From positions 1 through 34,107 of IMG/VR virus record IMGVR_UViG_3300032267_000178: 34,107 nt of DNA, one strand, 5' to 3'. The translations under genes and the position numbers were made by a program. How positions within the stretch are numbered: the first letter of the stretch is position 1; each line of letters starts with the position of its first letter. This stretch comes from a virus. This document shows, piece by piece, positions 1 through 34,107 of the stretch. The notes beneath the pieces are model-generated. The model worked only from the letters and a program-made list of their open reading frames with translations. It made no database searches and was not told the origin of the DNA.

Positions 1-123
1 AAGCATTTATGACTAGCCCATCTAATTCTGACGTACAGAATTTATTACCAGTTCAAGCCTACTTCAATTTAGATGGGTCATTTAATACTTTTATTGGCCA
101 AGGTCAGCCGTTTTATGCAACGG
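1..123. repeat. Left copy of the 123-bp terminal overlap
   Basis: Bases 1-123 are identical to 33985-34107. The gene at 9 starts inside the repeat, and its ribosome binding site (TAGGAAG) is only complete when the right end is joined to the left end. The simplest reading is assembly overlap from a circular or circularly permuted molecule, giving a unique length of 33,984 bp. A true short direct terminal repeat is possible but less likely, because the overlap begins in the middle of a structural operon. Confidence 0.95.
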
Positions 124-2462
124 TTAACCCAAGCCAATCCGGCCTTAACATTACAAACAGTACGATAAATAGCACTACTATTGGTGCTACAACGCCATCA
201 ACTGGCGTATTTACAAACATTGCAACAACAACCGGCACAATCACAACTGCCGCAAGCGGTCCAACTGACATTGTTAATAAACAATATGTTGACTACTTTG
301 CCGCTGGGTTAAGCTGGAAAGCCCCAGCATTAACTGCAACTTCTGCCAACATTACTTTGTCAGGACTACAAACAATCAATGGTGTAACCCTTGTTGCCGG
401 TGATACCGTATTAGTAAAAGACCAAACCAATGCCGCACAAAACGGTATTTATATTGCTTCTGCTACTGCATGGACTTATGCAGTAGGTGGCGATACTTGG
501 AATGAATACATCGGTGCCATTATCTTTATTGCATCCGGATCATTAGGTGGAACTGCTTGGTATTGCACCGCACAACCTGGCGGCACACTTGGCGTAACTG
601 CCATGAATTGGTCCAACTTTAGCGTGTCATCAACTTATACGGCCGGAACTGGATTAACACTAACCGGAACAGTATTTAGCATTACTAATACTGGCGTTTC
701 AGCAACAACTTATGGTTCTGCAACTGCTTCAGCGGTTATTGCAGTAAATGCCCAAGGTCAAATTACTTCTGCATCTAGTTCAACTATTACCCCGGCCGTA
801 GGATCAATTACTGGCCTTGGAACTGGTGTTGCAACTTGGCTTGCAACCCCAACTTCTGCTAATTTATTGGCCGCAGTAAGCGATGAAACTGGTTCAGGTT
901 CATTAGTATTTGCTACTAGCCCAACATTAGTTACGCCTATTTTGGGTACGCCACAATCCGGTAATTTTTCTACTGGAACTTTTACTTGGCCTACATTTAA
1001 TCAAAATACTACTGGAACTGCCGCTGGACTTTCGGCTACTTTAGCAATTGGTAGCGGCGGTACAGGTCAAACAACTGCTTCTGCGGCATTTAATGCTTTA
1101 AACCCCATGACTACAACTGGGGATATTATTTATGAAGCAAGCCCAACAACTGCCGCAAGATTAGCCATTGGTTCTACTAATCAAGTATTAACCGTTATTG
1201 CTGGATTGCCGGCTTGGGCCGCAGTACCATCATCAATGGTTTATCCAGGTGCCGGTATTCCTAATTCAACTGGATCGGCCTGGGGAACAAGTTATTCTAC
1301 AACTGGTACAGGAACCGTTGTTGCATTAGCTACTAGCCCAAGTTTTACTACACCAATATTAGGAACCCCATCTTCAGGAACGTTAACTTCATGCACGGGA
1401 TTACCCATAGCTACTGGTGTTAGCGGTTTAGGAACTGGCGTAGCTACTGCTTTAGCGGTAGCCGTAGGTTCGGCTGGTGCGTTTGTTACATTTAACGGTG
1501 CATTAGGAACCCCAACAAGTGGTGTTGCAACTAATCTAACTGGTACTGCTTCAGGATTATCTATTGGTGGTAATGCCGCTACGGCAACAAGTGCAACTAC
1601 TGCCACAACGGCAACAACTGCAACCAACGCCACAAACATTGCAATTACTGACGATACAACCACTAATGCAACAATGTACCCAACCTGGGTAACAACAACT
1701 ACCGGTAATTTACCGGCCAAAACATCGTCAACTAAATTAAGCTTTAACCCATCTACTGGTGTTTTAGCGGCAACAGGATTTAGTGGTTCAGGTGCTTCAT
1801 TAACTGCTTTAAGTGCATCAAACATTAGTGCTGGAACATTAGCAATAGTTTATGGTGGAACTAATGGTTCTGCTACTCCTACTGCTGGCGCAGTTCCTTA
1901 TGGAACAGGTTCGGCTTATGCATTTACTTCTGCTGGCACAAGCGGTCAAGTATTGCAATCAAATGGATCAAGCGCACCTACTTGGGTTACACCATCTAGC
2001 GGTGCAGTAGTTCAAGTTAAATCAACAACAAAAACAGATATATTTTCTTCTACTTCTACTTCTTTTGTTGATATTACTGGATTTAATGTAAGCATTACAC
2101 CAACTAGTTCATCTAACAAGGTATTAGTAACGGTTACATTTACCGTAGGAAGTGATACTGCAACTGTATTTTTAGGATTTAGATTGGTTCGTGGTTCTAC
2201 TGTTATTGATGTGGGTAATGCGGCCGGATCTAGAACACAAGCAAGCGGTGGTGCTGGCCGTGTTAATGATGTTAGCGATACATATAGCATTAACTTTAAT
2301 TTTTTAGATTCTCCAGCAACAACTTCAGCAACTACTTATAAAGTTCAAGGATTTAATAACAATTCTAATACTTGGTATGTTGGTTCAAACGGATTAAATG
2401 CTGATAATCCAGCAACAGGGCGTTATCCATCAACAATTACAGTAATGGAAGTTACACCATGA
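9..2462 (+). CDS. Repetitive tail fibre / receptor-binding protein
   Basis: This 817-aa protein is almost entirely Gly/Thr/Ser/Ala-rich. Residues 91-208 carry a domain common in phage fibres, with NKQYVD, then TINGVTLVAGDTVLVKDQT and NGIY. The middle contains degenerate repeats of the types TSPxxxTPxLGTPxSG, GLGTGVATxL and TGDIIYE...AxLAIGSTNQVL, plus an Ala/Thr run (ATTATTATNATN). Residues from about 665 form a distinct C-terminal domain starting with VVQVKSTTKT and ending in STITVMEV, probably the receptor-binding tip or trimerisation unit. It overlaps the tail-chaperone gene by 4 bp, which supports a fibre/chaperone pair. The start has the RBS TAGGAAG, read across the circular junction. 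Fibre identity rests on composition and motifs; the receptor is unknown. Confidence 0.85.
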   Translation: MTSPSNSDVQNLLPVQAYFNLDGSFNTFIGQGQPFYATVNPSQSGLNITNSTINSTTIGATTPSTGVFTNIATTTGTITTAASGPTDIVNKQYVDYFAAGLSWKAPALTATSANITLSGLQTINGVTLVAGDTVLVKDQTNAAQNGIYIASATAWTYAVGGDTWNEYIGAIIFIASGSLGGTAWYCTAQPGGTLGVTAMNWSNFSVSSTYTAGTGLTLTGTVFSITNTGVSATTYGSATASAVIAVNAQGQITSASSSTITPAVGSITGLGTGVATWLATPTSANLLAAVSDETGSGSLVFATSPTLVTPILGTPQSGNFSTGTFTWPTFNQNTTGTAAGLSATLAIGSGGTGQTTASAAFNALNPMTTTGDIIYEASPTTAARLAIGSTNQVLTVIAGLPAWAAVPSSMVYPGAGIPNSTGSAWGTSYSTTGTGTVVALATSPSFTTPILGTPSSGTLTSCTGLPIATGVSGLGTGVATALAVAVGSAGAFVTFNGALGTPTSGVATNLTGTASGLSIGGNAATATSATTATTATTATNATNIAITDDTTTNATMYPTWVTTTTGNLPAKTSSTKLSFNPSTGVLAATGFSGSGASLTALSASNISAGTLAIVYGGTNGSATPTAGAVPYGTGSAYAFTSAGTSGQVLQSNGSSAPTWVTPSSGAVVQVKSTTKTDIFSSTSTSFVDITGFNVSITPTSSSNKVLVTVTFTVGSDTATVFLGFRLVRGSTVIDVGNAAGSRTQASGGAGRVNDVSDTYSINFNFLDSPATTSATTYKVQGFNNNSNTWYVGSNGLNADNPATGRYPSTITVMEVTP

Positions 2463-2824
2463 TAAATTACCCACAAATTCTTTCTGTAAATTATGTTGGC
2501 TCACAATGGGCAATGAGTGGAAACGATTATTCAACTTTAGAATGGTTTAGTGATACACCAAAGCCAACTCAATCTGAATTAGATGCGTTAGCACCAAATA
2601 CTGATGAAGTTTTAGCTAAAAATGCTTGTAAAAAAGAAGCATCGGAATTGCTTTATGAAACCGATTGGACAACTATTCCTGATATTACAAATACTGACAA
2701 TGATCCATATTTAACCAATCAAGCTGAATTTATTGCTTATCGTAATGAAGTGCGTAAATTAGCGGTTAATCCTGTTCCAAATCCTATTTTCCCACCAACT
2801 CCTACTGCACAATGGTCAGCATGA
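2459..2824 (+). CDS. Tail fibre assembly chaperone-like protein
   Basis: This 121-aa protein matches the pattern of small phage tail assembly chaperones of the Phage_tail_APC kind. It has a KKEASELLYETDWT segment (R/K-rich helix followed by L..TDWT), then an FIAYRNEVRKL helix and a proline-rich C-terminus ending PTPTAQWSA. Proteins of this kind are usually encoded directly after the fibre and help it fold and trimerise; they are not part of the virion. The start overlaps the fibre stop (ATGATAA), which implies translational coupling. The family call is from memory of the motif, not from a search. Confidence 0.7.
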   Translation: MINYPQILSVNYVGSQWAMSGNDYSTLEWFSDTPKPTQSELDALAPNTDEVLAKNACKKEASELLYETDWTTIPDITNTDNDPYLTNQAEFIAYRNEVRKLAVNPVPNPIFPPTPTAQWSA

Positions 2825-3129
2825 TTACTTTTACTTGGAAGTTTTTAGAATTATTTGCTGAAAACGATAAATTAGTTGCAGTACGTTATTTACTTACTGG
2901 AACTGATGGCCAAGTTAATGTTAGTTCAGAAGGAAGGCATACGTTTAAATCTGTAAACAAACCTTTATCTGAAATTGTTGAATCAGATTTGGTTCAATGG
3001 ATTGAAAAAGACACTACCGTTGATGATTTAAACCCTATAAAATCAGCAATAGAAAATCAAATAAATAGTCTAAATACTGCACAAAAAGTAGATTTTCCTT
3101 GGCTTGCTGGCACTTTTACGATTGAATAA
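2821..3129 (+). CDS. Small conserved phage protein of unknown function
   Basis: The protein is 102 aa from the ATG at 2821, which overlaps the previous stop as ATGA; an in-frame ATG at 2812 is an alternative. It begins ITFTWKF and continues with a beta-strand-rich segment containing YLLTGTDGQV. This resembles a small family often found next to tail fibre or tail chaperone genes, where FTW..L and a later LTGTDG are conserved. It has no signal peptide or membrane segment. Its place between the tail chaperone and the neck protein suggests a role in tail or fibre assembly, but the function is not known. Confidence 0.65.
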   Translation: MITFTWKFLELFAENDKLVAVRYLLTGTDGQVNVSSEGRHTFKSVNKPLSEIVESDLVQWIEKDTTVDDLNPIKSAIENQINSLNTAQKVDFPWLAGTFTIE

Positions 3130-3132
3130 TTT

Positions 3133-4329
3133 ATGACAACGCCAATTGACATTATTAGCCGTTCACTTAAAGACATTGGCGCATTAGCGGCCGGTGAAGC
3201 ACCTACTTCTGATGCCGCAATTGATTGTTTAGATATGCTAAACGATATGATTGATCAATGGTCAAACGAAGATTTTATTGTTTTTAATACTACTGAAATC
3301 ATTTCAAACGTAGTGCCAGGTCAAACACAATACACTATTGGCCCTGATCCTACAACGCTAAACTTTATTGGTGCAACTTTTACAGGCACCTTTTCAGGTA
3401 ATGTTTTAACTGTTACTAACGTTACCCAAGGTGCGGTAGCCCAAGGCCAATATTTAAGCGGTCCTGGTATTACGTCCGGAACCAAAATTGTTCAATTTAT
3501 TACTGGTGCCGGCGGCAATATTAACGAAGCTGGCACGTATTTATTAAACATTACCCAAGGTACCCAAACCCCAGTATTTACTGGTTCCATATCAGGTACA
3601 ACCCTAACTGTAACGGCCGTAACTTCCGGAAGTATTGGTATTGGTTCAGTTATTAGCGGCACCGGCGTTACTGGTGGAACAACCATTACTGGCCTTATTA
3701 GCGGAACCGGTGGCTTAGGTACTTATACCGTTAGCGCAAGCCAAACCGTGGCTTCTACAACCATTACAGGCACTATTGTTGCTACAAATATCCAAGCTTA
3801 TTATGAAAAGCCATTAAGCATTGATTCTGCCTATGTTCGTATTAACACAAGCCAAAGCGGAAGCCCAGTAATAAACGGTGGTATTGATTATCCAGTAGCC
3901 GTTATTAATTTGATTAACTACAATGCTATTGGCCTTAAAACGTTAAGCGGTCCGTGGCCAAAAGCCCTTTATTTCAATCCTGGTGCAGATTCAGCTAATT
4001 TGTTTTATTGGCCTAATCCAAGCCAAGGCGAAATGCATATGTTTGCTAAGACAATATTTAGACGTTATGAAACACTTTATGAAGATATTGTTCTTCCACA
4101 AGGTTATTTAATGTGTTTGCGTTGGTGTTTGGCAGAACGTTTATTGCCGATGTATGGCAAAACAGACCCAGCTATTTTAGGCATGATCACTACGTATGCC
4201 GCCCAAGCAAAATCTACGGTTAAACGTACTAATATGCAACCTATGCAAGTTTCACGTTATCAAGATGCATTGTTAATGAGTAGGGCTAAAGATGCCGGCT
4301 GGATTCTAACTGGTGGATTCACACAATAA
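3133..4329 (+). CDS. P22 gp4-like head-completion (tail accessory) protein with inserted repeats
   Basis: The N-terminus ([18 protein letters not shown], then [17 protein letters not shown]) and the C-terminal helical part ([27 protein letters not shown]) match the gp4 family. These proteins sit under the portal as the first neck ring. P22 gp4 has 166 aa; this one has 398. The excess is mostly at residues 79-217, where two beta-rich repeats separate the conserved strand QYTIGPD from [12 protein letters not shown]. The next gene encodes the gp10-like partner, as in P22. The mature protein should form a dodecamer between portal and tail. Whether the inserted domains project outward is inference. 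Confidence 0.8.
3367..3783 (+). repeat. Two tandem beta-rich repeat domains inserted in the gp4-like gene
   Basis: These bases encode residues 79-217 of the gp4-like protein. Copy 1 (about 83-148) is divergent: [18 protein letters not shown], then [10 protein letters not shown] and [10 protein letters not shown]. Copy 2 (about 149-213) is the standard form: [18 protein letters not shown], then [14 protein letters not shown], then [13 protein letters not shown]. The same unit appears in the following gene. Each copy runs about 60-65 aa. The flanking gp4 sequence reads as continuous once they are removed. Confidence 0.75.
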
Positions 4330-4338
4330 GGTCAAAAT

Positions 4339-6444
4339 ATGCCTGATTTTGGATTTGTTGGCCCATCATATGAAGCCCCGTCTATCTACCAAGATGCACA
4401 GGAATGTATTAATTTTCGTCCTGAAATTGATCCACTAAAACAACCTGGGCAAAATGGCGTAATTGCGCTATATCCAACCCCAGGATTAACGATTAAAGCA
4501 GTTCTTGCTGATACTGGCGAAGTGCGTGGTTTAAGAACCGTTTCGGGCGGTGATTACATGGTGGCGGTTTGTGGGCAAAACGTTTATGTTCTTGATTCCA
4601 CATTTAATGCAGTAAATATTGGTGCTTTAAATACCAGTTCAGGAATTGTAGGAATTACTGACAATGGCTTAAATGTTTATATAGTTGATGGAACTAATCG
4701 CTATACATGGCGCATTTCTAACCCAAATAATGCTGAATTTGTTGGTTCTATATCAGGCACAACTTTGACAGTAACTTTAATGAAAAGCGGAACTATTGCC
4801 GCCAGCCAACAAGTGCTTTGTGATGGAATATTGCCTAGAACCGTTATTACCGCATTGGGTACTGGAACGGGCGGTGTTGGAACTTATACAATAAATCGTA
4901 CTCAAACCATTACTTCTAGGGATATTAATACTGCGGCAGTTGGTGCAGTTGTTACCGGAAGCATTTCAGGAACCGTTTTAACTGTTACTGCGGTTACTAG
5001 CGGAACTTTATATCCAGGTCAAACCATTCAAGGAACTGGCGTTACTGCTGGAACGATTATTACGGCCCTAGGCGGTTCTGCGGCATTGTCATTTAGCATT
5101 ACTGCGGCCGGCACCGGATATGCCGTTGGTGACACCATTACGGTTACTGGCGGCATATATAGTGAACAAGCTACATATACAGTTGCAACCATTGGCGGTG
5201 GTGGTGCGGTTACAGGCCTTACAACGGTAAACAATGGCGTTTATACAGTAGTGCCAGGAACTCCAGCAAATACAACAACTAGCGGTAATGGTACAGGGTT
5301 AACCCTTACATTAACGTTTGGTACCGGTACCGGCAACACCGGAACCTATGTTGTTAGCGCATCACAAACCGTTGCTTCTACAACCTTATATGCATTGAAT
5401 TTTAGTGTTTTACCAAACAATGATGGGCCTTTTGAAGGCGCAAACGTAGTTGATATTGTAGATAACTATTTTATTTACAACCGCCCTAACACCCAACAAT
5501 TTGGTTCTTCAAACCCTTTATCGCCTATTTCTTCAGCATTGGCATTTAGTTCTAAAGATGGTTCACCGGATGACCTAGTATCACTTATTGTGGATCATCG
5601 TGAACTGTATTTAATGGGTGAAGTTTCTTCTGAAGTTTGGGTAAATAGCGGATTATTCCCTTTTGCTTTTCAACGTATTCCTGGAACGTCTACCCAGCAT
5701 GGTATAGCCGCCAAATTTTCAATAGCAAGACTTGGCAATTCTTTTGCTTATGTTAGCCGCAATATTCGTGGCCAAGCCCAAATAATGATGATGAATGGGT
5801 ACGTACCAACCCGTATATCAACCCATGCCGTAGAACAAACATTGCTTGATAAATTTGTTGATGATGCAAGGGCCTGGACCTACCAGTTAGAAGGCCATGA
5901 AGTTTATGTTGTTAGCTTCCCAACCATTGATTTAACTTGGGCATATGACATTTCTACTGGAATGTGGCATAAATGGCTTTGGGTAGATTCCAATAACGTA
6001 TATCACCGTCACCGTGGCAATTGCCATGCAAGCTTTCAAGGTAAAAACCTTGTTGGCGATTGGGAAAACGGCAATTTATATCAATTAGACCAATTAAATT
6101 ACACCGATAATGGTGATGAAATACGTAGGTTACGCCGGGCACCCCATTTAATTAGCGACTATCAACGTCAATATTTTCATGAATTACAAATACATTTTCA
6201 ACCAGGTGTAGGTTTGCCAAATGGTTCTGCGCCCCAAGCTATGTTGCGCTGGTCCGATGATGGCGGTTCTACTTGGTCAAATGAACATTGGTCCAGCATT
6301 GGCGTACAAGGCGCATATAAAAACCGTGCAATTTGGCGTAGATTAGGCCAATCCAGGGATAGAATATTTGAAGTAGTAGTAACTGATCCAATTAATGCCG
6401 TAATTACTGCGGCCAATCTTAAAGCGGATGCTGGGGTTAACTAA
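4339..6444 (+). CDS. P22 gp10-like packaged-DNA stabilisation / neck protein with inserted repeats
   Basis: The start (FGFVGPSYEAPSIYQDAQECINF, then YPTPGL) and the beta-propeller-like body (MVAVCGQNVYVLD, VYIVDGTNRY, DNYFIYNRPNT, ELYLMGEVSSEVW, AYVSRNIRGQAQ, VYVVSFPTIDLTW) fit the gp10 family. Those proteins plug the portal channel after packaging and connect to the tail. P22 gp10 has 472 aa; this protein has 701. Residues about 134-351 hold extra beta-repeat domains between NNAEF and NFSVLPNNDGPFEG. It follows the gp4-like gene by 9 bp, in the conserved neck order, and abuts the next start (TAATG). Fold assignment is by pattern, with no structure checked. Confidence 0.8.
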   Translation: MPDFGFVGPSYEAPSIYQDAQECINFRPEIDPLKQPGQNGVIALYPTPGLTIKAVLADTGEVRGLRTVSGGDYMVAVCGQNVYVLDSTFNAVNIGALNTSSGIVGITDNGLNVYIVDGTNRYTWRISNPNNAEFVGSISGTTLTVTLMKSGTIAASQQVLCDGILPRTVITALGTGTGGVGTYTINRTQTITSRDINTAAVGAVVTGSISGTVLTVTAVTSGTLYPGQTIQGTGVTAGTIITALGGSAALSFSITAAGTGYAVGDTITVTGGIYSEQATYTVATIGGGGAVTGLTTVNNGVYTVVPGTPANTTTSGNGTGLTLTLTFGTGTGNTGTYVVSASQTVASTTLYALNFSVLPNNDGPFEGANVVDIVDNYFIYNRPNTQQFGSSNPLSPISSALAFSSKDGSPDDLVSLIVDHRELYLMGEVSSEVWVNSGLFPFAFQRIPGTSTQHGIAAKFSIARLGNSFAYVSRNIRGQAQIMMMNGYVPTRISTHAVEQTLLDKFVDDARAWTYQLEGHEVYVVSFPTIDLTWAYDISTGMWHKWLWVDSNNVYHRHRGNCHASFQGKNLVGDWENGNLYQLDQLNYTDNGDEIRRLRRAPHLISDYQRQYFHELQIHFQPGVGLPNGSAPQAMLRWSDDGGSTWSNEHWSSIGVQGAYKNRAIWRRLGQSRDRIFEVVVTDPINAVITAANLKADAGVN
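4738..5391 (+). repeat. Beta-repeat domains in the gp10-like gene, one with a nested insertion
   Basis: These bases encode residues 134-351. Copy A (134-193) reads [18 protein letters not shown] ... TVITALGTGTGGVGTYTI. Copy B starts at 206 ([18 protein letters not shown] ... GTGVTAGTIITALG) and stops at 245. Residues 246-327 (bases 5074-5319) are a different beta-rich domain (SITAAGTGYAVGDTITV ... YTVATIGGGGAVTGL ... TLTLTF). Copy B then resumes with [20 protein letters not shown]. One domain is therefore inserted inside another, at the same GTGTG turn that is intact in copy A. Confidence 0.75.
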
Positions 6445-6704
6445 TGGCTATTGCACCAGGAAGTCAAGGCGGCGTTTGGACTAATTCCCAAAATAACCCC
6501 TATCCACAATCCCCGCTATTGGATGAACAAACCAAACGTCCAACCAGGGCGTGGCAACAGTTTTTTCTTGGAATACTAAACTTTACTTCAGCACCATCGG
6601 CAACAACTGGCCAATCAGGGGTAACTTTGCCAGCAAATCCAGTAGGTTTTATTAATATTACGGTTAATGGTCAACCTTATAAAGTGCCTTATTACAACCC
6701 ATGA
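6444..6704 (+). CDS. Small tail-associated protein, function unknown
   Basis: This 86-aa protein has a Gln/Asn/Pro-rich N-terminus (NPYPQSPLLDE), the segment RPTRAWQQFFLGILNF, and a C-terminus INITVNGQPYKVPYYNP. The P..P.W.QFF signature recurs in short proteins encoded after neck genes of podoviruses, probably a tail-attached or trimeric fibre-like component. By position it stands where P22 has its gp26 needle gene, but it is far too short and lacks the heptad repeats of a needle. The start codon overlaps the gp10-like stop (TAATG), and its end overlaps the next gene by 4 bp. Confidence 0.6.
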   Translation: MAIAPGSQGGVWTNSQNNPYPQSPLLDEQTKRPTRAWQQFFLGILNFTSAPSATTGQSGVTLPANPVGFINITVNGQPYKVPYYNP

Positions 6705-7213
6705 ACCTTATTTACGTTAAACCTTCTAGGCAATTATCAGTTAAAACGCAAATAGTAAATTTGCAAAACGAACTATTAAAAATGCCACAAGCTGACATAG
6801 TTACGGAACATACGTTTTTGCCAGGGATTTATGAACGTAAAATTACCGTGCCGCCCTGGACTGTATTAACCGGGGCAGAACATAAAACTGGGTACAAAAT
6901 ACGGTTAGAAAAAGGCACAATTGCCGTAAATGTTGAAGATTCAGTCAAGGTATTGACCGCCCCAATGGAATTTGATGCAAAAGCCGGGGCACAACGTGTA
7001 GGCCGTGTATTTGATGAAGAAGTGGTTTGGGTGGATGTTTACGAAAATCCCGATAATTGCCAAAATATAGAAGTTCTTGAAGAACGTTTATATGTTGTGC
7101 CTGACTGCGGTTTGGGCGAAAATAGAGTTTCATTACAAATTAAAAATTCAAAAGAAAACAAGCTTTTGTTAGATCAAACATTGGAAGGGGAATTACTATG
7201 TCAGGATGGGTAG
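6701..7213 (+). CDS. Cupin-fold-like phage structural or accessory protein
   Basis: The core of this 170-aa protein (residues about 32-125) runs FLPGIYERKITVPPWTVLTG, AEHKTGYKIRLEKGTIAV, a TAPMEF strand, then GAQRVGRVFDEEVVWVDVY. This matches a phage family with a single cupin barrel, in which an H and later acidic residues face the pocket. It is usually found among tail and ejection genes. No enzymatic activity is established for the family as far as I know. The reading frame overlaps both neighbours (ATGA at the start, 16 bp at the end), so it is co-translated with the neck and ejection genes. Confidence 0.6.
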   Translation: MNLIYVKPSRQLSVKTQIVNLQNELLKMPQADIVTEHTFLPGIYERKITVPPWTVLTGAEHKTGYKIRLEKGTIAVNVEDSVKVLTAPMEFDAKAGAQRVGRVFDEEVVWVDVYENPDNCQNIEVLEERLYVVPDCGLGENRVSLQIKNSKENKLLLDQTLEGELLCQDG

Positions 7214-7857
7214 CCGGTGCCGTAGTAGTAGGGTCAGTAGCTTCTAGCTATATGCAGTCAAAAGCCGCTGGCCAGGCCGCTGATCAATATGGCCGTCAAG
7301 CAGAACGTGGTTTGCAATATAACCAACAAATGTTTGACACAATTAATGCCCAAAATGCCCCTTACCGTGCTACCGGTGAAAGAGGTGCAACTTTATACAA
7401 TCAATTAGCTGATACTGGTTATTTGACCGCCCAGCCATCAATGGATGATTTGACTAGATTGATGCCAAATTATCAATTTAATTTGCAACAAGGTTTAGGG
7501 CAACTTAATTCACAAATAAACGCTGGTGGCGGTTTAGTTAGTGGAAATGCTATTCAAGGTGCCCAACAATTTGCCCAAGGATATGCCGGCAATGCTTTAG
7601 CTGATGCTTTTAACCAATATCAAGCCAATCGTTCAAACGTAGTAAGCAACGTAAATGCTTTAACGGGCGTGGGCCAGCAAGCAAATGCAACAACGGCAAC
7701 TGCCGCTAGTGGTGCTACTGCTAATGCTTCTAATTTGCTTTCTAGTATTGGTAATGCACAAGCCGCTGGAACAATGGGTGCGGCCAATGCTTATGCTGGT
7801 GGCCTTAATAATATTAGCAATTACGCAATGCTTTACGGTATGCGTAGTAAAGCTTAA
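7198..7857 (+). CDS. Internal virion / DNA ejection protein (P22 gp7-like size and composition)
   Basis: The protein has 219 aa and is rich in Ala, Gly, Gln and Asn. A short hydrophobic N-terminus (AGAVVVGSVASSYMQSKAAG) is followed by a helical segment with NQQMFDTINAQNAPYRATGE, then F.LQQGLGQLNSQINAGGG and a low-complexity Ala/Thr stretch. The APYR.TG..A pattern is typical of small ejected internal proteins of podoviruses. It lies immediately before two larger putative ejection proteins, the same 7-20-16-like grouping as in P22. Such proteins leave the capsid ahead of the DNA and form a conduit through the cell envelope. The family call is moderate. Confidence 0.65.
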   Translation: MSGWVAGAVVVGSVASSYMQSKAAGQAADQYGRQAERGLQYNQQMFDTINAQNAPYRATGERGATLYNQLADTGYLTAQPSMDDLTRLMPNYQFNLQQGLGQLNSQINAGGGLVSGNAIQGAQQFAQGYAGNALADAFNQYQANRSNVVSNVNALTGVGQQANATTATAASGATANASNLLSSIGNAQAAGTMGAANAYAGGLNNISNYAMLYGMRSKA

Positions 7858-7880
7858 TTTTTAAAAGTTTAGGTGACAAT

Positions 7881-9323
7881 ATGGCTGGATTTACCGCAGA
7901 TTTAAACCCAAAAAATACTGGTATGTCACTTGCTGACATAATGAAAGCTGGTGCTTACGGTGCCGAAATGGACGTTCTTAACCGTCAAGCCGCAGTTGCA
8001 CGGGAAAAAGAAAAAGAAATGCCGATAATTAAAAATTTTATGGCTGATCCTACAAATAAGCTTTCTGACGGTTCTTTTGATTTAAAACAAATGCCAGCAT
8101 TAATTTCCATTGCGCCGTTAACTGGTCCTGAATACGCTGACAAAATTATTGGTTTAACTAAAAATAACATTGAAACAAATCGTGCTTTAAATTCGCTTTC
8201 AGAAGAAAACCGCAAACCTTTTGCCGCTATTTATGGTAATTACGGCCAATTAGCGGCCAACGGCCAAGTAATTACAAACACCGAAATTATTGGATCGCTA
8301 CAAAGATTAAAAGATTTTTACCCACAATTATCACAAGCGGCAGATGGTCAAATTAAAAGTTGGCAAGCAAGACCTGAAAATACTCCAATTGATGCACAAG
8401 TATTAATGAAATCACGTAATGAATCATTAACGCCAACACAATTAATTGATCAATTCTCGCCCAAGGCTGGAACAATTACTATTGGAAATCAAATTGTTGG
8501 AACTGTTACACAACCTTCAGTTGCCGGTGAACAACCTAGGGTTTCTACTACTCCATTGGGTGGTGGCCTAGGTACTGTAACGCCTACTGGCGGCGCAACA
8601 ACTGAACCTGGTGGTAAGCCATTGCCTAAGATAATTCAAGAAGATACTTCTATGAGTTATACCGGCCCAGCTAATCCGTTAAACCTTAATAAATTTCAAG
8701 AAGAAGCTTATTCAAAAGGTAAAGCAAACGTTACAGAAGCTAACATGGCAACTAAAACCATTAAAGATTTAGCTTTAAGTGTAGATAAAGTTGAACAATA
8801 CATAGCCAGCGCAAGCGGTTCTAAAGTATTTCAAATGGTTCGCCAGGGTGGCAAATATGTATTTGGTGATGCTGAACTAGATTCATTGGTTAAAAACATT
8901 GCCCAGGTTCAAGCTAGAAATGCCCAAGTTATGGGATTGGATAAAACCGATGCTTCCCGTGACTTAAACGCCAAACTTTCCGGTAGTGAAAATATTGATG
9001 AAAAGGCCCTTGCTGGCGTTATGCAACAAGTTAAAGCTGAAACTAAAGCGGCAGAACTTTATACCCAAGGCCTTAATAAATTTGTTGAAAAACGTGGTGA
9101 CGTTAACGGCTATATTCAACAACAAAAATTCCAAAATAAGTGGGCCGAACATTATGACCCACGTATTTTCCAAATTGATAACATTGCCGAATCAAAATTG
9201 CCTGAAGCTGAAAAACAAGCAAGAATTGATCAAATTACAGGCAGAATGACCGAAGCACAATTTAAAAAATTAAGACAAGATTCTGTAATTTTGCATCGTT
9301 TAGCTAAAGGTCAATATCAATAA
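7881..9323 (+). CDS. Putative ejected internal virion protein
   Basis: This 480-aa soluble protein is helical and Gln/Lys/Ala-rich. The N-terminus carries FTADLNPK followed by a helix with SLADIMKAGAYG. The middle (about 200-250) is a Gly/Thr/Pro linker, and residues 265-470 are helical with amphipathic segments. It shares the FTADLNPK N-terminus with the 88-aa protein at 25084. It has no transmembrane segment or catalytic motif. Its size and place between the small ejection protein and the peptidase-bearing 797-aa protein match P22 gp20 (471 aa). The ejection role is by position and composition only. RBS: AGGTGACAAT before the ATG. Confidence 0.6.
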   Translation: MAGFTADLNPKNTGMSLADIMKAGAYGAEMDVLNRQAAVAREKEKEMPIIKNFMADPTNKLSDGSFDLKQMPALISIAPLTGPEYADKIIGLTKNNIETNRALNSLSEENRKPFAAIYGNYGQLAANGQVITNTEIIGSLQRLKDFYPQLSQAADGQIKSWQARPENTPIDAQVLMKSRNESLTPTQLIDQFSPKAGTITIGNQIVGTVTQPSVAGEQPRVSTTPLGGGLGTVTPTGGATTEPGGKPLPKIIQEDTSMSYTGPANPLNLNKFQEEAYSKGKANVTEANMATKTIKDLALSVDKVEQYIASASGSKVFQMVRQGGKYVFGDAELDSLVKNIAQVQARNAQVMGLDKTDASRDLNAKLSGSENIDEKALAGVMQQVKAETKAAELYTQGLNKFVEKRGDVNGYIQQQKFQNKWAEHYDPRIFQIDNIAESKLPEAEKQARIDQITGRMTEAQFKKLRQDSVILHRLAKGQYQ

Positions 9324-11716
9324 TGGCTAATACAACTTTTGATGAAGAATTAGACCTTGTACCAGGGTTTAAGTATTTAAAAAATAAACTTGTTACTGTA
9401 AGCCCAGCACCGGCTGAATTTAACAATGCAAAACCTATTGAAACACCAAAAGTTGATTTGGAAAGACTTGATCCAGCACTAAGAGAACGTATTAATGTGG
9501 CCGCACGTGATTGGCTTACTAATAAAGAATTAAACCCAAAAGGTGAGCCATTACCAATTACTAGCGGATTTCGTGATATTTCTAAACAATCCCAATTGTT
9601 TTCTAACAGGGCATCAAATCCTAATTTAGTTGCGCCGCCAGGGTATAGCAGTCACGAAAAAGGCATGGGAATTGATATTTTGCCTAGCGTTCCTGATTCT
9701 TTTTTGGCTAATTATGGTTTGTACCGGCCGCATGGTGCAAAAGACCCCGTACACGTAGAAATTAATCCTAAAGCTAATTATCAATCAACAGTAGATTTAA
9801 CTGGCGAGGAAGATTTGGGCATACCTGGGTTTAAATATACAAGCCGCCAAGGTGTCTATACGCCATCCACCAGGGAAGCAGTTAGCAACCAATTTCAGGA
9901 TGTTAGAAATCAATTAGGCAGTTCTAGGTATTACACAAATACATTGCCTAAACAAGTTGCCGCATTGGGTGACGTACTTTATGGTTCTATTCCAGCCGCA
10001 GTTAAGTTTGTTGGTGAACCGTTTGCCAAGCTTATTGATAAAGTTGGCGATACAAAAATAGCAACTGAAACATTAGATAAAGTAACCCAATTTGCTGACC
10101 GTCCTATTGGTAAAGCTTTTGGCATTACTAATGATCCAGCTTATAACGCAGAAGCCGCTAATCGTTTTATGGATTATGTTGGCAAAAACATGGATAAAGG
10201 CGCAGATTACATTGCTAAAGAAACTGGCATGAATAAATCTGATGTAGCCTGGTTTATGAACGCCGCCACAATTGGTGCCGGTGCATTAGCATATAAAGGG
10301 GGTAAAAAAGCCTATGAAACTGGTACAGAAGTATTACCTAAAGCTAAAGAACAACTTGCAACTCAATTTGAAACTGTTAAAGGAAAAGTTCAAGAAAAAT
10401 TCCCAAGCTTAAAAGGGGAAGAAAACCCCAATTTGCGTAGCGTAGGGGCCGCTGAATTAAGTGCCGGCAAATTACGCCAAGCTAAAGCCCAAGAACTATT
10501 GGTGCCAATGGATTTGCCACGTGACATTGTTACCCGTAATTTTGCAGATATTAATTGGGCACGTGAAAAAGCTAAAGATGCAATTACAGGCGAACCATTA
10601 CGTCAAAACTATTCCAAGCTTAATAAAGAACTTATTGACAATCTTGATGCTGAAATTTATGCAACTGGTGCCCAAAAAACAGGCGTTGATCGTGGCGATC
10701 TTGGGCAAGATTTAGCCAACGTTGTTGGCACATATAAAACAAACCGTTATCAAGCCGTTAAAGATGCATATACTGCCGCTGACAATGCCGGTGAAACATT
10801 GCAACAAGTGCCATATAAGCCGGTGCTTGATTACATTGAAAACATTAAAACTAAACGTCCTACCCAGTACGATCAAAACCCTATCTTAAAAATGGTAGAG
10901 GAAGATTTAAAAGCAAACGATCCAAAAAATGCTACTGGCACAGTCAATTTACGTCAATTAGAAGATATTCGTGCATTAATTAATGCTGAAACTGAATTTG
11001 GAACTTCTAACGGATTTCACGGTAGCAAAATTCGTGATCAAATTGATAACATCACTAAAGATGCTGGTGGCAGTTTGTATAAAGAAGCACGTGCCCTTAA
11101 TAGCCGTTATATGAAAGAATTTGAAGAAAATCCAGCAATTAGGGATATTACGGCAACTAAAAAAGGTACAACTGAACGCAAAGTTGCTATTGAAACATTG
11201 GTAGAAGATTCAATGCTTAAAGGCCCACGTTCTAGGGTAGAAGAAATATTTAAAACGTTAGACAATGCCGGCCCTGAAGGCCAGGCCATGATTAATGAAT
11301 TACGTGGCGTAGTAGCAGAACAAATTAAAAATGAAGCAATCAAAGGTGTAAGCCGGGATATTAATGGCAATCCTATTGTTACCCCAACTGGCCTTAACAA
11401 TATGATTACTAAGCTTGATAAATCCGGCAAGCTTGACCTTATATTTGGTAAAAAAGGTGCAGAACGTTATCGCACCCTTAATGATGTAGCAATTGATGTT
11501 AAAACCGTGCCCGAAGGTTCTGTTAACTATTCCGGTTCTGCGGCACAATTTAAAAATTTAGCGGCACAAATTGCAACTGACGTAGCTACTTCTGCAATTG
11601 CCGGTGTTCCAGCACCAGTTACTACCGTTGGAACTTTGCTTTATAAAAACCGCAAAAACAAGCAAGAACTCAATAAAATAAGTGAATTTATCAATTACGG
11701 TAAGGAACAAAAATAA
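9323..11716 (+). CDS. Large ejection protein with N-terminal M15-type D,D-peptidase domain
   Basis: Residues about 50-150 of this 797-aa protein form an M15 (VanY/D-Ala-D-Ala carboxypeptidase-like) zinc peptidase domain. It has PITSGFRD, then SSHEKGMGIDI giving H111 and D118, and VHVEI giving E146 after H144; these are the expected zinc ligands and catalytic acid. The remainder is helical, with hydrophobic stretches near 312-325 and near the C-terminus (about 757-780). The motif LVPGFKY/GIPGFKY occurs on both sides of the peptidase (about 12-18 and 166-172). The likely role is to cut peptidoglycan cross-links while the ejected proteins build a channel. It overlaps the previous stop (TAATG). 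Confidence 0.75.
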   Translation: MANTTFDEELDLVPGFKYLKNKLVTVSPAPAEFNNAKPIETPKVDLERLDPALRERINVAARDWLTNKELNPKGEPLPITSGFRDISKQSQLFSNRASNPNLVAPPGYSSHEKGMGIDILPSVPDSFLANYGLYRPHGAKDPVHVEINPKANYQSTVDLTGEEDLGIPGFKYTSRQGVYTPSTREAVSNQFQDVRNQLGSSRYYTNTLPKQVAALGDVLYGSIPAAVKFVGEPFAKLIDKVGDTKIATETLDKVTQFADRPIGKAFGITNDPAYNAEAANRFMDYVGKNMDKGADYIAKETGMNKSDVAWFMNAATIGAGALAYKGGKKAYETGTEVLPKAKEQLATQFETVKGKVQEKFPSLKGEENPNLRSVGAAELSAGKLRQAKAQELLVPMDLPRDIVTRNFADINWAREKAKDAITGEPLRQNYSKLNKELIDNLDAEIYATGAQKTGVDRGDLGQDLANVVGTYKTNRYQAVKDAYTAADNAGETLQQVPYKPVLDYIENIKTKRPTQYDQNPILKMVEEDLKANDPKNATGTVNLRQLEDIRALINAETEFGTSNGFHGSKIRDQIDNITKDAGGSLYKEARALNSRYMKEFEENPAIRDITATKKGTTERKVAIETLVEDSMLKGPRSRVEEIFKTLDNAGPEGQAMINELRGVVAEQIKNEAIKGVSRDINGNPIVTPTGLNNMITKLDKSGKLDLIFGKKGAERYRTLNDVAIDVKTVPEGSVNYSGSAAQFKNLAAQIATDVATSAIAGVPAPVTTVGTLLYKNRKNKQELNKISEFINYGKEQK

Positions 11717-12435
11717 TGCCATCGGTACTTTTATCCCCAGTTGGCAATGGCCAACAATTTTTTGACAATAACGGAATTCCTAATGCCGGTGGATTAATTT
11801 ATACCTACCAGGCTGGATCAAGCACGTTGTTATCCACTTACACAACTGTAAACGGCACTATTGCTAATACAAATCCTATTGTTTTAGATGCTTACGGCCG
11901 CACACCAAATGAAATTTGGATGCAAGTTGGATATAGCTATAAGTTTATTATCCAAACTGCTGATGCGGTTACATTGCAAACGTTAGATGATTTATACCCA
12001 ATTTTGCAATCTGCCCCAGCCGTATCATCTACATTTACTGCTGGAATGATTATTTTATGGTCAGGCAGTTTAGGTTCTATTCCGGCTGGATGGGTGCTTT
12101 GTGACGGCACAAATTCTACGCCTGATTTGCGTAACCGATTTGTAGTTGCCGCTGGTTCAACTTATGCAGTAGGTTCTACTGGCGGTTCCGCTGATGCAAT
12201 AGTTGTTACCCACACCCATACCGCAACTGTTACCGATCCAGGACATTTCCATGTCTATCAAATGCTTCAAGGTAGCGGTAGTCAATTCTTTGGAAGTGGT
12301 GGCTTAGTAAGTGGTGATAGAAATACAACTAGTGCCGTAACAGGAATTTCTGTAACCAATGCTAATGCCGGAACAAGCGGCACAAATGCTAACCTTCCAC
12401 CGTATTACGCATTAGCGTACATCATGAAAACATAA
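11716..12435 (+). CDS. Tail fibre/collar-domain protein
   Basis: This 239-aa protein is built as two parts. Residues 1-100 (VLLSPVGNGQQFFDNNGIPN, GGLIYTYQAGSS, VLDAYGR, IWMQVGYSYKFI) match a virion-binding N-terminal module seen on many podoviral fibres. Residues about 112-239 are a tail collar domain: MIILWSG, IPAGWVLCDG, TPDLRNRFVVAAG, then a His-rich stretch THTHTATVTDPGHFH, and the terminal PPYYALAYIM. The His-rich part often binds a metal in needle-like tips. It is a second, short fibre, separate from the 817-aa fibre. It follows the ejection genes and precedes lysis genes; the start overlaps the preceding stop (TAATG). Confidence 0.8.
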   Translation: MPSVLLSPVGNGQQFFDNNGIPNAGGLIYTYQAGSSTLLSTYTTVNGTIANTNPIVLDAYGRTPNEIWMQVGYSYKFIIQTADAVTLQTLDDLYPILQSAPAVSSTFTAGMIILWSGSLGSIPAGWVLCDGTNSTPDLRNRFVVAAGSTYAVGSTGGSADAIVVTHTHTATVTDPGHFHVYQMLQGSGSQFFGSGGLVSGDRNTTSAVTGISVTNANAGTSGTNANLPPYYALAYIMKT

Positions 12436-12446
12436 TGGAAGTTACT

Positions 12447-12674
12447 ATGTTTGAAATTGATCCGGTCAAGTATGGTGTTCTATGGCAAAAAGTAGAATCT
12501 TATGAAGCCAAATTTGACGATATGTCAAAAAAAATGGATAAAATGGAAGCTAATATTGAAAAGCTTTTAGATAATCAAGCCCAACAAAAAGGTGCAAGCT
12601 GGTTAGCCATTGGGATATTAACTGCATTAAGTACCTTGGGCGGCTGGGCGGTCCATTGGTTCACTAATAAATAG
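12447..12674 (+). CDS. Small coiled-coil protein with C-terminal membrane anchor (XhlA-like)
   Basis: The chosen ATG at 12447 has GGAAG 5 bp upstream; an ATG at 12435 overlaps the previous stop but has no visible RBS. The protein is 75 aa. A charged coiled coil (YEAKFDDMSKKMDKMEANIEKLL) precedes one hydrophobic segment (ASWLAIGILTALSTLGGWAV) and a short tail. This is the layout of XhlA-type lysis accessory proteins. Position at the start of the lysis cassette agrees. It could equally be an unrelated membrane-anchored small protein. Confidence 0.6.
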   Translation: MFEIDPVKYGVLWQKVESYEAKFDDMSKKMDKMEANIEKLLDNQAQQKGASWLAIGILTALSTLGGWAVHWFTNK

Positions 12675-12698
12675 GACGGTACAAGAAAGTGAACCGCA

Positions 12699-13151
12699 AT
12701 GTCAGACTTTGGATTAACAGAAGGGGTGAAAACTCTTTCCGGTAGCCTTGATGCAAGCCGGGAAGCTAGTAAAGGTTTATCCAAAAGTATTGAAGGAATT
12801 CAACAAGATGCAAATGATGTAGCAAAAAAACAAGCCCAAGAAAGAATTAGGGCAAGACGTGAAGCAGAATTTAAAAAAGAACGTGCATTAATTAAAGCTT
12901 TAGAACAATGGAAACATAAAAAACAAATAAGTGATGAAGAAGCAAAATTAAAAATTGATTTTGTAAAAAAGTATGGTGCTAAAGAATGGGATGCATTGTT
13001 GCGAATTAAGTTGGATATTGAAAATTTAGAACGTAAAGATAATGAAGAATTCCAGCACGATTTAAAAGCAGTTAGACGGGTGCAGTTTTATTGTTTTGTT
13101 GCCGCATTAATTGTTACCTTGTGGCTAAAGTTTATTTTGGGGGCGTTTTAA
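12699..13151 (+). CDS. C-tail-anchored helical protein in the lysis cassette
   Basis: The protein has 150 aa. The first 120 residues are highly charged and predicted helical (QERIRARREAEFKKERALIKAL and the downstream KLKIDFVKKYGAKEWD). One membrane segment ends the protein (FYCFVAALIVTLWLKFILGAF). It has no signal peptide or lipobox. It lies between the XhlA-like and another single-TM gene, with the holin downstream. A role in lysis timing or spanin-like envelope bridging is possible, but the topology (C-terminal anchor, cytoplasmic helices) is not that of a classical inner-membrane spanin. I do not recognise the family. Confidence 0.6.
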   Translation: MSDFGLTEGVKTLSGSLDASREASKGLSKSIEGIQQDANDVAKKQAQERIRARREAEFKKERALIKALEQWKHKKQISDEEAKLKIDFVKKYGAKEWDALLRIKLDIENLERKDNEEFQHDLKAVRRVQFYCFVAALIVTLWLKFILGAF

Positions 13152-13412
13152 ATGAATATGCAAGATGTGCTAAAGGCAGTCATTCCAATATTGGTGGCTT
13201 GTATTGCCTGGTTACTTGGCCAAGTATCTTCATTTCAAACCCGTTTAACCCAAATTGAAGGCAAAATGCCGGCTTTAATTACAAGCGAAGGTGTACCAAC
13301 TGATAGCCCAATATCCGCAGAAAGACGGGCAAAAATTAGAGAAGAAATTTATAAAGAAATACACGAACTCCATGTTCGGGTTAAATTGCTAGAAGAAAGA
13401 ACTAAAAAATGA
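13152..13412 (+). CDS. Small single-TM protein with coiled-coil tail (possible i-spanin-like)
   Basis: This 86-aa protein has an N-terminal membrane segment (VLKAVIPILVACIAWLLGQV) and a hydrophilic remainder. Its C-terminal helix (ISAERRAKIREEIYKEIHELHVRVKLLEERTKK) looks coiled-coil. N-anchor plus periplasmic helix is the inner-membrane spanin layout, and the gene sits just upstream of the holin and endolysin. No out-of-frame Rz1-like lipoprotein is embedded in it, so the spanin label is only a possibility. It starts right after the previous stop and overlaps the holin start (ATGATGG). Confidence 0.55.
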   Translation: MNMQDVLKAVIPILVACIAWLLGQVSSFQTRLTQIEGKMPALITSEGVPTDSPISAERRAKIREEIYKEIHELHVRVKLLEERTKK

Positions 13413-13915
13413 TGGACACTTTATTAGGAATACTTAAAGGCGTTGCACCAGTATTGGCTACTGCCGTTGCTGGTCCAGCCGGTGGTGCGGCAATAGGATG
13501 GTTAGCCAACAAATTAGGCGTTGATGATGCCACCGTAGAAGGCGTTACCCAGGCCCTTACCGGCAATCCTGAACTTACCCTTAAACTTAAAGAATTAGAC
13601 CTAGAATACGCCAAAATGGATGCCCAAGATAGGGATTCTGCCCGTAAAGCTTATTCAGAAGTTGCTACTTCACAATACGCTACAAAGCTAGATAAGGCCG
13701 TAGTACCAATATTAGCATTGGGTACAGTTACTTTAGCTTTTGGATTTATCGGTTTGTTGATGGTTAAAGATGTACCAGTAGATCAACAACAAATGGTAAT
13801 TTTTGCATTAGGTTTTATTACCAGTTCTGCCGGCCAAGTGCTTTCTTTTTACTTTGGTTCAAGCCAAGGATCAAAAGACAAAACTAAAGAAATTGAAGGG
13901 TTAATGAAAAAATGA
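13409..13915 (+). CDS. Holin of the three-transmembrane family
   Basis: The 168-aa protein shows three hydrophobic segments: an N-terminal Gly/Ala-rich one (VAPVLATAVAGPAGGAAIGW), and two near the C-terminus (VVPILALGTVTLAFGFIGLL and MVIFALGFITSSAGQVLSFY). They are separated by a charged helix with LKLKELDLEYAKMDAQDRDS. The C-terminus is lysine-rich (SKDKTKEIEGLMKK). This pattern, including the SAGQVLSFYFGSS end, matches the three-TM holin family. It precedes the endolysin with a 4-bp ATGA overlap, the usual holin/endolysin pair. Holin assembly opens the inner membrane at a set time for endolysin release. Confidence 0.8.
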   Translation: MMDTLLGILKGVAPVLATAVAGPAGGAAIGWLANKLGVDDATVEGVTQALTGNPELTLKLKELDLEYAKMDAQDRDSARKAYSEVATSQYATKLDKAVVPILALGTVTLAFGFIGLLMVKDVPVDQQQMVIFALGFITSSAGQVLSFYFGSSQGSKDKTKEIEGLMKK

Positions 13916-14520
13916 TTGAATCCCAATTATTAGCCCTTGGAATAGATGGTAAATGGTTTGAACCATTGTTAGAAACGTTTGATAAATACCAAATCAACAC
14001 CCCCAAACGCCAAGCGTGTTTTATTGGGCAGACTATGCACGAAAGCGGATCGTTTAAATTTACTAAAGAAAACTTGAATTATTCAGCTAAAGCTTTAATG
14101 GCAACCTGGCCAAGCCGGTTTCCTGATTTAGCTACCGCAACGCAATATGAACGCCAGCCGGAAAAGATAGCCAATAAAGTGTATTCCGGCCGCATGGGAA
14201 ACACGGAAGATGGCGATGGCGCAAAATACATTGGCCGTGGTTTAATCCAAGTGACCGGCAAAGAGAACTATACGCATTGTGGTGAAGCTTTAGGCGTTGA
14301 TTTGGTAGCCAACCCCCAACTATTGGAAGAACCCCGTTACGCCGCTTTATCGGCTGGCTGGTTTTGGAACAAAAAAGGGTTAAATGCCCTGGCTGATGAA
14401 GGTACCAGCAATTCTTTTGAAGTAATGACTAAACGTATTAACGGTGGATTGCTGGGGCTTGATGACCGGAAATCTAAAATAATTGAAGCACTTAAAGCAC
14501 TAGGGGCACAAAATGGCTGA
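13912..14520 (+). CDS. Endolysin, glycoside hydrolase family 19
   Basis: This 202-aa protein carries the chitinase-like GH19 lysozyme fold. ACFIGQTMHESGSF supplies the catalytic acid E44; VYSGRMGNTEDGDGAKYIGRG and LIQVTGKENY line the cleft. No N-terminal signal peptide is visible, so export should depend on the holin. It cuts the glycan strands of peptidoglycan at lysis. The stop overlaps the start of a 50-aa gene, and the start overlaps the holin stop. The length is in the usual range for phage GH19 endolysins without an extra cell-wall-binding domain. Confidence 0.9.
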   Translation: MIESQLLALGIDGKWFEPLLETFDKYQINTPKRQACFIGQTMHESGSFKFTKENLNYSAKALMATWPSRFPDLATATQYERQPEKIANKVYSGRMGNTEDGDGAKYIGRGLIQVTGKENYTHCGEALGVDLVANPQLLEEPRYAALSAGWFWNKKGLNALADEGTSNSFEVMTKRINGGLLGLDDRKSKIIEALKALGAQNG

Positions 14521-14665
14521 TAAATTCTATAAAGAAACAAAAGCGCACGAAAAACGTGAAGATAAAGAACACATTACATTGCGTAATACCGTTTATAGCT
14601 TAAAAAAAGAACTTAAAAAGCATGAAAGTGAGCCTATGAACAAGGCCCACCCAGCTAAAAAATAG
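14513..14665 (+). CDS. 50-aa basic protein following the endolysin
   Basis: An ATG inside the last codons of the endolysin opens a 50-codon frame (MADKFYKETKAHEKR..., ending NKAHPAKK). The product is highly charged and lysine-rich with no membrane segment. The 8-bp overlap with the endolysin matches the spacing of other co-translated genes here. Its stop codon directly abuts the stop of the gene on the opposite strand, so the late and leftward transcripts meet at this point without a visible terminator. The function is unknown. Confidence 0.5.
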   Translation: MADKFYKETKAHEKREDKEHITLRNTVYSLKKELKKHESEPMNKAHPAKK

Positions 14666-14869
14666 TTATTTGATTCTTGCTACCTTGGCCCGGCGCAATA
14701 CTTGTTCGTATTGTTCCTTGGCTTGGTCATCTAATTTGCGTAATGGCAGATTTTGCCAGTAAGACCATTTATCTTTGTATTCTTGAAGTTCTGAAGGCGG
14801 CACCCACCCAGCTATACGCCACCTAATGGTTATATCGGTACCGCTGATAGTCCAAATATGTTCGTTCAT
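14666..14869 (-). CDS. 67-aa hypothetical protein
   Basis: This is the last gene of the leftward transcripts, translated from an ATG preceded by AAGGGAAAAAA. It begins NEHIWTISGTDITIRWRIAGW and continues with a helical charged half (VPPSELQEYKDKW..., ending RRAKVARIK). Tryptophans are frequent (5 in 67). It has no signal peptide or known motif. It lies 9 bp downstream of the lipoprotein gene and shares its operator-controlled promoter. I do not recognise a family. Confidence 0.55.
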   Translation of the reverse strand: MNEHIWTISGTDITIRWRIAGWVPPSELQEYKDKWSYWQNLPLRKLDDQAKEQYEQVLRRAKVARIK

Positions 14870-14878
14870 TTTTTTCCC

Positions 14879-15328
14879 TTAATATCTATGTTTAGGCATA
14901 CACGTTACTTCTACTGGAATGTCAGCGGTAAAGCCGTTAATCTGACGTTTGGTAGTAATTACATGGGCACGTAGGCCAGCACCTTCACATTCAGTAACCC
15001 CATTAATAACTTCATTCCGGGTTAATGCGGCTACTTGTTTATCTAATATTAACTGCTGGGAAGGGGCTTGGCTATACACGGTGCCGGAAGTGCTACTGCA
15101 ACCCGTTAAAAATAGCATTGCCAGGACAAATCCAACCATTAATACGCCAACACCAATTTCATTGGCTTTGTTTTTCCAGCGTTGAATTTTGGCACGTTTA
15201 GCTTCCCAAGCAAGTAGCTTGTTATATTCTTCACGATCCCCCCAACCCTTATCCACCATACGTTGTAGGTTTTCTTGCTTGGCCTGGTAAGCCCAATAAG
15301 CTTCTGCTTGTTTTTCTTCATTATTCAT
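14879..15328 (-). CDS. Membrane-anchored protein with an internal lipobox
   Basis: The ATG at 15328 is preferred because AAAGGA precedes it; a GTG 21 bp upstream lies inside the operator palindrome. The 149-aa product has a charged cytoplasmic-looking region (residues 1-56), a hydrophobic segment (VGVLMVGFVLAMLFLTGC) ending in a lipobox-like LTGC at C77, and a 70-residue exported part with two later cysteines (TECEG and VTCMPK). The unusually long N-terminal extension is odd for a lipoprotein. It could be a lipid-modified protein with a long n-region or an ordinary single-TM protein. A superinfection-exclusion or lysis-related role is possible but unproven. It is the first gene of its transcript. 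Confidence 0.65.
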   Translation of the reverse strand: MNNEEKQAEAYWAYQAKQENLQRMVDKGWGDREEYNKLLAWEAKRAKIQRWKNKANEIGVGVLMVGFVLAMLFLTGCSSTSGTVYSQAPSQQLILDKQVAALTRNEVINGVTECEGAGLRAHVITTKRQINGFTADIPVEVTCMPKHRY

Positions 15329-15347
15329 ATCAATTCCTTTATTTATC

Positions 15348-15399
15348 ACCGCAACATTGCGGTATTGGTTAATTTACTAAAGATTACTTTACTTGTAAA
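15348..15399 (-). promoter_or_regulatory. Leftward promoter with 16-bp palindromic operator (site A)
   Basis: On the minus strand, TTTACA (15399-15394), a 17-bp spacer and TAAATT (15376-15371) form a sigma70-type promoter. Seven bases further is a perfect palindrome of 7-bp arms, ACCGCAACATTGCGGT on the plus strand (15348-15363), placed at the start point. From -35 to -10 it matches site C at 26 of 29 positions. It should drive the lipoprotein gene and the 67-aa gene. The -35 region itself contains the dyad TTTACAAGTAAA. Confidence 0.7.
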
Positions 15400-15519
15400 G
15401 CGCAATTGTGCAACTAAACAACGTAAGGCGTGAATTTGGCAACTGCGGCTAATTGGGTGGAAACTGGAAAAAACCCCAAATTGTTGCATCCTTCAACGTC
15501 CAGTTAACCGCCCTTTAAT
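15400..15519. other. Non-coding gap upstream of site A
   Basis: About 120 bases separate promoter A from the stop of the cysteine-rich peptide gene. They contain a near-palindrome GCGCAATTGTGC just upstream of the -35 box, an A/T-rich patch with AAAAAACCCC, and no convincing terminator for the leftward SSB operon. Transcripts from site B may therefore read through into the lipoprotein unit. Confidence 0.4.
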
Positions 15520-15648
15520 TTATCTACAAATAGTTACCCATTGGCAACCACCACCGCCGCAAACGTATTGTTGCCAGCAATTAGCTTGTTGGGCCACGGC
15601 AAAACCAACTACAAAGAATGTTGCAAATACTAATAGTGCTTTTTTCAT
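15520..15648 (-). CDS. Secreted cysteine-rich 42-aa peptide
   Basis: A 43-codon frame starts at an ATG preceded by AAAGGAACCATT, a good ribosome binding site. The product opens with a classic Sec signal peptide (MKKALLVFATFFVVGFAVA), with an AVA cleavage site before Q20. The mature 23 residues contain four cysteines (C24, C30, C35, C41), four consecutive glycines and two tryptophans. With even cysteine number and export to the periplasm, two disulfides are likely. The gene sits 10 bp after the RecB-like nuclease gene. No family is recognised; possible roles include periplasmic interference with the host or other phages. It is short but its start, signal and RBS all agree. Confidence 0.65.
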   Translation of the reverse strand: MKKALLVFATFFVVGFAVAQQANCWQQYVCGGGGCQWVTICR

Positions 15649-15658
15649 AATGGTTCCT

Positions 15659-16447
15659 TTATTTGTGATTGTTTTTTAACTGCCAAAATTCCAACAACTT
15701 TGTAAACATAAGCCAATAACGGTCCAGGTCATTGGCTTCATGTTCTACAACTTTTACCCCGGTAAACTGGGTAACGCCATTAACCATTTTGTAACCAACA
15801 AATACATTGGCACAACGGGCTTTAGGCATATTAAACCCTTGGCGGTAAGCCGCTAATTGCATCCCGTGTTCCGGATAAATTTCGGCCTTAGAAATATCTT
15901 CTGTTTCTTTGGTTTTAATGTCAATACAAACGCCATCAAAATCATGCCTAGATTTGGCTATTAAATCGGCCTTACCACCGTACCCAAGGGAATGGGCAAA
16001 GGATTGTTCAGACAATAGCAAAAGCGGCCCAAAATGCGTTTTAATGGCTTCTTCAACTGGCCGGCATATTGGCATAGATTCCGGTATTAAAGCCCCTTCA
16101 AAAAACGCCTGAATAATGGCATGAATGGCCGTGCCACGGTCAGCCGCTATTTTGGCGGTTTGTTTGGAATCCATCATTACCCGGTCCAGCCAATCTTTTT
16201 CCGGTTCGCTTGGTTCCCTGGGAAGGGTTAAAGCGGCTAATAGGACGTTTTGTTGTTTCCATGAATCAAGGCCTGGTTTCGCCGCAACCGCAAGCACTCC
16301 TGAAACGCTAACGCAAAGGTCAAGTGATCTTGCATCCCGTAACGTTGTTGGCCGTTGCTGGCCGTTTTTTCCGATAACACTATACGCTGGGTTTCCTTGA
16401 CGATCATACCAATGCCCACTTTCCGATTGACGTTCTTTAATTATCAT
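15659..16447 (-). CDS. RecB/Cas4-like PD-(D/E)XK exonuclease
   Basis: The 262-aa protein shows the full RecB-type nuclease motif order: RGTAIH (H109), GYGGKADLIA (D161), CIDIKTKE (D176 and K178) and QLAAYRQG (Q197, Y201). These residues bind the metal and cut DNA in this superfamily. In phages such single-domain nucleases process ends for recombination or degrade host DNA. It is encoded in one transcript with SSB, and RusA and a Ref-like nuclease are elsewhere in the genome, so a role in phage recombination is likely. The start overlaps the upstream gene as ATGA. No helicase domain or Cas4-type cysteine cluster is present. Confidence 0.8.
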   Translation of the reverse strand: MIIKERQSESGHWYDRQGNPAYSVIGKNGQQRPTTLRDARSLDLCVSVSGVLAVAAKPGLDSWKQQNVLLAALTLPREPSEPEKDWLDRVMMDSKQTAKIAADRGTAIHAIIQAFFEGALIPESMPICRPVEEAIKTHFGPLLLLSEQSFAHSLGYGGKADLIAKSRHDFDGVCIDIKTKETEDISKAEIYPEHGMQLAAYRQGFNMPKARCANVFVGYKMVNGVTQFTGVKVVEHEANDLDRYWLMFTKLLEFWQLKNNHK

Positions 16448-16638
16448 TGTTTTGGTTTTCTTCCACGTTTTGGTGTTTCAACAAATTCTTCTTGAACCGG
16501 TGTAATTACAACAATTTTGCTTTCATACTCACCGCACCAATCATGCTGGCTTTTGTTGGCCGTTTGTGGATAACGTTTACATACGCCGTATGTGTCATTG
16601 GTTTGACCGGCATACCATTTACAGTCAATGCATTTCAT
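16444..16638 (-). CDS. Small Cys4 zinc-finger-like protein with AT-hook-like tail
   Basis: The 64-aa product has C3-x2-C6 (KCIDCKWY), C20 (YGVCKRYP) and C35 (HDWCGEY), a spacing suited to one zinc. The C-terminal tail carries KRGRKPK, resembling an AT-hook minor-groove binder. The C..CK.....C..YP...W.CG.Y pattern recurs in small phage proteins of unknown role. Together these suggest DNA binding, but this is inference. It starts directly after the preceding stop (TAAATG) and overlaps the nuclease start by 4 bp, so it is translated as part of the SSB-nuclease operon. Confidence 0.6.
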   Translation of the reverse strand: MKCIDCKWYAGQTNDTYGVCKRYPQTANKSQHDWCGEYESKIVVITPVQEEFVETPKRGRKPKQ

Positions 16639-16842
16639 TTATTCACCTAATGTTTGTAGTATTAATTTTCTATCTTTTGGGTCCTTAACCAAGCAAGCCG
16701 CTTCAGTAATTAAAGCCCTAGTAAACTTGGATAAAGCTTCATAACTGAAACCAATGATTTCAGTTTCTTCATCGTGGCCTATATCTTGATGTGTTTTCAA
16801 AGTGTAGTGATCACAAACTATAAACTTAACCATTGGTTTCAT
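16639..16842 (-). CDS. 67-aa hypothetical protein in the SSB operon
   Basis: It is translated from an ATG with an AGGGGGC stretch upstream, 8 bp after the SSB stop. The sequence (MVKFIVCDHYTLKTHQDIGHDEETEIIGFSYEALSKF...) suggests a mixed alpha/beta domain with a His/Asp/Glu-rich centre, but no metal motif I can name. It has no membrane segment or signal peptide. Its placement between SSB and the RecB-like nuclease suggests a small accessory in DNA handling; that is context only. Confidence 0.55.
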   Translation of the reverse strand: MKPMVKFIVCDHYTLKTHQDIGHDEETEIIGFSYEALSKFTRALITEAACLVKDPKDRKLILQTLGE

Positions 16843-16850
16843 AGTGCCCC

Positions 16851-17489
16851 CTAAAAAGGAATATCGTCATCAATCAATTCTGACGGGGCAGAACTGACTA
16901 CTGGCGCATTAGGTTCAAACGTGTTGCGGTATTCGGCAGATTTTTTAATAACGCCTTGCATACCTTCTGAAAGCTTGTTGAACTTATCTTGATCAAACGG
17001 ATCAAGGGTAAAAATCATTAATTCATTTACACCTTTAGGTTCGCCAAGCTTTTTCAATGCGGCTGGCACCTGGCTAATCCCGGCAATGTTTGCGTACTCT
17101 TTGCCGTCATACGTAGAATGGGTAACGTTGACCATGCAACACTTACCCAGCAAGACTTCCAGGTTAAAGCCGTCCAGTTCTTCTTGGGTAAAAGCTTTTC
17201 CTCGCCAAGCTTCTAAATCCTTACGTAACGTGGCTTTTTCGTCCAGGGATAGCGTATAGCGTTTAGATACAATTAGCGGTTTGCCTTCTGCGGTTTGCAA
17301 TGGCTGGCCATCGTTATCTTCACCATGTAATTCAAACATAGCAATAATTTTGCGTTGCATTTTGCGCTTACCCATCCATTCGGTAGTTTGCGTACCAATA
17401 TCAATGATTCTGTATAGACGTGCAAGGAAACTGCCGGCTGGTGGTAGTTTAAAGTCACTACCGGAACTGGTTTGTTTTGCAATTATCAT
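16851..17489 (-). CDS. ssb: Single-stranded DNA-binding protein
   Basis: The ATG at 17489 is chosen: GGAAAG lies 8 bp upstream, whereas the GTG at 17498 has no room for an RBS. The 212-aa product begins IIAKQTSSGSDFKLPPAGSF and has an OB-fold-like pattern of strands (ARLYRIIDIGTQ, KIIAMFELHG, LEVLLGKCCMVNVTHS, YANIAGISQVP). The C-terminus is acidic and ends DDDIPF, the same tail that bacterial SSB uses to recruit repair proteins. It probably coats single strands during phage replication and recombination and may recruit host partners through the tail. It lies downstream of the operator-B promoter, after one small gene. Confidence 0.8.
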   Translation of the reverse strand: MIIAKQTSSGSDFKLPPAGSFLARLYRIIDIGTQTTEWMGKRKMQRKIIAMFELHGEDNDGQPLQTAEGKPLIVSKRYTLSLDEKATLRKDLEAWRGKAFTQEELDGFNLEVLLGKCCMVNVTHSTYDGKEYANIAGISQVPAALKKLGEPKGVNELMIFTLDPFDQDKFNKLSEGMQGVIKKSAEYRNTFEPNAPVVSSAPSELIDDDIPF

Positions 17490-17494
17490 TTTTT

Positions 17495-17743
17495 TCACTT
17501 TCCAAACATTTTTTTAGTATCTTCATCAAATTTTTTGAAATCACTTCCAAAAACATTGGCGAAGTCATTGATCACATCACGTAACAATGGGTTAACGTGA
17601 CTATTACGTGGTTTTCCACAAGCTTGACGGATGCAGTCAACTTGTTCTTGGGTTAAAAATTCATTACTAAATTCCATGTCATCTAAAGCTTTTTCCAGGA
17701 ATTCTTCATGTTCTAACATCAACTGGTTTAATTCGCCATCCAT
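17495..17743 (-). CDS. 82-aa acidic protein, first gene of the leftward operon
   Basis: The start has a clear RBS (AAGGAG, 8 bp upstream). The 82-aa product is acidic and helical (LMLEHEEFLEKALDDMEFSNEFL), with one basic patch (RQACGKPRNSHVNPLLRD). As the first product of the operator-B promoter, it should be made early and be tightly regulated. It ends within the GTG/ATG region that starts SSB. No family is recognised. An early regulatory or host-takeover function would fit the position but is unproven. Confidence 0.6.
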   Translation of the reverse strand: MDGELNQLMLEHEEFLEKALDDMEFSNEFLTQEQVDCIRQACGKPRNSHVNPLLRDVINDFANVFGSDFKKFDEDTKKMFGK

Positions 17744-17764
17744 GTTTATTACTCCTTTTTTATC

Positions 17765-17816
17765 ACGGCAACATTGCCGTACTTACAAATGTAAAGTAAA
17801 ATTTAGTAGTTGTAAA
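17765..17816 (-). promoter_or_regulatory. Leftward promoter with palindromic operator (site B)
   Basis: On the minus strand TTTACA (17816-17811), a 17-bp spacer and TACATT (17793-17788) form a promoter. Seven bases later is the perfect palindrome ACGGCAACATTGCCGT (17765-17780). It sits in the intergenic region between the SSB operon and the HTH gene. A second dyad, CTTACAAATGTAAAG, overlaps the -10 box. Confidence 0.7.
17774..17802 (+). promoter_or_regulatory. Rightward promoter for the HTH gene, overlapping operator B
   Basis: TTGCCG (17774-17779), a 17-bp spacer and TAAAAT (17797-17802) read as a rightward promoter whose -35 box lies inside the operator-B palindrome. The HTH gene starts at 17844, about 35 bp after the expected start point, with AAGGAAA as RBS. 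If the HTH protein binds the palindrome it would block its own promoter and the leftward one together. The -35 match is only 4 of 6. Confidence 0.5.
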
Positions 17817-17843
17817 GAAATATTTAGCAAAAAAGGAAAATAA

Positions 17844-18074
17844 ATGACAGATGCACAACTAATTGATATGTTGGGCCGGCCAGCCAAGGTGGCAAAGCTA
17901 TGTGGCGTAACGGTCCAAGCGGTGTGTCAATGGCGCAACAACAATGCAATACCAGCCGCACCGTTGATGTTAATAGCGGCAACCATTGAAAAAGAATCGG
18001 CCGGCCTAGTAACCAGGAAAGACCTTTTTCCTAAAACCTGGCAATTAATTTGGCCGGAGTTAAGCACGATTTAG
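17844..18074 (+). CDS. Cro/YdaS-like helix-turn-helix repressor
   Basis: This 76-aa protein is a single small DNA-binding domain. LIDMLGRPAKVAKLCGVTVQ followed by AVCQWRNNNAIPA (residues 6-38) is a helix-turn-helix with the W at the end of the recognition helix, as in Cro/YdaS-type proteins. There is no peptidase or dimerisation tail, so it is a short Cro-type regulator, not a LexA-like CI. It is encoded between two divergent promoters that carry its probable operator palindromes. Autoregulation is likely from the overlap of operator B with its promoter. No second repressor was seen, so a full lysis/lysogeny switch is not evident. Confidence 0.8.
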   Translation: MTDAQLIDMLGRPAKVAKLCGVTVQAVCQWRNNNAIPAAPLMLIAATIEKESAGLVTRKDLFPKTWQLIWPELSTI

Positions 18075-18079
18075 TTTTA

Positions 18080-18088
18080 TGATATAGT
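18080..18088 (+). promoter_or_regulatory. Extended -10 promoter candidate for the hairpin RNA
   Basis: TGATATAGT fits the extended -10 form (TGn plus TATAGT, close to TATAAT) with only a weak -35 (TTAAGC at 18060-18065). The expected start would be near 18095, about 27 bp ahead of the long hairpin. It lies just past the HTH stop codon. Confidence 0.35.
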
Positions 18089-18121
18089 TACCGTATTGAG
18101 GAATTGAACACTCGATACCGT

Positions 18122-18217
18122 AGGGCTTTAGAGGTAGTTTTGTGGGTTTAGGAAATAAGATAAGAGGTATTTTCTAAGCCGTTCAATCACAGAATTACCC
18201 CTAAAGCCCTTTTTTTT
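18122..18217 (+). ncRNA. Long-hairpin RNA ending in a U-tract
   Basis: Bases 18122-18144 pair with 18188-18210, and 18145-18157 pair with 18168-18180. That gives 35 base pairs (31 Watson-Crick, 4 G-U), with one A-C mismatch (18132/18200), a 7-nt bulge GTTCAAT on the 3' side (18181-18187) and a 10-nt apical loop. The outer stem is followed by a run of T (18210-18217), a Rho-independent stop signal. No convincing frame crosses it. It could be a small phage RNA, an RNase III target, or an attenuator terminating the HTH transcript, analogous to a tR1-type terminator. Pairing was checked base by hand; expression is not known. Confidence 0.6.
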
Positions 18218-18456
18218 GTACCGTTCAATCGGACTTCCCCCGATAGCAATGCGGTTAGATCGCCGGCTGGAAAGAATAGATTGGCCTACCAGCACCCGGT
18301 ATGCGCCACGTGGCCTTAAATGGGGACCACACAAGTTTTAAGGGACAACGGTGATAGACAACCCTTTAAACGATTGAACATTAACCTAGGTAGCATTAGT
18401 TCAGGTAAAGCAATACCTTCTTGAATGGATGTGGGCTTATCACCCTTGGGGAACCT
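18218..18456 (+). other. Structured non-coding stretch between the HTH gene and the early operon
   Basis: About 240 bases with no convincing gene contain several possible helices. ATCGG/CCGAT closes a 7-nt loop (18228-18244). GCTGG pairs with CCAGC near 18266-18293. GTTTTAAGGG (18335-18344) pairs with CCCTTTAAAC (18362-18371) with one mismatch. GTTCAATCG (18223-18231) is complementary to CGATTGAAC (18371-18379) and could close a 157-nt domain. GGTGATA near 18350 is complementary to TATCACC near 18438. This could be a 5' untranslated or separate structured RNA, or part of a replication origin. I cannot assign it to a known class. Confidence 0.4.
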
Positions 18457-18540
18457 ATGACTAAAAAACAACAAAATAAACTTTTTTCTAAGGAAAACCC
18501 TAATACATCAAAAAAAGATGCAAAAAGTGTTTACAAGTAA
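18457..18540 (+). CDS. Possible 27-aa lysine-rich peptide
   Basis: An ATG with GGGGAA 3-8 bp upstream opens a 27-codon frame (MTKKQQNKLFSKENPN..., ending KSVYK). The product is basic and polar. Its stop codon lies inside promoter C, between the -35 and -10 boxes. The good RBS argues for translation; the small size and promoter overlap argue against. It might be a leader peptide for the structured region upstream. Confidence 0.3.
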   Translation: MTKKQQNKLFSKENPNTSKKDAKSVYK

Positions 18541-18580
18541 AGATTTCTTTAGTAAATTACTAATACGGCAACGGTGCCGT
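18530..18580 (+). promoter_or_regulatory. Rightward early promoter with palindromic operator (site C)
   Basis: TTTACA (18530-18535), a 17-bp spacer and TAAATT (18553-18558) are followed after 6 bp by ACGGCAACGGTGCCGT (18565-18580), with 6-bp perfect arms. It drives the operon beginning at 18601, whose RBS is AAAGGA. The core palindrome differs from A and B only at the centre, consistent with different repressor affinity. The TTTACAAGTAAA dyad at the -35 box is shared with site A. Confidence 0.7.
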
Positions 18581-18600
18581 GAAAATTAAAGGAAAACAAA

Positions 18601-18834
18601 ATGCACAACGAAATTAACCCAATGTTCGGTACTTCAGTATCAGTTGTTGAAGCAAATATTGAAAACGCCCACAACGTCAATATGCGTATGGCCGGTATGT
18701 TATCTGATGCACAAGAATTAATTTCTATGGGCAAAACAGAACAAGCTACGCAATTGCTTAACCGTGTTAAGTATTACTTTTTTGAATACACCGATACACG
18801 TAATTCCGTATCAGCACAAAAACAGGCGGTGTAA
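18601..18834 (+). CDS. 77-aa early protein, function unknown
   Basis: This is the first gene of the rightward operon from promoter C, with AAAGGAAAACAAA before the ATG. The product is soluble and helical (VVEANIENAHNVNMRMAGML followed by DAQELISMGKTEQATQLLNR), shaped like a short helical-hairpin protein. It has no signal peptide or motif. It stops 2 bp before the LPD29-like gene. Early expression under repressor control is inferred from the promoter. Confidence 0.65.
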   Translation: MHNEINPMFGTSVSVVEANIENAHNVNMRMAGMLSDAQELISMGKTEQATQLLNRVKYYFFEYTDTRNSVSAQKQAV

Positions 18835-18836
18835 TC

Positions 18837-19226
18837 ATGGCATACATGAGCAAAGAAAACGCCGCATTGATCCGCAACGCCCTTAAAACGGCGTTTCCAA
18901 ACATTAAGTTTGCGGTACGTAAAGACACCCATTCAATCCACGTAACCATTGTTTCTAGCGATATTGATTTCAGTATGTTAGATAACTTGGCAACCTGGAA
19001 CCATAAGGGTTACGCCCAAATTAATGAATACCACCTTGAATTCTATGGCCAACACCAGGAATTGTTTGCCAAGATTGTTGACATTATTAAAACCGCCCCG
19101 GCTGACAAATGGTATGACCGTTCCGATTCAATGACGGATTATTTTGATACTGCTTTTTACATTCACTTAAACGTAGGTGCATGGGATAAACCATACGTTT
19201 ATGTTGCAAACAAACAGGCCGCATAA
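18837..19226 (+). CDS. LPD29-like small protein
   Basis: This 129-aa protein begins MAYMSKENAALIRNALKTAF, then KFAVRKDTHSIHVTIVSSDIDF, and has NEYHLEFYGQHQELFAKIVDII and a Y.DRSDSMTDYFDTAFYI segment. This agrees with the LPD29 polyvalent-protein-associated domain as I remember it: a helix (MSQE...IRA.LK), a strand with AV....S..V.I, and a later W....D..TDYF...Y. The domain occurs both alone and inside large polyvalent proteins; its biochemical role is unknown. It overlaps the next start (TAATG). Its presence in the early operon suggests action soon after entry. Confidence 0.65.
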   Translation: MAYMSKENAALIRNALKTAFPNIKFAVRKDTHSIHVTIVSSDIDFSMLDNLATWNHKGYAQINEYHLEFYGQHQELFAKIVDIIKTAPADKWYDRSDSMTDYFDTAFYIHLNVGAWDKPYVYVANKQAA

Positions 19227-19600
19227 TGTTTGATCAATTTTGGAAACATTACCCCAGGAAAGTGGCTAAACGTGCCGCCCTGGGGGCGTTTAACCGGCTT
19301 ACCAAGGATGAACAAGCCCTAGCCGTAGAAGCCATTGAAGAACACGTTGCGTACTGGAAATTAAAAGGTACGGAAATGGAATTCATATGTCATGCAACCA
19401 CGTGGCTTAACCAAGGCCGGTGGGAAGATGAACTGGACATGACCCCAAAAGAAGTAAAGCGTCCTTCATTACCTTGGTATAGTAATGATGAACTTACTTT
19501 GGCCAAGGGCCGGGAACTAGGGTTAAACGCATATGCCGGGGAATCAATGGGGCAATTCCGACAACGAATTAGTCAAGCAATTGGAAAGGCATCGGTATGA
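19226..19600 (+). CDS. Replication-protein-O/primosome-like C-terminal domain protein
   Basis: The 124-aa protein opens with FDQFWKHYPRKVAKRAALGAF, then NRLTKDEQ and HVAYWKLKGTEMEFICHATTWL. The F..FW..YP.K..K..A...F segment and the later T.L...RW..E match the C-terminal part of many phage replication initiation proteins (O / DnaT-like helper-loader interaction region). Here it stands alone, without an N-terminal winged helix, so origin binding would need another protein. It could load or recruit the host helicase. No other replication initiator was found in the genome. The start overlaps the preceding stop (TAATG). Confidence 0.65.
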   Translation: MFDQFWKHYPRKVAKRAALGAFNRLTKDEQALAVEAIEEHVAYWKLKGTEMEFICHATTWLNQGRWEDELDMTPKEVKRPSLPWYSNDELTLAKGRELGLNAYAGESMGQFRQRISQAIGKASV

Positions 19601-19766
19601 ATGTGAAATCAGACAGTTGCTTGTTTACCGTACCCAGTTTGGGCTTACCGGTTTTCGGGCTTATTTTGCTAGGCCTACTTTTGATAGTAGGCGTGAACGC
19701 ATTGCTAAAGATGTTTACGATCAATACAAAAAAGGCAACCGTGGTGCATGGGGGGATTGGCGATGA
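19533..19766 (+). CDS. 77-aa basic protein overlapping two other frames
   Basis: This frame starts at 19533 inside the replication gene (68 bp overlap) and reads through RHRYECEIRQLLVYR, FRAYFARPTFDSRRERI and AKDVYDQYKKGNRG to the stop at 19764-19766. The C-E-x-R-x-L-L and later R....Y..V/I....R pattern weakly resembles the small phage DUF7696-type proteins. The ribosome binding site is weak (AGGG about 10 bp upstream). It shares most of its length with the 57-codon membrane frame at 19597, so at least one of the two may be spurious. This one has the more conserved-looking composition. Confidence 0.5.
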   Translation: MPGNQWGNSDNELVKQLERHRYECEIRQLLVYRTQFGLTGFRAYFARPTFDSRRERIAKDVYDQYKKGNRGAWGDWR

Positions 19767-19770
19767 ATGA
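19597..19770 (+). CDS. 57-aa single-membrane-pass candidate in an overlapping frame
   Basis: The ATG overlaps the replication gene stop as ATGA and has GGAAAGG 7 bp upstream, a better RBS than the 77-aa frame. The product has a strongly hydrophobic segment (GLPVFGLILLGLLLIVGVNA) and a short hydrophilic tail. It lies fully out of phase with the 77-aa frame over 170 bp. Two small membrane proteins follow directly, so this may be the first of three. A hydrophobic shadow of a basic frame is the alternative explanation. Confidence 0.35.
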   Translation: MNVKSDSCLFTVPSLGLPVFGLILLGLLLIVGVNALLKMFTINTKKATVVHGGIGDE

Positions 19771-19858
19771 ATTAATTTTTATATTTTTCTTTTTTAGTGG
19801 CGTAATTGTTTGGGGTTTTGCCCTTTTTGTATTTATCAAAATATTGTTAGAAAGATAA
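19763..19858 (+). CDS. 31-aa hydrophobic small protein
   Basis: A short frame (MNELIFIFFFFSGVIVWGFALFVFIKILLER) is nearly all one membrane segment flanked by a charged C-terminus. Its ATG overlaps the stop of the 77-aa gene, and its stop overlaps the next start (TAATG), so it is embedded in the operon. Small single-pass proteins of this kind are common in phage early regions, but no function can be read from it. Confidence 0.5.
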   Translation: MNELIFIFFFFSGVIVWGFALFVFIKILLER

Positions 19859-20001
19859 TGTCACCATTTTTAATAGCAACAGTTGGCGTAATTTATTTTT
19901 GTATTTCAATAAATTCTTTTATTAACGGTCAAATGGGCCTGGGTATATCGTTTTTAGGTTATGCCATTGGTTCAATTGGCCTTTACTTCCAAGCCCTATG
20001 A
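19858..20001 (+). CDS. 47-aa two-pass membrane protein
   Basis: The chosen ATG overlaps the previous stop (TAATG); a longer reading from the non-ATG codon at 19810 would run through the 31-aa gene and lacks support. The product (MSPFLIATVGVIYFCISINS followed by FINGQMGLGISFLGYAIGSI) holds two hydrophobic segments separated by a Gly-rich turn. It ends GLYFQAL and overlaps the next gene (ATGA). No family is recognised. It could be an early membrane effector such as a superinfection factor. Confidence 0.6.
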   Translation: MSPFLIATVGVIYFCISINSFINGQMGLGISFLGYAIGSIGLYFQAL

Positions 20002-20339
20002 AACCCGAAACCCGTGTTGTTGATCCTAATGATTGTGTAGATTATCTATACGAATTTGCCCCGGAATATGCCAAGGCCAAGGGTGAGTTGGCAGAGTTGG
20101 AAGCATACCGTCATTCATTGCGTTCAATTATGATGAAAAAATCAAGTGAACAAAGTTTGGGTGCCCAGGAACGTGAAGCTTACGCCAGCCAGGAATACCA
20201 GGATTTATGCAAAGCTATTGGTGCGGCCACGTACAAAACCGAAATGTGGAAGTACCGGTTAGAAGCGGCAAAGCTTAGATTTGAAGCCTGGAGAACCCAG
20301 GAAGCCAGCAATCGTAACCTTGAAAGGCTTACAAAATGA
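19998..20339 (+). CDS. 113-aa helical protein, conserved-looking phage family
   Basis: The sequence has VDYLYEFAPEYAKAKGELAEL, EAYRHSLRSIMMKKS, REAYASQEYQDLCKAIG and RLEAAKLRFEAWRTQEASNR. It is a charged, all-helical protein with coiled-coil character. I have the impression of a family of small phage proteins carrying YA..KAE...LE..RKS and EYQ.LL..I, but I cannot name it. No enzyme motif is visible. It overlaps both neighbours as ATGA, so it is co-translated in the early operon ahead of the nuclease genes. Confidence 0.6.
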   Translation: MKPETRVVDPNDCVDYLYEFAPEYAKAKGELAELEAYRHSLRSIMMKKSSEQSLGAQEREAYASQEYQDLCKAIGAATYKTEMWKYRLEAAKLRFEAWRTQEASNRNLERLTK

Positions 20340-20590
20340 ACAATGAACCAGTAGCGTGGATGTATGAAAAATCTAATGGGGCATCAAAGCTATCTTTTGT
20401 TAAAGAAAAAATGCTTTGGGAAGATATGACTGAAACCCCACTCTACACCCATCCAGCAAAGACACTAACAGATGAGGAAATAATTGCAATTTCAAATGGA
20501 TGTTTGGTGGGTGCTACTGCTTGGCATAACCCTGATTTAGACCCAATAGAATTTGCTAGAGCAATACTAAAAAAGGCACAAGAGAAATGA
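20336..20590 (+). CDS. 84-aa small phage protein, function unknown
   Basis: The product begins NNEPVAWMYEKSNGASKLSF and continues with TPLYTHPAKTLTDEEIIAIS and a C-terminal helix FARAILKKAQEK. The EPVAWMY ... PLYTHP segment followed by LTDEEI is a recurring pattern in short proteins of phages and prophages; its role is not known to me. It starts as ATGA over the previous stop and ends the same way against the next gene. Confidence 0.6.
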   Translation: MNNEPVAWMYEKSNGASKLSFVKEKMLWEDMTETPLYTHPAKTLTDEEIIAISNGCLVGATAWHNPDLDPIEFARAILKKAQEK

Positions 20591-20760
20591 TTGATTATTC
20601 AACGCCATACCTTGCATTGCACAAATTAATGAAAGATTTTCATGCCGCTACAATACAGGGCGATTATGCAAAAGCATATGAAATATCAATAGATATTACT
20701 GATTTATCCCAGCAGTTGGAAGATATTGCTAAAGGAATGGCTAGTGCCTATTCTGATTGA
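20587..20760 (+). CDS. 57-aa helical hypothetical protein
   Basis: This short frame (MIDYSTPYLALHKLMKDFH..., ending LSQQLEDIAKGMASAYSD) starts at ATGA over the preceding stop. The product is soluble with two helices (LALHKLMKDFHAATIQ and AKAYEISIDITDLSQQLEDI). It contains the RBS for the next gene near its 3' end and overlaps it by 17 bp. No motif is recognised; the tight coupling in the operon supports it as real. Confidence 0.55.
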   Translation: MIDYSTPYLALHKLMKDFHAATIQGDYAKAYEISIDITDLSQQLEDIAKGMASAYSD

Positions 20761-21238
20761 GTTAACCCCGGCCGAAATACAAATGGCCGCCTTAGTAGGC
20801 ACCCAGCGCACGGTCCAATGTATTCAAAACGGATCAAAGCATAGGTATGGGGCTAAAGACACTAACGCTTGGCAAATGAGCATAGAAGGGGCTATGGGCG
20901 AATGTGCCCTGGCAAAGCACCTTGGCATATTTTGGTCAAAAGGAACCCCCGGCGCAACTGACGTAGGCCCCCATGACGTAAGACAAACCCCATTAGCGCA
21001 TGGAAAGTTAATCGTACACCCTACTGATGATAATGACCGCCGCTTTTACCTGGTAACGGGTTTATTGGGTAAATATGCAATTCATGGATATATGTACGGC
21101 TACCAAGCCAAACAACCTAGATATTGGGCTGATCCCCAAGGAACCAACAGGCCGGCTTATTTTGTTCCACAAACCGATCTTATTCAGGATAATGGCGTAA
21201 CTACATTAAACCCTGATAAACATTGGCTAGATGACTAA
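20744..21238 (+). CDS. PD-(D/E)XK-like phage protein
   Basis: The GTG at 20744 is chosen because AAGGAA lies 7 bp upstream; a TTG at 20726 gives a longer form without an RBS. The 164-aa product has IEGAMGECALAKHLGIFW, GATDVGPHDVRQT, then KLIVHPTDDNDRRFYLVTG and YMYGYQAK. A helix with GE, a later D and a V-R/K strand followed by D-rich and aromatic strands is the order of metal-site elements in PD-(D/E)XK folds, though the lysine is replaced by R in VRQT. It is next to a Ref-like nuclease and RusA, so DNA processing is likely. Activity is not shown. Confidence 0.6.
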   Translation: MPILIELTPAEIQMAALVGTQRTVQCIQNGSKHRYGAKDTNAWQMSIEGAMGECALAKHLGIFWSKGTPGATDVGPHDVRQTPLAHGKLIVHPTDDNDRRFYLVTGLLGKYAIHGYMYGYQAKQPRYWADPQGTNRPAYFVPQTDLIQDNGVTTLNPDKHWLDD

Positions 21239-21518
21239 AGCAGAAAAAGAACATTATGCGAAGCTGGCTAGATTGGGTTGCATATTGTGCGTACAGAAAG
21301 GAATCCTTGATACCGATACGCCCGTGGAAATCCATCATATTCGCAGACATGGACAACCAAGAAAAACTGCTAAAACTATACCCTTGTGTATGTGGCACCA
21401 CCGTCTTGGAAATTCCAGCGTTCATTCCCTTGGACACAAAGGATTTCAAAAATACTGGGGATTTAGCGAAGAAGATTTGCTTGAAAAAACCGAAAAAATG
21501 CTAAATGACAATAATTAA
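21231..21518 (+). CDS. Ref-like HNH-type recombination nuclease
   Basis: This 95-aa protein has LGCILCVQKG (C17, C20), VEIHHIRRHGQPRK (H35, H36), TIPLCMWHHRLG (C53, H56, H57) and SVHSLGHKGFQKYWG (H65). This arrangement is that of the phage Ref family, in which an HNH-like domain with an embedded zinc site cuts DNA at RecA-made D-loops. The family member studied in phage P1 depends on RecA. This gene is followed by RusA and preceded by a nuclease-like protein, a small recombination block. It overlaps both neighbours, which implies coupled translation. It lacks the disordered lysine-rich N-terminal region of P1 Ref. Confidence 0.8.
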   Translation: MTKAEKEHYAKLARLGCILCVQKGILDTDTPVEIHHIRRHGQPRKTAKTIPLCMWHHRLGNSSVHSLGHKGFQKYWGFSEEDLLEKTEKMLNDNN

Positions 21519-21852
21519 ATTGCCATATCCACCCAGCGTTAATACCTATTGGCGTAACTTTAGGGGCAATACTGTTTTAAGCCAAGCTGGCCGGGAATAT
21601 AAAAAAGCAGTATGGGCTTGTGTTCATGAACAAAAAATACCTAAATTTGGCGATAAACGGCTTGAAGTGACAATGTGGCTATATCCTAGGTCTAAGGTAG
21701 TTACGGATTTGGATAATCGTTTAAAAGCAGTTTTAGACGGTTTAGAAGAAGCAAACGTATTTTCATGCGATGGCAATATTGACGTACTTATGATTCAACG
21801 TGGCGAACAACGTAAGGGTGGCGGCATTGATGTAATGATTGAAGTAATTTAA
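21505..21852 (+). CDS. rusA: Holliday junction resolvase RusA
   Basis: The 115-aa protein matches RusA over its length. It starts TIIKLPYPPSVNTYWR, has SQAGREYKKAVW, TDLDNRLKAVLDGLEEANVF with D68 and D70, then SCDGNIDVL with D89 and D93. The aspartates correspond to the metal site that cuts four-way junctions, and K74 sits near the site as in the E. coli protein. The role would be resolving recombination or replication intermediates before packaging. Length and motifs agree with the family (about 120 aa). The start lies inside the Ref-like gene (14 bp overlap). Confidence 0.9.
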   Translation: MTIIKLPYPPSVNTYWRNFRGNTVLSQAGREYKKAVWACVHEQKIPKFGDKRLEVTMWLYPRSKVVTDLDNRLKAVLDGLEEANVFSCDGNIDVLMIQRGEQRKGGGIDVMIEVI

Positions 21853-21860
21853 AATTAGTT

Positions 21861-24788
21861 ATGGCAGAAGAATACGAACTAGGCACCGTTGGCCCTATAC
21901 CAACAGTTAACCCCAATGTAGCAAGAATTGGGGAAATGCTAAAAATTGCCAAAAAATATGCTGATCAATATTACGTTAAAGATTACGTTCCATTAATTGG
22001 TGGAACTACCCTGGGTGAATTTCTTTTAGGTAAAGCACCGGAAGAAGTTGAACGTTGGGGCCAAGGCAATTATCCATTTAGAAACCCATCATCCGTAGTA
22101 GGAACTGGTGGCAACCGCTTAGACGTATGGAAAACAGGGCGTTTTGAACCTACGTTTGACGTGCTTACTAACGTGGCCCTTCCAGCCGTAGGAACAGGGC
22201 AATTAGCCGCTAGAACAACTAAAAACTTACCAGTTGGCGCAAGCATTATGGGGCCGGAATCTGCATCATGGAAACCCGAAATGGCGTTTCAAGCTGGAAA
22301 AATGGAAGCTAAAGGGGCCAAACCGGAAGAAATATATGAAGCTACCGGCATGGTTCGGGGTTTAGATAATCAATGGCGTTCAGAACTTAGTGATCAATTT
22401 GCCAAAATGAAAACTAAAGGCGATATGTTTAGTGAACATTACATGGCCGCTAAAGATATACCACCATTGCAAGTGCATTTAATTAAAGCTGAAGAAGCCA
22501 AATATGGCCGAAGCCCACCAAAATTGCATGAAATGACGGATAAAGAAAGAAACGATTACGACATTTTTAGAAAAGAAAAGATTGAAGAACACGGGCACAT
22601 GAGCAAAGCACCGGTTACGGTAAAGGATGTATTGGATCATCCTGAATTGCTTAAAGCTTATCCGGAACTGGGCGATATTAAAATTCAAGTTGGTAGCGGT
22701 CACGGTGGCCAACGTGGAAGTTATAACGAAGGTCAAAACACCATTACGTTAGCTTCTTATTTAGATACTGAACAATCCCGTTCTACTATGTTGCATGAAT
22801 TAACCCATGCAATACAAAGTAAAGAAGGATTTAACAGGGGCGGCAACCCTGATATGTTTACGCATCAAAATTTAGCTTTACAACTAAAGCAAAATTTAGA
22901 AATTAGGGACGTGGCCGATGTAATTAAAAAAGGTATGCCGGATGCAACTGAAGCAGAAGTATTAGCAAAATTAGAAAATATTTATAAAAACAAAGGTTTT
23001 GACCAAGATTATTTAAAAAATGCGTTGGATCGTAATTATTGGTCCGATGATATAGCTAAAAAAATTGTTACAGAATATGGGTTAGACAAAAGAGAAATTC
23101 CATATTCAAAAGAAGAAATGTATAGAAACCTGGCTGGGGAAGCTGAAGCCAGGATGGTGCAAAACAGATTAAATTTATCGCCTGAAGAATTACGTCAAAA
23201 CTTTCCGTATCAATATGCGCCAAATAAATACGGCCTAGACATTGATCCTGATAGGGCAAACGTTATTAGTGACCGTGGCCAATTAATTAATGAACCATCA
23301 CAAAGCTTAGACATAAAGGGGTTTAAAGATGAAGGAAATTTTAGAAGGGTGGGAGAACCACAATCAAACCTTGAAAAGTTTGGGATTGCCGGAAATGACC
23401 AAACAAGATTACCAGGCGGCCTTATTGAGAACGCCGGCAGAATCACACGAGGAAGCAATCCGGATGACATTGCGAAATCGGCCGAACTCATCCAAGCCAA
23501 CTTAAACAATCCGCAATTCAACAAAGCTTTAGCTTTAGCACAAAAGCACAATCCTGATTTTAATATACAAGCTATTAAAGATATGCCTGAATCATCCTTG
23601 GGCAAGCAACATTCTATTGCTAGAACCTATGATTTGTTAACTAAAGATAGTGTTTCGCCCCAGCTAAAAAATGCCATATTTGATGATTACATGGCTAAAT
23701 ACCCTGACATGATGAAGCAATACGGGGTTAAAGATTACGATGATTTGGTAAAAAAATCTTACGCCCAGCTAAGAAAAGAAATTGACCAGCAATTTGATGA
23801 CATGGTCAAAGGCGGTATGAAATTGTCGTATCACCAGGGCGATGCTAATTACCTTGATTCAAAAGAAATGTTACGGGATGCCCTTGTAAACAATCATTTA
23901 TATACATACCGTGGCGGTGACGTACACCCATTGCTTAATGACATGGACGAATTTTATGGCCTTAACAGTAATGAAAAATTTAGGGCCGTGCATGATTTTT
24001 TTGGCCACGGCACAACCGGGGCAACGTTTGGCCGTAAAGGTGAAGAACTGGCTTACGGTGCCCATGCACAAACATTAAGCCCATTAGCCAGGATAGCGGC
24101 CGCCGCTGAAACCAGGGGCCAAAACAGTTTTGTTAATTATTCCGGCATAAATGCTGACCTAGAACAAAAGATGATGGCTACTAGAATAGCCAAGGACCAG
24201 GCCGTACACCGTGGTGAAAGCCCTGATCAATACGATGCCATTTTGCGTGACCTAGGCGGCCAATGGCAGTACGCAAAACAACAAGGCGTGGCCTTACCAC
24301 CGGATATGCTTGAAGCCGGCTACAAAGGCGAAATGCCTGATTACATTAAAGCCAATTTATTTCCCGAACACGGGGTAAGCTACAAGGGCTATCATTATTC
24401 CAATATATCGGACCTAGAAGCAACTGATCCGGCCAAATATGGCTATGGAATTCGGGGCGCAGAAGCTAAAAGATTGGCTTTACCAGGATCAATTAAAGAA
24501 CGTACTTATTTTTACAATGAACCAGGTATGCGTGAACCTGGCCTTGGACCAAACCAATATGAAGCAGATTTAAACCATTTTTACGATACTGAAGCTGATC
24601 CAGCCGGAATTATTCGTATGGCAGATAACTTTAATCGTGATAAAAACGGCATATTAGATATTGCCGGTAAAGCTAATGACATTGAACGCATGATGCGTGA
24701 AGCTGGGTATCACGGTTACTTTAATCAAAACACCGGAGTAGGTATATCTTTTGAGCCGCAAATAGTGCGTGAATATTCACGTGAATAG
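21861..24788 (+). CDS. 975-aa polyvalent protein with HELTH metallopeptidase motif
   Basis: Residues about 270-345 hold GSYNEGQNTITLASYLDTEQ followed by STMLHELTHAIQSKEG, with H312-E313-x2-H316, a zinc metallopeptidase motif of the kind seen in the LPD23 polyvalent-protein domain. Residues about 580-790 hold a second block with TYRGGDVHPLLNDMDEFYG, KFRAVHDFFGHGTTG and YGAHAQTLSPLAR. The C-terminus (about 840-975) has GYHYSNISDLEATDPAKYG, GAEAKRLALPGS and ERTYFYNEPGMREPG, like an ADP-ribosyltransferase-type polyvalent domain. No membrane segment is evident. It ends the early operon, just before the packaging genes. In this class such proteins are thought to enter with the DNA and act on host targets. 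Here that is inference, as is any enzymatic activity. Confidence 0.65.
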   Translation: MAEEYELGTVGPIPTVNPNVARIGEMLKIAKKYADQYYVKDYVPLIGGTTLGEFLLGKAPEEVERWGQGNYPFRNPSSVVGTGGNRLDVWKTGRFEPTFDVLTNVALPAVGTGQLAARTTKNLPVGASIMGPESASWKPEMAFQAGKMEAKGAKPEEIYEATGMVRGLDNQWRSELSDQFAKMKTKGDMFSEHYMAAKDIPPLQVHLIKAEEAKYGRSPPKLHEMTDKERNDYDIFRKEKIEEHGHMSKAPVTVKDVLDHPELLKAYPELGDIKIQVGSGHGGQRGSYNEGQNTITLASYLDTEQSRSTMLHELTHAIQSKEGFNRGGNPDMFTHQNLALQLKQNLEIRDVADVIKKGMPDATEAEVLAKLENIYKNKGFDQDYLKNALDRNYWSDDIAKKIVTEYGLDKREIPYSKEEMYRNLAGEAEARMVQNRLNLSPEELRQNFPYQYAPNKYGLDIDPDRANVISDRGQLINEPSQSLDIKGFKDEGNFRRVGEPQSNLEKFGIAGNDQTRLPGGLIENAGRITRGSNPDDIAKSAELIQANLNNPQFNKALALAQKHNPDFNIQAIKDMPESSLGKQHSIARTYDLLTKDSVSPQLKNAIFDDYMAKYPDMMKQYGVKDYDDLVKKSYAQLRKEIDQQFDDMVKGGMKLSYHQGDANYLDSKEMLRDALVNNHLYTYRGGDVHPLLNDMDEFYGLNSNEKFRAVHDFFGHGTTGATFGRKGEELAYGAHAQTLSPLARIAAAAETRGQNSFVNYSGINADLEQKMMATRIAKDQAVHRGESPDQYDAILRDLGGQWQYAKQQGVALPPDMLEAGYKGEMPDYIKANLFPEHGVSYKGYHYSNISDLEATDPAKYGYGIRGAEAKRLALPGSIKERTYFYNEPGMREPGLGPNQYEADLNHFYDTEADPAGIIRMADNFNRDKNGILDIAGKANDIERMMREAGYHGYFNQNTGVGISFEPQIVREYSRE

Positions 24789-24817
24789 TTGACAAGGTAG
24801 TAAAATAGGCGAAAATG
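24789..24817 (+). promoter_or_regulatory. Candidate promoter for the late/packaging genes
   Basis: A perfect TTGACA (24789-24794) follows the polyvalent-gene stop directly. A 17-bp spacer leads to AAAATG (24812-24817), a weak -10; the better-looking TAAAAT at 24801 is too close to serve. The gene at 24854 has the RBS AGGAGA. It lacks the operator palindrome of promoters A-C, so it is not part of that regulon. Confidence 0.45.
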
Positions 24818-24853
24818 TAGTTTGTATTACCCCATCACATAGGAGAACTAATC

Positions 24854-25081
24854 ATGGGCAAAATGGATTCAATGAAGGGCGTACCTTCTACAACTGGCGC
24901 AACCCCACCAAAAGGTGCAGATTCTTCTGATACTACCGGTGAACGCCACGGCAAAATCGTTAATGGCGTAGCAATGGGCAAAGAAGATATGACCGGTGCT
25001 GATAAACAGTTCAACACAGGCCGTACCGCTGGTATTTGCTATACCCATACCCGTGATTGCTACCAACCTTGTAACGACTAA
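24854..25081 (+). CDS. 75-aa hypothetical protein starting the late block
   Basis: The product is Gly/Thr/Asp-rich and largely unstructured (STTGATPPKGADSSDTTGER), then GKIVNGVAMGKEDMTGADKQ and a terminal part with GICYTHTRDCYQPCND. The three C-terminal cysteines and a histidine could bind a metal or form a disulfide. A strong RBS (AGGAGA, 7 bp) precedes it. It has no signal peptide or membrane segment. It may be a small virion-associated protein like its neighbours, but I do not recognise it. Confidence 0.6.
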   Translation: MGKMDSMKGVPSTTGATPPKGADSSDTTGERHGKIVNGVAMGKEDMTGADKQFNTGRTAGICYTHTRDCYQPCND

Positions 25082-25083
25082 TC

Positions 25084-25350
25084 ATGCCATTTACCGCTGA
25101 TCTAAACCCCAAGGGCAGTAAATCTATGGATTTGCTGGAAATGGTCAAAATGGAAGATTATTTGGAACGCAGAAAAGCTTTAAGTTCTGCAAGGCCAGCC
25201 GTAAAACCAGCGGCAAAAACGGCAACACCAGCCGCAGATGCCATTTTGGCTAAACCGGTTTCAAATAATATGTTGAAAAGTAGTGCTGATGATATTGGTA
25301 CTGAATTTAGGTTCAATAGCAAGCAACACATGAACGACAACATGGGATAA
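25084..25350 (+). CDS. 88-aa protein sharing an N-terminal motif with the ejection protein
   Basis: It begins MPFTADLNPKGSKSMDLLEM and later has VKMEDYLERRKAL. The FTADLNPK octapeptide, then a Ser-x-x-[Leu/Asp] helix start and an aromatic residue 11-13 places later, also opens the 480-aa protein at 7881. The centre is Ala/Pro/Lys-rich (SSARPAVKPAAKTATPAADA) and the end polar (FRFNSKQHMNDNMG). It follows the previous stop by 2 bp with no clear RBS of its own, so it is probably coupled. The shared motif may be a targeting or packaging tag, but this is a guess. Confidence 0.6.
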   Translation: MPFTADLNPKGSKSMDLLEMVKMEDYLERRKALSSARPAVKPAAKTATPAADAILAKPVSNNMLKSSADDIGTEFRFNSKQHMNDNMG

Positions 25351-25358
25351 AGCGAAAA

Positions 25359-25386
25359 CCCCTAGCACGTGAAGGTAAACTAGGGG
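25359..25386 (+). terminator. Weak hairpin terminator candidate
   Basis: CCCCTAG (25359-25365) pairs with CTAGGGG (25380-25386) around a 14-nt loop and is followed by CTTTCT. The T-run is short, so it may only be a partial terminator or an mRNA-processing or stability hairpin between the small early-late genes and the GroES-like gene. Confidence 0.5.
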
Positions 25387-25422
25387 CTTTCTAACCAAAT
25401 ACAACCAATCGGAGTAGTTGCA

Positions 25423-25749
25423 ATGGCTGATGTTGATTTTATATTAAAACCCCTGGGGGACAAAATAGTTGTTCGCCCGGATAAACGCATTTTAAGCACC
25501 ACCATTATTGTTGAAAATAAAGAGGTGGATAACATGGGCACGGTAGTAGCCGTAGGCCCAGGCAAAAAGATTAAAGGCCGCCGGGAAGCAATGCCGGTAG
25601 AGGTAGGCCAACACGTCAGATTTGGCACGATGGGTAACGATGAATACCTAAAATATCAAGAATACTTTACTAACAATGAACGTTATCTGATAATGTCATG
25701 GCAAGACGTATGTTTTATAACTGACGGAGAACAAGCAAATGGCAACTAA
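25423..25749 (+). CDS. GroES-like co-chaperonin
   Basis: The 108-aa protein follows GroES order: ILKPLGDKIVVRPD (strand 1), STTIIVENKEVDNMG in the mobile-loop and roof region, TVVAVGPGKKIKG, PVEVGQHVRFGTMG, then NERYLIMSWQDVCFITDG. Bacterial GroES has GGIVL at the loop; here the counterpart is TTIIV. The protein would form the heptameric lid for host GroEL, as T4 gp31 does, probably to fold the coat or another phage protein. It lies in the late block shortly ahead of terminase. It is somewhat longer than GroES (97 aa) owing to the ends. Chaperonin binding is not shown. Confidence 0.8.
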   Translation: MADVDFILKPLGDKIVVRPDKRILSTTIIVENKEVDNMGTVVAVGPGKKIKGRREAMPVEVGQHVRFGTMGNDEYLKYQEYFTNNERYLIMSWQDVCFITDGEQANGN

Positions 25750-25906
25750 ACCCGGTTTGTATGCAAATATCCATAAAAAGCAAGAACGGATTGAAAAGCA
25801 AAAGGAAGCTGGCGGCAAAGTAGAACGGATGCGTAGCCCTGGTAGCAAGGGCGCACCTACTGCCCAGGCATTTAAAGATTCTGCCAAAACTGCTAAGAAA
25901 AAGTAA
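25739..25906 (+). CDS. 55-aa basic phage protein
   Basis: The product (MATKPGLYANIHKKQERIEK..., with MRSPGSKGAPTAQAFKDSAK) is basic and polar. The PGLYANIH...KQERI...G.KMR.PGSKGAPTA..F..SAKTAKK pattern is one I recognise as frequent in small genes of aquatic phages near the terminase, without an assigned role. It overlaps the GroES-like gene by 11 bp. It may be a DNA-bound or virion-packaged basic protein. Confidence 0.65.
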   Translation: MATKPGLYANIHKKQERIEKQKEAGGKVERMRSPGSKGAPTAQAFKDSAKTAKKK

Positions 25907-25908
25907 TC

Positions 25909-26187
25909 ATGGCTACTAAAAAACACGATAAGCCGATTGCTCATAAAACTACTGGCAAAGATAAGACGTATAACCCTACTGATAAGGGTGCCGGCATGAC
26001 CGCTAAAGGCCGTGCTGAATACAACCGTAAAAACGATGCCAATTTAAAGCCCCCAGCCCCAAATCCCAAGACAGAAAAAGACAAAGGGCGTAAAGCTTCT
26101 TTTTGTGCCAGGATGGAAGGCGTAGTAAAGAACGCTAAAGGTCCAGCGGAACGTGCTAAAGCAAGCTTAAAGAACTGGAACTGTTAA
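25909..26187 (+). CDS. DUF6321-like basic protein
   Basis: This 92-aa protein has GMTAKGRAEYNRKNDANLKPPAP, then KDKGRKASFCARMEGVV and a C-terminal KASLKNWNC. The G.TAKGR..YN....NLK.P ... R.SFCARM.G ... WNC order fits the DUF6321 family as I remember it, found in phages near packaging genes; its role is unknown. It is highly basic with two conserved cysteines. It sits between the 55-aa protein and another basic protein and overlaps the next start as TAATG. Confidence 0.7.
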   Translation: MATKKHDKPIAHKTTGKDKTYNPTDKGAGMTAKGRAEYNRKNDANLKPPAPNPKTEKDKGRKASFCARMEGVVKNAKGPAERAKASLKNWNC

Positions 26188-26459
26188 TGTTTAAGCGGCT
26201 AATGGAATGGATGATGAACGTATTTGAGCCAGTAGAGCCGCCCAAACCTATTGCAAAACCTAAACCCCGGCCCCAAGTAAAGAAGGCCACAACACGAAAG
26301 ACCACTATGCCATTAACTAAAAGCACAAGCCCTAAAGCATTTAAGGAAAACGTAAAAGCTGAAATCAAGGCCGGTAAAAAGCCGGACCAGGCAGTAGCAA
26401 TAGCATATTCAGTTAAACGTGAAGCGGCAAAGAAATCAACAACGAAAGGAAAAAAATGA
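26187..26459 (+). CDS. Basic protein with DUF6496-like C-terminal module
   Basis: The 90-aa product starts FKRLMEWMMNVFEPVE, has a Pro/Lys-rich linker (PKPIAKPKPRPQVKKA), and ends with KSTSPKAFKENVKAEIKAGK, KPDQAVAIAYSVKREAAKK. The S.KAF..N...E..AGK...QAVAIAYS.. helix pair resembles a short DUF6496-type module seen in small phage proteins. It is strongly basic and may bind DNA. Start and stop overlap both neighbours (TAATG and ATGA), consistent with coupled translation in the small-gene cluster before terminase. Confidence 0.65.
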   Translation: MFKRLMEWMMNVFEPVEPPKPIAKPKPRPQVKKATTRKTTMPLTKSTSPKAFKENVKAEIKAGKKPDQAVAIAYSVKREAAKKSTTKGKK

Positions 26460-26668
26460 TCACTTTTGCAGATATTGAAGTTAAAGACGTACAACTAATC
26501 TTGGCCGGTCTAAAGAAGCTACCAATGGAACTTGTTGAAGAACTTCATAACAAACTATTAGCAAGTGCTAATGAGCAATGGATAGCTAAAAACAAGCCAG
26601 TAGAAGGTTTTAATCCTGAAGATATTACAATTGTAAAGAAGGCTGAAGAACCAGCTACGGCAGAGTAA
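26456..26668 (+). CDS. 70-aa acidic/helical protein upstream of terminase
   Basis: The sequence (MITFADIEVKDVQLILAGLK, then LPMELVEELHNKLLASANEQW, then PEDITIVKKAEEPATAE) predicts a helix pair with an acidic tail. The V..V..IL.GL..LP...V.EL..KL pattern is common in small phage proteins before the small terminase. No function is known. The start overlaps the previous stop (ATGA). It ends 17 bp before the small terminase candidate, which has its own start with CAGATC upstream. Confidence 0.55.
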   Translation: MITFADIEVKDVQLILAGLKKLPMELVEELHNKLLASANEQWIAKNKPVEGFNPEDITIVKKAEEPATAE

Positions 26669-26685
26669 AGAAAGCTTTACAGATC

Positions 26686-26997
26686 ATGACCTTACCAATT
26701 GAATCAAATAAAGTAGGCGCACCGGAAGGCAATGACAATGCCAAGAAGGGAAAACTGTTTTATGACCAATTGCGTAGGGTGCTGGTACAGAACGATTCAT
26801 TGAAGTTACGCCAGGTAAGTGAAAAGCTAGTAGATGCCGCTATTGAGGGTGAACCTTGGGCCGTTAAGGAAATTATGGATAGGATGGATGGCAAAGCAGT
26901 AGCCATTCAGGAAATACAAGGCCCTGGCGGTGCAGAACTAAAAGCTGGTTTTGTATTAACTTTTGAAGAACCCAATGGCAACGATTCAGGAAGCTAA
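26686..26997 (+). CDS. Small terminase subunit candidate
   Basis: This 103-aa protein carries VGAPEGNDNAKKG at the start, then LRRVLVQNDSLKLRQVSEKL, VDAAIEGEPWAVKEIMDRMD and GKAVAIQEIQGPGG. The G.P.GN.NA..G opening with a later EGE.WA.KEI.DRMDGK is a recurring pattern in short proteins encoded immediately upstream of the large terminase, usually taken as the small subunit that recognises the packaging site. It overlaps the large subunit start by 23 bp. The identity is by position and pattern; no HTH is certain. Confidence 0.65.
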   Translation: MTLPIESNKVGAPEGNDNAKKGKLFYDQLRRVLVQNDSLKLRQVSEKLVDAAIEGEPWAVKEIMDRMDGKAVAIQEIQGPGGAELKAGFVLTFEEPNGNDSGS

Positions 26998-28255
26998 AGC
27001 CAAGGCACGGTTCCCGGCAAAACTTAAATGCTTATTTGAACCGGCCAATGCCCGATACCGTGTTTTATATGGTGGACGGGGTGGTAGTAAATCCTGGAAC
27101 ATAGCCAGGGCGTTATTGCTTAAAGGATGCGAAAACCAAATACGGGTACTATGCGCCCGTGAATTCCAAACCAGTATTAAGGATTCGGTCCATAAATTGC
27201 TATGTGATCAAATCTTTGCCTTGGGAATTGAAGCCCATTATGAAATTACTGACCGCACCATTAGGGGCATAAACGGTACTGAATTCATATTTGTAGGCGT
27301 TAAAAACAATACTAACAACGTTAAATCCATTGAAGGTATTGATATTTGTTGGGTGGAAGAAGCCCAATCAGTAAGCCCTAATAGCTGGAACGTCCTGGTG
27401 CCAACCATACGTAAAGCCAATTCTGAAATATGGATTAGCTTTAACCCTGAACTGCCAACCGATGAAACCTGGAAGCGGTTCGTAATGAACCCACCGGAAA
27501 ACGCAGTAATACAAAAGATTAACTGGAACGATAACCCTTGGTTTCCTGAAGTGCTGGACTTAGAACGCCGTGCCCTTCAAGGAAGGGATATAGAAGCGTA
27601 TAACAACGTTTGGGAAGGAATTCCACGGCAAACGGTCAATGGTGCCATATTTGCTAAAGAAATCACTATGGCCGAATTAGAAGGCCGCATATGCAATGTG
27701 CCATACGATGCCACTAAACCCGTCCATGCGGTTTTTGACCTTGGATGGGCAGACCAAACGGCCGTGTGGCTACTGCAATTCGTGGGCCAGGAAACAAGAT
27801 TGCTACGTTATTTTGAAGATAGTCAGCAAACCATTAGTTATTACATGGCCAAGCTTCAATCGTTTGGTTACGTGTATGACACCATATGGCTACCCCATGA
27901 TGCTAAAGCTAAATCTTTGGGCACCGGCAAATCAATTGAGGAAATTGTTAGGGCTACCGGCATGAAGGTACAAATCTTGGACCGGGTGCCAGTTAATGAC
28001 AGTATTAATGCCGCTAGAACAATATTTCCTAAATGCTATTTTGATAGGCAAAATACTGAAGAAGGCTTACAATGCCTTAGACACTATCGGTATGATGTTG
28101 ACCCTGATACGAAAATGTTTAGTGCCAAGCCACTACATGATGAATATTCGCACGGGGCCGATGCCTTCCGGTACATTGGTTTAATGATTAATGAACCTAG
28201 AAAAGCCCAGCCAAAACGGGCTATTCAAAGGGCACCAGTAGGCTGGATGGGATAA
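26975..28255 (+). CDS. terL: Large terminase subunit (ATPase and nuclease)
   Basis: The ATG at 26975 is preferred to a TTG at 26963. The 426-aa protein has a Walker A (LYGGRGGSKS, residues 31-40), Walker B with catalytic E (ICWVEEA, 124-130, E128), a coupling motif SFNP (155-158), and RNase H-like nuclease acids D255 (AVFDLGWAD), D309 (PHDA) and D396 (SHGADAFRY). This is the packaging motor of tailed phages. The size is close to PBSX-type terminases and shorter than P22 gp2 (499 aa). It stops 2 bp before the portal gene. All motifs are intact. Confidence 0.92.
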   Translation: MATIQEAKAKARFPAKLKCLFEPANARYRVLYGGRGGSKSWNIARALLLKGCENQIRVLCAREFQTSIKDSVHKLLCDQIFALGIEAHYEITDRTIRGINGTEFIFVGVKNNTNNVKSIEGIDICWVEEAQSVSPNSWNVLVPTIRKANSEIWISFNPELPTDETWKRFVMNPPENAVIQKINWNDNPWFPEVLDLERRALQGRDIEAYNNVWEGIPRQTVNGAIFAKEITMAELEGRICNVPYDATKPVHAVFDLGWADQTAVWLLQFVGQETRLLRYFEDSQQTISYYMAKLQSFGYVYDTIWLPHDAKAKSLGTGKSIEEIVRATGMKVQILDRVPVNDSINAARTIFPKCYFDRQNTEEGLQCLRHYRYDVDPDTKMFSAKPLHDEYSHGADAFRYIGLMINEPRKAQPKRAIQRAPVGWMG

Positions 28256-28257
28256 AT

Positions 28258-30465
28258 ATGGCTGATAATTACGATGAAAAGAAATATTACGGTGATTTAG
28301 ACGGTGATCCACGTATTTCAGAAGCAATTGAATTCCTAAGACAAGCCGCCGAAGCTGATACTACTAATCGTGCAGAAGCCCTAGATGACGTTAAATTTGC
28401 CGCTGGTGATCAATGGCCAGTAGAAATCCAAAATAGCCGTAACCTGGAAGCCAGGCCGTGCCTTACTATCAATAAAGTTGATGCGTATTGCCGCCAAATA
28501 ACTAACCAGCAACGCCAGCAACGCCCACGGATTAAGTGCCAGGGCATGAATAATCAAACCGATGCCAAAATGGCACAAATCATTACTGGTATTTGCCGGC
28601 ACGTAGAAGTTAATTCCAATGCTGATCATGCATATGACACGGCCTATGATTTTGCAGTACGTATGGGATGGGGTTATTGGCGTGTAACTACTGACTATGT
28701 ACGCCCTGATTCGTTTGATCAAGAAATTTACATTAAGCCAATTGATAACCCATTTACGGTTTATTTTGACCCTAATTCAACCGCCCCCGATGGTTCCGAT
28801 GCAGAAAAATGCCTTGTTACCGTGGTTATGGCTAAAGAAAACTTTAGAAAAATGTACCCGGATGCCGATGATGGCGGTAGTTTTTCTGCCCGTGGAACCG
28901 GTGATAGCAATAGCGAATGGGTAACAAAACACGATATACGTATTGCTGAATACTTTTATACCCGTATTGAAAGCACTTACTTAGTATTGTTATCTGACGG
29001 TACAACCGTTTATGAAGATGAATTGCCTGATTCTGCAATGATGGAAGCGGCCGGAGTATTTGAGGTTAGCCGCCGTAAAACATTTAGAAAATCCATTAAA
29101 TGGTGCAAAGTTACTGCTATGCAAGTGCTTGAAGAAGGCACGTGGGCCGGCAAATATATTCCAATCGTTCCAACTTACGGCCAGCAATGCGTAGTGGATA
29201 ACAAACGTAAGAAGTTTGGCTTGGTACGCATGGCTAAAGACCCCCAGCGTATGTATAATTTTTGGCAAACATCCATGACTGAATCGGTAGCCCTGGCACC
29301 CAAGGCTAAATGGATCATGGCAGAAGGCCAAGACGAAAACCATGAAGCAGAATGGGCTAATGCAAACAATACGTCCTATTCTTATTTGCGTTACAAGCAA
29401 ACTGACATTACCGGCCAACCAGCACCACCACCAGTTCGCCAAGCCCCGGAACAACCACCAGTTGCAATTATGGCGGCGGCACAATCAATTACCCAGGATT
29501 TACAGGCCGTAGTAGGTATTTTTGATCCAAGTCAATTGCCACAAGGCAACATTAGCGGCAAAGCATTACAAGGCCAGCAACTTCAAGTGGATATGACTAA
29601 TTTCCATTATTACGACAATTTGACCCGTTCTATTGCCCATACTGGACGTATTATTCTTGACCTTATCCCTAAAATTTATAGCGCAGAACGTGTAATGCGG
29701 ATTATTGGGGATGATGGTAAACCCGAATTAATTACTGTAAACCAGCGTACTGGTCAACAAGATGAAAACGGCATTGAAAAGATACTGAATGACGTAACCG
29801 TTGGCGAATATGACGTAGTTATGGAAACTGGCCCTGGCTACAACACTAAACGCCAAGAAGCAGTTGATTCCATGATGAGTTTATTGGCCGCTGATCCTAA
29901 TTTAATGGCCCAAGCCGGTGATTTAATCTTTAGAAATATGGATTTCCCTGGCGCAGACATTATTGCAGACCGCCTAGCGGCAGTTAACCCAATGGCCCAA
30001 ATTGATGAAAAATCACCAATACCGCCACAAGTTCAAATGCAATTGGCCGCAAACCAGCAACAAATGCAAGCCATGCAAAAGCAGATAGAAGTTATGTCAA
30101 TGGTCATGAAGTACCGTACCGATGTAGAAGCAGTACGTCAAACTGGCGAAGATCGCCGTGCCGTTATTGCCGCTGAAGTTAAGATGCGTGACCAAAATAC
30201 CCGTTCATTGACCAGCCAAAACAAGACCGAAATTGAAGCATTGATGAAGTTAATCCTTGGCCAAATGGATACTGCTAGGTTAGAAGCTGAAATTATGAAT
30301 AGAAATCAAGAACAATATGCAATGATGAACAATGCTACCAATGCTATTGAAGATAATATGGCCGTGATGGCCCCAACGCCTGAACAAATGCAACAACAAC
30401 AACAAATGGCGCAACAAGCCCAACAAATGCCACAACAAATGCCGCAAGGTCAACAATTGATGTAG
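28258..30465 (+). CDS. Portal protein, P22 gp1-like
   Basis: The 735-aa protein (P22 gp1 has 725) opens with RISEAIEFLRQAAEAD and has KFAAGDQWP, then LTINKVDAYCRQITNQQRQQ, RIKCQGMN and a P-domain pattern including YFDPNSTAPDGSDAEKC. Later segments (VVGIFDPSQLPQGNISGKAL, QVDMTNFHYYDNLTRSIAHT) are typical of P22-type portals. The C-terminal part from about 600 is helical and Gln/Met-rich, ending in a Gln run (MQQQQQMAQQAQQMPQQ), like the barrel helix of P22. It forms the dodecameric DNA entry ring. The Gln-rich end may vary in length. Confidence 0.9.
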   Translation: MADNYDEKKYYGDLDGDPRISEAIEFLRQAAEADTTNRAEALDDVKFAAGDQWPVEIQNSRNLEARPCLTINKVDAYCRQITNQQRQQRPRIKCQGMNNQTDAKMAQIITGICRHVEVNSNADHAYDTAYDFAVRMGWGYWRVTTDYVRPDSFDQEIYIKPIDNPFTVYFDPNSTAPDGSDAEKCLVTVVMAKENFRKMYPDADDGGSFSARGTGDSNSEWVTKHDIRIAEYFYTRIESTYLVLLSDGTTVYEDELPDSAMMEAAGVFEVSRRKTFRKSIKWCKVTAMQVLEEGTWAGKYIPIVPTYGQQCVVDNKRKKFGLVRMAKDPQRMYNFWQTSMTESVALAPKAKWIMAEGQDENHEAEWANANNTSYSYLRYKQTDITGQPAPPPVRQAPEQPPVAIMAAAQSITQDLQAVVGIFDPSQLPQGNISGKALQGQQLQVDMTNFHYYDNLTRSIAHTGRIILDLIPKIYSAERVMRIIGDDGKPELITVNQRTGQQDENGIEKILNDVTVGEYDVVMETGPGYNTKRQEAVDSMMSLLAADPNLMAQAGDLIFRNMDFPGADIIADRLAAVNPMAQIDEKSPIPPQVQMQLAANQQQMQAMQKQIEVMSMVMKYRTDVEAVRQTGEDRRAVIAAEVKMRDQNTRSLTSQNKTEIEALMKLILGQMDTARLEAEIMNRNQEQYAMMNNATNAIEDNMAVMAPTPEQMQQQQQMAQQAQQMPQQMPQGQQLM

Positions 30466-30494
30466 TTGCAAAACACTAAATATAGTATTAAGAT
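30466..30494 (+). promoter_or_regulatory. Candidate promoter for scaffold and coat genes
   Basis: TTGCAA (30466-30471), a 17-bp spacer and TAAGAT (30489-30494) lie in the portal-scaffold gap. Each box matches the consensus at 4 of 6 positions. Strong separate transcription of scaffold and coat is common in phages, which fits, but the match is modest. Confidence 0.35.
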
Positions 30495-30509
30495 TACTTA
30501 ACAACACTA

Positions 30510-30528
30510 CCTATGGTGTATTCATAGG
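30510..30528 (+). other. Short mRNA hairpin before the scaffold gene
   Basis: CCTATG (30510-30515) and CATAGG (30523-30528) form a 6-bp stem with a 7-nt loop, 22 bp before the scaffold start. There is no T-run, so it is not a terminator. It could be a processing or translation-control hairpin. Confidence 0.4.
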
Positions 30529-30550
30529 GTTAATTCTTGGGATCATAACC

Positions 30551-31474
30551 ATGTCAGAAGCACAAGTAGCAGAAGTAGTTGAACAACCAAAACAGGCTAG
30601 TTCAATCGTAACAAGTGAAAATTTAGCGGAATTTACTGCTGATAAATTAGGTTTAGCTTCCGAAGAAAGCCCAACTGCGGCTACTGTTGAGGAAAATCCA
30701 GTAGAGCCAGCGGCCGAAGTAGGACAGAGTGAACCAAAATTAGCGGATGATGAAGCGACCGGAACAGAAGAAAAGAAGCAAAACCCAAAGTTAGAAAAGC
30801 GGTTTTCTGAACTGACCAAGCAACGTAAAGAAGCTGAAGCCAGGGCAGAAGAACTAGAAAGACGTTTGGCGGCAATTGAAGGTAAACAGGCACAACCGGC
30901 GCAAGCCCAGCCTGAAAGCGTTCAAAAGCCAACCCCTGACAATTACAAAGATGCTTTTGAATATGCAGAAGCATTGTCGCAATGGTCAGCGGAACAAGCG
31001 TTATTAAAGCGTGAACAAGAAGTTAAGCAAAAAGAGTTTGAAGTTCAGAAACAAAAGGTCATTCAGACCTGGCAACAGAAACTTGAAGCAACGATTGCTG
31101 AACTGCCTGATTACGAAGATATGGTGGCATCAAGTAATGTGAAGGTAAACGACACGGTACGTGATGCGATCCTTGAAAGTGATGTAGGGCCAAGAATCCT
31201 ATATGAACTTGCAAGTGATGACGATATAGCTGAAAAGCTTTCTACCATGTCAACTGCTAGTGCTTTAAAACTGATTGGGAAGCTGGAAGCTAGGTTTGAA
31301 AAGACTGAAGAACCAGTAAAAGCGGAAAAGAAAACTGTTGCGGCGAAGTCTAAAGCACCTGAACCTATTCGTCCTTTAAGGTCCACGGGTGGCGTAGCCG
31401 ATGTAGGTATGGATGGAAACGATATGTCATACCAGCAATGGAAAGCCGCACGACAAGCCGGGAAGATTAGATAA
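30551..31474 (+). CDS. Scaffolding protein
   Basis: This 307-aa, highly charged, helical protein lies between portal and coat, matching P22 scaffold (303 aa) in size and place. It is acidic at the N-terminus, with a long coiled-coil-prone centre (KRFSELTKQRKEAEARAEEL, ERRLAAIEGK, and EQEVKQKEFEVQKQKVIQTW). A helical segment (PRILYELASDDDIAEKLSTM) precedes a Lys/Pro-rich linker, and the basic end SYQQWKAARQAGKIR fits the coat-binding tail of P22-type scaffolds. It directs coat assembly and leaves before or during packaging. Sequence similarity is by composition and layout, not by a fixed motif. Confidence 0.8.
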   Translation: MSEAQVAEVVEQPKQASSIVTSENLAEFTADKLGLASEESPTAATVEENPVEPAAEVGQSEPKLADDEATGTEEKKQNPKLEKRFSELTKQRKEAEARAEELERRLAAIEGKQAQPAQAQPESVQKPTPDNYKDAFEYAEALSQWSAEQALLKREQEVKQKEFEVQKQKVIQTWQQKLEATIAELPDYEDMVASSNVKVNDTVRDAILESDVGPRILYELASDDDIAEKLSTMSTASALKLIGKLEARFEKTEEPVKAEKKTVAAKSKAPEPIRPLRSTGGVADVGMDGNDMSYQQWKAARQAGKIR

Positions 31475-31506
31475 GGTTAAACCTAATTTAATTTTAAGGA
31501 ATTATC

Positions 31507-32745
31507 ATGAGTAATAATTTATTAACCATTAGCAAGATCACCAACGAAGCGTTGATGGTCTTAGAAAACGAACTGACATTTACTGGTCAAGTTGACCGTA
31601 ACTATGATGACCAGTTTGCCGTTGTTGGCGCAAAAATTGGCCAAACCGTGAATGTACGCCGTCCTGGCCGCTTTATTGGTGCAATTGGCCCTAATCTAGT
31701 AGTTGAAGATTTCAACGAAACTTCAGTACCAGTTACATTGTCAACACAGTTCCAAGTTTCAACCCAGTTCACAACGCAAGATTTGGCATTGTCTTTAGAT
31801 ATGTTCTCTGACCGTATTCTGAAGCCAGCAATTGCTACTGTTGCTAACAAAATGGACCGTGATGGCCTGGTAACTGCTAAAAACAATACCGCCAACATCG
31901 TAGGTACCGCTGGTACTGCCCCAACTGGTTTGATTACATACCTGACTGCGGCCGCTTACCTTGATTCGGAAGGCGCACCACGTGATGGCCGCCGTTCATG
32001 CACAATCGAGCCATTTACTTCTTCAACCATTGTTGATAGCTTAAAAGGTTTGTTTGTACCAACATCACAGATTTCTAGCCAATACACCAAAGGCTTGATG
32101 GGCCGTGATTCCGGCGGTATGAACTGGTATATGGATCAAAACGTTGTATCACAAACGTTTGGTTCTTATGCTTCTGCAACATTGTCATGCAACGTAACAA
32201 CTGCAACTGGTTTCTTAACAAGTGGCTGGGCTTATTCAAGCAATATTACTATCGGTTCCGCTGGTGCGGCCGCAACACTAAATCAAGGTGATACATTCAC
32301 CATTGCTGGCGTGTTTGCAGTTAACCCACAAAACCGTCAGTCCTATGGCAAATTGCGTAACTTTGTAGTTCAATCTACAACTGCAATTGGTTCCGGCGGT
32401 ACTGCAACTGTTACCGTTGTTCCAGCCGTTATTACTGCTGGCCAGTTCCAAAACGTTAGCGTTACATCAAGTGGTTCACAGACTGTTACCCCATTTAACA
32501 ATACTGGCGTAACTTCACCACAGAACATTTTGATGCACCGCAATGCATTTACCCTTGCTTGTGCTGACTTAGAATTGCCTGAAGGCGTTCATTTTGCCGG
32601 CCGTGCAAGCGATAAGGAACTTGGTTTGTCAATCCGTGTGGTTCGTCAATACACCATCAACAACGATTCCATCCCAACACGTTTGGACGTTCTGTATGGC
32701 TGGGCACCTTTGTACCCTGAATTGGCTTGCCGTATTGCATCGTAA
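31507..32745 (+). CDS. Major capsid protein, P22 coat-like (HK97 fold)
   Basis: The 412-aa protein (P22 coat 430 aa) starts NNLLTISKITNEALMVLENE and has YDDQFAVVGAKIGQTVNVRR, TLSTQFQVSTQFTTQDLALS, KPAIATVANKMDRDG and late MHRNAFTLACADLELPEG. This is the P22-type coat order, where Q-V-x-F-x-T-x-D-L-x-L is a hallmark, and the beta-rich segment at about 225-330 stands where P22 has its I-domain. It has AAGGAATTATC as an RBS and is followed by a strong terminator, as expected for the most abundant transcript. It forms the icosahedral shell. Confidence 0.9.
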   Translation: MSNNLLTISKITNEALMVLENELTFTGQVDRNYDDQFAVVGAKIGQTVNVRRPGRFIGAIGPNLVVEDFNETSVPVTLSTQFQVSTQFTTQDLALSLDMFSDRILKPAIATVANKMDRDGLVTAKNNTANIVGTAGTAPTGLITYLTAAAYLDSEGAPRDGRRSCTIEPFTSSTIVDSLKGLFVPTSQISSQYTKGLMGRDSGGMNWYMDQNVVSQTFGSYASATLSCNVTTATGFLTSGWAYSSNITIGSAGAAATLNQGDTFTIAGVFAVNPQNRQSYGKLRNFVVQSTTAIGSGGTATVTVVPAVITAGQFQNVSVTSSGSQTVTPFNNTGVTSPQNILMHRNAFTLACADLELPEGVHFAGRASDKELGLSIRVVRQYTINNDSIPTRLDVLYGWAPLYPELACRIAS

Positions 32746-32752
32746 TGAAATA

Positions 32753-32776
32753 GGGGGGATAAAACCCCCCATTTTT
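32753..32776 (+). terminator. Strong intrinsic terminator after the coat gene
   Basis: GGGGGG (32753-32758) pairs with CCCCCC (32765-32770) around ATAAAA, followed by ATTTTT. The stem is a 6-bp G-C run, with one or more A-T extensions. It lies 8 bp after the coat stop and should end or attenuate transcription there. Confidence 0.85.
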
Positions 32777-32803
32777 GAACATTAAATTTAAGGAATTAAT
32801 ATC

Positions 32804-33226
32804 ATGGCAAATCCAGGCCCAGCAACAACCGTAACAAATCACCCATCGAACCTAGCAACTAACCAGGCTATTCGCCTATTAGCTTCTTATCAGGGTGTTA
32901 ACGTAAACGCAACCGGCGATACAGTTCTACCAATTTTGAATACTGGTAGTTATTCTGTTTCCAACGTTATTTTTACTAACGCATCAACAAGTTTGACAAC
33001 TGCCGCCGCTGGCTTGTTTACTGCACCATCCGCTGGTGGAACAGGAATCGTAGCTAATGCCGCTTTATCAGCAATGACTGCTTCAACTGTTGTTAGCCAA
33101 CGTACTGTTGCTTCAACTGCGGCACAAACCGGTCAAAATCTATATGTAAACGTTGGTACTGCACAAGGTGCGGCCGCCACTATGGACGTTTTCGTATATG
33201 GTTACGATCTAACATTCCTACCTTAA
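32804..33226 (+). CDS. Small virion protein, possibly capsid decoration or fibre
   Basis: This 140-aa Ala/Thr/Ser/Val-rich protein has ATNQAIRLLASYQGVNVNAT, GDTVLPILNTGSYSVSNVIF, ASTSLTTAAAGLFTAPSAGG and VDVFVYGYDLTFLP-like end strands. It is almost all beta and lacks charged patches, which suits a surface protein. It lies between two terminators, right after the coat gene, so it is transcribed with the coat or at a similar level. Proteins in this position are often decoration proteins, but the sequence does not identify a family. Confidence 0.55.
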   Translation: MANPGPATTVTNHPSNLATNQAIRLLASYQGVNVNATGDTVLPILNTGSYSVSNVIFTNASTSLTTAAAGLFTAPSAGGTGIVANAALSAMTASTVVSQRTVASTAAQTGQNLYVNVGTAQGAAATMDVFVYGYDLTFLP

Positions 33227-33252
33227 TAAGGACTAGGAAATAGTGAGAAAAG

Positions 33253-33278
33253 CCACCCCTATAAAGGGTGGTTTTTTT
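33253..33278 (+). terminator. Intrinsic terminator
   Basis: CCACCC (33253-33258) and GGGTGG (33266-33271) form a 6-bp stem with a 7-nt loop (CTATAAA), followed by TTTTTTT. It is 27 bp after the 140-aa gene and should stop most transcription. A TATAAT at 33291-33296 just downstream might belong to a new promoter, but no -35 fits well. Confidence 0.85.
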
Positions 33279-33323
33279 CCTTTTTAAGCATATAATTAAT
33301 CATCCTCATCTAAAGGAAACATC

Positions 33324-33647
33324 ATGCCATCTACTACACTTGCACGTGGAAATGCTCTTAGCACTTTCTACATTCAACCATCTTTAACCCCAGCCGCAGT
33401 TGCCGCAAATATTACTGCCGCACAAACTTTTACTATTGCTGGATTAGAAACAACTGATCATGTAACCGTATCATGCGCTGGCGCACAAACTGCCGGTTTA
33501 TTTATTGCTGATGCTCGTGTTTCAGCCGCTAATACATTAAGCGTTCAATTTGGTAATTTAACCGCTGGTTCTTTAACACCAACCGCTGGTAATTACATTA
33601 TTGACGTTATTCGTTTTGAAGGTCCATTACCTACAACGGCGGTGTAA
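33324..33647 (+). CDS. 107-aa small virion-like beta protein
   Basis: This protein has a strong RBS (AAAGGAAACATC). The sequence (LARGNALSTFYIQPSLTPAA, then AAQTFTIAGLETTDHVTVSC, and SAANTLSVQFGNLTAGSLTP) is beta-rich, Thr/Ala-dominated and free of membrane segments. It resembles the small proteins at 32804 and 33650 in composition, so the three may be related surface or fibre-base components. I cannot assign a family. Confidence 0.55.
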   Translation: MPSTTLARGNALSTFYIQPSLTPAAVAANITAAQTFTIAGLETTDHVTVSCAGAQTAGLFIADARVSAANTLSVQFGNLTAGSLTPTAGNYIIDVIRFEGPLPTTAV

Positions 33648-33649
33648 CA

Positions 33650-33979
33650 ATGACTACTACAATTGGAATAAGACCAGTTGGCAAAACAACCGTTATTGCT
33701 TGTACCACTACGGCATCTACACCAGTATTGATTACCCCCAGTAGTAATGATCAAGTAACTTGGGCAGAATTTGCCAATGATGGCTCACAAGCAATTGCGG
33801 TTCGCATTGCAACGGCGGCTGAAAATGCGGTACATCCGGTGGCTGGAACGCCTGGCGATTACGTAATTAATGAAAACACTTCCGTTGTTTTGGCCGTGCC
33901 ATCAAAACCGTATTATGTTTCAGCAATTACTATAAGCGGCAGTTCTACATTGTATGTAACACCAGTAGATGCACAATAA
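33650..33979 (+). CDS. 109-aa small virion-like beta protein
   Basis: The product has IGIRPVGKTTVIACTTTAST, then PVLITPSSNDQVTWAEFAND, IAVRIATAAENAVHPVAG and YYVSAITISGSSTLYVTP. It is beta-rich and polar. It starts 2 bp after the previous stop and ends 13 bp before the fibre start, so it may be expressed with the fibre. Its alternating strand pattern suits a small head or tail decoration protein; there is no identified family. Confidence 0.55.
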   Translation: MTTTIGIRPVGKTTVIACTTTASTPVLITPSSNDQVTWAEFANDGSQAIAVRIATAAENAVHPVAGTPGDYVINENTSVVLAVPSKPYYVSAITISGSSTLYVTPVDAQ

Positions 33980-33984
33980 TTAGG

Positions 33985-34107
33985 AAGCATTTATGACTAG
34001 CCCATCTAATTCTGACGTACAGAATTTATTACCAGTTCAAGCCTACTTCAATTTAGATGGGTCATTTAATACTTTTATTGGCCAAGGTCAGCCGTTTTAT
34101 GCAACGG
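33985..34107. repeat. Right copy of the 123-bp terminal overlap
   Basis: This stretch repeats bases 1-123 exactly. It includes the start of the tail fibre gene at 33993, so the two ends are continuous. Counting the overlap once gives 33,984 bp. Confidence 0.95.
33993..34107 (+). CDS. Tail fibre gene, partial copy at the right end
   Basis: These 115 bases are the first codons of the fibre gene that begins at 9, repeated by the circular overlap. The RBS TAGGAAG precedes the ATG. It is not a second gene. Confidence 0.95.
   Translation, partial: MTSPSNSDVQNLLPVQAYFNLDGSFNTFIGQGQPFYAT

Follow-up and report, generated by a model that had tools for sequence, protein, structure and literature searches.

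The window analysed here is a 34,107-nt stretch of viral DNA (positions 1 to 34,107 of IMG/VR record IMGVR_UViG_3300032267_000178), in which an intact open reading frame encodes a protein of 975 aa (Table 1). The gene follows that of a RusA-like resolvase after 8 nt and on the same strand, and is itself followed, again on that strand, by small genes, a GroES-like gene, and the genes for the large terminase subunit (TerL) and a P22-like portal, the TerL-portal pair lying 2.2 kb away. Scans for promoters and terminators gave no signal above shuffles. Two other genes of this 34-kb podophage deserve mention: the GroES-like gene itself, placed as it is between the polyvalent-protein gene and TerL, and a gene at 9323-11716 in the tail/ejection region, whose 797-aa product carries a VanY-type D-Ala-D-Ala carboxypeptidase domain and is perhaps a virion protein that opens the cell wall.

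Table 1. Features at and around the polyvalent-protein gene, with positions in the window.
Feature	Position	Strand	Remarks
RusA-like resolvase	21505..21852	+	upstream border of the slot
Polyvalent protein gene	21861..24788	+	975 aa, ATG start, ORF intact
N-terminal leader, aa 1-116	21861..22208	+	73-84% identity among proteins with four payloads
LPD23 domain, aa 131-183	22251..22409	+	Pfam PF18838, 2.3e-8, above cut-off
Zincin-like metallopeptidase (DUF6782)	22593..23200	+	PF20573, 9.7e-10; HExxH at aa 312-316; E427 in GEAEAR
Linker between peptidase and HD domain, aa 480-555	23298..23525	+	drop in pS
Shine-Dalgarno-like AAAGGGG and spacer	23311..23328	+	before the nested start; relatives have a purine-rich site here
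Nested +1-frame gene, 58 aa, MKEILEGWENHNQTLKSLGLPEMTKQDYQ...	23329..23505	+	synonymous constraint, conserved ORF
HD domain, aa 556-800	23526..24260	+	phrog_3170 match; invariant residues
ADP-ribosyltransferase-fold domain, aa 836-975	24366..24785	+	AlphaFold model; H845, Y885
GroES-like co-chaperonin	25423..25749	+	downstream border of the slot; phrog_3188, 4e-9; conserved in relatives
Terminase large subunit (TerL)	26963..28255	+	
P22-like portal	28258-30465	+	follows TerL

From its N terminus, the chain consists of a leader of about 116 aa, an LPD23 domain, a zincin-like peptidase with an HExxH motif, a linker, a domain around KFRAVHDFFGHG (aa 706-717) for which we use the working name HD domain, and a C-terminal part with an ADP-ribosyltransferase (ART)-like fold. 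It thus joins LPD23, peptidase, HD and ART-fold parts with unrelated predicted activities, includes a domain typical of polyvalent proteins (LPD23, above the Pfam cut-off), and is encoded in a conserved slot close to the late genes. Six full-length relatives in viral contigs, 76-96% identical, all keep the HELTH, HD..GH and C-terminal motifs, and comparison with relatives in this range of identity indicated purifying selection in every domain (dN/dS 0.03-0.37). The gene is therefore real and encodes a polyvalent protein, whose motifs are not there by chance. Sequence searches of the PDB with the whole protein and two profiles returned nothing credible. For the peptidase, the Pfam match to DUF6782, a putative metallopeptidase, is above the cut-off and spans aa 245-332, with weak additional matches to M78 and MPTase-PolyVal. 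The HExxH residues are H312, E313 and H316, and E427 is the predicted third ligand; both histidines, the glutamate between them, the glutamine after HxI and the glutamate of GE.EAR (E427) are invariant in 51 non-redundant relatives. An HExxH followed by a later Glu is the pattern given for the zincin-like peptidases of polyvalent proteins by Iyer et al. (PMC5512222), and sequence profiles support the assignment of this part as a zincin-like metallopeptidase. The initial annotation had proposed a 975-aa polyvalent protein with a zinc-peptidase motif (H312-E313-H316) and an ART-like C-terminal part. The intact reading frame, the Pfam domains and purifying selection bear out the first of these, the DUF6782 match and the ligands invariant in 51 relatives the second, and the structure predicted for the C-terminal half, with H845 and Y885, the third. 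The motif positions it gave were also right, but it had missed the nested gene, the swapping of payloads and the independent, widespread domain marked by KFRAVHDFFGHG.

That domain is covered by phrog_3170, a family of unknown function, and has no Pfam entry; a Pfam search of aa 535-975 gave no match. Its invariant residues are Y664, D673, N704, R708, H711, G715, H716, G727, E728, A731, H735, E750 and Q754, with N704, R708, H711, H716, G727, E728, H735, E750 and Q754 unchanged over 77 sequences, and D712 is replaced by Glu in a few members. A single query against genome contigs gave just two relatives. A pattern scan of viral contigs found at least 587, and the domain occurs in more than 500 viral contigs. 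It is joined to an ART-like domain in 76 ORFs and stands in a peptidase-HD-ART order in 17 (overlapping copies counted), and small solo versions of 225-285 aa also occur. Bacterial genome contigs contain such genes as well, at 5791-6651 in a contig of Ruegeria haliotis (L094) and at 5752-7551 in one of an Acidipila MAG (L093), one of the two being a solo gene of about 280 aa. Modelled alone from the alignment of 77 sequences, the HD domain reached a pLDDT of 95, and the model had no significant match in the PDB. When the best 202 chains from Foldseek were re-aligned to it, two reached Z ≥ 2, both of them zincins with weak scores (IrrE 3.2, selecase 2.5), which we take as a weak hint, at most, of a zincin-like fold. 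No sequence relation was seen between the HD domain and the protein's own peptidase (hhalign 0.4-1%).

The AlphaFold model of aa 535-975 has a mean pLDDT of 93. Within it, the C-terminal domain, which includes the segment YHYSNI...GAE...TYFYNEPG (aa 844-889), found ART structures as its top structural matches, namely AcrIF11 (6kyf; Z 7.5 over 112 residues), NatT (7.0) and MbcT (6.8), followed by a pre-ejectosome chain of cyanophage A4 (9k3a_B, 5.8), TccC3 (4.3) and tankyrase (4.0). These Z scores, all below 8, are modest; we nevertheless read the domain as having an ART fold, because ARTs head the list of matches and because a His and a Tyr stand at the active-site positions in strands 1 and 2 (H845 and Y885), and the model supports this reading. 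The 975-aa protein has no match to the Pfam ART-PolyVal family (PF18760). Three other HD-ART proteins (L078, L050 and L033) have an additional, separate ART-PolyVal domain, and hence two ART types per chain.

For both C-terminal domains, another reading of the function has to be weighed. The ART-like domain may be catalytically dead and act as a binding module, since no conserved acid was found at the canonical third catalytic position in strand 5, which we place at aa 955-958 by estimate from the aligned ranges. Nevertheless, H845 and Y885 are conserved in 19 of 19 sequences, E868 and E942 are likewise invariant, and the dN/dS of the domain is 0.05-0.14, and we consider a dead domain unlikely. 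The HD domain, in turn, might be a remote relative of the aromatic amino acid hydroxylases (AAAH) or of COQ4, and thus a metal enzyme that does not derive from zincins. Its HDxxGH-x11-E resembles both the HDxFGH of bacterial phenylalanine hydroxylase and the HDxxH-x11-E signature of COQ4, phenylalanine hydroxylase chains are among the Foldseek rows for the region (E 1.2-7.8), and hhalign gave the COQ4 profile 15-55%, the highest value being reached over 25 columns. However, the COQ4 match does not extend beyond the motif, the hydroxylase chains listed by Foldseek were missing from the Z ≥ 2 rows after re-alignment of the region, the two zincins, themselves weak, were the sole entries at Z ≥ 2 for the domain alone, and Biopterin_H showed no Pfam match to the domain and 12-24% in hhalign. 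Structural re-alignment and whole-domain profiles thus did not bear out membership of the AAAH family, which the HDxFGH motif and the Foldseek rows had suggested, and we hold the more general idea of a remote hydroxylase-like or COQ4-like enzyme to be improbable. We prefer to see the HD domain as an uncharacterised domain of a metal-binding type that travels with the ART, a view that shares the even chance we give below to the explanation of which it forms part.

At the level of the locus, relatives with a different polyvalent gene have the same order, RusA-[polyvalent/variable gene]-GroES-TerL-portal, over as much of it as their contigs cover. Four relatives (L021, L104, L099 and L108) share the leader, at 73% identity in L021 and 77-84% in the other three, and differ in what lies behind it. 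The 975-aa protein has LPD23, peptidase, HD and ART; L108 has the peptidase and a DUF7178 domain, and L104 and L099 the peptidase and a short tail, all three without HD-ART; L021 has HD-ART only, without the peptidase. A single locus thus shows the exchange of payloads behind a common leader. In L104 and L099, the C-terminal ~100 aa after the peptidase read YRAVP...GDWVTP...YA..HG...SLHEFGYDP, which by eye resembles another type of ADP-ribosyltransferase.

The linker stands out at the nucleotide level. In comparison with the three closest relatives, its pS falls to 0.04-0.05, where most flanking domains have 0.23-0.41, and the low-pS codons coincide with a +1-frame ORF preceded by a Shine-Dalgarno-like (SD-like) site. 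Over this ORF the host frame changes synonymously at 0.115 times the gene mean, and none of the 917 windows has a lower rate; the minimum begins exactly at the nested ORF, and the lowest non-overlapping window has 0.509. In a second lineage the nested stretch was again slowest (0.33 vs 0.86), and in five gene clusters it was the slowest synonymous region, with relative rates of 0.41, 0.40, 0.30, 0.24 and 0.20 and lowest non-overlapping windows of 0.71, 0.88, 0.86, 0.67 and 0.65, respectively; a sixth cluster, with three pairs, was uninformative. Nineteen distinct sequences, among which identity of the nested protein falls to about 32%, have all retained the start codon, the purine-rich site and the open +1 frame, and the third frame across the region is full of stops. 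On synonymous reshuffling, the +1 frame stayed open in 0.2-2.4% of trials for six of seven genes, and in 55% for the seventh (L017). Of 65 non-redundant HD-ART genes, 63 have a +1 ORF of 40 aa or more immediately before the HD domain, in 57 genes with an SD-like site by the loose pattern used for all such calls; in HD-only genes the figures are 27 of 48 with or without the site and 7 of 48 with it, in control stretches 4/65 and 1/29 with it, and in the +2 frame 0. Most nested proteins from outside the group of this phage cluster together by similarity, as 40 distinct sequences that are without exception in the +1 frame. No stand-alone copy of the gene was found, ten further loci all being nested in HD genes. 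Searches of Pfam and PHROGs with nested proteins gave no significant match, with weak hits to phrog_25202 for 6 of 13 (best E 0.014). The motif [DEQ]xGxFxRV, which precedes the HD domain, was considered as a protein motif or cleavage site, but the start of the nested frame, of which it would be a by-product, explains it better. Taken together, a second, small protein seems to lie hidden in the +1 frame of the linker, as judged from the computed selection on that frame, and in Pfam, PHROGs and a limited literature search we found no earlier description of such an arrangement.

As to genomic neighbourhood, 31 contigs have both an HD domain and TerL, and in 21 of them the two are no more than 6 kb apart, 19 of these on the same strand, against 10.8 expected under random placement; since the contigs are metagenomic and related, these counts, like those for the HD domain and the nested gene, are not independent. 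Solo HD genes immediately 3' of TerL occur in L203 and L205, and gp205 of Rhodococcus phage E3, a relative of the HD domain, bears the annotation 'structural protein'. The conserved slot, the clustering with terminase, the solo genes after TerL and the E3 annotation make the placement compatible with head loading. In the initial annotation, the gene was described as last in the early operon and not beside the ejection genes, and its product as one that might act on host proteins in the cell or be loaded into the head late. The gene does directly follow RusA, but it also sits, on the same strand, in a conserved slot 2.2 kb upstream of TerL-portal, and this description therefore holds only in part.

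Many features of the protein recall known systems. Like the phage polyvalent proteins described by Iyer et al. in 2017 (PMC5512222), it unites LPD23, a zincin-like peptidase and an ART in one large chain, and that class likewise has varied architectures and a typical position near late genes. It differs in the HD domain with no Pfam entry, in the nested +1 gene, and in the fixed slot, where payloads are swapped behind one leader; we did not find the HD domain in the sections of that article consulted. Two members of phrog_3170, Mycobacterium phage Sebata gp107 and Gordonia phage Skog gp166, have the same HD domain, with the Sebata protein (433 aa) lacking both peptidase and ART-like domain. 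In the T7-like Pseudomonas phages LKA1 and phi15, gp7 and gp2, respectively, are HD-domain homologues by hhalign profile (94-97%, 128 columns) with the common pattern FRxxHD.GH...E...DT..Q, and differ as solo early genes of 160-190 aa with one residue fewer between the histidines; Q0E607 of phage LKA1, among the BFVD Foldseek matches of the HD domain, has 188 aa and fits gp7. The predicted fold of the C-terminal domain is that of AcrIF11 and of NatT/MbcT-type ADP-ribosyltransferases, from which the domain differs in its identity of about 10% and in the canonical third acid, which was not found. Finally, the Dar proteins of phage P1 are large internal head proteins that are ejected with the DNA and counter host defence (PMC12810830), and their likeness to the 975-aa protein is by analogy alone.

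Starting from the computed anatomy of the protein (its domains, conserved catalytic-type residues and ART fold), and from the fixed slot with swapped payloads, the terminase linkage and the selection on the nested frame, we propose that a P22-like podophage here encodes a modular polyvalent effector together with a nested partner gene, an explanation to which we give an even chance. The N-terminal leader would direct loading into the head, and the protein would be ejected together with the phage DNA; its own zincin-like peptidase would then cut the linker and free the HD-ART unit to act on proteins of the host, among which defence or transcription factors would be the probable targets. Release by the peptidases of polyvalent proteins was proposed by Iyer et al. 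(PMC5512222), and no cleavage site for the proposed self-cut was identified in our analysis. AcrIF11 ADP-ribosylates Cas8f (PMC13131331), so an ART of such a fold can disarm CRISPR. The nested protein of about 58 aa, if expressed as we infer, may be a partner of HD-ART made in the producing cell, either a protective inhibitor or an assembly chaperone. As it has no significant family match, its role is a guess; the simplest one, an antidote or chaperone that partners the ART unit, is suggested by the nested ORF being far commoner with HD-ART than with HD alone. More tentatively, and in our view rather doubtfully, HD-ART could be a mobile two-product unit of tailed phages, in which a conserved metal-dependent domain of a new class is coupled to an ART and the linker encodes, out of frame, their cognate antidote or loading partner. 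A partner encoded within the linker would make effector and partner inseparable during payload swaps behind the leader.

Two alternatives bear on this proposal as a whole. The constraint on the linker might reflect a DNA or RNA element, such as a packaging site, a recombination boundary between modules or an RNA structure, instead of a gene. The linker is indeed a junction for module swaps, with the upstream DNA in L003 diverging abruptly at its border, and the HD domain contains another open +1 stretch, of 62 codons (23890-24078), which makes ORF length alone weak evidence for a nested gene. That second stretch is absent from the slow synonymous windows and therefore probably due to chance, whereas the nested ORF coincides with the slowest region in all five informative clusters, keeps its start, purine-rich site and open frame in the 19 divergent sequences, and recurs with an SD-like site in most HD-ART genes and never in the +2 frame; moreover, neither RNA structure (z -0.57) nor inverted repeats were found in the linker. 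We thus consider a mere nucleotide element very unlikely. The second alternative is that the protein is an early or middle effector, made with RusA from the early operon, which does its work in the infected cell and never enters the virion. It counts against loading that the slot also continues the early operon, directly behind RusA on the same strand, so that the protein could act solely inside the infected cell, and the HD-domain relatives in T7-like Pseudomonas phages (LKA1 gp7, phi15 gp2) are encoded early, at the left end and at a distance from the head genes. Conversely, the slot is conserved beside the terminase operon, HD-domain genes are linked to TerL and portal, the E3 relative carries its structural annotation, and a position near late genes is typical of phage polyvalent proteins (PMC5512222); we regard a purely intracellular effector as possible, though on the unlikely side.

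If the proposed head-loaded effector with its nested partner is correct, a widespread architecture of phage effectors carries an overlapping gene that has been systematically overlooked, which would give a handle on how a host-attacking enzyme can be made without harm to the producing cell or the virion. The HD domain represents a large uncharacterised family with enzyme-like conservation, and the slot with its swapped payloads is a natural place to seek counter-defence enzymes.
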